From: Dichotomocladium elegans
Lineage: Eukaryota; Mucoromycota; Mucoromycetes; Mucorales; Lichtheimiaceae
Assembly (NCBI GenBank): GCA_025716815.1
Contig: JAIXMN010000001.1
Location: forward strand, 2,108,001 to 2,172,000
DNA length: 64,000 nucleotides
Direction: 5' to 3'
The number at the start of each line of letters is the position of its first letter. Within the stretch, counting starts at the first letter, position 1. Positions 1 through 64,000 of this stretch are shown here, piece after piece. Both the position numbers and the translations under genes were made by a program. Below the pieces are notes generated by a model. The model did not search any database. It saw only the letters and a list, made by a program, of their open reading frames with translations, and was not told the DNA's origin.

Positions 1-360
1 CTCGGTTGCCTTGAAAAGCGCATCAAAGTCATATTTCGGCGGTCCGAGGGTTAATTCTGCAAGCCGAATGCCGCGCGCCCGGCTATCAATGCTTCCTTGA
101 TAACTTTCGGGCGTACGGCTCGAAGTCCGTCCATGAATCGTGAGAGACTCCAGCCCGTCTAGCAGAGAATCGACGATAGACGCTCCTTCTTCTGCTGCTG
201 CTGCTATTATCTCCTCGCTCTGTGCACCTGCAACTCTTGCCGGCGATGATCCCGAAGTCAATGAATCGTTCTCATCGCGGTCGCTGCTGTTGTTGCTGCT
301 GCTGCTGCTGCAAATGCTGATGGTCTCTGTCTTGTTGTCTCCGTATCGATTTAAATACAT
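1..360 (-). CDS. Partial 5' end of an unidentified protein gene
   Basis: Reading the minus strand from the ATG at 358-360, the frame stays open for 120 codons to the window edge, so this is the first exon (or part of it) of a gene running off the left side. The product is Ser/Ala/Glu rich at the start (a Ser/Asn run encoded by a CAG/AGC-type triplet repeat, then an AAAAEEG stretch), followed by a more ordinary sequence with SIVDSLLDGLESL and LAELTLGPPKYDFDALFKA. Triplet runs make the opposite strand look like a leucine-rich ORF, which I treat as a shadow. I do not recognise the family. An intron further left cannot be excluded. The open frame with no stop over 360 bases supports coding moderately. 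Confidence 0.5.
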   Translation of the reverse strand, partial: MYLNRYGDNKTETISICSSSSSNNSSDRDENDSLTSGSSPARVAGAQSEEIIAAAAEEGASIVDSLLDGLESLTIHGRTSSRTPESYQGSIDSRARGIRLAELTLGPPKYDFDALFKATE

Positions 361-2427
361 TGCTTGACAGAGGCGGCGGACATGCGTTGGATTGTAAAAA
401 TCAGCGTTGGAATAGCAGTCTACTACAATGACATGTCAGTGATCATTCCCCTACCCGCTCGGAGAGGCGTAGTGCGGCAAACATGTTATAAAATACACTG
501 CGATCGTTTATCGTTTGCTTACTTGAGCCGGAAGTGATCGAATTAAATTCTGCAGCAAAAAAAAAAATAAAACAAAAAATACAAGCGTTAATGCCGGCGA
601 ATGGACGCCATTAAAATATACAGCGGAGACAACATGTATGTCATTTATGTATGTCTCTCTGCATTACCTCTTTTGTTCGCGAGGACTACAGGCCGGTGTT
701 AAAATATAGAACGAGGGTTGAGTAATGAGCATTTTGACGCAGCCATAGAGCAACCAGGAGCGCAATTCAACTCACTTTCGTGTCGGTAACACTTCCGACT
801 TTTCACCTTTGTGGGCATTGTAAATTCTAACGGAAGTGGCCGTGCAAGGTGCTTCATTTTCAACAAGGAATTGGAGAAGATAGAGGTGTCACTGTAAATG
901 CATCCCCCCTTTCCTCACTTGGATTTTCAAAGTCAGATACCCACAATGAGATACTTTCTTTTCAATCAAGGTTGCGATCATGGATATCACGCTGAATAGC
1001 CGAGAAAAATCCAATAGGTTTAAATCTGGTACAAGATATAAAGACAATGGCGTATAAAATAGGAAAAGGACGACGTATCAATAGGTAAAAACATTTCATT
1101 CATGAATTAAATATATTACTTCTTCACTACACCCGTGAAACTTACAACAAACCGTTCTTCCAACAGAAAAGGGCTTATCTCAAGGGCTGTGGTTATCCTG
1201 AGTGCGCCAGCGATAGCTAACGCGGAAATCATTGGTTGGGCTCATGGCCGTCTCGATCGGCCTGAGCGTGCACGTCGTGACCTCACGTTCTGTTGCTCTG
1301 ATTCAGGTGAGCCTGGCCTTCCGCGAGCTGCAGACACTTGTGCAGTACTGCCTCTCCGAAATCTTGTTGGGATGATGCCATCTTCCCGAAGACCACGGAA
1401 GATATGCTTCATGTTAAGAGCCGCCGCCAGATCCGATTCCATAATCTTGGTTAACGAACGCCCTCTGCCATGCCTGCTGTACAGTCTTGATTTGATTATC
1501 TATTTATTAGAAAATTCTGTCTACTAAGCCTATTGTAGACTTCCAATGCCCTATTACTTGCAAGGTTGCTGGTTCGATAGACAAAACAGCTCTTATTTGA
1601 ACAGTTAGAGAATAGGATAATGTACCTAACCTCTACCCTATGATAGCCGAAAGGGGTCACGACCATCCAGTCTGGGTTACTCCATCAAACAACGATAGTC
1701 AGTTTGCCAGTGGCATTTAGGCCTGCCAGAACTCAACGGTAAATCGAATGCTGACTGTATTCTCTCAATTCGGGACATGCGCAGTAACAAACGCGGACTT
1801 GCTGATGAAAGATACACTAGATAGGTATACGATGTGAGAACAGACGGTTTAAGGAGAGTACATTTTCTCTTCGGTGGCATAGTCAATACAATGGCCGTCG
1901 TAGTAAAAAAAAAAGAAATTGTTCATTTCCGACTGTGAAATGTGTATAGGCAAAATCCCGAAAAGCTGGGTACTTTTAAAGAAATGAATTTGCGACATTA
2001 GATTTGTTATCTTGCGCAGAAAAGTTTTGGCAGAAGCGACTTGTATTATTGACGTCTGGTGACTTCAGAATTGGGTGACGTGCGACTTTGATTTCGGGAA
2101 ATGGTGTATATAAAAGCGAATGCATGGATGTCATCTTGTTTTTTGAAAAAAAAAAAGAAAAACTGAATCTAAAGCGACAGAGTCTATTTGTTGAGCGAAG
2201 AAAAAAAAGTGAAGAATGAAGCAAAAGCGGGTGGGAATCGTGATAAAATCTGCATACAGGTGACTATACAGAAGGAAGAAGGGGGACAAAAGAGATGAGA
2301 TATACATGCAGATGAGAAGAGATACGGGAAGTTAGATATACAAAAAAGTCAAAGTGACAAAAGGAGGTGGGTGGGTCGGGAAGAAAAAGGATGAAATGAA
2401 GATATCGGTGGAGATAGTTATTTTTTT
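361..2427. other. Gene-poor interval
   Basis: No convincing gene. The first few hundred bases are presumably the promoter of the minus-strand gene at 1-360. A GC-richer patch at about 1240-1450 has short ORFs on both strands (66 and 130 codons) without recognisable domains. 1900-2425 is A-rich and lies downstream of the SREBP-type gene, so it probably contains its 3' UTR. Confidence 0.5.
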
Positions 2428-5273
2428 TTAGAGTACCGTCTCGATGACTTCACGACATTCATCCGGTACGACCTTAGACTCCATCTCACGAGAGATCTGG
2501 GCACCGAGGAAGTCCCTGAAGCGATCGAGTGACCTATCTGCAGAGAAGGCGAGGAGTCGACGGTAAACGAACATGTGGACAGCCAGCGTCGATAGATGTA
2601 GAAGGTCGGCCTCGGCATTGGACATGGTGTCGACGGGTGGGGAAAGGTACTTGATACAGTCTACTGACGCACTCACATCCGCGAGACCCTGCTCGAGATG
2701 ATGGGCAAGAACGAACCGGTCGCTCTCACTAACAGCCTTGACGAGATGGTAGATGGAATGGCAATGGCGCTTGAGGAGCGACGAAGACGGACATAACTCG
2801 TCCTTTTCGGTCAAGTCCTCCAAGTACTGGAGGCTTTCGGCAGGAACCTTGTTATCATTGTCAACGAGGCATGCGCCGAGATGGGTCCACCAGGTAATCA
2901 TGGACGGGACTGCGGAGGAATCGGAGGCGATCGTGGTGTCAAAGATACTGTTATCGGATGGCATCATGATCCATTGGGTATATTTGGACTGGAGCATGCC
3001 CAGGGCTTCCCAGTAAGCAGTCCAGTCGAACGGCGTGACAAGATAAGGTAGCACGAACGAGTAGAACACGTTAGGACAACCACCACCGCAGCGCGTTGCC
3101 AGCATCGCCATCACTTGGTCGGTTGGCCGGCGCGAGACGAGGTGGCGTGACACTGGATTCTTGCCAAACGCAAGCTCGAGCTGAATGGCTGCTGCTGTGT
3201 GTACGCGGTTGAGCGTGTGCGGCGTGACAAGACCATGTTCACGCTTGAGCAAGTGGATGCGAGAGAGCATACCGGCGCACGAACGAAGGAGCTGGAGTCG
3301 GCTGAGCGAAGGATCAGCTATTCAAGGAAGAAAAATAAATGTCGACGTCAGCCAAAAGAAATGCACGCCCATGTGTGGTTTGAGCGACATACCTCCAAGG
3401 CACTGCATCTCGCAAAGACGAGTCCAGGCGGCAGCATCATTCAGTTCGGTCTTGCTGACCCTAGCGGAAGCGAAGAGGGAAGGAAGGAAGGATAGATCAT
3501 ACAGAGTCTCATACACGAGCCCAATCGAAGAGCGGCTCATGGAAACAAGCTGAACAACAGATTCATAGAGCTCATTCCAAGATGTTACAACCTCTGCGGC
3601 GTAGTGGTGGTGCAGATGGTGTTGCTTCTTGCTCGTACGGCGGGGTGGACGGTTGAGCCACGGCAAAAGAAAAAAGTAGAAGAAACCGATGGCATACATG
3701 AACACCTGGAACCAGATCCTACATAAGAAGAGCAGATTGAGTAATCTGAGGGACGGGACAGGTTGCTCTGGATGGATTTACCAACTACTGGAGCTGAAGA
3801 AGAAGCTGCGCAAGCTAGAACCCGAAAGGGCTGCGCTGCCATTGTCACCGTTGGCTGCGCTATAGACGATGCGGGAATTTTGGTGATTTGAGTGGTGGAG
3901 GGCGTTCGCATTAGCGCCGTTTCGATCGAAGGGGGAGGTGGAGAAGAAGGCGACAGAGAGGTACAAGGCCATGAACATTCTGTTGGAACCCTGGTCTTTG
4001 GCATTGTTAGCAGCCGACTTTTTGTTCTGCTGCTGTTGTTGCTGCTGGTCCTCCGATTTCTTTCTTCGTCGATAAGGACGGCGCTCACGCTTAGGGAGCA
4101 GCTGCGCGAGTGCAGCACGTTGGGCAGCACGTTCCTTCAGAAGTTCCTGGCGCTGGATTTGCTCACGCACACGCGCCTCTTTGCGCTCGCGCGCTAGACG
4201 TTCCTGCTCGCGCTGGTGGAATTCACGCTTCTGAGCCATGAATTCGCTAAGGACTTGTTGACCGCCGGGCATTTGACCGATGATGTGTTGCAGAATTTGG
4301 TTTTCGCGGTCTGCGAGCTCGTTGCTTCGTCTTAAGAAAAGAATGTACTCGGTGGCCTTACGTAAAATGGTGGCCTTGTTGAGTTTCTTGGCGACCTCGA
4401 TGCCGTCAACTACTTCCTGTTCTCCGGAATCTTCATCTGAATCGCCACCGTCGTCGCCGTCCTTGTCGCCAACCCTGGCCTTATAGAGGGCAGGAACGAC
4501 GTTCTTTAGATCATTGATACGGTCGTTGATGTTGGTCCGATATCGCCGCTCGATAGCATTGTGTGCGACCTTTTTGATTTGTTGCGAGGGCTCAAGCTGC
4601 CAAAAGTCCATGTTACCTGAACTGGTTCGTTTCCTTTTCATCGCTGGCGACCGCTCATCTAATAAAGGCATTCTTTTGAGCCTCATACTTTTCTTTGCGT
4701 CCATATGAGAGGTGACAAGAAAGACTTACCACGGTCTAGCTGAGAGTTTGCGGGAGGAGCAAGGGCAGCAGCCGTTGCAGGTGGAAAAGTTGGCAGCTGC
4801 CAGGTTGGAGGTGAGGTGCTCGAGGATGATGATGGCGATAAAGAGGTGGTTGGGGCGTCTGCGAGCGGTGTGGCGGGAATGGCAATACCGGGCATTGGTC
4901 CGGTAAGTGAGTACGGTTCGGCGAAGCAGTTTTCATAAACGTTGGTGGCGGTGGGATGGAAGTATCCGCTACCAAAGGCCTTCTGGGCCTCGGTGGGCAC
5001 GTCGTCGTGCTGCAACAAATGGTCTGTGGGAGGTGAAAGAGTGGAGGATGAGGATGGAGAGGGAAAGTGATGGGAGGAATGCTCCCAATCAAACATGCCT
5101 TCCAAGTCATCTAATGAAAAGTCGGAGGCTGCGGCTTGGTGACCACCGCTTGCAGATGACTCCAATGATAGCTGGGGTGATAAATGGTTTTCCAAAATGT
5201 TTGAAGATCGTCTGTGTTCGTCATTAGCTGGAGGACGCATTCCAAGATAGGACTCGAAAGTGTCGTCCATCAT
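2428..5273 (-). CDS. SREBP-type membrane-bound bHLH transcription factor (SRE1-like)
   Basis: Four exons (5273-4730, 4658-3782, 3718-3393, 3317-2428) with GT-AG introns join in frame to 878 aa. A Ser/Pro-rich acidic N-terminus is followed by a bHLH-zipper: the basic region has ERRYR with the Tyr (residue 221) that marks the SREBP family, then a long acidic loop and a helix with KLNKATILRKATEYI. After a charged coiled-coil and polyGln come two hydrophobic segments, about 409-422 and 475-495, matching the SREBP hairpin that anchors the precursor in the ER. The C-terminal 380 residues would be the cytosolic regulatory domain. By family knowledge the N-terminal part is released by proteolysis in low sterol or oxygen and activates sterol genes; which protease works here is not visible. 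The SREBP assignment is firm; a precise symbol is not. Confidence 0.85.
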
Positions 5274-5364
5274 TTGATAGAGAATGTTTTTAGAAGATAA
5301 GTGAGTGTGAGTGAGTGAGTCACGATACGCGAAAAGAGGGGAGACATCTGAATTGTTCTGGACC

Positions 5365-5371
5365 TATATAT
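5365..5371 (-). promoter_or_regulatory. Candidate TATA/CCAAT element of the SREBP-type gene
   Basis: On the minus strand the bases CCAATATATAGG lie about 92 bp upstream of the ATG at 5273. They contain a TATATA core overlapping a CCAAT-like box. This is position and motif only. Confidence 0.35.
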
Positions 5372-8300
5372 TGGTTTGGGTTTTGTTTAAACATGCCACT
5401 TTGGGCCCCCCATGTTCATGCCTAAATCTGATTGGCCCGCCTCTCCTCACCTCATTTTTTGAAACTCCAGTGCTCAGGCCCACGGCAAAACCCTCACGCC
5501 ACATTTGTTTTTTTTTTACGAAAAAAGCAGGCCCCTCCCCCACATGTGAAACAGCCACGTTGGATTGAACCCCTCGCACCCCTTTGATTTCCGCTCGCTT
5601 TTTTGAATTACAACAATAGTTCGAAGGGTCCATCGGAGACTGTAGATAATGCTCGTTTTATTCTTCAAGAGATGAAGTAAAATCTACATTACATTGACGT
5701 TATTGCCATGTTGAAAGCCAGCCTGTCCGCAAGGTGAAAAAGATGGGGGTGACGGTTGGTGGGTTTCCTCTTTCCCGTTGTCCGGACAGAATGACAAACC
5801 CGGAATGAACACAGGCCCAAACATTCATTTTAGTGCACTTCTTCAACCCGAATTGTTTATCTCGGTCCACATAGACCATCTTATTCGTCAATATCCAACG
5901 AAGTAAAACAGGGACCCGTTCAAGCGATCAGAGACCCACTCTATTACCAATGATGTACTACTCAATAGCGAGTCCTTCCCGAGTCACTCTAATCTCGATT
6001 TGCCTTTCTCAGCTTCGTCACTCGCGAAAAAAGACGGCCTTCTATCCCTTTTCACCTGTCAACCGACGAGGCATTCCCATCGTCCGCTGCTCCCCCACCC
6101 GTCTAGTGCCTGTTAATGCTGCATTTCCACACTCACACCTATTCCCCGCTCCCCCGAATTTCTCCATTCAATATGGCTCCTTTTGTCGCTCGATTCGTCC
6201 CACCCAAAACTTATATTGATTGATTAATTCTGTGTTGCCTTGTCCGCTAGAATTACAGGGACTTGTCCTTTCCACGCCCGTCTCCCAATAACAAACGGGC
6301 CCTTGACTCAGCTGTGGAGATCCGTTCGTTAATCCAATGCTATTAATATTAATATTCTTAATCCCCTAACCCCGATGCTTTATGTTACCCCTCCTTCTAT
6401 TAACTGCTATGTCGCTATTAATAACCAGAGATTAAAATCTGTAGACAATGGCGCGATCTTTTGGCTCCACGAGGCCAACCCGCTCTTTGGATCCTTTCTT
6501 GAATCCCATTGGCTGGCTTTCATTGTTTTTGAAGCTAGCTGGGGGGTGGACGAGGGAATGCTTGGTTTTGGGGGGGGGCTGTTGGGCGGAGGGTGGGGGA
6601 GCTGCACTTGGCTTTGTTGTGAAAAGGCCCTGCGCCATCACATCTCGGCATCCATTCCATCAGCGCTCCTCGGTCTATGGAAGCATATCAGCGCGTTATA
6701 ACCACTATGATAAGCCAACTCTTCATGCCCCTGTATTGACCGATAGTAGACGAACATGGATCTCAGAAAGCACATACTCTTTCCTTCTAATCTTGCTCTC
6801 GTCCCGTCCTTCTAACCTCTTTGCATCCGCCCTTCCTCCCCCCAAAAAAATGCTACGCACGACAGGTCCTATGACTATTTCGTTCTCCAAAAACTTCTTT
6901 GTGAGCCGGGAACTGCCGTAAAGTGGCCCAAATCAATTTTATATCTTTTCCCACACTTGTTTATTCAGCCGAACGCTTCCCAGAGCTCGTAGATGCCAAG
7001 GAATTCCGAGATATCATTAAAGAATTTGGTCAATAATAGTCTTCTGTGATGATGCTACAGAGTATAAACATGTATGGTCAAGTCTAGCCTTGGGAAGTCA
7101 AGCAGGATGGTGCAAAATATAGAGAGATTTGAAGTATTAAAAAGTAGGACGGAAGATCCCGTAGATCTGATTAGCCGGTCAGGTCTCGTGCCCAAGAGAT
7201 CCGCCACGGGATTTAGTTCTCAAATAGGGAACTATTCCTGACATGAATGTTCCTGGTTATTCTCGTATTAAACTTGCATTTCATCCGTTACTGCTCTTCA
7301 TAACACACGAAGCCCGAGGAGATCAGCTAGAATGGCTAATCTTGCCATATTCGCTCGCTAACCGCAGAAAAATAATTTTTTTCTTTCTCTCTCTTCATGA
7401 AGGAATACATTTTTCGTCTCTCTCCTCTCACATCGTTAGGTTAGAGCTGTCTGCGAGTTAAAAAAGCAGAATCAGGCGCTTTTCTCTAAAATCTTCTTTA
7501 AAGATCCTTCTCTTTGTTCCTGAATAGGCAATTGCCTACTAAGTCCATGTGCCATCCGCTGTCGGCTCCGCTGCTGCGCAGTAATGCGCGCAAGACAACC
7601 TCTTTTAATATCTTGTTTTTAAAATCCGGTAAAATAGGTGAATGGCAAACCGTTATTAAGGATTGTTTATACAAATACAAATCCTGATACCAGACTGAGT
7701 AGAATTCATTGTCGACACCAAGCTAGATCTACATAGCTAAAAACAGGGGGAGTGTTGTGGAGAGGATGACAAAGACTGAACCGATTTTGTAACAAAATTC
7801 CAAACGATACAAGATAGCACGTGAACAAGAAGAACGATAGAAGACGAGGAGGACAAATATGTGATCCTTGAGAGAGAAAGAGAAAGAGAGAAATACCCAA
7901 CGTCATGACATGCATCATGCTGTTATTACAAATCTGTATCTTGCGTCTGCTTTGGCGTCGCGCAGCGGAGTGATTTGCGTCATGATCCTTCGTTACCATG
8001 CGCCGATTGAATCCTTGGCGGGTCAATAGGACGACAACCTCCTTGTTCTCACCCACGCTTTCTTTCCTTCATCGCTACGTTCCACCTTCCCTCCCCCCCC
8101 CAAAAAAAAGAGAGAGCGCCAGCGAGCCGGGAAAATAGTAAAGGCGTGTGGGTGAGTGCTTTTCTGTATCACTGGAACCTCATATGCTCGCGCTTGGGAA
8201 TGCGTGCATCGTGTGGTACAGCGCTTCACGGAAGCAGTCGAGTGTTCAGAATCACGGGAATGAAAAACCTAGTCTTGTCTTCTGTGCTCCGCGCGCTTAA

Positions 8301-8788
8301 TAGAACACACCACCCTTAGCCGGAATTGATAGGTTCCCCTTCTATTCTCATGCCTCTTGGGCCGTCGTGGTCGCGGAAACTAAAATCTTATCGACGTATC
8401 TTCGCTGGCGCTCAAAGAAAGATCATGTGCGTAGAAAAAAGAATGGCTTCCCTTTCCCAGCATAACACATTGTAGCATCTTCCTCTTGGAACTCTCCCAC
8501 TCTCATTCTCCCACACAAGCACACACTGTATAGAAGCTCATATGATCTAAAAGGCTACGTACTGTAGCATATTTAATTTGTTCTGCCCGAAATGTTCGGG
8601 TCGGTTGGACATTGTTTTGATGACCTTGGTGAAACAAATGTTGTGCCGCTGAGCGTTGGGTCATTGACTGCGTATTAAGCAAACGACACACAATCCAAAA
8701 CGAAGGAGCAAGGAATAAAAGAACTCAACTTGTGAATTGTACATGGCATGCTGCACCGCTTTTTAATCATAAAGATAAAAAAGATAAT
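5372..8788. other. Long intergenic region with a G-quadruplex motif
   Basis: About 3.4 kb between the SREBP promoter and the 3' end of the C1-THF synthase gene. I see no ORF with domain features, no tRNA-like A/B boxes and no repeat family. It contains a strong G-run motif at 6570-6599, a GA-rich patch near 7867-7893 and several homopolymers. It may hold long upstream regulatory sequence or untranslated RNA, but nothing shows this directly. Confidence 0.5.
6570..6599 (+). other. Putative G-quadruplex motif
   Basis: Four G-tracts of nine, three, three and five Gs are separated by loops of five, four and one bases, which meets the usual G3+N1-7 rule. It lies about 1.3 kb upstream of the SREBP-type gene start. 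Confidence 0.5.
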
Positions 8789-11700
8789 TTAAAACAGACC
8801 GACCACGTTTCCTTCATCATCCAGATCAACGTCAAAGAAGCAGGGCCGAGTGGGAAGACCGGGCATCGTCTGCATCGCGCCGACCAGAGGATACAAGAAT
8901 CCAGCGCCGACAGAAGCCCTATCATTCGACGAATAACGAAGACCGTATTGATATGTGCGTGTGTGTGTGTGTGTCCATGTCCATGCTTAGTAAAACTGCC
9001 TTCTCTCTTTAACCCATAATCCCACCTTTCTTACCTGATATCGCGGATGGGTACAGTGAAACCGGTAGGGACGCCCTTGAGCTCGGGGTCATGACTGAAA
9101 CTGTATTGCGTTTTGGCCATACAAATAGGCAAAGAGCCGAATCCTTGTTGGGTATAGGTCTCAATCTTGGACTTAGCAAGGTCACTCAACTCAACACCGT
9201 CAGCGCCATAAATTTCCTTGCAGATCGTCTCGATTTTCTTCTCAATGGGGAGATCAAGGTCATAGAGGTACTTGAACTGCTTGTCTTTCTCGCAGGCCTT
9301 GATTACCGCCTTGCCGAGATCAACTGCACCCAGGCCTCCACGAGACCAATGGTCACATGCAACTGCATCGTCTGCACCTGCTGCTAGCGATAGTTTGCGC
9401 ACCAGATCCATTTCAGCATCCGTATCCGAACTAATTAGTAGAGGAATGAGCGATATTCTTTTCGGTTTCTTCGTTTGGTCCAAACTCACGTAAAGCGGTT
9501 GATCGCAACAACGACGGAAATTCCAAACTTCTTAGCATTTTCAATGTGCTTTACAAGGTTGCTGCAGCCCTTCTCAAGAAACTCGAGGTTCTCTTCGGTG
9601 TAAGCGTCAGGCAGTGGCTTACCTGCTACGACAGCAGGAGCGCCACCGTGCATCTTGAGTGCACGGACCGTGGCCACAATCACCACAGCATCGGGCACCA
9701 GTCCAGACACTCGGCATTTGATGTCGAAGAACTTCTCCATCCCCATATCAGCACCAAAGCCAGCCTCAGTCACGACATAACCCGGCGCCATCCCTTCCTC
9801 GACACCCGCAAGCTTAAGCGCGATCTTGTCGGCGAGGATGGACGAGTTGCCATGGGCAATGTTAGCAAACGGACCCGCATGTACCAGCACGGGTGTACCC
9901 TCCAGGGTCTGCATCAAGTTCGGCTTGATCGCATCCTTCATCAGCACTGTAAGCGCACCACCAATGCCAATATCATCAGCCGTGACAGGCTGGCCACTCT
10001 TGCTGCTCGCAACGACCATATTGCCCAAGCGCTGGCGCATGTCCTTGAGATCTGTCGCAAGCGCGAGCACGGCCATCACTTCACTAGCAACTGCAATATC
10101 GAACCCAGTCGTACGTTCTTGGCCCTTCTCGGTCGCATTCTGCCCGATCGTTATCTTGCGCAGGAACCGATCATTGATATCGACAACACGTTGCCAGGTG
10201 ATTGTTGCAGGATCAATGTCGAGGCGGGCAAATCGTCTGATCTCCTCATCCGTGAGCTCGCTAGGCTCGGTCTTGTTGATGCCAAGTTTCTATCCACATA
10301 AAGCACCATGAGCCGCGACTGATTCATTCATTCTCCGGTCACAGCATCAAGTTAACAGACCTGAAGGCGTTTGAGCATCACAGGAGCAAACTTTCGTACA
10401 CCCTTTTTGGCAGGGCAGAGTCGGTTGAACAAGGCCTTTGTTCGAAGTTTTCATAAATTAACGTGAGCGGGAAGACCAACCACCTTGCCTCACTGATTTA
10501 CCTTATCTGACTGGGTATTTTCATGGAACATGCGAGCATCAATAGCGGCAGCTAATTCCCCCGCCCCGGAAAGAAAAACAAGGTCAACACCCTGATTATG
10601 CGCTACGTTCACTTCTAAATTTTCTCTACCGTCTTACCCAGCAAGTTGTTCGCAGCCGTGACAGCATGGATATCACCGGTCAGATGGAGATTGAATTCGT
10701 CCATGGGGATGACCTGGGAATATCCGCCACCAGCCGCGCCACCCTTGATACCAAAGGTGGGACCCTGAGAAGGCTGACGAACACAGGCGAACGCAACCTT
10801 GTTCAGATGGGCACCGAGCGCTTGGACGAGACCGATCGTGGTCGTGGACTTGCCCTCACCAAGCGGTGTCGGCGTAATGCTGTGTGTGTAGAAATTCAAG
10901 ATCCGAATTAGATGGATCTACCACCGGAATCTCCGTTGTCGGGGGAACTGTTTTTTTTACCCAGTAACAACAATGTAACGACCATCCTTGCGATAACCAA
11001 GACGATCAAGCACGTTGAGATTGATCTTTGCCTTGCTCGCACCATACAACTCATACTAAATATGCGTGTAACATTAGCACCGCGCTGACCAAACGATAGA
11101 ATAGAGAATGACCAACCTCGCTACCACTCAGACCGAGCTCTTTGCAAAGCACCTCAATGTTCTTAGGAGTTTGCTCTCTGGCGATATCAATATCACTGGG
11201 AACAGGCGACTTGAGATCCAATGAGAGCGGAGAGATATTGCGCATGCGGCTCAAATCAAACCAGCGCTTGGCACTGCTGAAGGTGTTCTCCATCAACATC
11301 GCAACAGTCATGGGACCAACTCCACCTGGGACGGGAGTGATGGCACTAGCCACCTGGGCCGCGGCCGCATATTCAACGTCACCTACCCAGCGCATACCTG
11401 ACTTCTTGGTAGCATCTAATACATCCATTTCTTTGAGTATATATATATATATATATATATATATAGCCATCGCCATACCAGGAACAGCATTCGTGCCGAC
11501 ATCAATAACAACAGCACCAGGCTTGATCCAGTCGCCCTTCACGAATTCGGCTTTGCCAATAGCAGCCACAAGGATATCCGCTTCCCTGACCTAGCCGTCA
11601 TATATACATTTTTTTGCAGGCATACAGTTCCCTTCCGGTAAGCATAAATACAAATAAAGAGCCTCTGAAGCAACCGCTTTCTGTTTCCTCCCATAATACT

Positions 11701-12728
11701 TTACAAGTTTTTCAATGTCCCGGGTCTTGGAATGGCAGAGTGTGACGGTGGCATTTTCACCTGTCAAAAGTGTAGCAACAGGGGCACCCTAGATTAAAAA
11801 TTCCGGTACATCAGCCGAACCCCAATGTGCATATTTTCCCAGCTGCTTTGCCGTACAACAATGTCACTGCGACCCAGCACCACAGCGCGTTTTCCGGCGA
11901 TATCGATGCCAGTCGAATGAAGGAGTGTAATGATACCCTTTGGGGTGCAAGGTAAAAACAATGGCTCTGCAGATTTCTTGGCCATGTTGCCGACATTGAC
12001 AGCATGAAAGCTGTTCTCCCCCCCCCCAAAAAAAAGGACAAAATACGTGAGCAAGGGCGCGCCCGCACGGCTTTTGATCTGTCATGTACTTACCCATCCA
12101 CATCCTTTTGGTAATCAATAGCTTCAACCACCACAGTCTCATCGATATGCGAAGGCAAGGGCATCTGGACAAGGATACCATGGACACGATAGTCGTCATT
12201 GAGCGATTTGAGCTTCTGCAGCAGCTCAGCCTGGGATATCGTCTCAGGCAGCTTCTGCAAACTAAAATCGATGCCGGCCTAAAAAAGAAACAAAATAATA
12301 GGCGTAAGACGCCCACCGCTACTTCCACCCCACCATCCCGTTTATATATATATATATACTTACCTCTCGGGCAGCACGCTCCTTCATGCGAATGTATAAA
12401 CTGGAGTCTTCTCGTTCACCCACTTGGACAATGGCCAAATGGGGGTTGAAATGCGGGAACTGGGCCTTGGTGGCAGCGACATTCTCCTTCACCTTGTTGC
12501 GCACAGATCTAAGTGAATAGGAATGAGCGGAGAAAGCATAAAGCAGGAATGGTCAAGGATGGGGATGAACACATGCTGTGCAATGGTTTTTCCGTCGATA
12601 ATAGAGGCAGGCATGGTTGTCAAAAGACGCGCTATTGTTAGGAGACCCTGTGTCTGAGGACGTTGCGATTGAACACGAGAAAGAACCGTGGAAACCCGGC
12701 GGTGAGAACAAAACGCACGCAAAAGCAT
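8789..12728 (-). CDS. ADE3/MIS1-like: Trifunctional C1-tetrahydrofolate synthase (dehydrogenase/cyclohydrolase/formate ligase)
   Basis: Fourteen exons join in frame to 934 aa from the Met at 12614 or 972 aa from the Met at 12728. The enzyme interconverts one-carbon THF derivatives: methylene-THF dehydrogenase, methenyl-THF cyclohydrolase, then formyl-THF synthetase. Seen: YIRMK with the catalytic Tyr-x3-Lys, the NADP-domain strand [21 protein letters not shown] closing the first half, the synthetase P-loop [13 protein letters not shown], and the C-terminus [17 protein letters not shown]. The first 38 codons are Arg/Ser/Leu rich with no acidic residue, as in a mitochondrial presequence; the internal MPASIIDGK matches the start of cytosolic forms. 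Introns lie at 12509-12576 (donor GC, or GT from 12570), 12279-12363, 12011-12093, 11789-11856, 11591-11704, 11416-11478, 11056-11116, 10880-10960, 10552-10637, 10436-10501, 10290-10360, 9431-9489 and 8919-9034. Confidence 0.93.
11438..11465. repeat. (TA)14 microsatellite inside an intron
   Basis: An uninterrupted TA run occupies nearly half of the 63 bp intron 11416-11478 of the C1-THF synthase gene. A shorter TA run at about 12342-12358 sits in another intron of the same gene, next to its donor site. Length variation here would change intron size but not the protein. Confidence 0.9.
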
Positions 12729-13352
12729 GTGTTTTCTAATTTTTTAGGTCCGTGTCGGGAGGAGATGCTTTGAGTCACAGAAGCGGGCAACGTTTATCTT
12801 CCGTTCGTTGTCCTGGGCACACCTCTCTGTCTCTTTCCCTCTCTCTCCTCCCTTTCGAATGGAATATCCATCGTACCTCGCGTGAACATGGTTGATCTAA
12901 GAAACCACTATTCTACTAACAGAGCCTCTCCTTGTTGTGACACAATGGCGCCTTTACGCATAATGCCCTCTTTTATTTTGTTCCAACAGTAGCCATTTGC
13001 ATTATTTGCGCAACGAGTATTCAAAGAATTCCGTGTTTTTCCTACTCGCAACAAAAGAGGACTTTTACAGATTTAATCTTATTTATATATATACCGTTTG
13101 TCATGAACATCAGTTGTTCGTGGCCAAACCTCGGCACGCATCTGTGTTTGTTTGATCCATCCACACCTGCCTTAAACGTCATCAAAACACAGCTACCAAT
13201 CAATTTGAGCCAGTGATCAGCCGGCAGACGCAAGGGAAAAAAAAAGAAATTCCCCCACCATCTTCTTACTCCTTCTCTTCCTTCCTTGTCTTTTGTTATT
13301 TCCGCATCTGTTCACATTCGACATGCATCATAATCATCAAGCCATTATAAAC
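12729..13352. promoter_or_regulatory. Divergent promoter region between C1-THF synthase and SDE2
   Basis: The two start codons (12728 on minus, 13353 on plus) face away from each other over 624 bp, so this interval must hold both promoters. It has pyrimidine-rich tracts near both genes. No specific factor site is assigned. Confidence 0.5.
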
Positions 13353-14535
13353 ATGTTTGGCGGCCGTGGGCCGCTCTGTCTCTCTTTTGAGCCCACTGAC
13401 GATCACACCATTCAAGATCTGAAGGTCAGGCTTGAGGGAATGACACACATTGATATGGCCGATCAACGGATCAGTACTCTGGGCGGCCGGCCATTGCAAG
13501 ATGACGATCTTTTGTTTGGTGATCCACACGGACCGCTAGTTCTCAATCTTTCGCTGCGCTTGCGTGGTGGCAAGGGCGGTTTTGGATCGATGCTGCGAGC
13601 CCAGGGCGGTCGCATGAATGCACAAAAGACGACGAATTTTGAGGCCTGTCGTGATCTCCAGGGCAGACGCATCCGTACGGTGAATGAAAACAAAAGGTGA
13701 AGAGCGAGGGAAAAGATGAGGGGGGTTTTTAAGCTTTACTCATCCTTATCTTTTTTTTTTGTTGTATACGAAAAAAAGACGTGAAGAAGCGCTTGCAGCA
13801 CTACCCGAAATCGAACGAGAACGAGAGGAACGAATTCAGAAGAAAATTGAGGAAGGACTTAAGGAGCGCGAACCCAAGAAGTTTCGTTTTGATGATAATC
13901 AGTTCCTGGAAGACCGCGAGGAAGTGATTGAGAGTGTCAAAAGTGCAGTGAGCAAGATGCTCAAGCAGCAGCAGCCGGCCAAGAAGGCAAAGGTTACCAA
14001 ATCACCCCCTATGACCTCCATGTTCGATGACGAGATATCTGAAGACGACGACAACGACGACGACGAAGAAGACGACGATGATGACAATGAGGAAGCCGAT
14101 TCTGCGGAAGCTTCTGACGCTCGAAACTCAAAAGAAACAACACATACCTCGAACAAACAGGAGACCACGAAGAGCGCTACGTCGTCAGGAGTTAAGGACA
14201 AGGGCAAAGGCAAGGCCTCTGTAAGACAACAAGAAAGCGGAGGCAAGAATGATAATGACGACAGCGACGATGATGACGAAAAGAAAGATCCGAAGAAGAT
14301 CCTCTCCGAATTCATGGACGCAAATTACGGGGACGAATATGATAGCGAGGAAGACGAAGATTTCGTGGATGACGAAGAGGAGAGCAGCTCAGAGGACAAT
14401 GATGATGAGGAAGACTTTGATGCAGAAGAAGAGGAGAACGAGGAGCGAACTCATGTCAAGGCAGAATCGAGTTCGTCATCCCAGGACAAAGGAAAAGGCA
14501 AGCAGACGAGGAAACGCAAAGAACGCGAGGAGTAA
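13353..14535 (+). CDS. SDE2: Sde2 splicing/telomere-maintenance factor with processed ubiquitin fold
   Basis: Two exons, 13353-13696 and 13779-14535, give 366 aa. The N-terminal 73 residues look like a ubiquitin fold ending in LRLRGG, followed at once by [13 protein letters not shown], the conserved Sde2 junction (Gly72-Gly73/Lys74). In the family a deubiquitinase cuts after this GG, and the Lys-initiated C-terminal part enters the spliceosome for intron-specific splicing. After this comes a charged helix ([18 protein letters not shown]) and a long Asp/Glu/Ser/Lys-rich, surely disordered tail. I chose the Met at 13353 because the ubiquitin-like fold begins there; in-frame Mets at 13323 and 13293 would add 10-20 residues. 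The gene is convergent with the next one, with 80 bp between the stops. Confidence 0.92.
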
Positions 14536-14615
14536 ATTACGAAAATATCAGATTCATCTTCTGCTGATTGCAGGTACAAAAAGAAATGCTTGATAAAAAA
14601 TAAAATCCGCTATTT

Positions 14616-16274
14616 CTACGACGATGTTATTTTTTGCAATAACTCACGGGGAAACGCGGTGCATCCGGAATAATCTGCGCCGAAGGCTGCGTCGATGACG
14701 AACATGTTGGCGAGTTTATCCACCAGTTTGGGGACTTCCTGTTCTTCCCCTTCGTCCTCGCCCATACCATCGAATCCGCGGCCAAGTGCGCCCGAGTGAT
14801 GCTGACCCCATGTCAACAGCCTTCCCTGATCCGTTAGGGCGCCGTAATGATGACTATTGCAACCAAGATGAAAAACTCGGCCTCAAAAAAAAAGGACGCG
14901 TGTCTCTCCATCGCACACCTCGACTCACATGCCAAAGATGATCTTGACAATTGATTGGCCGTTGAGGTGAAGAATGCGCAGTGGTTGCTCGGCTTGGCGT
15001 TGGTGTTGTGTGCCAATCAGAGCGCTGCCGTATCTTGTGCATATAGCGAAGTTATGGAAGTGTGCCGAGAGCGACACAGGCCGGCCATGGACCTGTATGG
15101 CCGATGCAAATCCGTCCATTGACACCTTGACACCGTCATTCTGTGTATCACTGCGGTTGTGGTTGCTGCTGCTGCTGCTGCGAGGAGAGATCCGAAATAC
15201 CCGACCTGATCGCGTCAGGGCGATCCCGCTGTCGAGCATGCCTGCGAGATGCGTGAAGGGATCGGCTGGGGTTGAGGATGTCAAGACGGCAGGCTGTGAC
15301 GGAGATAGAGGCGGAGACGGCACGAACCAGATGATGCCCTGGGAAGAGAGCAGGGTTGAAAAAGACCGGTGGGCTGCGACCTGCTGGATTGGCTGGACCA
15401 GTGCAAGTTCTCGGGGCGCATGGCCATGTGCCCAGTGCCAAGCCCTACCCGAGACACGGTCAGCGGCAATGCAGTGGAATTTGCTGCTGGCAATGGATGT
15501 GATGCTTGAAGGAAGATCATCCATCTGGTAGGGTTGTGTTGGGACAAGGCTCGGTGTGTCTTCTGCTATGCGTGTTTGCATCTTTTAAGAGGATTAGGGC
15601 AATGCTCCCTCTCCCCTTCCTTAGCATGGGTCTTTTATCTCTAGGTTAACGGGTTCTTTTTCGCTTTACCAATCCCCACATCCAGACCTGGCCGCGTCGG
15701 TCAAGGGCATGGAAGGATTTTTCGCCTGCAACAAGTTTGGCAATAGCCTTCCCTCGCATCGCACGCAGTTCCCGGGGAAAATGGATCTGCTTCAGAAACC
15801 TACATAGACGATGCACCCAGTCTCTCTCTCACTCTCACTCTCTCCAGAGTGAGGCAGCGAGGAGAGCGAGGGGTGTCCATGATGTAATGAATACGGATGG
15901 TCTTATAACTGAGATAGGCCATATCCCCTCTCCTCTTTAGTCCTTTTTCTCTTCATTCCGCCAAATACGCACATGTGTTGGAAAGGGTTGTATTGGTCAC
16001 CGAAGCCGAGCTGCCTATCACTGTTCTCCCCCCATGCGAATGTCTGGAGCGCACCGGCTAGCGCTTGATAAAACTGTTTAGAAGATCCATACGGAAGTTG
16101 GTGCATGAACCGAGCAAGGCCAAAGTCGGTGGTGACTCGTCCATGCCATACGCAGTCGGCATTACAAAGTGTGTAAAGCTTCCAGCATGTTTCTGACAGA
16201 CCCAAAAGCGACGCTATAGGAAGAAGAGATAGAATCTGATCGATAATGTCGATGGGTAGTTCAGAGAGCTTCAT
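14616..16274 (-). CDS. F-box protein with RCC1-like repeats (SAF1-type)
   Basis: Exons 16274-15973, 15799-15670, 15581-14929 and 14853-14616 join in frame to 440 aa. The N-terminus LSELPIDIIDQILSLLP is an F-box, the part that binds Skp1 in SCF ubiquitin ligases. The rest carries RCC1-type blades: FAWGENSDRQLGFGD, GQVWMWG, RAWHWAHG, GRLLTWGQHHSGALGRG, spaced as in a beta-propeller. The same architecture occurs in yeast Saf1, an SCF substrate adaptor; the substrate here is unknown. The last codons (ELLQKITSS) follow a GTGAG that could be a further donor, so the extreme C-terminus is uncertain. I used the Met directly before the F-box. Confidence 0.85.
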
Positions 16275-16701
16275 GAGAAAACTTATTAATGGGAGGGGAA
16301 AAAGCAACAAGGGAAGAGAAAGAGGTAGCGTAACCAAGTACGCACATATACACACACATACAAATGGATCATGTTTATGCGAGTGTCTTGAACACATGAC
16401 CCATTCCCGCCTAGATCGCCTAGAGGCGAAATTCAAAAAAGCGATTTGGAGTTATATTATTATTATTATTATTACTTGCTTGCTTGCATAGAGGTTGAAT
16501 GAGAAGATTAGTGTACATCTGCAGACACGCACACACATACACATACGCATACACAAAGCGTATGTAGCGTGGGAACCGCGCAAAAGCGAGTAGGATGGGT
16601 GATTACGACGTAAAAAGAGATGATGAGTTTTTTGCGTGGGGTTGAATTTTCGTATATGTACAAAGAGATTTGCGTGGGAAGTCTTTTTTTTTTCTTTTCG
16701 T
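16275..16701. other. Intergenic spacer with microsatellites
   Basis: Upstream sequence of the F-box/RCC1 gene and downstream of the small minus-strand gene. It contains a TTA/ATT triplet run near 16454-16474 and CA-rich patches near 16340 and 16525-16552. No gene is seen. Confidence 0.6.
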
Positions 16702-17369
16702 TTAAGCCTTATCCTCCCGAGGCAGAGCATCGAACTTTGTTTGAAGATGAATGAGCCGAGCGGTCATGGCGGATTGCAGCAGGGAACGGATGGACTCGTC
16801 CATGGTCTGTTTCTGAAGTGCCATGAACGTGCTGGTGCAGTTATCCATGGCTTCTTGGGCTGCCATGCGGTCACCCGCGTAGTACATTGTGCCCCACGAA
16901 TCTTGTGCGTACTTGATCTACAGGAATCAAGAGTAGGTTAGCGATGATGTGCGCGCCGGGAAGCTGTTGATGTTGAAGCAACCTGCTTTTTTTGCTTCTT
17001 GCAGCCTACCTCATCCAAAGCCAATTCGCACAGATTTCTTAGAGTCCGGATGCTCTTCTCGTAGGTGTTCTCGTGCTGGTTACTTTCTTCTTCGATGGTC
17101 AGAGAGGACAAGGATGTGGACGTAGACGTGTTTGACCCGCGCCGCCGAAATAAGGATGATAACCCGAGATATTTTGTGTTGTTGTTGCTGCTGCTGCTCG
17201 TGCTTGCGAGCGAGTTTTTGCGGCCTGCAGAATCGACACTCCAACTATCTGAGCTCGTCCCGGTTGAATTAAAGCTACTTGCGTGGGATGGCCGTCGGTC
17301 GTTGCATAGCGTGGAAGGCGTATCACAGTTGACGTTGAAGCGATTCATCAGAATCGACCATTTAGGCAT
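16702..17369 (-). CDS. Unidentified 191-aa protein, Ser-rich N-terminus and helical C-terminus
   Basis: Exon 1 (17369-17010) and exon 2 (16917-16702) join in phase 0 to 191 aa across a GT-AG intron. The first half is low-complexity (Ser/Thr/Asn runs, basic SSLFRRRGS). The second half, from the EEESNQHENTYEKSIRTL region to the end, is predicted by eye to be helical with heptad-like hydrophobic spacing (LCELALDE, TFMALQKQTMDESIRSLLQSAM, LIHLQTKFDALP). I do not recognise a family. Coding is supported by the clean intron and by the continued amphipathic pattern across the junction. Confidence 0.7.
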
Positions 17370-17440
17370 TTTTTTTCTGCGTGTGGCAAAACGAAATAAG
17401 TGTCTGTGGTTCGAATGGCAAGAAAAAAGTGCAACAGGGC

Positions 17441-17450
17441 TCTATTTATG
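17441..17450 (-). promoter_or_regulatory. Candidate TATA box of the 191-aa gene
   Basis: On the minus strand CATAAATAGA lies about 72-81 bp upstream of the ATG at 17369. Motif and distance only. Confidence 0.35.
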
Positions 17451-20400
17451 TATAGAATGTTGATTCTTCATCGCGCGCTCTTTTTAAAAAGGAGGAGAGG
17501 AAAGATGTATCTCGGGCGTATAGGAGATAATTTATTTTGTTATTATTTCGGCGCACAAAGAGGAGAAAGAAAAGTAATAGGATGCGCCTGGTGCGTAGCT
17601 GTGGTTCTTTGTAATCTACACGCTCTTAAGGAGCATTTGCAAAGGGCGAGGGTTAGGGGAGTCTGAGCGAGGCAAAGATTATATCCATCAGGTACGAGTG
17701 AGATTTTCCTAATTTGGGTATTCCCCACAGGCACCCCTGGAGCGCACACACGACCCTTGTGGTGGTCATCATGGGCAGGGATGGGGTAGAAAGAGGAAAT
17801 GGGCGAGGGGAATGCCATGCGAGATCATGGAGGAAACCCATAGCGAGGACATTCAGACTCCCTCAATAGGCAGGACTAGTGGGGCTTTAGTTGTCGCTTG
17901 TTGGAGCGATGGAGAACAATGCTGACTATATAGAGAGAGAGACACCCCGAAGGCAGTCATACGTGCTTGTGCTGCAGACACGCACACATACATATACGCA
18001 AGATGCATGGTCATTAACACACATTAGATTCAGAAATATATTTCATGGATGCAATGAATAAGTAATTTTATTTGTGTCCACATCCATGCAATCACGTTTT
18101 CTCTCCCTCCTAAGGCTTTACTGCGCTCATTCCCCTTTGGCCCGTGTTCTCTTCTTTTCATTGTAATTTCTTAATAGTTGCTAAGATTGATGAAGAGGGA
18201 AGAGCGGTAGATACTGCCGATCACGCCTCTTTCCCTTGTTTATCCACCAAAGAAGGAGCGATAAGCAATAATTGATCTTATGATCTTATTCCTCCCAACT
18301 CCCGACATATATATATCTTTACCTCAAAGGAAGACTAGATATGTAGATATCATCGAATAGGTTCGCTAAATATATCTTTTTATGAGCAATAACTTTTATA
18401 CATGAGGAATAATAAAAAAAGAATGAGAAATTCAGTAGATTGAAAACGAACCATATTTCGTCGAAGGATTTGCGATGTCATATATCTACAGGCGTTTCTC
18501 ATTAATGTATGCATGTAAATAAGCTCTCTAGAACCTTTAAAATTCGCATTTACCTTTTCGGCAAGCTCTCTGCGATGCTTTCTGTTTTGGGATATTCCAA
18601 GGTTGGTTAGGTACCCAATATACGGGTGCGTGTGTTAAGTTCATTGGTGTACTAGCACATCCCAAGTGGCATTTTACTCCATAGAGATAATTTCTTTGTT
18701 AATGGAAATGAAGAACAAAGAGCAAAGCTCCCGCCCTCTCTTCCCTTCCCCTTTTGTAAGCTCTAAAATTTCATGCGCATGATAAATTAAATGTCATCAG
18801 GGGAAAGGGGGTGGGCGGCGCGGAAATTATCCATGCATACTTAGCCACCACATGACATAGTTTATTTTCGTTTAACAATAGAAAAAATATATTACTGAGA
18901 TAGTCTGCTTTTAAAATGGAAGCCTATGCGCGGCCGATCACTGGTACGAACGCATGAAACAAGTGACGCAGATCTATGGTGGCAACAACAACAGCAGCAG
19001 AAGCAAAAAGGTAAGAGGCGATACATTAGAAGAAGGAAAAAGTGAGAACATGGCAAAGTCATGAAATCGTAGCAGGAGGTTGCCAGCCCGGAGTGCGCCC
19101 CTACCGCTCGTTGGGCATATGAGCCCGATTAAAAGCAATAGCTACGAGTGTTCCCGCAAAGGAAAAAATTCTTGTTTGGAGTCTTCTCCACTCCACACCT
19201 GTGTCAGAAAGAGAGAGAGTTTTTTATGTACGTATGTGTGGATTAATACAAAGAAGGTGTCAAAAGGGCTATACACGTTTTACTCTGAGTAACAAAGTAT
19301 CTATAGTTTGACCATGTCCAGCGATTCCACCCAGTTTGCTACGTGTTTTCTTATTGGGCCATGTGTCCGTTTTCACTTGTACTGTGCAAATGCATCCAAT
19401 GACGAATTGAGGTAGGAGATTGGATGGACAGAATCGGAGCATCGTGGAAAGAGCAAATCTCTCAAGCTCTTGTCCTCTTAGGCCGATTCTAACAATTATG
19501 CAATATGAAGCCGTTGATACAGTAACAAAATCATGATGCTATAGAGATTGCAGTTCACAGGTAATAATTGTACGGACAACTCTTCGTGAAGATGATTACA
19601 AAAACGATCGTCTCATGTATCAATCAATTCAGGAACTAAACTTGAGGACAACAGTATGAAATATCCGCTAGTAGTGTCTCGAGAAGCTCAGCAGGTTCCT
19701 CTTATGAGACAAAAATGGGGGGGGGTAAAGGCCTTGCTTACACCCCATGGGTGATGAAGAAGAGTACCTGAGTGGATCGAATGGGTGTGATGAATAGGAT
19801 GGACCAATGTTATTGAGGAATCAGTTTGTGGTTGAACTCATTGATTTTGATGTGTCCACCCATCCTGGCAGTGATATCATGCAGGATAATATACTCGCCT
19901 TTTCATGCCCGTGATAACATAGTCTTTATGTTGTTCTTCAACGGGATGCTGTGCTCCCTCTTGTTCTGAGCTCCAACTGTATCATTTTTGCCAAGTTGGA
20001 GGAAATCCGTTACTTATAGCTGCTTGCAATTCGGAAGGATCCCGGACCCTTCGCAGCTAGTTAATTATATATCGTGTGGACGCAAGACTGCCATGTTCAT
20101 CAGCACCATGCCCTTGTCTATCTTCATAAAGAAATCAGTTTTACTCATTTCAAAATGATGAGTATGCGTAGAAGGAGTAGGACTGATAAAATCATTTTTC
20201 CAAAATTGAAGTTAAAAGGTCAGGGAAATAGAAGTCGGAGGAATTTTCACTCACGATGATGAAGTAAATGCCACATGCATGGCACAAGACGGTGTATTTA
20301 TGTATCTATTTGCCTTTCATCCGAGTCCAAAACTTTCTATCCTTTGTAGATTTACCAAATGCAACCGTACTTGATGAGCCATGAAAGAGAGATCAGAAAG

Positions 20401-23400
20401 GAGAGTGGACCATTCGGTGGGGCCGCGATTTAGTTGCCGTCAGAATTGGGCCATTCCTCTTCGTATCGAGGAGCCGTTGCTTCTGCCACTGCCTGTACTT
20501 TGTCCCTGCTATCGCTTCGCAATCGCTCACACTCTGAGGTGCTCACACTTTTTGTGATCGTCTGCTTGTCCCCCTACGTGCTCACCCGACGTATTTTGCC
20601 GGCTCTGTGCCCCCAGCGTGTTCCCGCCGTTACCTCTGACGTCCCTTCCTCTTTCTTCTGGCGCTGTTCCTGGCGCACCACCAATCGTCCGCCATGGTTA
20701 TCGCCATGTGCACACCTGGATATGCCTGGTGTTAACCGGGTTGGTAAGTCAAATTGTGAAGGGTGTGAGTTAATGTTTTCTGTTGATTTCGAAGCCTTTT
20801 ATTTTAGAAAATATATCAAGTAACCCGAAAAGCTGATATATTTACAGAGATGAACTTGCCGAACATTATGTGCGACATCGTATTTCCATGCATGCGATAC
20901 TGGTTTATGGAAAATTGTGTACAGCAGATGTGAATATTATCCATAATAGGAGAGAACCTGTTCAGTCAAGTTCAGCGCAATCCTCTTCTCTCTGCACTAT
21001 CGTCTCAACTCATCCCAGTTTTCTCTTGAATTTTTCTTGTCGTTTTCGTTACACATTAGATCCTGAATATCTTCGCTTATTATTATCCATGTCTCATCGT
21101 TTAAAAAAACGCAGATCATGCACCGGGCAGTAATCCGAACGGCGCCAGTATCTTTCTGTATAATAGTTCAATCCCACGCGGGGTGATCCTTTCCTTCAGC
21201 GCCTCCAAGCTTGGCGTCGCAGTGGTCCGCTCCTTATTGAGTCCGTCGATGAGTATCCTTACCTATTCCGTACTAATCAACCATTGCTTGCCCTCCTTTC
21301 AATGGATCATCGAGCCTCATCGAATGGTTATAAAACAATCTGTTATAAGGGAGCTACGAATGCTGATGCATCTGGTAATAATAACGCTTGATCGAAATTG
21401 CGTCTGACAAGTATGATTCTCCTCAAATGGAACGTACGCTGGAATCCGTTACATGAGATCCAGCCGAACGTCGATCAGGGGACGGAGAGCATCCTCAACC
21501 GCGTCAGTCATGGTCTTGCCGTATCTGAAGGGTGGCTCTTCAGGACAATGAGCCAAAAACCGTGCATGCACAAATCCTTCATCCATCTCGTACTTTCTTG
21601 TTGCCGAGAGGCGACAGCATTCCTAGCCTTTGCTCTTGTTGTCGTCGCTGCTGCTATTCACAGTGGAATGGGACTCAATTCATTCATCCTTGGTACCTTC
21701 GTCAGCAGACGGCAGGCACTATGTAGTTTCCTGACAATCATGCGCGAACGCTTCTCATAGAAAGATCTTGTCGAGCGCAAGCACTGGCGCCAGAAACGCT
21801 TTCACGATGTCATCATTCAGGTAATGAATGCAGCGCTCTATCGATTTAGGAAGGCATGCTAAAGAGGAGAGGTACGAGGCGATGGATGGTGAAGACACAA
21901 GTGGTGCCTTCCCATGGAAAAGAACAAAGGGTATCAGGCCCTCTTCAGCTCGCCCATCGTAATATGTGAACGGTGTGTGTGTGCCGCATGACTTGTACGA
22001 GGGCGAGAAAATTAGAGGAGGATTTGAGCCAAAAGTTAATAGCAAGCGTTTTCTTTTAAGTCCAAGATTGACGAGGAAGATTCTTTCGCTTTATATAGAA
22101 GGGTGGGAGAGTATAGATACATTGATCTACCGTATGGGAAGAAAAACAAAAGAGGAGCAAAAGAGACCGGCAGCGATCTGCTTTCTTTTGTCATCCATGT
22201 GTCCGGCTCGGCGGCTCGGGGTAGATGAACAGTGCTTGTATTACAGCTGGACATTAATCCAATTGCCGATGGAACTTCCCTGTTCGGCTCCGCCCTATAC
22301 ACTTAGAGTGAGAGACCTTGGATCATGAAAGTAGTCCATAGTGGCAACCTCTCAGAATGTTCAAGGTGGGTCCCTACTCGGTCTTTTCAGGAAAGGACGG
22401 GTTACCCCAAATTTCGCACCTGCACTCTCTGTGTAAGGAGACCGCTACAATGTTGTCCAACTCCTTGTTTCATAGAATTTGAGGGCTGTGCACCAGCGGG
22501 GGTGCGTATTCTTCTCAAAGAAGTTTTCTATTCTGCTGTGTTACCTCGAAGTCACTGTATGTGATTTACAGCCAAGAAAGCTGAACTATCCTCGGTCGGG
22601 CTATGGAATGCAGGACTTCCTGATAGTTATCCATTTAGCATGTAAAAGGGTTTAGGGGATTCCACCGATGCGCTTCATAATACTAGAGATGATGTCAACG
22701 TACTCAAATTTCATGCCGTTTATTGCTACGGGAAACAGACAATTGGGAAACATCGGATAATGCGAGACACAAAGGCTCTAACCCGAATCATAAATGCGAC
22801 CATTCCTAATAAAGACGGGCAGTTTGTCATTTGAAGAAAACCAGAGGTCTGAGCACAATTTTCCTCCCTCCACAATTTTGACACGAAACTTTTTCGATTT
22901 TATATCTCAGCACCCAAGAGTTTCAGGACGATGATTGGGTATGCCGTCAAGATCGCGTTTTGCGACTTTTCCCAGCAAGCTATCCCATTTGAATTCGGAG
23001 CAACTGTACCGAGAGGAAAGGAAAAACAGCTCTGATTATAAGGGCATATAGCACATGAACTTTCAGTATTATCGCGGGAAGAGTAGGGTATTACTAACAT
23101 TGCCCATCTATCAAGTGCGGATCTTCAAGGACAAGGATATTATCGGATATGGTAACTGAGGAACGTGCATCACATAACAGCAGCTTGTTGCCATTATTGT
23201 CGATCGGAGCCGATCTGGTTTCTCTTTGCTTCCATGATCTTAATCAAATTTTAGAAGGGCCGACGGTTTTGGTCTCCATGGCCGGATGCAAGTCAGTGAG
23301 CGTATCCATAAAAGACGCAAATATCTGGTACACGAAGCCCTGCAATTCCCGATGTCATGACGATTGTTGCGTGTTGACGGAGAATATTGAGAGGCACATG

Positions 23401-23836
23401 GTGTCATGGGGGTGGGGGGTTGGCGGGAGAAATGGAAAAATTGAAGAGGTTAACCGATCTTCTCTGTCTCTTGCTGTGCATACATACGCTCTCTCTTCCT
23501 CACTTTTTGCGTGTGTGAGAGCGAGAGTGTGTGTATGCTTGTGTATGTGTATCAGGTGTGGAGATATCGAGTCAACAAAGCGTACAGCACGGGAGGTGAT
23601 AGTTCTAAAATAGTGCAAATTGCAACTATGGAATTCTGCAGCAGAAAGAAAGAAAAAACAAGTGACCATTTGCCCGACTGCATTTCTGAACCCCATTTTC
23701 CCACAAAGAGCGCGCGCAAGTTGGGGGGGGGTAATGGAGAGAAAGAGAGAGAGTAGGATGTTGAGGCGGTTGCCGGGTTGGGGGAGACGTCTTCCTCTTG
23801 CGAGCCTTAGCCAAATCGGGACTCGTGGTTTATTGT
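17451..23836. other. 6.4 kb gene-poor region with repeat fragments
   Basis: No gene with recognisable domains. Short ORFs on both strands (for example 21755-22045 minus and 22036-22302 minus) have no motif I trust. A diverged dispersed repeat lies at about 20370-20790. Short stretches at about 20198-20214 and 20255-20281 resemble sequence at 46514-46626. The region looks like decayed intergenic DNA. Confidence 0.5.
20370..20790 (+). repeat. Diverged dispersed repeat, copy 1
   Basis: This stretch aligns by eye with about 47755-48210. Shared landmarks in the same order are ACTTGATGAGCCAT near the start, GGTGCTCNCA in the middle, TTCTGGCG and CCTGGCGCA, then CATGTGCACNCCTGGATA and GGGTTGGTAA. 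The copies differ by many substitutions and small gaps. No long ORF is conserved, so it is probably a non-coding end or a decayed mobile element. Confidence 0.6.
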
Positions 23837-23837
23837 G

Positions 23838-23845
23838 TATATAAA
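23838..23845 (+). promoter_or_regulatory. TATA box of the small C2H2 gene
   Basis: TATATAAA ends 48 bp before the ATG at 23894. This is a consensus TATA element well placed for a short 5' UTR. Confidence 0.6.
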
Positions 23846-23893
23846 GGCCGCCTATTCCTTGACTACAAATACCTCTCCAACCGTTTTCACCTT

Positions 23894-24244
23894 ATGGAGT
23901 CCTGCTCTCACATGTCACTGAACGAAATCATGGAACGCGACCACAGCGAATTCATATGGCCCCTCGATCCTGCTCAAGAAGCCCATATCTTGATGTCACA
24001 ACGATCCTCCTATTCTATTGAAGCGACTTCCTACTTTGACGATGCCGCCGCAACTCACCTACCATCGCCCACCCCTTCCTCATCGTCTTCGTCTTCTTCG
24101 GGGTCTTCCTGTTTTCGATTTGGATTCACATCGAGATCCCCAACGTCATCAATAAGAAAGGATGTGATTCGGTGCGAAACATGCCATCGACGTTTCCATT
24201 CCCAAGGCAACCTTGCCAACCACCACCAGCTTTATCAGCATTGA
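23894..24244 (+). CDS. Small single C2H2 zinc-finger protein
   Basis: An intronless 116-aa ORF with a TATA box directly upstream. It ends in one C2H2 finger: C-x2-C-x12-H-x5-H, with RRFHSQGNLANHH between the metal ligands, typical of fungal C2H2 fingers except for the five-residue His spacing. Between the N-terminal MESCSHMSLNEIMERDH region and the finger is a Ser/Pro run ([14 protein letters not shown]). A single C-terminal finger may bind DNA weakly or act in protein contacts. An upstream in-frame codon at 23798 lies before the TATA box and is not used in this model. Function unknown. Confidence 0.65.
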   Translation: MESCSHMSLNEIMERDHSEFIWPLDPAQEAHILMSQRSSYSIEATSYFDDAAATHLPSPTPSSSSSSSSGSSCFRFGFTSRSPTSSIRKDVIRCETCHRRFHSQGNLANHHQLYQH

Positions 24245-27129
24245 CGAACGCGGTTCTGTATCATCCGCAAGAGTGAAACCTCCTCTTCTCAGCTGAATAC
24301 AAAGAATCTGTACATACCCGCGCCTGCATCCCATCATACCTACCATAAGAAAAATCCCCTTTCCATGTATTGCATACCATCTTACTCCTAATAAAAACAT
24401 GAGCATCCTTTTTCTCTCAGGTGTGCGCTCTGTTCGAAAGGATGTTTGTTTGTGTGATCCTTTTCGGAATCCATTTCTTTCATGTCGGCGTGGGCCCACT
24501 GAGTCGTTCATGCGTGGCGATCGGGTACAACCGGCTTTTCATTCCCCATTCTCTCTCTCTTCTCCTGCCCCCCCCCAACCCCGAATAAAAATACCTCATG
24601 ATCGGATCATTTTTCGTCGTTTATTTGCAACCGTGTACCTTCATCGATTTGTTCTTGAAGAGGAACAAAAGGAGAGAATAGATGACTGTCATCTGGCGAC
24701 ACATGGTACTGTCGGAGAGATTGTGTGTGTGTGTGTGTGTGTGTGTGGATGAAGAAATATCCCTTTTAGTCCCTTTGCCATCATTCCACCAACCTGGCAA
24801 AAAGCCTCTTTTGGTTATCCGCCGCGCCGCGCTCGTTAGCTAGTACTGAACTATTCCTTGACATATATCAATTCAATCAATGCTACAACGAAGAATGCAT
24901 CCGATCCTTGCGCCTGTGGGTGGAAAAAAAGGCGCAAGAGACCCGTTTCTTTTGTGTTTCACAAATATCATCCGGGATCAAATAAAAAATGGATGCGCGG
25001 TTTAGTTTCAATCACAGATCCCTCTTATTGGGGAAAATCACTGTACATACTTGCTGCTGCGATCGACTCTAGACTGCTTTCTGCATGCATCGGTTGCGCT
25101 ATTTACTTCGGCTATTTCTTGAAGCTTAAAGAGATACAATCCTGCTGGAAATTTGCAGGGAAAGGGGGAGTGCGGGTTTGATCCCTTTATCACTCCAGAG
25201 GGCTTGTGATGAACATGAAGCCAAACGATTCGCCCAGAGTTTTGCATTACCCCCCTGCGCCACTCATATAATTTTCCGCTTTTATTCCCCACCCCCATTC
25301 TCAGAAGAAACACAACATCGTCTGTGGGTCCCCCGTCATCCACAGGCACAGCACATGCACCCACACGCGCGCCAGAGACTGGCTGTTTGGATTGCACTTT
25401 CCAAGGCTTAGCAGTAAACAGATCGTGTTCATCCCTCAGAAATCGCTTAGCCACGACAATAACTTGATAACTATGCTAACCTTTTTCTCTTACCTAGGCA
25501 GTGAAGGGTCGGGCGGAAACCAACCCAAGCCTTCATACATCTTTCGGCTTTTTCCCCTCTCACTTCTTCCTCCCTTTGTCCTGTACAACACATCCTCTGC
25601 TCTGCAAGTTATGATATCATTTCCGTTTAAAGAATCGACTTCCTAGAATAGGTCGGTTTAGAATGATAATGTTGTTCCTCGAAACAACTATCCCATCGCC
25701 CAAGTGGTAGTGGCGCGCTGGCTTCCTTCCCCACCTCTCGGATCGTCTGGCCTGCCATGCGCACGTACACATTGCTGCATCACACGGTGTCAAGCGCTCA
25801 CGCTGCTTGTCCGAACGTCATGAACATCTGATACGTCCTATCACATCGATTTCAAGCCCCTTACCAAAAAAAAAGAATTTCTGGGATAAAAGAAGGGGGA
25901 TCTCGTAACCCCATTACCAGACGTCTTCTGCTGATGTTACGAAAGCTATCACGTCCCTAGTCGAAGGGGCAAAAAATAGGCCATACTTTTCAGGAAATGA
26001 CAATCTAGTCACAAAGACGTCCTTTTTTTAGCCCCAACAAGAGCGCCCGCCATTGATCCCCCAGATATAGGAATTGAGGAACGAGGAAGAAGACGAAGCT
26101 TGCTGGCCTTTTGGTTTTGGCAACGCAGGGACTTTTACTCGATGGATTTCATTTACCTTGCACGATACCAAGAGATGATGTCTAAAAGACGAGGATAACC
26201 CGTAAGAGAACTCTTGTTTCGATATCACTATTTTATGTGCTCCATAATAGACGGGTGTCCCACCTAATAAATTGCTTGTGACTGGTGGTAGTTGACACCG
26301 TGTAAATATGCTACAGTGTTCACACGGTGATGATATTAAAAGGTCATTGCAATCATTTAACGATCGCCATCACTGCGAATTATTTCGACCAGCAACCTTG
26401 CGTGTATACAAGCAGCAGCTTTGCGGGTGCGTTCGCGCCTGCGAGAAAGATCGTGGGTGTGTATGTGTGCGTGTACGTGCGTATGTGCGTATGTGCGTGT
26501 GCGCGTGTGCGTATGTGCGAGCAAGTGCTTATATACCTATATATATACATATATACATATATATATATGCCGGTGTGTGTATAGAGATATATCTTTCGCG
26601 GTGAAATAAACTGTTCGTCACAGCATATAAAAAAGGGGAACAGTTGCCTCTTTTGTTATTGCCAATACAGCAGACATTAGAGGTTAATGGTCAGTTGCCA
26701 ATAAAGCGCTTTGGAAGATCAGGAAATTAAAGTGTGGAATATTGGTAAAAAGAAAAAATGGATGTCCTGCATTGTCGAATCGAAAAATGGAACATTGAAG
26801 CGCATGTTGCACAGGGATCAATAAACATTGCGGGTTGCTAAGTGATAATAACAATGGAATCGATAGAACCCAGGCCATGATGATTTGTGGAACTCGGCTC
26901 CAACGCAATTCCATTTAAAAATTCGTCGCTTGCTGTCCCAGTCTCTTTCCTATCGTCCCTTTCGTTCTTAACTCTTCTCTCCACACCCCTTCCTATCCTT
27001 CGTTCTTACAACAAGAAGACCCCCCCCCGAGTTTAAACGCTCTACATCCTCTTACCCAATCCCTTCCTTATCTGACTGAACACCGAACGCAATCAGCCTG
27101 GTGCTGGAGCAACAATTAACCCCCTCACA
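24245..27129. other. Gene-poor interval with microsatellites
   Basis: Nothing coding recognised. It contains a (GT) run at about 24720-24747, a mixed GT/GC-rich run at about 26452-26520 and a TA/CATA run at about 26528-26572. The final 150 bases are pyrimidine-rich and form the likely promoter/5' UTR of the LysM gene. Confidence 0.55.
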
Positions 27130-28724
27130 ATGTACTTTAAATCCCTGACTTTGGCCGCTCTTTTGGTCTTTCAATGCACCACCACTAGCGCTCTTGCTCT
27201 TGGCTCCCGCAGCATGATTGAAATTGTTCATGGTGGCGGCAGTGACGCTGCTTCTGCTCCTCAGTATTCTGCAAACTACCATTCGGTGTTTGCCCGTGAT
27301 AGTGACCCCGAGCCTGCCTTTGAGCTTGTTCCCATCTCTGTGAAGGACAAAATCATCTCGCTCAGACGTCGCGGTGCTGCAGAATGCGAACAAGAATACA
27401 CGGGTAACAAAAGAAATTACATTACAAAAGCGATTTTGCTCAACTCTATATTTAATTTCCAGTCGAGGCCGGCGAGACCTGCCATGATGTGGCCAACAAG
27501 TTTGGCATCCATCTTGAAGATTTCTATTACTGGAATCCTCAGATCGACACCCGCTGCAAGAACATGAAGGCAGGAAGGCGCTACTGCGTCAAGAATCGCA
27601 GCATCGGCGCTGAACCCGAAGCATGCGCTGTTCGCCACAAAGGTAAGAATACGAACCTTACCGATCTATCACGCCATCCCATCTCATGAAATATATACAC
27701 AGTTGTCAAGGGTGACACGTGCGCGTCTGTCGCCAAGCAATACGGTATTTCCAAAGGCGAGTTCTTCAAGCTCAACAGTGAATTGAGCACAACCTGCTCG
27801 AATCTGAACATCGGTTACAGCTACTGCATTTCGCCTGCCGTGTCCCGCTTATCCCATGAGGACGATGACTCAGATGCTGCTGCTATTGCTGCTGCCAAGA
27901 AGAAGGCTGAGGAAGACGAAGAAGCTGCTGCTGCCAAGAAGAAGGCTGAGGAAGAAGAAAAAGAAGCTGCTGCTGCTGCTGCTGCTGCCAAGAAGAAGGC
28001 TGAGGAAGATGAAGAAGCTGCTGCTGCTGCTGCAAAGAAAGCCGAAGAAGAAGAAAAAGAAGCTGCTGCTGCTGCTAAGCAGGCCGAAGAAGAAGAAGAA
28101 GAGAAGAAGATCAGCAAAGCTGTTACGAACTTTTCCGCAAAGACAAAGTCAGACAATAACGATAGCTCCTCCGAGAAACGCAAGATCATGCAATCAAATA
28201 TCCCAATGACTTACTACTGGATTGCGATGCCCAAAGACTACGACCAAAGCGGCAAGAAGGTCGAGATCAAGAGCTGCAACGGAAAAGTACTTGGCACTAC
28301 CTCTGTTGAATATGCAGATGCCTTGGTCATGGAGGGCACCGGTGTCCTTGGTGATAAGATTGTTAACCTCGGCTCCTGCGGATGCACGAACTATAACTGC
28401 TTCATGGAGCTCGACAAACATGAAGATCCATTTGGTCTAACTTCGTATAGCACCCCTCTTCGTCCATTCGTCACCGTAGCCGCGAACGATATCCCTCGCG
28501 GTACCAAGATTTACGTGCCCCAACTCGATGGCTGGAAGCTCCCCGGCGGAAAGTCCCACAATGGCTGTCTCTTGGTCGAGGACAAGGGCTGGAGCTTCTC
28601 CTCGCACCACATCGACTTCTATGTCTACGCCATGGACCATTACGAAACCCTCAACAGAGAACACCGCATCAGCAGAGTCGATGTGTATGAAGGCGGCAGC
28701 TGCAACCTTATCGACTACATGTAG
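27130..28724 (+). CDS. Secreted LysM protein with KA/E-rich linker and 3D/RlpA-like C-terminal domain
   Basis: Exons 27130-27403, 27463-27642 and 27703-28724 join to 491 aa. A signal peptide (hydrophobic LTLAALLVF, end near ALA) leads to two LysM modules: YTVEAGETCHDVANKFGI with FYYWNPQI, and VVKGDTCASVAKQYGIS with FFKLNSEL, each with Cys residues as in fungal chitin-binding LysM. Each module starts just after an intron. Next is a repeated linker of AAAKKKAEEDEEA type, about 75 residues, likely a single alpha-helix. The last 170 residues contain GTKIYVPQLDG, HNGCLLVEDKGWS and HIDFYVYA, resembling the 3D domain (three conserved Asp, double-psi barrel) of bacterial cell-wall enzymes and RlpA-like proteins. 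Likely acts outside the cell on chitin or glycan; the enzymatic role is inference. Confidence 0.85.
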
Positions 28725-29376
28725 AACAATCTCATAGTCCTTACCCTTCCGCTGTTGTTACTCTGCGTAAAAACGAAATCCCACCTAACCTCATTAAAAG
28801 GAGAAGTCATTCTCCAATTGACTTTCCCTGCCATTTTCTTCCATCACATGGTCAACCCGTAAAAACAAAATGAGTTGACAGCCATCATAGCCGAGACCTT
28901 TTCTCGGAAGCACTGCTTAATCTGGCTTCCATCATATGAAATAGTCATGAAACCTCGGTGTAATTTCGGTATTCTCTTTGATTCAGTAGTGCTCGGATTA
29001 CTATCATTGCTGTGTATTGCCCAGTGTTGGATAAGAAATATGGACCTCTTGAGGAAAAAGAGGTTATGCTTGAAGGACTGCTTTCGTTTGTGCTCTCCTC
29101 CATCACCACTTAACCGCGCCCGCCACCCCCCAGCAGCTTTGCCCCCCGCCTGTGACGTTGGTTATTTTCGACCCTGGGCTTTTTCGTGTATATCTGTATT
29201 ATAAATTTTTTCTGTCAACGCAGCGCTGGGATGGGGTGTAAAAAACACTTTTTCCAGCACCTCTTTTGCTTACCCCTCTCCAAAAGTTGTAAGTCGTCTC
29301 GCCTGCGCGCCTCGTCATCCGAGCATCACCTTCCATTAACCTTCTCCTGTTCTTGCCATTCTTCTTTCTATAGCCA
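28725..29376. other. Intergenic spacer before ATP4
   Basis: Contains the 3' end of the LysM gene and the promoter of ATP4. No TATA consensus is obvious next to ATP4. No gene is seen. Confidence 0.6.
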
Positions 29377-30541
29377 ATGGCTTTCCGATTGTTGACCAAG
29401 GGTGCCGCCGGTAAATTCTCGACTTGGCTTTGATCCTACTCTCGAACCTGAACTCACGTAAACATATATCACTTTTCTTCAAAAAAAAAAAACGCGAGTA
29501 GCTGCTGCCGTCGCACGTCCCGCCATGACCATCTCGCGCCAGGCTGCTGGTTCTGCTGCGTAAGTCCATCGCTCGTTGTACGATGAATTCACATATTCAA
29601 AATGGGGTTCTCTTTATATTTATTTTCCATGTAGCATCCGTGCCTATAGCACCCCCACGGAAGGTAAGAATAGTATAAGCAAGAGAGAGAGCGAAAGAAG
29701 AAAGAGGAGGCGGGGCTTGTGGGTGATTTTATGTGTTAATTGACTTCCATATTCTTGTTTTCTTGGGGGAATTGCATAGTTGAGCCCAAGCAGAAGGCTG
29801 CCAGTATCATCGACTCGCTCCCCGGCAACTCGCTCGTCAGCAAGACCGGTTTCGTCACTCTTAGCACTGGTTTGGCCACCTTCCTCATCTCCAAGGAGAT
29901 TTACGTCTTCAATGAGGAAACCCTCGTCTTGGTTGCCACCGGTGGTCTTTTGGGTGTTCTTTTGAAGTATCTCCGTGAACCCTATACCAACATGGCCAAC
30001 GATCACATTAACGTAAATACATTCAATTACGACTTGCGGTTTTTCTTTATGCGAATATTCGACATTGACAATTTTTTTTACGCTTCACCATAATAGCGCA
30101 TCAAGAGCATCTTGAACAAGGCTCGTGAGGACCACAAGGCTGCCGTTCAGGACCGCATCACCGAGGCTGGTCAGATGAAGGATATTGTTGATGTTACCAA
30201 GGCGCTCTTTGAGCTTTCCCGCGAGACTGCTAAGCTCGAGGCCGAGGCTTTCACCCTTAAGCAGGAGGTGGCTGTTGCTCAAGAAGTCAAGGCTACTCTT
30301 GACAGCTGGGTCCGTCATGAGGCTCAGCTCCGTGAGCGCGAGCAGAAGCAATTGGCTGCTTATTTGATTGAGAAGGTCCAGAAGGGTCTTCAGGACCCCA
30401 AGGTCCAGCAGCAGATCTTGGATCAGGCCGTTGCTGATATTCAGAGTAAGTCTGGGACAGGTCCTAAAAAGACTATGGATTGGATGTGTCTTCTAACAGA
30501 ACATCTTGTCGGACACAATAGAGATCGCCAAGTCTGCCTAA
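29377..30541 (+). CDS. ATP4: Mitochondrial F1Fo-ATP synthase subunit b (subunit 4)
   Basis: Six exons (29377-29410, 29502-29559, 29635-29663, 29780-30012, 30097-30445, 30522-30541) give 240 aa, the usual length. The first three tiny exons encode an Arg/Ala-rich mitochondrial presequence. The mature protein has EPKQKAASIIDSLPGNSLVSKTG, then two hydrophobic segments around VTLSTGLATFLISKEI and ETLVLVATGGLLGVLLKYL that form the membrane part, then a long hydrophilic helix (AREDHKAAVQDRI onward) that makes the peripheral stalk holding F1. The final exon supplies only the last six residues and the stop. It sits upstream of ELG1 on the same strand with 362 bp between them. Confidence 0.93.
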
Positions 30542-30903
30542 ATGTCATTCGTACTTTCACGCAATTTCACCTATTAAAAAAGACCATCGACATGCCTTGT
30601 AATTGCAGAGAAGCTCATATCTCTGTACATTGTTTTAAAGATAATCATCATGCTTCTTTCTCTCTCTTTTTCTCTTTACTATTACTGCTTGTGCCGCTTA
30701 CATGATGGGGATCCTGGGGGGAAAAGATGATAATGATAATGGGTGATGCAACACGTGCGTGTGGTTACAATTCCAGATAAAAAAACGCGTGTCGGCGCGC
30801 GTTTATTAAAACGAACCTGAATTTTGCGTCTGCTCCATTTTACGTGGTTCGGGGCGTGTCTCTGTTTCTTTTGAGTGGACGTGGGTAGCAATCAGAGGTC
30901 ACT

Positions 30904-33900
30904 ATGACCGTTAAGTCTAATGCCAGTACCCACAAGCCCATACATCCCTTCTTTTCAAAGCGCCCAGCGGTGACTAGTACCTATCAAAGCAAGGAAGGTC
31001 ATAAACTGCCCATTTCTGATTTTGGCACAATCTTCACGTCCACCGCAGCAATAGCACCAGTGGCAGCAACAACAGCAGCAACAGCACCTGATGATTGCAC
31101 CCAATCCCCAGCTGCATCCCCGTTGTCGTATCATAGTAAATCAGCTTCTCTGAATGTCGTGCTAAAAGAGCGATCAGCGCGATCGAGGGACATTGCGCCT
31201 GCCGAGAGCTCAATGACAGAAGCTAAACGGTATGCAAAGTACCGGCAAATTATGAAGGAACAAATAGCCGAGGAGGAGCGGCAACAGCACCAGCCATGGG
31301 GAGACGATCTCTCGCCAATCGAGCAGCTTATGCGCGACTTCTACGGCTGCCTACTCGACAAGCCTGAGCCGAAGGAGCTGCCTGGCCTGCCCTGTTACCG
31401 TACCTATACCAAGGGAAGGACAGCCGTATGGCCCAACATGGATATATACGAGGGCGGCCATATTACACAACTGGACAACACCCCCCACCACGACCATCGT
31501 CGCCGTACCAAGTGCCAATATACTCGTATGGAAACAAATTCGGATGCAGATCTCTGCATAAAATCCCTCATGAATGGCACCTCTCCCATCGCGCCCGGCA
31601 CGGCGCCGTCGTCCTCTGATCTCTGTTCCTGGAAAGAAGGAGGAAGAAGCAGCAGCATTAGCGCCCATTCCGCCTTCTCCACCCCATCAACGTCCACTAC
31701 GGTATACTTCACCAAGGAAAAAATCGAGGCGTTCATGGATAGCACATACAAAGACGCGTGGCGGACCGTCCCGGCCTGTGAAACCCTAATGGCCTCCATC
31801 TTTGACTCGGGCTCAACGTCCACCGCCACTGAGTCTCTCGCGTGGCCAGAGAAATATAGGCCGAACCGGGCCATTCATTTGCTCGGCAATCGACCGTGCC
31901 ATGGCTTCCTGTATAGTTGGTTAGAGGAGCGCAAGATGGCGTCCGCCAAGATACCAATGAAACCCGACGTGTCCGATCACCTTGACATAAACGCGTTATC
32001 AATCAAGGAGAGTTTGAGTGAGAATGGAAAGATGGACTGCATCGACGGCGAAGCGGATGACACCGATAACGATGATGACAGTGGCGATGAATATGTACCA
32101 GGAGCAAAAAAGGCAACAAAAAAGCCTCGGGAAAGGAAACGCATGACGAATGTAATTTTATTATATGGACCCCATGGGGTAGGGAAGACAGCAAGCGTGT
32201 ATACCGCAGCACAGGAGCTTGGGTACGAGGTGTTTGAGATCAACCCGTCGTCGCGGCGATCAGGGAAGGATTTGATGGCAGCGGTGGGGGAGATGATCGA
32301 AAGTCACCAAGTGAATTTCCAAGAAGGTGACGCAAGTCGCCAATTTGCCGATCTGGCCAACATGTTTCAAGAGACAGCACTGTTGAAGAAGCGGCAAAAG
32401 GAAGACAAGGAGCTCGGAAGATCAAAGAAACGCAAGAAGAATGCAAAGGATTCTCAAGCGAATGGCAAGGGATCCATTATGAGCCATTTCGCCTTAGCGT
32501 CAAAGCCCGCTGCACCACCAGAACCAGTACCTATGTTAGTGGATGACCACGACAATGATGAGCAGCAGCCGAGTCTACAACCGCGACCCGCCAAGCCCGG
32601 CGACAACGAAGACACGGATGATGTTGATATCATGGATATTACTCAAGAGGATGGAGAAAACAGCGATTCAGTGGTACAACCACTAACAGTAGCCGCCGCC
32701 GCTGCAGCAGCAACAGCACCCAACAGCCATATACCAAGGCAGAGCTTGGTACTCATTGAAGAGGTGGATATTCTGTTCGAAGAGGACAAGGGGTTCTGGT
32801 CAGCAATTGTGGAATTATCCGAAAAAAGCAAACGGCCGATTATCTTGACGTGTAATGGTAAAGCAAAAAATGAAAGAGAGGAAGAGAAATCATGGTGTTA
32901 TATCCAGCGATCTGATTCCAGGGCTACTTTAGATATTGATGTATTGCCCATTGAATCACTTGCGTTCGATAAAATGCTCGAGTTTGTACCCCAATCGACA
33001 AAAACGCTTATTCCATATCTGCAGCTTGTCTGCCTGAATGAAGGTTATATAGTGGACCCATTAGATCTTATGCATCTGGTGGCTGCAGTCGGCAATGACC
33101 TACGGCAATTAATCCAAACACTGGAGGTTTGGTGCAAACAACCACAGCTGGTTACTGGTGACGATGGTGGAAATCAGCGAAGGCAGCAAAGAAAGGTTTC
33201 ACGAGCAGCGGCTGATCATCCCAAAGACGGGCAAGATGTAAAATGCTTCGCCACATGTCCTCGTTTATTCGGACGGTATATGGGGATCAAACAAGGGGGA
33301 CGAATCGACCGCCGCAATATGTCCAAGGAGCCATACTGGAATGATGTGGACGTGGAGCAGCTGAGTCAGCTCTATTACAACAAGGTAGTAAATGAGAAGC
33401 CGCGAGCACAGAGTATCGCGGAGGCAATGTTGAGCGTCAAACTGGACGCGGTGGTTGAAGGGCTTGAGACTGCGGCGTTTGTCGATTCATATATTGAACG
33501 TCCACCCAAAAGACAGCACGTAAGCCTAACCTCCGAGAGAGAGAGAGAGAGATGGATGCACAGAGACGAGGTGGTGATAATGATGATGGTAGTACGGCTG
33601 GAATGTTGAATTTCTTTGTAGTACATGCAGGACTCTCAGATCACAGATCAGCTGGCGGGCTACTCAGGCACTCTACTCGCAGGTGACGAAAACGACCCAC
33701 GGTTAGTAAACGTGGGTTCTGCTATTATGGAGCTGTCGACGGGACGTCTCAAGAACCGCAAATGGCAGAGTGAAATTAGACATGGATATGCTCTGTGGAA
33801 GGAGCTGTGTGACATACGGTAATGAGGGTGCATACACATATAGTAAACACAGCGGCGTGTGTTCATTCTTAAATGGTGGGGAGGGGGGGCTCTTGCGCAG

Positions 33901-34334
33901 GCGCAGTCAGGACTGATGTTCAAATATAGAACAACTGCCTTTCAAGAATGCACAGAAGCGGTCTCGCGCCTGCTTAACCTGCGGCTCGCCAGTGTACCGG
34001 ACCGCAGCGTCATTATGGCCGAGTATGTGCCATCGATCCGAGCCATGTGCGTCGAGGAATCCATGATGACGAAAAAGGACAATAGCAGAGCACGATCGAC
34101 GAGACGTCCTGTGCGGCGGCGGAGGCGGAACTGGACACTGGACCAAGACAACGTCGAGGTCTTGAATCGAGAACAAGCAGTGGAAAATATAGTAAGGACA
34201 GCTCAGACTCTTTTTTTGGTGTTGTTGTTTTTCTGTCATTTTTGATCGTGGCACTCACATGGGCCTCTTTCCAGACTCGCCAATGGCATGAGCAAGCAAG
34301 TCGATACAATGATTACTGGAAAAAGAACATGTAG
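30904..34334 (+). CDS. ELG1: Elg1/ATAD5, large subunit of the PCNA-unloading RFC-like complex
   Basis: Exons 30904-33519, 33622-33818, 33930-34191 and 34275-34334 give 1044 aa. After the start is a PIP-box-like HPFFSKR, a PCNA-contact feature of this family. WPEKYRPNRAIHLLGN precedes the AAA+ core, with Walker A GPHGVGKTAS near residue 420 and Walker B LVLIEEVDILFEED near residue 616, then the sensor strand PIILTCNG. Between the Walker motifs is a long Lys/Asp-rich insert with a poly-Ala tract. The C-terminal exons carry the collar-like helical part. Known role: with Rfc2-5 it removes PCNA from DNA after replication, protecting genome stability. Walker B has IEEVD where DExx is typical, a conservative change. 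RFC1 and Ctf18 are less likely: no BRCT domain is present, and the N-terminal layout fits Elg1. Confidence 0.87.
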
Positions 34335-34634
34335 AAGCTAAAAATACTACACTTCTGTGAGAGTAAGTCATATTGAGACTTGCAAAAAAATTAGGCATCC
34401 CTTTTCTTTCGTTCTTTTCCTCTCTTCTCCCTCTCTTCTCTCTCTCTTTCCTTAATCCTTTTCTTCCAACCGTCTCTCCGCTATCCTTCTTAAATATATC
34501 CATACCCACCCCCCTCACCACAGAAAAGGCTCCCTCCTTCTACACTCGCACCCCCAAAAAAATCTACTTCGCCCCCAACTCCACCAGTCGGCATAAGCGA
34601 TCTGTAATAAAAAATAATAGCATACAGGCCCACC

Positions 34635-37600
34635 ATGGTTGACGACGATACGTACACCTCGTACAAACAAACTCCACGGCCACTTGGGCGGCAGCTTGAC
34701 ATGCAATCTCGACGGACATCAAGTGCCGGCACTGCCACAACCTCTCCTCCTCAGCATTACTGCTACGCATGTCATCACCCTTGTGCGCGCAGCGAACGAA
34801 AACATATTAACGCGCTTGGACGGCTTTACCACTATCAATGTTTTGTGTGCGAAGCAAGTATCTTTTGTGTTCCCTTTATTCTCTAGGAGACATAGGTCTG
34901 GGTTCTTTGTTCGTTCTGTCGAAACAGCAGCCAGGGTTTTGGGGGATGGGCGGGAGAGGAACATCGAAGTGCAAAAGGGCGAAGGAAATAGAGATCAGCT
35001 TGGGCCATGAAAAAAAGGAGCTGTCCTTTTTTTTGGGAGGGGGCTGTTGGGAGAGTCTGAAGAGGCGGAGGACGAGGAGGAAAACAGAAGGAGGGATTCG
35101 GGGTGAAGGGGAGGTGGGGGTGTGGGCGGGTGGGAGGGAACTGATGGAGGTTGTTCATTGGACTAACACGTGTGTATGGATTTTTAGGATTGTCAACAGC
35201 CGGTCACCAAAAAATACTATGCTATCGACCGAAATCGGCGGCAAGCTATCGTTTGCGAGCAACATTATTACATTCACACGCTGTGCGCTCGTTGCGGCGA
35301 GTTGTTAATCCAGATAGCTGAGGAATCGATACAGGAGGTGGATGGATTAAGGTATCATGAGCAGTGCGTACAGTGTCCGGGATGTCTGCTTGCCAAACGA
35401 GCATCCTGTCATTCGGGCCACAGCGTAAACGGGGGTGGTAGCACCAATAGTGCAAGTGGCTTTAATAATTGGCGGGTGGTCAACCGCCTCAGCCGGTCCT
35501 CAAAAACAAACAACAGCACGAGTAATTACGATGGGTCCACCCTAAACGAGCCCCTTGTCGACAGCCGGCCAGAATACAAGTACGATAACAAATCGTACTG
35601 TCGATATCATTATTCGCTTCTGCGCGGCACCGGATGCACCGGCTGTGGGCAGGCTATCTTGTCCCAGCCCGTTGATGATAAAACCGAGCCTGGGAAACAT
35701 TGGCATCACGAGTGCTTCATGATCTACAAGGTAAGAGAAAAAAGAAAGAAAGCGAGAAGCAGCCTCCTTCTTACACTTTGCCCCACTTAGTATTGGCAAG
35801 TCAAACTGGCAGACCCCCTTGTTGATCACCATGGTAGGGGAAATGAAACATGCCCGTACATATATACAGTCCCACTCATATCCACGCATCATTTACATAA
35901 ATGAATCATGTCTTTATACGGAAAATCATACACAACAAACAACAGGCCACTATATTACCTTGAGTCCTGGCGAGCTCATCGAAATGCAGCAAGCTATGGA
36001 GAAAAAACGGACTCAGCTCTGGAAAGAGCTACGTGATTTTGAGAACTCGCTCGCGACGTGCATCTATGATCTCGCATTACACATTACCGCTGGATCATAT
36101 CAGGAGAGCGTAACCACAGTTACTCAACTAGCCTGGCATCTGCGCACTCTACTATCTGCACACCAATCCATTCATGCCATCTATCGCGACAATCAAATCC
36201 TGGTCGCAAACGGTAAGCTTTTTTATTGTTCATATTCTTCAAGACATTATCCTCAAGAAGAAAGCAGAAAACCCACCATGTGTCACGTGGTCACGACTCA
36301 TTGGATCGCAGATTATCCAACTTTTTCGATTCTTCGACACCATGGATCTTGCTCAAAAAGAGTCCTCTGGAAAAACAGTGATTGATTTTGTTCGAAGCCT
36401 TGCATATAATCTCAAAGCATTTCTTTTAGAGGGCATTAAAGAATCTCTCAAATTGGTAAGCTCCCAGGGCTATGGACCTCTTTGTTAGCTCACAATAATG
36501 AGATCATACATATACATATATTATAGGATATTACGTACGGTATAAAGAACTCTATGTCCGTATTTCTCGATGGGTTTGTTGAGTTGCGGAAAAACTGTAC
36601 GCCAGTATCCGGACGGTATATTTTCAAAGAACAACCATTTCCGGAAATCGATGGCCCCAGTACAGGATTGGACACCAGGTGTCAACGTTGTCTCCAGAAC
36701 ATTTTAGATGACTGTTTCTGCCACGGAAACGGTCGATGGCACACTACCTGCCTGGAATGCAATGCTTGCAAAACACCAATATCGATGACTTCACTTGCGC
36801 GGGTTGGTTATGCGACACAGTCCAATAGTAATCCGTCCGCTGTTATCATGCTATGCGATCGATGTACAATGGATCCACGAAACCGGCAGCACTTTCTGAT
36901 GCAAAACGCACCGATAATGTATGTATCACAACTTGACCAGTACAAGCATTTACTGCGTGTGGAGCTTGCACGTGTAAAACACCAGCAGGGAGAAGAAGGG
37001 AAACAGAAGGAAAAGCAAAAAAAGCCACAGCATCAACAACACCGTGGAACGCTTTCTTTCAAGGATAAAGCGGGCGGCGGTCTATTTTCTAAGAGTAGAC
37101 CCGCCCTTCAAATGGATACTAGCACTCTGACTCTGGCTCGCGCACAATCCTCGCAGACGACCCCCTCTCCACTTTCTCCCACACGGAGAACGACTATCGA
37201 TACAATGCAATTGAGTGATCAAAAGCAAGGGATGTTTGGATCCCTCTATTTACCGGGCGTCCGAAGGGCCTGGTCCACCCAAGGCGATAACGGCATGACT
37301 GCTGCCGCTACTACCACTACCAACATGATTCCGCGACGTGCAATGACTGTTCATGTGGAAGAAAGCCGCATGAACCCATCTCTGCCTACATCACCCACAG
37401 GAGCATCTCCTATTTCGCCTACCCGCACCAATAGCGCAGGCAACAAGCTATCACATTCACTCCGACGAGCACTCAGTCAGAATAGACGCCAACAACAACA
37501 ACTACAGCATCTGCAGCAGCAGCAGCATGGAGGTGATATTAAAAGCAAACGAATGGCCGAGGTATCGACTGCTCAGGATATCCTTGTCCGCAATTTGGGA

Positions 37601-38862
37601 GCCATTTACGTGCAGCGCTATGTTCATCCATATCTTGATCTTGACGAACTGGCATCATGTCTGGATTGCAAAAAGGAGACAATGTGGTCTAAGGTGAAAC
37701 TCCATCTTTGGGGCAGCACGCCGACTGCACCGCAAGCCGATCATGGCAAAGTGTTTGGCGTATCCCTGGCAACAGTAGCTAAGCAAAAATACCGCCACCC
37801 GGCTGATCAAGCAATATATGCGAGCTCGCTTAGGTTTCTTTCCGAGCATCATCCTTTATTTGTGTCTTTCTACATGGAGAGTTCCATGACGCCAGTCATT
37901 ATACAGGATATAATTCTCTCCCTACTTCAGCAAGGCAAGTACCGAAAAGAAAAGAAGCTGAGTCGAGAAAAAAAGATAATAAAGCCATTGGAATAACTTA
38001 GATCTTGCGGTGGAAGGCATTTTTCGAAAGAATGGCAATATCCGTGACCTGAAGGAGACCAGCATCAAGGTTGACAAAGGTGACCCGTACATGGAGGTGC
38101 TAGTGCATAAGTCGTCTTCTATCCAGCTTGCGGCGCTATTAAAGCGTTACTTGCGAGATCTTCCGGAGCCACTCCTGACGTTTAAGCTTTACAAGTTATT
38201 TATTACGAGTCTACGTAAGTCTTGGTGGCTGGCTGTGTCTAAAAAGAAAAAAGAGGCGCATCTAACCCCTTCTTTCGCAGGGATGAGTAATGAAGAAGAA
38301 GCGAAGTGTGTGCTCCATCTCGCGTGCTGCATGTTACCCAAACCTAACCGCGATGTGCTGCAGCTACTGTTCCTCTTTTTAAATCACGTTGCAAGCTTCA
38401 AGGACAAGAACCTGATGGATTCGCATAACCTAGCAGTAATCTTGACACCTAGTGTATTCTATGCTCCTCCTACATCCTCCTCCAGCACCGGGCGTTTGCA
38501 GCCACGGACATCGAAAGAGGAGATAGAGGTTGTAGACATGCTAATCCGGTATCAGCCAGACTTTACTATGGTGAGAGCAGCAAGCGTAAAACATGAAGGG
38601 ACAGTGCGAGAAACGCTAACATATATATATATATATATATATATAGATACCAGCCGACATCGTCATGTCAACCCAGGATGCCAACATGATTAAAACGCTC
38701 TACAGTTCCGACATATCATCCAAAGAATTTTTACGGGCGCATTGTGATACCCTAACCCGCTCAAAGAAAGTCCACCACCGAGAAGGCATCCTACCCCTTG
38801 CAACTCGGTCTGAGGTCACCTTATCGAGCATACCATTTTCTCCGCAGGTACGGAAGATCTAG
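34635..38862 (+). CDS. LIM-domain Rho GTPase-activating protein (Rga1/2 type)
   Basis: Nine exons (34635-34853, 35188-35730, 35791-35833, 35946-36212, 36268-36455, 36527-37934, 38002-38214, 38281-38570, 38647-38862) join to 1128 aa. LIM1 starts at Cys43 (YCYAC) and continues across intron 1 as CFVCEDC; LIM2 begins CARCGELL. A third zinc-like module, CQRCLQNILDDCFCHG to WHTTCLECNAC and CDRC, follows the helical central part. The C-terminus is a RhoGAP domain with the arginine finger in VEGIFRKNG (Arg898), ALLKRYLRDLPEPLL and DSHNLAVILTPSVF. In fungi such proteins turn off Cdc42/Rho to control polarity. Introns 34854-35187 and 37935-38001 use GC donors: only these keep the LIM Cys spacing and the RhoGAP frame. 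The last intron ends in a TA repeat. Confidence 0.9.
35100..35138 (+). other. Putative G-quadruplex motif in intron 1 of the LIM-RhoGAP gene
   Basis: Seven G-tracts of three to five Gs, separated by one to four bases, lie on the sense strand within the 334 bp first intron, the longest intron of the gene. The motif could form in the pre-mRNA as well as in DNA. Confidence 0.55.
38621..38645. repeat. (AT)n run forming the 3' splice site
   Basis: An AT microsatellite fills the end of the last LIM-RhoGAP intron (38571-38646) and directly provides the ...ATATAG acceptor. Branch-point and polypyrimidine signals are therefore replaced by TA repeats. Confidence 0.8.
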
Positions 38863-39548
38863 CTACTATTCCTGCTGTGCCTTTTCATCGCCCTTCACAA
38901 CAAGACCCCCCCCCGGAAAAAACCCGTCCTGTTCATTTTGTATTCCAAAAAAGAAAACATCTCTTCTCCCACGCGACACTACCCCAACATTTTTTTATCT
39001 ATAACCCATACTATTAGTATTTCACTACTTGATACATATTGATCTATCTATACATATATACGCCATAACGCACATACATACACACAGACACACAAAATGT
39101 CTCTCTCTCTCTTTCCTTCCACATAAGTACAAGAACCAAAAATGACGACATGCAGCTGGAAACATAGAAGATGCATTAGCGGACAAGTCCAGTTTCGTAT
39201 TCATAAAAGAGGAGGAATCAACACCGATCCTACATATAGTGTAGGGCAATAAACGAAGCAGATTTGAGATGAGAAATAAACGAACTTTATAGAATGTAAA
39301 CAATGCGGTAGGGCTGTGCACCTATGTGTTTGTTTTGCTTTGTCTTTTCAAAGAGGACGGGAAAGATAAAGATGCTATGGGGATAATATGAGACGGGTGG
39401 TGGTGAGCAGTAAGGGAAGCGAGGACTGGGGGGGGGAAGTAATGAGAGTATAGGACAAGAAAGAGTAGGAGCGAGAATATATTACATGGGTGAAAAAGAA
39501 CTAAAAAAAAAAAAAAAAGACATCGTTTGGGCGGGGTAAAAAGGGAAC
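38863..39548. other. Convergent 3' intergenic region
   Basis: Between the stops of the LIM-RhoGAP (plus) and fucosyltransferase-like (minus) genes. It is low in coding signal, with CA/GT and A-rich tracts, and should contain both 3' UTRs. Confidence 0.6.
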
Positions 39549-40880
39549 TTAAAGGGATGATGGATCATTGTCGATGGTATTGGGGTAAAGGGACAAGAAC
39601 CTCCGGTTGCGATACTTGATGTATTTTGAGAAGGTGCTCTTCTTTGTTCCTACAAAGAAGGAACCGTGTGCGGCGACTTCTGCGTCGATGAGTGGTAAGA
39701 GGAGCGGGCCGTGGGTGTCTGAGGAAGTGATGGCAGCCTCGAGAGCCTGCGAAAAGTCCGACAGCGTGAAGAGACAGACGAACTCCTCGAAAAAGTGGGG
39801 CACGGTCTGGCGAGGCTGGGCCGTGTCGGTGGCCATGAAGATCAGGCGCAGGCGAGGGTGGAGGAACTCTTTGTTGTGCTGGAGCGAGACGCATTCGTTG
39901 AGGAGGGTGTCGATTTCGCCCTCGCGCTGGTAGGCCTGGAGCTTGTCGATGACCGCGTATTCCTCTTCGTGATGGCCGCGGTGCAGACTCGTCATGCTCT
40001 CGAGATTGTGTCTCACCTCGTCCATTGTGCGCGCCATCTCGACCTTGAACATGCCGTCGCCCGTACGCAGGTGGACGCTTGCAAACGCCCCCGGGCCGCC
40101 GAGCATGCCGACCACGCCGAGGGTCTGCTGCATGGCATTGGCGTTACTGAACCCAATCTCGCCGCCGAGATACTCACGCAGCCAGTAGAGGTCCGGTCGA
40201 TCGATCTGCAGACGGAAAGTCGAGAAGAGCGAGCCAAAGTTCAAGAAGCGCTCAGGGCGGGTCGCAAGGTCCTCCAGGTCGATTCTGCGTTTGAACATGC
40301 GGAGATCGATCGTCTCGTTCGCCTTGGTGTCGAAGATGCGGTACGAGAACCGGGTGTTGTCGTCCAGGCGGTAGACGTGCGCCGGGTCGTCATACGCAAC
40401 GCCCCACTCGTTCATCCAGTAGTCGAAGGTCATGTCTCTGCGCTGGATGTATCGGATGCCCAGCTGGTCGAGCGCACTGAGATCAAAGACGTCCGTCACA
40501 TTCACCGGCACGTAATTGCGGTACTCGCTGCATAGACCCCGGCGCTGGAGCACAGGCAGCTCGGGGCAGTCGCTCAGCTTCTGCTCCATCAAGGGCGACG
40601 GCCACCAGTACACCGCCCGCCCAAGGTTGAGCATCGGAAGAATTAACGTTCGATCAAGCGCCTTGGCGAGAATCACAGCATTCAGCAATGCTACTCGCTG
40701 GTTGTGCAGTCCCGAGTGTGGATAGAACGTGAGATACTTCTCGTCAGGCCGATGATCGGGTGTTGAAGGCGTATCATCCCACAATTGAAAGCGTGCGTGC
40801 CGTCCGTGGTCGGAAATGAAGGTGATGATAAACAAAAGTGAGGCAATGCCAGCCGCAAGCAGTACTTTAGGTGAGCGCAT
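39549..40880 (-). CDS. Type II membrane protein, O-fucosyltransferase-like glycosyltransferase
   Basis: A single-exon 443-aa ORF. After a short basic start there is one hydrophobic segment (VLLAAGIASLLFIITFI), typical of a Golgi/ER type II anchor. The lumenal part has YPHSGLHNQRVALLNAVILA, which matches the N-terminal nucleotide-sugar motif of the GDP-fucose protein O-fucosyltransferase superfamily (GxxNQR-like), and ASVHLRTGDGMF, the H-x-R motif of the same fold. A late acidic region (FMATDTAQPRQTVPHFF) fits the third conserved block. Acceptor and sugar cannot be told from sequence. I used the Met directly before the anchor (40880); an in-frame Met at 40910 adds ten residues. TATTTAAA at 40936-40943 on the minus strand is a possible TATA element. 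Confidence 0.78.
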   Translation of the reverse strand: MRSPKVLLAAGIASLLFIITFISDHGRHARFQLWDDTPSTPDHRPDEKYLTFYPHSGLHNQRVALLNAVILAKALDRTLILPMLNLGRAVYWWPSPLMEQKLSDCPELPVLQRRGLCSEYRNYVPVNVTDVFDLSALDQLGIRYIQRRDMTFDYWMNEWGVAYDDPAHVYRLDDNTRFSYRIFDTKANETIDLRMFKRRIDLEDLATRPERFLNFGSLFSTFRLQIDRPDLYWLREYLGGEIGFSNANAMQQTLGVVGMLGGPGAFASVHLRTGDGMFKVEMARTMDEVRHNLESMTSLHRGHHEEEYAVIDKLQAYQREGEIDTLLNECVSLQHNKEFLHPRLRLIFMATDTAQPRQTVPHFFEEFVCLFTLSDFSQALEAAITSSDTHGPLLLPLIDAEVAAHGSFFVGTKKSTFSKYIKYRNRRFLSLYPNTIDNDPSSL

Positions 40881-40935
40881 GGCAACTGTATGAAGAAGGG
40901 ACAACAACAAGAGAAGGAAAATAAAAAAAGGGTTC

Positions 40936-40943
40936 TTTAAATA
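40936..40943 (-). promoter_or_regulatory. Candidate TATA element of the fucosyltransferase-like gene
   Basis: TATTTAAA on the minus strand, about 56-63 bp upstream of the chosen start codon. Motif and distance only. Confidence 0.35.
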
Positions 40944-41416
40944 ACATCAACTGCACCTGACTCTGGCACACCCGCTTAAAATAGCGATCGCCTTTTTTGG
41001 CAATGTCTGACCAAAGCTGATTGAAATTTGGAGGTGACACGAGCCCTTTACCAGTGTGTGTGTATGTGTGGCTGTGTGCGGTGGGCCTTGAAACCTAGAC
41101 AAATTACCCACGTCTCATTATGATCGAATCCATCTCCTCTGTTGTCCTGCAAACACAAAGATCATTACCACACTAAACACACATGCGTCCTCAGGTTCCC
41201 CCCTCCTCCAATTCCACCTCGGCAATCATCATCCCCGTCTGACCAGCGCCATCCAAATGCTTCTGCTTGCATCCGGCAGCTTATCTTTGCTCACCATCCA
41301 GAAGAAAAGTAAGCTTGTGGAACGCAGATCGGGTTGTTATCGTAAGCCACCGCGTAGCGTTATCATCGCCGCCGCAGCTTAGGCAACTTCTTCGTTGCAA
41401 AAGAAGCCAGTTCAAG

Positions 41417-41417
<1 letters not shown>

Positions 41418-41447
<30 letters not shown>
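41418..41447. repeat. (AC)15 microsatellite
   Basis: An uninterrupted AC dinucleotide run of 30 bases in non-coding DNA. Confidence 0.95.
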
Positions 41448-41448
<1 letters not shown>

Positions 41449-42191
41449 CGTCTCATTGTTTCGCCCTGACCATCTTTCCCCTTCGTTCTTCCCCTTGCCT
41501 CTTTTCCCTCTTTCTCTTCCTCCTCTTGTCTGCCCTTGAGAAAGACAAGACATTCATTTACGTACCGCTCTCCGGGCGATGAAATCATTCTGTGTTCCAC
41601 AGACCATTCTTGTACCACCACCACTTCCCACCAAGCGAAAAGCTAGCAATGAACCGCATCCATTGACATGTTGTTCACTTTCCTGCCATTTGCGCTTCCA
41701 ATCAATCTCCCCGTACTTTCATGTCATCCACATGTCGCAAGTGAAGAGCATCTTACCTTCCGGAAAGCCCGATGCCCCCACCCATACGCTCAGAGGCGGA
41801 CCGTGGATTTCGGATGCATCAGGATAAATATAGGCATATCCCGTATCTGGAAGTACGAATGGGTACGTACGTTAACAAGAGCGGTGTCAACCCTCGTTGA
41901 CTGAATTTACCTCTCAACACCGGCACCAAATCATTCCATTGCCGAAATACCATCAATTTTTTTACGGATGATCCATTTATAGTTACATCACGGGAAAACA
42001 CATACACACCCCGGGACACTTGCAGGAATCCGCCCCCAACATGGTCAGTTTGCAATCAAGCCATGATCCGGTCTATTAAAGACATGTCCCTCCACCTACC
42101 GTCACATCAATTAGCCGGGATAATGCAGAACTTTTTTTTTTGCCTGACAGTGGTCCTTTGCGCTGCGGACGTTGAAATCCGGGAAAGTTCG

Positions 42192-42247
42192 AGCTAGCTA
42201 GCTAGCTAGCTAACTGGCTGGCTGGCTGACTGGCTGGCTGGCTGGCT
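42192..42247. repeat. CTAG/CTGG tetranucleotide microsatellite
   Basis: About four CTAG units pass into nine CTGG-type units with one A and one GA change. The two related unit types suggest a mutation that spread within the array. Confidence 0.9.
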
Positions 42248-43399
42248 TACTCTCCACCACCGGCATAGGCCAAAGGTTGGCACGGCAAAATGAAGGCACG
42301 TTGACATTAGAAACGCGCATCAGATGAAAAAGGAAGCAAGTCGATCCATTATCAGATAGAGAGAGAATACAGGCTAAATGATTCCCGTGTATGAGTCCTG
42401 GGATCCCTTGATACACGCTCAACTTGGCTTTAGTGGATCTTGCAAAAGATCCATTCCATTTTCAGAGATATACCCATCATCCCCCAACTAATGCAAGAGA
42501 TAAACAATGAAGGGAAAGGAACTTTTTCCAGTTCCGGACTTGTTCTCCACCCCCCACCCACCCACACTCCCGCCATGTGGCTCTGGTTCACCTGGGATGT
42601 GGCTCCGATAACTGATGCGGGAAAAAGTGTCAAAAATTCCCCATGTGAACAGCCTTGACCGGAGGGCCTTATCCGACTACGGTAGTAGGCCGCGGTCCCC
42701 TTCTCGGCTTCGCGCAGTTCTGAGCATCAGCATTGCTTTGTCAAATCTTGCGGGTGGAGGGAAACCACTGCTCAGATACCTACATCGCAGGGCGGGGCGC
42801 TATTCTAGGGAAAGCGCGTACATTGACGTTATCTTCAAAAGACAAGGTTTCGATCAGCAAAGTGTCCTATACTTTCCATTCCGGGTGAATATCTATCGAC
42901 TGAGGATTTCTCAACTTTATTGTTCACGGGATGTGAAAATAACTTGGCGGTAGGAGTACGTCGCCCATGAAGGTGAGTCGGGTGCCAAGAGAACGTCATT
43001 TACTTTTTGAAATTGTTGGATTCACTTTCTTGATTTCGACACGATCCAACTTGTGAGTAGTCAAATGTCGAAATCGGGCGCAGCGGTGGTGATCGTTTGT
43101 TTGGATAACCACCAAGCTTGAAGCGGACCATGTATCCTCGGATATATCCATATCAAGAGGTCTGCGAGAAGCATAGGATACAATTCGCATTGGAGACCAT
43201 AAATTTGCCCAGAAATGACCGTGAGTTGAGGTAACAGCTTGATCTGTATACATCATCTTATCTTCCTTAAGGCAACGGTAGTTAAGTACGAACAAATGGA
43301 CGGCCAGTATTAGGCAGTGGATGATGCACCTAAGGCTGGGGATGTACATATTTCTATATACGTCGAGCCTTGGGGATAGCGATGTGCTCATCTTCCATC

Positions 43400-43550
43400 C
43401 TACTCGTCTCGAACTCAATCCAATAGGATCTTGGAAAGCGAGACACGAGGATGATCCGAACCAGTGAAGTATCGAATCGCCTAACGCTGAGTAATTTGAA
43501 GGTTTCGTTTCTCATTCTTATCGATATTTATCCAACTGTGAAGCGTTTTT
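43400..43550 (+). pseudogene. Tc1/mariner-like transposase, C-terminal remnant
   Basis: Reading frames contain ELNPI and, after an internal deletion and stops, a FEGFVSHSYRYLSNC-like ending. This matches the order of the better copy at 46670-46895 (ELNSIEQF, then FEEFVSHPFRCLASC). At DNA level the two share GAACTCAAT, TGGAAAGCGAGACAC-like and TCTCATTC-like segments. The piece is short and broken, and has no function of its own. Confidence 0.5.
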
Positions 43551-43566
43551 GCATAAATCTTCAATG

Positions 43567-43592
43567 ATATATACATATATATATATATATAT
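43567..43592. repeat. TA-rich microsatellite
   Basis: A run of TA units with one CATA interruption, next to the transposase remnant. Confidence 0.85.
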
Positions 43593-45308
43593 CGATTTTT
43601 CAAGGTACACAGCAAAAATAGGTAGAGTATGCGGTATTGTGTCACTTCTACGTTAGGAGTTCCCGTCACAAGATAAAGCAACTTGTTTTGCCTGTGCTTC
43701 ACCAGCCTTCAATCGGCTCGCTGCATGCTGATATCCGCGTTAAGGCGTAACTTGCGAATAAGAGGACGAAAGGGCTTGTGGTGGGCGGCTGTATTAGCAT
43801 AGAATGGCCTGGAGGATATCACTTGACTCTACCTTGACACGCAAGTGGGTTATTGGTTGCGCGCGTTTGATTCTTGTTGCCGCTTTGGTGTACCGAAACT
43901 TCAAAGGATTCTGTGGCGTGGGAGCCAGCACCTTACAGAGAATAGCAGATGTCTTCTACTTTGGTCAATGCTTACTGCTGGGGCCTGTTGCTTTCATCCA
44001 TTCCCGCTATGTCAGCGCACCCCAATAAGCAATATCAGGAGTTGGTCCTTGTTCGCTTGCGTGATTGACATCCGTCTCGCTCTTGAATACCTTGATCCCT
44101 GTCCTGTCTGCGTATCATATACGCCCGCACTGTCAAGCGTATTGCTCTCTTGGCTCCCGAAAGGCTCTGCTTCTCAGATCAACTACCTGTTCGCAGTCGC
44201 ACCCTTGCATGGACTTGTGTTTTTGGCGGCATCTTGTGGCCCAGGAATGTTCACATAAGAATCTTAGTATCGATCGTCGTGTAACAGGGAGAAAGCGAGT
44301 GGCATTGTGACAGGTGCCTCCTCTCTGGAACTTGTCCTGGTTGTTGCAATTGCTCAATCCGGATAGAATGGCAGCGAAAGGTTCATCATTTTTCGTTGCT
44401 GCCTGTCCTTCTAGCTTGAAAACATCATATAGGCTATATCGCCCCCCCTTATTATTACATTTGCTATAAATCCATAGAAGTAGCACTTTAAAAAAAAAGT
44501 TACCAGCTAACCATTGGCACTCAATATCATGATCTTGCTTGAAGAATTCACCGACGGCGGGTGTTGATGTACTTCATTTGTCGCAGCCCTACTGTTCATG
44601 ACACTGCGCTCCCACAGCCAGTGCTGAGCGAAGGTTGATGACTTATCCCACATGCTATTCAAGCACTGCAATCATGGGCACTATTGAAGTGGTTACAGAA
44701 TCAGGGAGTGCGAAAGATAGCCTCTGAGATGGTACGCCACCGTAAGACGAGGTTGTTGTTGCTGTTGTTGAATAAACTGATGTGGTCGAAAGCCACAGTA
44801 GTAGAGTAGACTCGAGAGAAAGTGGAGTCGGAAGATATCCAAACCGCAATTTTGGAGGGGCTTGGCCAGAAAAAGTGTTCACCACAGAGATACATAACAC
44901 ATGCAGGCGACAGCAAGATCGAAAGACCTATCCGCATATTCTACAAGCACGCCCGTTGCCTTACGGCTGTTTCAAACGACATCGGCATCGTTCGCTTTGT
45001 CTTCTATTCTTTGTTTATTATAAAGCCCGCGTGGTCAATTTATTTAGATATATCTACCCTCCAACAAAATAAAAGCTATAATATCATATCGTGACTTATA
45101 CCCTATAGAATGCCGGATCTAATAGTGCAGAGAGGGTATTTGAGGATGAGGAACAAGTGAGGAGCAAAGCTCGTAACTGTTACATGGCATCGAGTTTTTT
45201 CAAGTGGTTATACTTGGGTAGAACCTATCAGATTTGCTTACTTGTTATCACCCATAACCTGCCCTCTCTCTCTTCCTCCCTCTCTCTTCCTTGCTGCTTA
45301 TTATCGGC

Positions 45309-46183
45309 TTAGGTTACCTCTCGTAAATATTCCAGATGACGAGCATGTAAAGAAGCCTGGGTCTGTATGAAATAGATGTAAACACACTGCCGAATGCAAT
45401 GTCAGAAACGAGAGAACTTGCCTGGAATATTTCGCTTTGAAGGCGCCTGTTCGACTTTGATCCATAAATCACGGTTTTATCTTCAATGGTCTCGTTTACT
45501 TCGGTTGAGCACGCGGCGCCAATCACGCAATGATTTCCTATGATAGTGCTTCCCAATACTTTTGCTAGATCAAAGAGGGGAGGAGCTATAAGCGTGGCGC
45601 TGTCCAGTCATCATTTATCTTCGTTCATATACCTCTGGCTTCAATAATATTGTTATTGCCCACACGGGAGCCCTCGACATCTAACAAAAAGCGTGAGTAA
45701 TGTGAAAGCATACATAAAAAATAGACCTTCCGATATATTGAACCTACAGCAGCCTACTTCAAATACGTTTTCATCCCCAATCACAAGTGGTGAAGTATTT
45801 CTACGATGCGCTCTATTTAGGACATATTCTTTTTCAGTCGGATCTGTTATATTACTCAACTTGTTAAAAATAACAACGTTTTCTTCAACGATATTGTTAC
45901 GTCCAATATATACAGGTCCATTCTCGGCGATGATGCGGCATTGGGGGTGCAACACCGTGCCTGGAAGAAAGCAACAAATAACAAAAACTGAGTGATGCCG
46001 CTCATGACCTAAAAGACAAGCACGAATGCCGTTTTACCTGCGCCTACAGAGAGAGAGGATGAGACACGTCATGCCACTATTGCTCCTACTTCTCTGCCTA
46101 CCAATGGAGATCTCCCCGCGAAGATCGGTTTCGTGGCAAATGATCGATTTTGGCCCTGCGGTAATGCGGCTTCTACTTGCCAT
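45309..46183 (-). CDS. DCTN6: Dynactin subunit 6 (p27), left-handed beta-helix protein
   Basis: Six exons (46183-46102, 46043-46038, 45960-45748, 45680-45633, 45564-45422, 45362-45309) give 181 aa, close to the animal protein. Hexapeptide-repeat signatures run through it: GEISIGAGTVLHPQCRIIAE, VYIGRNNIVEENV, VIGDENVFEVGC, GSRVGNNNIIEA, GSTIIGNHCVIGA and KTVIYG. Dynactin p25/p27 cap the pointed-end complex and help link dynein to membrane cargo. The second exon is only 6 nt long (Ala and Gly codon parts); without it the first helix turn would lose two residues relative to the family. The last intron (45363-45421) has a GC donor, GCAAGT, after the FQ codons; using it yields a C-terminus TQASLHARHLEYLREVT that fits the helical tail. 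Confidence 0.85.
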
Positions 46184-46599
46184 TAAGAAATTGGAGTCGC
46201 CCAGAACGATCTGGTTGGGTACAGCAGAGCCAAGTATAAATGGAGCGGCGTTTGAATTGATTTAGGCTGTGCTAAGAAATGAAGGCGAGAATCATCCGCA
46301 TTCATGATTTTCTTTTGTATTGAGTCGTGGTTATCCTTTGCTTTGTCCTGAATAGAAAACATGAAAGAGTGTCTGTCTCTAGAGTAATATTTTTCTCCAT
46401 CGTTTAGAGTCAAAGCAAATGCAATCCTGCCGAACCGATGTTTGGTGGGCGGGGATGACAGCCCGAGCCCAGCTTTTGGTTGAAGATTTACCAGTATCAC
46501 CAACTGGCATAGAACGTTTTCCAAAATTGAAGTCGTGTCCTAGCAGTTCTGAAGCCATAAGATCATAAAAGTAGAGTTGTGTTTGCCCAGAAAGCTTTA

Positions 46600-46900
46600 C
46601 AAGTGATGATAAAGTGAATGCCACATGCACGACGAAAGATGTCACACAACGAAGCTTCCTCTCTAAATGCATTGAGTTCTCGAGGATATCGATGCGCCTA
46701 TTTTCTATCCTATCTGCCTGAACTCAATTCTATTGAGCAGTTTGGGTTGATTGTGAAGAGCAAAGTAAAACGTAATAGGTTCTTGAGGAGTGAGACACCA
46801 ATGACCCTAATCAATGAAACATCGAATGACTTAAAGTTGAGCGATTTCGAGGAATTCGTCTCTCATCCTTTCAGGTGTCTAGCTAGCTGTCGTTATGGGG
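46600..46900 (+). pseudogene. Tc1/mariner-like DDE transposase, C-terminal remnant
   Basis: The frame at 46618-46935 reads SRGYRCAYF, then YLPELNSIEQFGLIVKSKV and KRNRFLRSETPMTLI, ending LSDFEEFVSHPFRC. This is the third-acidic-residue (E of IEQF) segment and tail of a Tc1/mariner/IS630-like transposase; the normal block is PYSPELNPIEQFW. The upstream catalytic Asp blocks are not readable in one frame, and the motif has drifted (LPELNS for SPELNP), so the copy is dead. Confidence 0.65.
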
Positions 46901-47754
46901 AAAACAATTATTCGACTAGGGATAATTCTACATAGACCATCATGGTATGTATATGGATATGAATATGTTAAGAAAGAGAGGGAAAAGGGTGAATATGAGA
47001 AGATATCGTATCCCCGACCTCTTTGGGTATGTTGAAAGATTGTTGAGATATAAAGAGCATTACTTTTATATGCGATGATGCAATATTAGATCGGACCTCA
47101 GATAAAACGAAGAAATACAGTGTATAATTACGACATACGGATGGTCACTTACCTGATTGTATAGAACAACTCATCAGCGAAACAGATGATAAAGAGCTTT
47201 GTCATGTAAGTTCTTTTTGGAGTGTATGTTTGTCTATAATTGATAACAAATGTATAGTTATACACATGTTCATTGAAATGAGACAAAACTTTGATGCAGT
47301 AGTGGCTTTAATATGCAGCACGTGGCGCACAACAAGACAGACTCTCTTTGCTACCTCATAATCAGACAACGTCACTTCGTCTATCACATTCTGATAAATC
47401 GGATTACCCCTGATGCAATGCTTTGCAGCTGAGTCATCACCTGTGTTTATGTTAACCATAATGAAAAAATCGAAGGGCCCGATTAGACTTGTCTGCAACA
47501 AACTGTGATATAAACAAAAAGCATGTGAAATAGCAGAGATGAGAGTCGTAGATGTAAGTTTTCTGAAGGAGGATATCATCTGATAAGTCATGACTGATCT
47601 CTTATAAATAATAGAGGTTCTGAGCGAACTATTTTATCTTTATCAAATCCTTCCTTATGCTCTTTTCCATGAGTTATCGGTATAAATCTTTATATCGACT
47701 TGTTTGTTATTCGGATCAGACACCTTCTGTCCTTTCTCGATCGACCAACTGTAC

Positions 47755-48210
47755 CATACTTGATGAGCCATAGAAGAGAGGCCAAAACGGAATCGCATCA
47801 TCCAGTAGGGCCACGTTTTGGCCGCCTTCGGGCAGGCTTTCCCCTCAGTTTTTTGCGTCTTGCCTTGTCTATGCATGTACCTGCCGTCGCTTCGACGTTG
47901 TTTCCACCCAAGGTGCTCTCATTTTTTTCACTCTTGTCTTCCTTGTCCCCGCGCTCACCAGGTGTATATTGCCAATGTCCCGCCTTTCGCCAGTTCCGTG
48001 CACGCTATTGTGGCCCTGCCGTTACTTCTGGCGCTCGCTCGTGCTTTGTCTCTGCCGTCGCGTTGCCGTTGCTTCTGGCGTGTTCTTGCCGCTGCTCCTG
48101 GCGCATCACCAATCTTCCGCCAAGATTATCGGCATGTGCACCCCTGGATACGCGTGGTGTGAGCCGGGTTGGTAAATCAAAGTATAAAACAGATGTTTTA
48201 TGTTGGTCCA
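47755..48210 (+). repeat. Diverged dispersed repeat, copy 2
   Basis: Aligns by eye with 20370-20790 over its whole length. It ends about 50 bp left of the large inverted repeat. Its ORF (47700-48380) is rich in Ala/Pro/Cys and is not conserved in copy 1, so I do not call a gene. Confidence 0.6.
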
Positions 48211-48257
48211 AAAATAAAATCGTGTTCACGTGTCACAAACAAATCGTTTATTTTTAC

Positions 48258-48345
48258 TTAGTTGATGCTCGCAATAAGATTGTTTTCTACATGATTTGTT
48301 GCACTTTTTTGGAGTGGAATAACCCCCGCCTAATTTTCAGATGTT
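48258..48345 (+). repeat. Outer inverted repeat arm, left
   Basis: It begins ACTTAGTTGATGCTCGCAAT and is matched by the reverse complement of 53073-53161 with only a few differences. The match stops sharply at the outer edge. Confidence 0.85.
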
Positions 48346-48386
48346 CAAACGATAATCCGGGCTATTCTAGACTATCCTAGACTGTA
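48346..48386. repeat. Outer decamer remnant, left
   Basis: It contains about two and a half units of the AGACTATCCT type next to the outer arm, ending where the 290 bp insertion begins. Confidence 0.75.
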
Positions 48387-48674
48387 ACAGTACAGGCACT
48401 GTTGTGCGAGTACTTACAAAGAGCGTCTGATATACAGCGTGGAGGAAGAGCGAACGCGACGAGAAGAACGATGATTATAATAATACAACGTGGGGATGCC
48501 CGAACATCACAGCGCATCCTTGTTTATATAATAAACAGTAGCGGGGTAAACAGTGGTATACATATAGGATCATCGTACAGAGAAAGTGAGTGTGGTGCAT
48601 AATATCGTCGCCGGAGATGCGGTCTTGATCGTGATCGTTATCCTTGTAGTATCTTGGTCGTCGGTCGATAGATC
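48387..48674. other. 290 bp segment inserted into the left decamer tract
   Basis: Present only on the left half of the palindrome and bounded on both sides by decamer sequence. It starts GTAACAGTACAGGCACTGTT, which contains a short inverted repeat (ACAGT...ACTGT). It has no ORF and no obvious terminal repeats. Confidence 0.6.
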
Positions 48675-48712
48675 CTAGACTATCCTAGGCTATCCTAGAC
48701 TATCCTAGACTT
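48675..48712. repeat. Decamer tract 3' of the left PD-(D/E)XK-like gene
   Basis: About four units of AGACTATCCT/AGGCTATCCT, 45 bp beyond the stop of the left gene. The equivalent position right of the other gene (53043-53067) has two to three units. Confidence 0.85.
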
Positions 48713-48757
48713 ATCATAAACTAAAAAACCATGCAGTCCATTACAATTATTTATTCA

Positions 48758-50278
48758 TCAATTGTGGTAAAGTTGGATATGACAGGATCTCTTGCGGTTC
48801 TTGGACTGGGAAAATAGCTGTTGGATATTTGCCATTGGCAAGGTTGGGGCACAGCGATGCTTGATGGTCTCCGGGTGTGCTGCACGAACACAGACGCGTT
48901 CAAAGATGTCCAAAACTTTGAGAATATCAGGAACCTTGTAAACCAAACCAGGCAACTCGTTGATGCTGTCTGGGACCTTGATAGTTGCGAGAGGAATCAT
49001 GGTATAAATGCTTTGGGCGGGTAACGTCAGAAGATAAAACACAACAGTTCGTCCAATGATTTGTACGGCCAGAATTCCTTCAAACAACTGATTGTCGAGA
49101 GCGTCCTTGCAAACCCTGGCTACCTTGATCAGATCCTTGCAAATAATAAAGTGATCGTCGCTGTACATGGCAGATTTGGCTTCACCATAGGCCAGGGTGG
49201 TTGCCCATTTGACGCCTAAAGACTTGGTTACACTCAGGTCTGGCCGGGAACTTGATACTTCCTTATACTTGGCCTCGAAGGTGGTTTCGTCCAGCCAGCG
49301 CAAGTAGATACTATTGTCTGGATCATCAAATAAACCGGCCAAAAAAGGATCAATGAAGCGAGAGCAAAGCTCCATCTCGTTCACGTTTTCTTCGATAGTC
49401 ACAAGAGGTAACTTTGAAACCAAGTTGCCGATCGCTTTGGCAATTTTCTTTTCCATGGTAGGTAGAGCCAGAGATTTAAAGCTGATCTCAGCTTCATCCC
49501 GGCCAATCTTTTTGTTAATAAACCGATCAAGGATGCTACTGAATTGTGTGGCCGTCGCGAGAGGGATGGGTTGACGCTTGATACCGTATGCTTGCTGGAT
49601 ATACTCGTCGATCATACGCCACTGATCATAATCAAAATATGGTTTCACCTCTTCCGGGTATTTATTTCCATCAAGAAGCAGCACTGAGGTGGATGATAGT
49701 ATCAATAGCAGATTGTCTTCTAATGAGAGCTTCCATTTGTTTGCTTTGAGCGACATCTTCATATTGTGAAATCCTGCTGACACATCAAGGTTGTTGATCA
49801 CCAAATGCTCGCCCAACGGCTGATCAAGGTTTATCCCATCGAAGCAAATGGCTTCATCAGACTGTCGTTTTTGTCCCGTCGTGCTTGACCCTGAGATGGA
49901 TTGGTTGACGTCCACTGATGCGCCTAGCAGTGTGCTGCTGCTGCTACTTTGATCGTGCTCACGCTGCTGGTTAGGGAGATGCTCATGATGGCTACCCTCA
50001 AAATGCGCTCTCATAGCACTCAGTTCAGCGCAATGATGCTGGCAAATTGGGCAACCAAAATGGATTGTAACAGCCAGATTTGAAGAAGTGGAGGAATCAC
50101 TGAGGTATAGATACGAGTCATTATTACGCAATCGTGCCTTGGTAATGCGGCTAGGAAAATCGAACTCGTGTGCCTGTGCAAGATGGCGTCGAAGGTTTTG
50201 TGATGTTCTGAAATTTGACTGACAGTCATCGCTCATAAAGCAGCGGTGAGCGATAAACACGGGAGTTGGTTGAGACAT
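48758..50278 (-). CDS. C2H2 protein with PD-(D/E)XK nuclease-like motif, left copy
   Basis: An intronless 506-aa protein. Two zinc fingers lie at the N-terminus: Cys13-x5-Cys19-x12-His32-x4-His37 and Cys76-x2-Cys79-x12-His92-x4-His97. After a Ser/Gln linker comes a globular domain with CSRFIDPFLAGLFDDPD, then SSRPDLSV (Asp347) followed 18 residues later by YGEAKSA (Glu366, Lys368). This D...E-x-K arrangement with the PD pair is the signature of PD-(D/E)XK nucleases, though no search was possible. The end (FSQSKNRKRSCHIQ) is basic. Related uncharacterised proteins are, from memory, abundant in Mucoromycota. It differs from the right copy at residue 46 (Thr/Ser) and 302 (Met/Thr) only. The ORF extends upstream without an ATG, so I used the first Met. 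Confidence 0.8.
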   Translation of the reverse strand: MSQPTPVFIAHRCFMSDDCQSNFRTSQNLRRHLAQAHEFDFPSRITKARLRNNDSYLYLSDSSTSSNLAVTIHFGCPICQHHCAELSAMRAHFEGSHHEHLPNQQREHDQSSSSSTLLGASVDVNQSISGSSTTGQKRQSDEAICFDGINLDQPLGEHLVINNLDVSAGFHNMKMSLKANKWKLSLEDNLLLILSSTSVLLLDGNKYPEEVKPYFDYDQWRMIDEYIQQAYGIKRQPIPLATATQFSSILDRFINKKIGRDEAEISFKSLALPTMEKKIAKAIGNLVSKLPLVTIEENVNEMELCSRFIDPFLAGLFDDPDNSIYLRWLDETTFEAKYKEVSSSRPDLSVTKSLGVKWATTLAYGEAKSAMYSDDHFIICKDLIKVARVCKDALDNQLFEGILAVQIIGRTVVFYLLTLPAQSIYTMIPLATIKVPDSINELPGLVYKVPDILKVLDIFERVCVRAAHPETIKHRCAPTLPMANIQQLFSQSKNRKRSCHIQLYHN

Positions 50279-50344
50279 GTAAAAAGTGGGAGAAAAATGA
50301 AAAAAAGTGGGAAGGTGTAGGCTGCAGATTGGGCACAACCAGAG

Positions 50345-50391
50345 AGGATAGTCTAGGATAGTCTAGGATAACCTAGGATAACCTAGACTAT
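50345..50391. repeat. Decamer tract 5' of the left PD-(D/E)XK-like gene
   Basis: About four full units (AGACTATCCT and AGGTTATCCT read on the minus strand) directly upstream of the gene arm. It sits where the 62-unit array sits on the other side. Confidence 0.9.
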
Positions 50392-50790
50392 CTGTGGTGT
50401 TTTCGTTGTTTTTTATGGTGGACAGTTAGAATACGATGAGACTCGTGGATGTCTTTTATTCGAATGAAATCGGAATTAAGATCCTCCATCGCTACACATT
50501 TATCTACTATTTATATGATTTATGGCAGAGGTCCTAATTAGGTCAACTGGCTACTCCGTCTTACACGGGTACTCGGAGATGGTAGCACTATTACAGATAA
50601 GGTGCTTATGTGTGTATCGGTGACCTCTATCATACGTTATATGTCCTTGTTCCTTTCAGACCATCCTCACGTCGGTAAAACCTCATAAAAACCCAGTGGG
50701 AGAAAAATAGAGGGAAAAAGACTGTGGAAATGGATCTGGTTATAAAGCGGCGTCATGGATCCTTCAATCCGTAATCACCTATGCGACACT
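50392..50790. promoter_or_regulatory. Unique centre of the palindrome, divergent promoter candidate
   Basis: The only sizeable single-copy segment between the two outward genes. Together with the decamer arrays it must contain both promoters. It has no ORF and no clear TATA element at the expected distance. Confidence 0.45.
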
Positions 50791-51410
50791 AGGTTATCCT
50801 AGGTTATCCTAGGTTATCCTAGACTATCCTAGACTATCCTAGACTATCCTAGACTATCCTAGGTTATCCTAGACTATCCTAGACTATCCTAGACTATCCT
50901 AGGTTATCCTAGACTATCCTAGGTTATCCTAGGTTATCCTAGACTATCCTAGACTATCCTAGACTATCCTAGACTATCCTAGGTTACCCTAGACTATCCT
51001 AGACTATCCTAGACTATCCTAGGCTATCCTAGACTATCCTAGGTTATCCTAGACTATCCTAGACTATCCTAGACTATCCTAGACTATCCTAGACTATCCT
51101 AGACTATCCTAGACTATCCTAGACTATCCTAGACTATCCTAGACTATCCTAGACTATCCTAGACTATCCTAGACTATCCTAGACTATCCTAGACTATCCT
51201 AGACTATCCTAGACTATCCTAGACTATCCTAGACTATCCTAGGTTATCCTAGACTATCCTAGACTATCCTAGGTTATCCTAGACTATCCTAGACTATCCT
51301 AGACTATCCTAGACTATCCTAGGTTATCCTAGGTTATCCTAGACTATCCTAGACTATCCTAGACTATCCTAGGTTATCCTAGGTTATCCTAGGTTATCCT
51401 AGGCTATCCT
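50791..51410. repeat. 62-copy 10-bp tandem array
   Basis: Exactly 620 bases in 62 decamers with no insertion or deletion. The units are mostly AGACTATCCT and AGGTTATCCT, with two AGGCTATCCT (51021, 51401) and one AGGTTACCCT (50981). Neighbouring units create CCTAGG or CCTAGA, so CTAG recurs every 10 bp, about one DNA helical turn. The array ends 66 bp before the right gene's ATG. Confidence 0.97.
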
Positions 51411-51476
51411 CTCTGATTGTGCCCAATCTGCAGCCTACACCTTCCCACTTTTTTTCGTTTTTCTCCCACTTTTTAC

Positions 51477-52997
51477 ATGTCTCAACCAACTCCCGTGTTT
51501 ATCGCTCACCGCTGCTTTATGAGCGATGACTGTCAGTCAAATTTCAGAACATCACAAAACCTTCGACGCCACCTTGCACAGGCACACGAGTTTGATTTTC
51601 CTAGCCGCATTTCCAAGGCACGATTGCGTAATAATGATTCGTATCTATACCTCAGTGATTCCTCCACTTCTTCAAATCTGGCTGTTACAATCCATTTTGG
51701 TTGCCCAATTTGCCAGCATCATTGCGCTGAACTGAGTGCTATGAGAGCGCATTTTGAGGGTAGCCATCATGAGCATCTCCCTAACCAGCAGCGTGAGCAC
51801 GATCAAAGTAGCAGCAGCAGCACACTGCTAGGCGCATCAGTGGACGTCAACCAATCCATCTCAGGGTCAAGCACGACGGGACAAAAACGACAGTCTGATG
51901 AAGCCATTTGCTTCGATGGGATAAACCTTGATCAGCCGTTGGGCGAGCATTTGGTGATCAACAACCTTGATGTGTCAGCAGGATTTCACAATATGAAGAT
52001 GTCGCTCAAAGCAAACAAATGGAAGCTCTCATTAGAAGACAATCTGCTATTGATACTATCATCCACCTCAGTGCTGCTTCTTGATGGAAATAAATACCCG
52101 GAAGAGGTGAAACCATATTTTGATTATGATCAGTGGCGTATGATCGACGAGTATATCCAGCAAGCATACGGTATCAAGCGTCAACCCATCCCTCTCGCGA
52201 CGGCCACACAATTCAGTAGCATCCTTGATCGGTTTATTAACAAAAAGATTGGCCGGGATGAAGCTGAGATCAGCTTTAAATCTCTGGCTCTACCTACCAT
52301 GGAAAAGAAAATTGCCAAAGCGATCGGCAACTTGGTTTCAAAGTTACCTCTTGTGACTATCGAAGAAAACGTGAACGAGACGGAGCTTTGCTCTCGCTTC
52401 ATTGATCCTTTTTTGGCCGGTTTATTTGATGATCCAGACAATAGTATCTACTTGCGCTGGCTGGACGAAACCACCTTCGAGGCCAAGTATAAGGAAGTAT
52501 CAAGTTCCCGGCCAGACCTGAGTGTAACCAAGTCTTTAGGCGTCAAATGGGCAACCACCCTGGCCTATGGTGAAGCCAAATCTGCCATGTACAGCGACGA
52601 TCACTTTATTATTTGCAAGGATCTGATCAAGGTAGCCAGGGTTTGCAAGGATGCTCTCGACAATCAGTTGTTTGAAGGAATTCTGGCCGTACAAATCATT
52701 GGACGAACTGTTGTGTTTTATCTTCTGACGTTACCCGCCCAAAGCATTTATACCATGATTCCTCTCGCAACTATCAAGGTCCCAGACAGCATCAACGAGT
52801 TGCCTGGTTTGGTTTACAAGGTTCCTGATATTCTCAAAGTTTTGGACATCTTTGAACGCGTCTGTGTTCGTGCAGCACACCCGGAGACCATCAAGCATCG
52901 CTGTGCCCCAACCTTGCCAATGGCAAATATCCAACAGCTATTTTCCCAGTCCAAGAACCGCAAGAGGTCCTGTCATATCCAACTTTACCACAATTGA
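51477..52997 (+). CDS. C2H2 protein with PD-(D/E)XK nuclease-like motif, right copy
   Basis: An intact 506-aa ORF with the same domains as the left copy: two C2H2 fingers (Cys13/Cys19/His32/His37 and Cys76/Cys79/His92/His97), the Asp347 and Glu366-x-Lys368 motif, and a basic C-terminus. Only residues 46 (Ser) and 302 (Thr) differ. Both copies keep all metal-binding and motif residues, so either selection or a very recent duplication or conversion preserved them. The codon before the TTG that opens the frame is a stop, so the Met at 51477 is the first usable start. The upstream flank is the 62-unit decamer array. Confidence 0.8.
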   Translation: MSQPTPVFIAHRCFMSDDCQSNFRTSQNLRRHLAQAHEFDFPSRISKARLRNNDSYLYLSDSSTSSNLAVTIHFGCPICQHHCAELSAMRAHFEGSHHEHLPNQQREHDQSSSSSTLLGASVDVNQSISGSSTTGQKRQSDEAICFDGINLDQPLGEHLVINNLDVSAGFHNMKMSLKANKWKLSLEDNLLLILSSTSVLLLDGNKYPEEVKPYFDYDQWRMIDEYIQQAYGIKRQPIPLATATQFSSILDRFINKKIGRDEAEISFKSLALPTMEKKIAKAIGNLVSKLPLVTIEENVNETELCSRFIDPFLAGLFDDPDNSIYLRWLDETTFEAKYKEVSSSRPDLSVTKSLGVKWATTLAYGEAKSAMYSDDHFIICKDLIKVARVCKDALDNQLFEGILAVQIIGRTVVFYLLTLPAQSIYTMIPLATIKVPDSINELPGLVYKVPDILKVLDIFERVCVRAAHPETIKHRCAPTLPMANIQQLFSQSKNRKRSCHIQLYHN

Positions 52998-53042
52998 TGA
53001 ATAAATAATTGTAATGGACTGCATGGTTTTTTAGTTTATGAT

Positions 53043-53067
53043 AAGTCTAGGATAGTCTAGGATAGCC
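53043..53067. repeat. Decamer tract 3' of the right gene
   Basis: Two to three decamers in inverted orientation relative to the main array, about 45 bp beyond the stop and next to the outer arm. Confidence 0.85.
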
Positions 53068-53072
53068 TGCAT

Positions 53073-53161
53073 TATCTGAAAGTTAGGCGGGGGGTTATTC
53101 TACTCCAAACAAGTGCAACAAATCATGTAGAAAACTATCTTATTGCGAGCATCAACTAAGA
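53073..53161 (-). repeat. Outer inverted repeat arm, right
   Basis: Reverse complement of 48258-48345 with a handful of substitutions and single-base indels. It ends at CATCAACTAAG; the flanks beyond differ. Confidence 0.85.
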
Positions 53162-53338
53162 GGAGTGTTATCCTTTGTAAATTGATTCGGTATAAAGTGG
53201 TCATTATACGTAGGAATATCTTTTTTTTTGCTCTTCACGTTTTATAACTTTTCTTTGTTGAGACATTTGTCAAAATATTTAACAGAATGAGAAAACAAAG
53301 CCATGGAAGTCATTTAGATATAAACTATCACACGCTTC

Positions 53339-53434
53339 ACCGATAGCACCGCAGGCACCGATTAGCACCGCGGGCACCGATAGCACCGCAGGCACCGATA
53401 GCACCGCAGGCACCGATAGCACCGCAGGCACTGA
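53339..53434. repeat. 18-bp minisatellite
   Basis: About five copies of a GCACCGATAGCACCGCAG-type unit; one copy has an extra T and a G change. It lies at the 3' end of the transposase pseudogene and makes its open frame end in a Gly-Ala-Cys-Gly-Ala-Ile repeat that is not part of the enzyme. Confidence 0.9.
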
Positions 53435-54190
53435 TTCTAGTCATTAGTGTCTCTTCTTCGAGAAACTTATTTCGTTTCATTTTACTTTTGACAATTGACC
53501 AGAACTGCTCAATTGGATTCAGTTCGGGAGAGTATGGAGGAAAATATACGAATCGTGATATACTTACCAATATCAGTTGAATTGTGAATAGGAGCATTAT
53601 CCATGACAAGGAAGTGTTCCATCATTTCTGGATACCTGTCCATTTCGTCGAGAGTAGCTTTTACAAAGATTAGATAATGGCCTGTCACTGTCCCTGTGCA
53701 ATAACCATCAGTCGCACGTCCAAGCTTTCTCTTTTGATACGTTTTGGAACTCTCAAGCTAACATTAATTAAGCGAGTTGCGGATATTGCACCTAAAATTG
53801 AAGTTGCGTTTGCCTTCGTTATAGGTACTGTAACTATCAAGCCAATTCCGTTTCAAATAAATGTGAATGGCTGATTCGTCAAGAAAAACACAATTTGTTG
53901 TGAAATCCAGGTCAGTTTGCTACCACTTTTGAACCCAATCGTACCTTTGGTGGAATTTTTCCTCGCTGTTTCTCTCCATAGGATGGAATTGTACCTGCTT
54001 AATAGATAGATTACACTGTTATCATGAAGTTGTGAACAGTCCTACGAGAAACGTTTTCAAAGTTTTGTTCCAAACTTTCTGCCACTTCACTAACCAGGGC
54101 AGAAGGACTCCCATCAATGTAATTTAAAAGAAATGCTTTATGTTTTTCCCCAAGAATACGACCTCGACCAAGCTAAACCGGTGCCAGGAA
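53430..54190 (-). pseudogene. Tc1/mariner-like (IS630 superfamily) DDE transposase, decayed
   Basis: All three catalytic blocks can be read on the minus strand in order, but in different frames with stops between: TNCVFLDESAIHIYL (first Asp), EHFLVMDNAPIHNST (second Asp), and YFPPYSPELNPIEQFWSIVK (Glu). Upstream, around 54000-54180, ILGEKHKAFLLNYIDGSPSA and FENVSRRTVHNFM resemble the helix-turn-helix DNA-binding part. A frameshift separates the second and third blocks. It is the most complete copy of the family in the window. The 3' end has been replaced by the 18-bp minisatellite. Confidence 0.75.
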
Positions 54191-54318
54191 AGGTAGTGAG
54201 AAAAGTATCGAGGTCAAAAAATTCCCTTACCAGCGGACGGACCGAAAAATAATTTTGAATCTACGCCCTTTTTCGTCTCTCTTTTGTTTTATCCCTTTAA
54301 TTTACACGGTCGGTCAAC

Positions 54319-56204
54319 ATGTCGGACGGTACGTTTATCTATAAAGGCGATTCAACCAGCTTTCGGATTGCTTGATGGTTCGCCGGGGAAGATGCTGCTA
54401 GTGTTACCTTTCTTGGTCGATCTTCACCTGTAGCTGAACAATCGAGATACCCGATCAGTCGAGAATCGATTCCGCCATTTGCTCGAGCTCTGATCCCATT
54501 GAACTTATCGCCTTTCTTATTTCTTTAGAAACGCTTAACAACATCACAGCAAGACTTGGTGACCTTACCACTCAAAAATGTAAGACTTCAGCCCCACTTC
54601 TTTCTCATCCTAATTTTATTATTGAACTAAGCCTTCATTCCCAGCCCCGGCGCCTGCGGAACAACCATCCAAGGGTATGTTTCTTTCATGTACAACGTGC
54701 AATCAATACGATCTCTCTGACATATATGAGCAGATTATGTGAAAAAACCTGAACCCGCTCACACACAAGGTATGGCTCAAGTGCACATGTTACTGATTAT
54801 CGCTAACCTTATGGCATGACGCAGCACAAGATGAGAGCAACCTCATCAAAAGCTCACACACTGTTATGGTCAAACTTGCTGATCAGCAAGCCGACCCGAA
54901 CTCGCCTCTTTATTCAGTGAAGTCGTTTGAAGAGTTGGGGCTGTAAGTGTACGAAACGCGTCCCTAAACAATGCATATGGCGTTAACTGGTTTCAAATAT
55001 AGGAGCCAAGAACTTTTGAAGGGGCTCTACGCTATGAAATTCTCAAAGCCGTCTAAAATCCAGGAACGTGCGCTGCCTCTTCTGCTATCAAACCCGTAAG
55101 TAGTTACTGAATTTGTGTGAAAGTGAAGATTTTAAAGATAGTGTTATGACTAGGCCACGAAATATGATTGGACAATCTCAGAGCGGTACTGGCAAGACGG
55201 CTGCGTTTGTCCTCACCATGTTGACTCGTGTCGATCAAGCGATCAACCTCCCCCAGGCAATTTGCCTGGCGCCCTCGCGTGAGCTTGCACGACAAATCAT
55301 GGACGTTGTCTTGGAGATGTCCAAGTTCACAAGAATCACATCAGCACTTGCCGTCAAGGATTCGCTGGAAAAGAACCGTGCAATCCAAGCACAGATAATC
55401 GTGGGTACCCCCGGCACTGTGCAGGAGGCTATCCGTCGGAGACTCCTACCTATTCAGTATCTGAAGCTCTTTGTACTCGATGAGGCAGATAATATGCTCG
55501 ATCAGGCTGGCTTGGGCGATCAGAGTTACCGTATCAAAACCCTAATCAAAGGCAACCCTCAAATCGTTCTCTTCTCTGCAACCTTCCCGGAAAACGTCCG
55601 ACGATTTGCCAGCAAATTTGCTCCTAATGCGAACGAAATCTCGCTCAGACGAGAGGAACTCAGTGTTGACGCAATCAAGCAGTTCTACATGGATTGTGAC
55701 AGCGAAGAGCACAAATATGAAGTATTATGCCAGCTGTACGACATCTTGACTGTCAGCCAGAGTATCATTTTTTGCCACAAACGTGACACCGCGGACGAAA
55801 TTTCCCGTCGAATGACCGCAATGGGACATGCTGTTATTTCCTTGCACGGCAAAATGACTCCCGAAGAGCGTGACAAGATCATGGACGATTTCCGGCGTGG
55901 TGAATTCAAGGTCCTGATTACCACCAACGTTCTTGCCCGTGGCATTGATATTTCACAAATCACGCTTGTCATCAACTACGATTTGCCCATCGATCAAAAA
56001 GGAAACCCTGATTTTGAAGCCTATCTTCACAGAATCGGGCGAACGGGTCGATTTGGTCGCACTGGCGTCAGTATTAATTTTGTTCATAATGAGAAGACAT
56101 GGAAGCTTATCCAAGCGATCGAGCAACATTTCCACAGAGAGATCACCAAGATAGAGACCGACGATTGGGAAGCTGTCGAGAAGAAGCTAAAGAGCGTGTT
56201 ATAA
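54319..56204 (+). CDS. DBP5: DEAD-box RNA helicase Dbp5/DDX19 (mRNA export)
   Basis: Seven exons (54319-54328, 54529-54579, 54645-54674, 54734-54769, 54825-54942, 55003-55095, 55154-56204) give 462 aa. The first exon is only 10 nt. Motifs in order: Q-motif [15 protein letters not shown], motif [13 protein letters not shown], Ia APSRELARQ, Ib GTPGT, II DEAD in [35 protein letters not shown] and [12 protein letters not shown]. The N-terminal extension ([12 protein letters not shown]) and the [13 protein letters not shown] end are typical of Dbp5, which remodels mRNPs at the cytosolic face of the nuclear pore and acts in translation termination. The stop lies 8 bp from the stop of the opposing MSS1 gene. 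Confidence 0.93.
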
Positions 56205-56212
56205 AAATCTTT

Positions 56213-57777
56213 CTATTTCCCAATACAAAATTGACTAAAAAGTACATCCAAAACATCCTCGACATCAACCCTTCCTGTAATGCGACCCAGCGCATTTGCT
56301 GCCTGCCTTAATGCTTCGGCCCCGAGGACAACATCGTCGGGAGGTAGGGCTACGTGCAAATGGATCGTGTTAAGTTGCTATCGTTCGAAGGTCTTTTTTT
56401 TTGCCTAACTTGCCTAGATACTCCTCGAGGGCATCCACACAATCTTGGAGATGGCGGCGATGCCTTGCTTGGGTAATCAATGAGGGATTTGTCATCGCAT
56501 CGTCAAATGTCGTTTTGAACAATTCGATCATGTCGTTTAAAAAGAGACTGACCCCTTGACCCGTCCTGCAGCTCAAAGTCCAGACACCACGTACTTTCCC
56601 CGATAGTGTAGTTTTCGCGCTTTGCACAATGGTATCGTCCACCAAATCCTGTTTAGTAAGAATCACAAATGTATCCATACCCAGCACCTGCCGGACCGTT
56701 GCATCTAGTTTTCGCCATTCTGTCAATGGCACAAGACAGATCTTTATGTCTGCTAGATCTAGTCTATCATTGCTGTTAGTTGCCCAGCGCAGCCTAACCC
56801 GATGTATCAAACTTACCGAGACAGTGCCCTTTTCATGCCTTCTTTTTCAATGACATCCTCAGAATCACGGAGGCCTGCTGTATCACTAATCATCACTGGA
56901 TAACCACCCAGGTTCAATGTCACCTCAACAACATCGCGTGTAGTGCCAGGAATATCAGATACAATAGCCGCCTCGCGTTTTGCTACGACAATGAGCTGTC
57001 ATGAAGGTCGCTTCTCAGATCAAAAAATGGCAATTTTTTTCTTTTTCTTTTCTTACCTAGCATGTTCAGCAAAGTGCTCTTGCCTGCGTTCGGTGGACCG
57101 ACGATCGTGATCCGTATGCCGTTCCGAACGATCTCACCCACATGCCCGTCATCGAGGTGGGCGAGAATCGCATCGCGCATGGCACGAACGTTTGACGCTG
57201 CCGTTTCCAGCGCGCCGTCATCGATCTGCTCATCCTCGCCAAAATCGATGACTGCCTCAGTGAGTGCCATGGTTTCAATGATGTGTGTCCGCCAGCGTTC
57301 GTAGGGCACGCGCAGACCGCCTTCAGCTTGCCGGAGCGCCAGCAGACGCTGGGCCTCTGTTTCGGCATTGAGCAGGTCAGCGAGTCCCTCGAGCTCCGTC
57401 AGGTCGAGTTTGTCATTGTCAAAAGCCTGCTTCGCAAACTCGCCTTGCTCGGCCGGTCGAAAGTCCGGAAGCTCGCCGAGTGCATCGAGGACACTCCTGA
57501 CGACCGCATTGCCACCATGCACGTGAAACTCAACAGTGTCGTTGCCGGTAAAACTCTTCGGGCCAGGGAACCAAAGGATCAGCCCGCGATCGAGTTTGGC
57601 TCCCGAGACAGGATGACAGATCGATTTCAGGTAAGCAAGTCGCGGCTGCCAGATCGGCACGGTCGGCACACAGGATCGGAGGGCCTGTTTGGCCTGCGGC
57701 CCTGAGACACGAATCACGGCAACACCGGCTTTTCCAGGCGCGGAAGATAATGCATAAATGGTCTGTCGCCGCAGCAT
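56213..57777 (-). CDS. MSS1: Mitochondrial tRNA-modification GTPase MnmE/Mss1 (GTPBP3)
   Basis: Exons 57777-57057, 56982-56817, 56763-56414 and 56349-56213 give 457 aa. The N-terminal folate-binding domain ([45 protein letters not shown]) is followed by a G domain with [23 protein letters not shown] and TKQD, and by a helical C-terminus ending in CIGK, the catalytic Cys motif of MnmE. It works with Mto1/MnmG to modify the wobble uridine of mitochondrial tRNAs. The last intron (56350-56413) has a GC donor, GCAAGT: only this gives the unbroken [23 protein letters not shown] helix. The gene is divergent from GTPBP8 and convergent with DBP5. Confidence 0.93.
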
Positions 57778-57891
57778 GGAGTGAGTTAATGTGTGGAGAA
57801 AAGAAGTAACAAAGGCAGGTCGGGGGCGAACAAAAAAAAAGTAAAAAAATAAAATAAAACAATTAGCCGCAACGCTTTTGATCTGTTCATA
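57778..57891. promoter_or_regulatory. 114-bp divergent promoter of MSS1 and the EngB-type GTPase
   Basis: The two ATGs (57777 minus, 57892 plus) are 114 bp apart. The centre is a poly(A)-rich block (near 57830-57860) of the kind that excludes nucleosomes. Both genes make mitochondrial translation GTPases, so shared control is plausible. Confidence 0.55.
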
Positions 57892-59074
<1,183 letters not shown>

Positions 59075-59991
59075 AGTGATTTGTCGTTCATTTCAACCAT
59101 TCGTTAATCAGATGAATGATAGAACAAGCATCGATATATTATCTTTTATCTCGTCAAACCTTTCCACTCTTAAGTAACAGTTCCAGGAAGACAATCATGA
59201 TAAATTTACCATTGGGGAACTGTCAACTTGTTTCTCCACAGCCAAGTTAGTACTTTTGGGAAAGTTTCTGACAACCCTGACTGGGGCCAACGGGCATCTG
59301 TCTCCCATTTCATTCTCTGACCATGGGGGAGGGGCTGGCTGATTGCAATAACGTTACCAATGCCAATGGATTACCCACCGCGGGAAACTGAGGCTGCAAC
59401 CGTTAAACCCTATATGTATTCCAGTTCTCTTAAGCACCGGCAATGATGCCGACACGACGTCAAAGACATTCCCCAGCCGAGAGCGCAAGTCTCACAGCCG
59501 ACCGTTGTGGTCGACGATCGCTAGGCTAATACATAGATATATGGCTACGATGGGGAGCTTTTGAGCAAACTGGTCTTAGTGAACGGCTGGAGGATGGCTA
59601 TATATAGATATATATATGATGCGCCATCGTCCTAAAAGACTTGAACATTCGGTTGAATCCATCAGAAAATCAAGAGGTACAACGCGAAAGGCCACTTTCT
59701 TTCCAACTTTGAGAGATTTTCTGGCGGTGATATGAGCAGTCTGGAACGTATGTAGCGCACTTTAATCACTTGCAACTGGAGAAAAAAAGGAAGCATTGTA
59801 TCGCCGCAGCAAGATGCTTTAGATATTTTTAACAGATGGAGGGTAAGAATTATTATTAATCCAAACCAGTACAGGTTACAACGTGAGATATATGATACAA
59901 TGATGAGGCTATATATATATATATGTTGGGGATATTCATATTTTTCTGACTAAAGTCACGGAAGAAAGGCTGCTTCTTGTTCATTAGAGGA
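59075..59991. other. Intergenic interval
   Basis: Between the 3' ends of the EngB-type gene (plus) and the 377-aa gene (minus). It contains TA-rich runs near 59598-59616 and 59911-59923. No gene is seen. Confidence 0.6.
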
Positions 59992-61186
59992 TCATTGCGC
60001 ATGTGCTCTCTTTGGCTTGGCAGGAGGAGGGAAGATCGGCGGTGCGAATGGTTGCTAGGAAAACATATAAGTGACATGTGCGCGGGAAAAATGGATGAGA
60101 AAGAGCTCATCTTACAATGAAATGGACGTTCAAGTCGCCGTTGATTACGAGTCCCCAGGAGTTCTTCTCGTCCTTGATCGCTTGGCGATAGGCTTCCATG
60201 GCAAGCGGCGGGAAGAAGCGAGCATTGAGCAAGTCATCTTCGTCTTCCTCTTGATATTGCTTTGGCGGGAAGATTCGTCGGAAGCGCTCGCATGCTTCCT
60301 GAATCGGGAACTGCCAAGACGTGGGCACTCGAACAAAGGATGCAAGCCAAGCACGTCTTTCTTGGTAGGCGGCCTTCTTTTCGTCCGCAGCTTGCACAGC
60401 TTCTTCAAAGCTGTTGACCACCAGCTGATGGTCGTATCCGGTGAAGATCTTGGTGGTGCAGAGAGAGAGACAGTGCACCATGTTGCCAACGAGAGAGGCC
60501 GCCATAGTTCGGCGCGGAGCCTTGGTAATGTTCTGAGCGATCTCGGAGGGATCATCGATGCCATTAATTCTGAGGTACTCGGCATGCTCCCGTCGGACAT
60601 AGGGGTCATAGTAGTCGGGGCAGAGGAGGATTTGCTTGAAGCTTCCGACGCGGCGGGGCAGGCTGGTAAGGAATCGAGTACCGTTCTGGCAGTGCTCTGT
60701 CAGGCATGAGCGCACTGGCACTCGAACAAACGACGCAAACCAAGCATGGATTCTTTGATGGGCGGCCTTCTTTTCGTCCGCAGCTTGCACGGCGTTGTCA
60801 AAGCTGTTGACAACCCGTCGATGTTGGTAACCAGTGAAGATCTTGGTGGTGCCGAGAGACAGCCAGCGCACCATGCCGCCAACAAGAGAAGATGCCACAG
60901 TTCGGCGCGGAGCCTTGACAATGGTCTGAGCGGCCTCTGCGGGCTCGTCGATGCCATTAATTCTGAGGTATGCGGCGTGCTCCCGTCGGACATAGGGGTC
61001 ATAGTAGTCGGGGCAGAAGAGAATCTGCTTGAAGATGCCAACGCGGCGTGTCAAACTGCCAAGAAGGCGGACGCCGTTCTGGCACTGCTCAGTTACATGG
61101 GAAGATACAGTTGATGTCACAGACGCGACTGTGGGGAGGCCTGTTGCGACCACCGTGCTCTTGAAAAAGTGGATAAATGTGTTCAT
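59992..61186 (-). CDS. Unidentified 377-aa protein with a tandem internal duplication
   Basis: Exon 1 (61186-60116) and exon 2 (60054-59992) join in phase 0 across a GT-AG intron to 377 aa. Two units of about 130 residues follow each other, each with QNGxRxLxSLxRRVGxFKQIL, CPDYYDPYVRREHAxYLRINGID, APRRT, TTKIFTGY and NAVQAADEKKAA or EEAVQAADEKKAA, ending in SFVRVP. By eye they are about three-quarters identical, and DNA similarity is also clear, so the duplication is fairly recent. The second unit is followed by an acidic stretch (EEDEDDLLNARFFPP) and a Pro/Lys tail from exon 2. A hydrophobic stretch is absent except near the N-terminus. I know no family for this. Confidence 0.75.
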
Positions 61187-64000
61187 GGTTTTTTTGGAGA
61201 GAGATGGAAGAAGATGTAGGAGGCAAAAGCGCGTTCTCTTGAGGCTCTTTTATTCCTATTGGTTCACCCCCGAATCGACTGGCCTAGCCTTTTCGGCAGA
61301 CTCGACAGAAAAGCAGTCTCCAGCACTTGCAAGACACGAGGTTGATATATCAATGTCTTTCACCCTTGAAACAATCAAAGCACCCGGTACGAGCAACGAA
61401 ACGGCTGGTTGCGCGTACTTTCAACGTCGTCGCCTCCTTTCCTCCGTCTACATGTTTCTGTTCGTACCCTCCTGCCACTCACCTTTCGAAGAAGAAAAAT
61501 ATAGAGAGTAGATGGCCCCCCCACGCGCAGCAAAGTTGTTTTTTTGTTTTGTTTTGAAATTCATGCAACAATGACGGCATCACAGTCTTGATCAGCTGTA
61601 CAAATAAAAACATTTAAGAGCTTGATGACAAATGGTAAACAAGGGAGGGAGCTCCACCATGAAATATTTGCTGTAAACACATGATTCATGCAACCCGGCT
61701 CTCTATTCTCTGATCCAGGTTGGAGGTGGTTCTGGTATTTGCAGTCACATACAAACTGAGGATTTAGCGCAGGATATTATCGAGAGTGCGCCCTTTTGCA
61801 GTTTTTTTGTTTCATACACTCAAAATATTTTGGTAACTCAACAACCTTCATTTGCTGCTGTGACTTTTCCGTTACGTAATGATGAACGTCTTTATCATGG
61901 CCAATGAAGCATGTTGTATCAACGTTTTAAGCACAGTCTTTTATATGAGGAACAATATAAGCATTGTCATGGACTAAGAAGTCTTTTCACAAGTCCAATC
62001 CTCTTTGATATCTTTGCACTCAGATACGTGTACTTGAAAACCAGTTGGGTAATATTATGGTATACATCCATATGACCTTCATTCTCTAATCAACGTATTC
62101 GTCACCTACCTATGGAACCTACGTATACGAAACGTCGCATATTCATTGTTCATAAATCAAGGTAGTTCTTTAAGAAAACAATTCATGGATTTCCATAAGG
62201 CATAGCAAGAATTAATATACCGTTGTATACTGTAACAGAGGACCCTCTTATATCATATAGTAATCATCGATATTTTCCCTTGAAGCGTGATTGCGCATGA
62301 TGCTATTATGTCAATTGGTTGAGGATATCTATCACCACTGATATTGCTGGCTTTATCAAGGTCCCATGGAGCTTATCATATGTCTTTGTACTGTAATTGC
62401 TTACCATGTGTATAGCCCGTATACCGGGGAATGACATGTTATCTCAAAACAAAAAACGGATGTAAGTACTTTCAGTGGTGCTTATATGAACAAGAACTGA
62501 TATAAACACTGCCGCATCATACTTTCCAAGTTGGTTTTTAGTGCAAGGAACTGTGCATGTATTTCATGACTTTCATCGTATTGCTGTTTTCAATCAATGT
62601 TTGTTAAAGGCAGCGAATAAGGTTGCCTTCTCCGCATTGTTCTTCTGGGCGGGATGACGCATATCGTGGTTGGAATACACCTGACTTTTCAGTTAACTTC
62701 CGAAAGATGGTGCAGAATAGCGGCGCGGCGAAAGGTCTAGCGTTGGTCGATAAAGATGAACCAGCTTAAATTATTCCGTAAGCTACCTTTTCTTCTTGAA
62801 TCTATCGAGCAAAGAGTGAGCGGTGGAGTTCCTGGTGCATCTGAAGGAGAAGCAAGAGCACACATACTGTACCATACAGTTTTTCGCTGTAGCGCAGACT
62901 GCTCGACTAGCCAGCCATGTTCTTTGCACAAATGGCGATAACGCACTCTTTGAATATACGATCAATTTTCTTCCCTTTTTTCCATCTTCTCTAGCATTGT
63001 TAGAAGATAAAAAACAGTATGAATATATTCGTATTCCAATGTAATAAGTAGTGCTTTCCGGTTATCCTTAGTCTCCACCTTTAAGTCGCTTCTATTGGCC
63101 ACGGTGTACCTGCCAAAGTGGATGCTGGTATTCCTCGCTTAATCCATTCCAAAATCATCTTATTCGATGGAAAGGGTGGGAGGGGAAGACTACGATGGTA
63201 CTGAGCTCGAGTGGCAACTGCAAAAAAGAAGTGCATATCAGTACTCTTGTTGGGGAGGTTGGGGCCATCTATTTATTTTCCTTCGGTGTCATAAGCCCGA
63301 TCTCTGTCTATGGTTGGCTGAAAGAATTCCAGAGCGGCATTGTAGAACTTATGGGATATCGCGACACATAGGATTCAGGACACGATATGGTCAGTGTATA
63401 CTCTGACATACTAGAGAACATTCATTGTGCGGTATATCATGGACTGCTGGATTAGACATGCTTATAGCATCCATTGAGGATATCTTGATCTCAAGTGATC
63501 ATTGAGTATAGAGATGCTCTCTTCCCAGTTGAGGGGAAGTTGCTGAATAACCTTGAGCACAAATTATGTGCATGTGGAAAAAAAACACTGAGCACATTGT
63601 TATGCTGACTCTCTTCTAGACATGTCTTTTTTGTTGGATTGAATGCTCTTGCAATCTAACGTGCCAAAAAAAAAAGAACGTATCTGGCTTCCAAAAGATT
63701 GCATTAGGTAGGGTGCAGATCCTAGAAGCGTAGAAGACTACCATCAGAACTATAAAAGCGCACTGAAGCGGACCAAAGCCATACTGGGGTATTTCTGTAA
63801 TCTTATTCTGTAAGTCGATATCATAAGTTTATGCTGATGTCAATGTATTTAGTGATGAGGTTGCTCCGCCAGTTGCTCAGCATCGCCGTTCCAAAGTGGC
63901 TCAATTGATCTGCGCTGCACTCAGTTTCCTTTGAGAAACAACATGCCTGATTCTGTAGAGGGCTACATTATGGGCGCTTGGTTAGTGAGTGTTTGTGCCA
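61187..64000. other. Right-end gene-poor region
   Basis: No intact gene. 61187-61300 is the promoter side of the 377-aa gene. 61560-63050 is AT-rich without coding signal. 63080-63460 may be a transposase remnant, listed separately. Confidence 0.5.
63080..63460 (+). pseudogene. Possible DDE transposase remnant
   Basis: One frame reads KTTMVLSSSGNC, VHISTLVGEVGAIYLFSFGVIS and, after one stop, DSGHDMVSVYSDILENIH. The order (a charged RGxxxxVxVPTxRG-like segment, then VxISxLGAIS...GVIS, then an FVxFLxxVLD-like helix) recalls the central part of Tc1-like transposases of the IS630 group. Catalytic residues are not readable, so this is tentative. Confidence 0.25.

Follow-up and report, generated by a model that had tools for sequence, protein, structure and literature searches.

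A palindromic gene pair in Dichotomocladium elegans is probably a decayed foldback-type Tc1/mariner-like transposon with nuclease-like cargo

Foldback elements such as Drosophila FB, Galileo and Tetris are described, in the portions of the reports cited here, as having long inverted arms that contain tandem arrays, an unequal repeat number per arm, and other sequence in the loop (PMC4079207, PMC3573991). The same portions assign the majority of foldbacks to the Mutator superfamily, but Galileo to the P superfamily, and report that the Galileo repeats provide extra transposase-binding sites (PMC4079207, PMC3573991). A second group, as far as the cited part of the source describes it, comprises TA-flanked elements with a mariner transposase plus either an endonuclease gene (GIY-YIG or EcoRII-like) or Fanzor1 (PMC3627910). 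Here, we analyzed a 64-kb stretch of the D. elegans genome (the window) that contains a palindromic gene pair. This feature is probably what remains of a Tc1/mariner-like DNA transposon of the foldback type, decayed and internally palindromized, with a nuclease-like gene as cargo.

The original prediction for this locus, of two near-identical 506-codon genes pointing outward from a common center between decamer arrays and matching outer arms, was borne out (Table 1). The main arms (48687-50386 and 51369-53068) are 1,700 nt each with 99% complementarity, and 7 codons distinguish the two open reading frames, with 2 of these changes nonsynonymous. All three pairs of inverted repeats of at least 60 nt in the window fall within the palindrome locus, with none reported in the rest of the 64 kb, and a search with the right outer arm matched just the two arms. 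The decamer TATCCTAGRY occurs 69 times in the window, whereas 100 shuffles averaged 0.28 matches, and all 63 matches to the exact dimer across the 39.4-Mb assembly are at this locus. Decamers do lie on both sides of each gene as proposed; the correction is that the flanking decamers are mutually inverted. Their orientation flips at the CTAG immediately left of the solo LTR. The AAAGAGAGGT array is another short-unit array.

Table 1. Positions of features at and near the palindrome, numbered within the window
Feature	Position	Strand	Details
Tc1-like transposase fragment	43251..43406	+	tblastn with C31 transposase: 36%, E 2.9e-5, 2 stops
Tc1-like transposase fragment	46681..46902	+	tblastn 49%, E 2.6e-18
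Outer arm, left	48257..48327	+	71 nt, 96% complementary to 53090-53160
Two decamers	48363..48382	+	Forward; 1 mismatch in first
Terminal fragment of high-copy repeat, truncated	48383..48666	+	284 bp; left arm only
Decamers, 3' side of left gene	48671..48712	+	Forward orientation
Left copy, C2H2 x2 + PD-(D/E)XK-like gene	48758..50278	-	506 codons
Four decamers, 5' side of left gene	50345..50386	-	Reverse orientation
Solo LTR, palindrome center	50393..50788	+	396 bp, TG...CA
Decamer array, 5' side of right gene	50789..51410	+	About 62 copies, forward
Right copy, C2H2 x2 + PD-(D/E)XK-like gene	51477..52997	+	506 codons
Two decamers, 3' side of right gene	53045..53066	-	Reverse orientation
Outer arm, right	53090..53160	-	71 nt, 96% complementary to left outer arm
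Tc1-like transposase, decayed, 5'-truncated	53219..54172	-	58 bp from outer arm

The symmetry of the palindrome is interrupted by two segments that had been read as spacers. Both are pieces of high-copy repeats inserted in the decamer arrays. The solo LTR at the center has no target-site duplication, since its flanks differ (CTATC and CTAGG). The truncated fragment in the left arm has at least 41 matches including itself (40 scored of 166 candidates), with the best other copy at 97%, and likewise has no target-site duplication. The inversion junction and both captured fragments are all situated in decamer sequence.

Contrary to the claim that no transposase was present, a decayed Tc1-like transposase adjoins the palindrome, and two further fragments lie to the left. 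The adjoining copy is 78% identical in nucleotides to that of a related locus, L003, and is broken by stops and frame breaks (seen as tblastn pieces, with 20 stops in the single frame tried). The nearer of the left-hand fragments is convergent with it and 74% identical to it over 129 nt; at about 1.35 kb from the left arm, this fragment may be unrelated to the element. Neither of the two terminal-repeat types was matched near the palindrome. As it has no recognizable terminal repeats, we regard the window copy as a relic, an incomplete element; what assigns it to the group is the remnant of transposase together with its array layout and its paralogues.

The predicted domains of the protein, two C2H2 zinc fingers and a PD-(D/E)XK-like domain, were both recovered, the fingers by Pfam scores below the cut-off. 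Numbering residues from after the first methionine, E365 is conserved in 29/29 aligned proteins, K367 in 28/29, and D346 in 26/29, the other three having N, G or, in one case, a gap in place of D346. This alignment left out P0013 (same gene as L003), P0024, P0030, P0031 and P0033 of the 33 proteins, as well as P0001, the window's own protein. The VIA-align rows for the domain include DrdV, Hjc, AgeI, Cas4, Dna2 and AddAB. No significant match was found among PDB chain sequences. The nuclease fold of the conserved PD...ExK domain is supported but not proven.

Elsewhere in the genome, a homologous gene lies between inverted 10-bp arrays at L003 (819-bp arms, 98.5%) and between inverted 15-bp arrays at C43 (1,195-bp arms, 98.6%). 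Inverted transposase copies bracket the gene and arrays at both loci, the right-hand copies being 5'-truncated, and the transposases beside the window and L003 genes carry stops or frame breaks. Each end of C43 carries a terminal inverted repeat, the two being 96.5% alike over 114 bp, with the outermost bases of the right end altered; none were found within the flanks examined at L003. The most complete anatomy was that of C31, an intact-looking element with a different cargo, a transposase in both arms and inverted 23-bp arrays inside. Its arms are 1,926 nt with one mismatch, both transposase reading frames are open, and its ends read TA-CAGTGCTTCC...GGAAGCACTG-TA, each beginning with CAGTG next to the TA. 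The C31 transposase matches DDE_3 (6.7e-30) and HTH_23 (2.2e-5), with DD34E spacing counted by eye. A DDE transposase with a helix-turn-helix in C31, together with TA-flanked terminal inverted repeats at both ends of C31 and the two terminal repeats of C43, places these elements with Tc1/mariner, and the long inverted arms of C31, L003 and C43, which enclose tandem repeats, are of the foldback type.

Taken together, these loci point to a common plan, seen whole in C31 and nearly complete in C43. The element would end in CAGT-type sequence next to TA and would have long inverted arms holding the transposase gene, with cargo in the loop, which at three loci including the window would be the gene for the two fingers and the PD-(D/E)XK-like nuclease domain. 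Locus-private short-repeat arrays would sit just inward of each transposase gene's 3' end and thereby face each other inverted. Cut and paste at TA by the transposase would mobilize the complete element. Judging from the junctions, the inverted arms and arrays appear prone to breaks and fold-back, by which arms could be copied inverted, and in the window two gene copies may have been fused head to head via the decamer array and a captured LTR. The nuclease would be accessory cargo, retained by selection after local transposase death, in line with the codon-position pattern between the window and L003 genes given below; the predicted nuclease most likely cuts DNA in such a way that the element would benefit from repair or copying. 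The original interpretation is thus partly supported. Membership in a mobile system was upheld, as was the occurrence of homologues with their own arrays at L003 and C43. A self-contained two-gene element was not supported. Nor was homing to decamer sites; the 39.4-Mb assembly showed no second decamer array.

The decamers raise the possibility that the zinc-finger nuclease cuts its own flanking array and that break repair copies and spreads the gene. The window, L003 and C43 genes all lie between inverted arrays, the array unit was private to its locus in 4/4 tested elements (exact dimers matched their own locus only), and the fingers vary among family members when compared by eye; the position of the window's inversion junction and of both captured fragments within decamer sequence also fits. 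The expectation that homologues would be flanked by their own short unit held on both sides at L003 and C43 and on a single side at C35/L007 and C52, with a weak case at C2, but 9/15 homologue loci (mostly broken or distant) had no such array in the flanks examined, which counts in part against the original interpretation. However, C31 has inverted private arrays with another cargo, which implies that the array is part of the transposon plan and not of the nuclease alone. At L075, a transposase is followed by an array with no nuclease-family match in the flank examined, the assembly has no gene-free decamer array, and arrays could be fragile without a dedicated nuclease. We consider this reading rather unlikely. 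A shade more doubtful is its extension, in which nuclease and array diversify in step: every element would grow a private minisatellite and have a finger nuclease that recognizes that array alone, forming a protein-only lock-and-key selfish system that rides on Tc1-like transposons and has spread among Mucorales. Recognition of its own array alone would confine breaks, copying and palindrome formation to the element and keep it apart from its relatives. With arrays that are private in this way, co-diversification of transposon nucleases and repeats becomes directly testable.

It is less likely again that the gene is a fungal host nuclease, e.g., for genome defense, that lies by chance amid transposon debris. 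Both window reading frames are intact beside a dead transposase, codon-position identities between the window and L003 genes (0.53/0.69/0.35) show a pattern of constraint, and the family is present across Mucorales and Umbelopsis. Against this, D. elegans has several further copies that are broken or diverged, Zychaea, Radiomyces and Hesseltinella each have several divergent paralogues, the gene tree is at odds with the genera, and the C43 copy is located between transposon ends. The window protein is also 92-95% identical to the Zychaea and Mucor copies, exceeding the 76-79% of the single-gene control Dbp5 between the same fungi. Copies from other relatives are less similar; that of R. microsporus is identical at 137/205 positions, below R. 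microsporus Dbp5 at 76%. With one control gene, these sequence comparisons suggest horizontal transfer of the gene among Mucorales, in keeping with the transposon reading.

A chance meeting of gene, minisatellite and inverted duplication near unrelated transposon fragments we judge very unlikely. Transposases are abundant in this genome (2,572 candidates, 98 scored), so their nearness alone is weak evidence. They lie within the flanks examined at 6/15 homologue loci (window, L003, C43, C41, C57 and C60); C2 has a terminal repeat without a transposase, and 8/15 have neither in those flanks. Chance breakage can also yield palindromes. However, L003 and C43 repeat the nested layout although their units are unrelated, and within the 213.6 kb scanned, inverted pairs of arrays sharing one unit were otherwise found only at C31. 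Among 117 merged transposase copies, 10 neighbor pairs lay within 10 kb versus 3.4 expected in any orientation, and 10/10 were inverted, although same-strand pieces within 1.5 kb were merged and close tandem copies could be hidden. Lastly, palindromes are a recognized artifact of long reads (hairpin or chimeric), but an assembly error is hardly credible here because the arms diverge by about 1% through substitutions, the 284-bp insert is in the left arm only, and different sequence is joined on each side.

These elements would extend the foldback plan to Tc1-like transposons of a mucoralean fungus, next to the Mutator and P-type foldbacks of the accounts cited above. Fanzor is RNA-guided, and a transposon whose cargo is a protein-only nuclease would offer a counterpart to Fanzor cargo. 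The identity pattern further suggests that such nuclease-like genes have moved between Mucorales families.

The D. elegans elements resemble known foldbacks in that tandem arrays lie inside their long inverted arms, in the unequal repeat numbers of the two arms and in their loop cargo. They differ from the foldbacks in the cited portions of those reports in having a Tc1-like transposase with TA target sites, a transposase gene within both arms, and a private, unrelated unit in each of the four tested elements. With the mariner and Fanzor1 carriers, as the cited part of that source presents them, they share a Tc1/mariner-type transposase, a nuclease-type gene and TA-flanked ends, whereas their nuclease family (two C2H2 fingers plus a PD-(D/E)XK-like domain), fungal host and inverted array architecture set them apart. 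The cargo itself resembles PD-(D/E)XK nucleases in its motif order E...PD...ExK, on a putative alpha-beta-beta-beta-alpha-beta core, and in the near constancy of D346, E365 and K367. Like a homing endonuclease gene, it is a nuclease-like gene amid a possible target sequence; unlike one, it has no empty decamer site in the D. elegans assembly and is transposon cargo where the anatomy is readable, at C43.

The original prediction of a palindrome was confirmed, in position as well as in form. Both pairs of arms are close to fully complementary, and the two 506-codon open reading frames are the same except for 7 codons, of which 2 carry non-synonymous changes. The decamer TATCCTAGRY, which makes up the arrays around both genes, was found 69 times in the window, compared to 0.28 matches expected. 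Between the two gene copies, dN is 0.0017 and dS is 0.0152, values derived from 7 changes only. In the comparison to the gene at L003, a full-length paralogue elsewhere in the same genome (45% identity), dS was saturated, and the identities at the three codon positions were 0.53, 0.69, and 0.35. This pattern shows that the protein is under constraint.

Coordinates of features in the window and at related loci of the D. elegans genome
Feature	Location	Description
Left insert	window 48383-48666	within decamer sequence
Inner arms	window 48687-50386 and 51369-53068	1,700 nt, 99% complementary
Outer arms		71 nt, 96% complementary
Central spacer	window 50393-50788	exact 396-bp LTR
Decayed Tc1-like transposase region	window 53219-54172	starts 58 bp right of outer arm
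Minisatellite	window 53338-53435	18-bp unit CACCGATAGCACCGCAGG, 5.4 copies; splits the decayed transposase
ORF	window 60107-61186	393-bp direct internal duplication, 82% alike; sub-cut-off hint of a deaminase family
Terminal repeat	C43:190910	
Inverted partner of C43 terminal repeat	near C43:198270	96.5% over 114 bp; changes in the outermost bases
Palindrome	C35:1584764-1588028	seamless, 3.3 kb, 97.9%; transposase and a different C2H2 ORF, without arrays
L075 transposase	C68:917880-918791	two aligned segments, both free of stops; directly followed by a 34-bp array (~13 copies), then another ORF; flank examined without a match to the nuclease family

Besides the decayed transposase to the right, transposase fragments were also found left of the palindrome. 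The L003 gene is flanked by inverted arrays of a different 10-bp unit (10 + 5 copies), and these are bracketed by inverted copies of the window's transposase family (819 bp, 98.5%). A third homologue, on contig C43, is not in one open frame; 15-bp arrays in inverted orientation flank it, all within arms of 1,195 bp that are 98.6% alike. The transposases adjoining the window, L003, and C43 genes all carry stops or frame breaks. On contig C2, the terminal repeat located at most 0.5 kb from a homologue belongs to another subtype (91% over 57 bp). In the flanks examined, 6 of 15 homologue loci had a transposase, with C2 and its terminal repeat in addition, while 8/15 had neither.

An intact-looking form of the transposon was identified on contig C31. 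Its 1,926-bp arms have one mismatch, each holds an open transposase frame (DDE_3, 6.7e-30), 23-bp arrays lie just inside these frames, and the cargo differs from the nuclease-like gene. Both ends read TA and then CAGTGCTTCC. A related element on C68, of which 1,751 bases were read, carries a terminal repeat and transposase at each end, with a 2.2-copy repeat following the left transposase. Among 117 merged transposase copies (the best scoring of a larger set, same-strand pieces within 1.5 kb having been merged before counting), 10 neighbor pairs were within 10 kb, compared to 3.4 expected in any orientation, and all 10 were inverted (7 convergent, including those of L003 and C43, 3 divergent, and 0 tandem). 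The 213.6 kb scanned, much of it selected for holding transposons, contained inverted pairs of same-unit arrays (spaced 0.8 to 4 kb) at four loci only: the window, L003, C43, and C31. Exact dimers of these four units occurred only at their own loci (63/63 in the 39.4-Mb assembly for the window decamer and 3/3, 7/7, and 15/15 for L003, C43, and C31, respectively). Such an element would move by cut and paste, and its arms may have been copied by fold-back.

The left insert and the central spacer are both high-copy repeats, each with at least 41 matches including the window's own (best 40 of 166 and best 40 of 235 candidates scored, respectively). Among seven other copies of the central-spacer LTR examined, a solo copy is flanked by the target duplication AAGCT, and on contig C57 the same LTRs enclose a full element with a 5-bp duplication of GCAAC; the window copy, which lies between CTATC and CTAGG, is without a target duplication. 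For the left-insert repeat, seven other copies were examined: the 6 whose start was read share their starting end with the insert, and 7/7 extend beyond base 284, where the insert stops. Since both inserts and the switch in decamer orientation (at a CTAG) are located within decamer sequence, we infer that they represent repair of breaks in the arrays. The LTR pieces would have been captured during that repair.

The two C2H2 fingers scored below the Pfam curated cut-off (zf-C2H2_2, 1.3e-4). Six relatives (P0002, P0003, P0005, P0008, P0014, and P0016) have an annotated start at the same methionine, without zinc fingers, which is either a gene-prediction effect or real. Across 29 aligned family members, in an alignment that omits five relatives (P0013, P0024, P0030, P0031, and P0033), E365 was conserved in 29/29, K367 in 28/29, and D346 in 26/29. 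The structure model of residues 150 to 505 (pLDDT 82.8, pTM 0.86) has an alpha-beta-beta-beta-alpha-beta order with D346 and E365 on adjacent strands and K367 just after, in a stretch with a pLDDT of only about 52 to 67. Structural second looks returned several PD-(D/E)XK enzymes with modest Z scores (7.3 for DrdV), mixed with unrelated rows and short of the threshold under which the tool advises caution; by Foldseek alone, the modelled structure had no significant match. Because of the low pLDDT of the core stretch and the modest structural matches, we consider the window protein a probable nuclease only. With nuclease activity predicted for the cargo, a zinc-finger nuclease could be proposed to recognize and cut the array flanking its own gene, like a key in its lock; that each tested array is private to its locus and that repair scars lie within decamers would fit. 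However, C31 has arrays around other cargo, which makes it less likely that arrays exist on account of the nuclease alone, and we regard this pairing as rather unlikely.

We prefer the reading of a foldback transposon with nuclease-like cargo. The cargo protein was also compared between species. Over its last 205 residues, the window protein was identical at 194/205 positions to that of Zychaea and at 189/205 to that of Mucor circinelloides, the latter encoded on a 5.58-Mb contig. The best identities of neighboring Dbp5, the host control gene, were 79% (Zychaea) and 76% (Mucor), and Mucor (Mucoraceae) and Dichotomocladium (Lichtheimiaceae) belong to different families. The closest Hesseltinella copy (159/199) likewise exceeded its Dbp5 (71%). 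The R. microsporus copy (137/205) was lower than its Dbp5 (76%), as expected for an older paralogue, and several divergent paralogues each were found in Zychaea, Radiomyces, and Hesseltinella. The gene tree is discordant with the genera, several of its nodes being weakly supported. P0025, from Rhizopus arrhizus, had 93% identity over 31% of the query and 147/183 over the shared stretch, diverged tail included; it is on a 1-kb contig and may be contamination. P0025 and P0023 (Mucor) have near-identical stretches in common, with the same change beside the predicted active site. The protein identities suggest horizontal transfer of the nuclease-like gene between Mucorales, a suggestion only since a single control gene is a thin basis.

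Titles and abstract openings of the literature searched do not mention the combination of foldback structure, in-arm transposase, private arrays, and C2H2 PD-(D/E)XK-like cargo. Foldback arms with tandem repeats (PMC4079207, PMC3573991) and nuclease-carrying mariner elements (PMC3627910) are already known, each separately.
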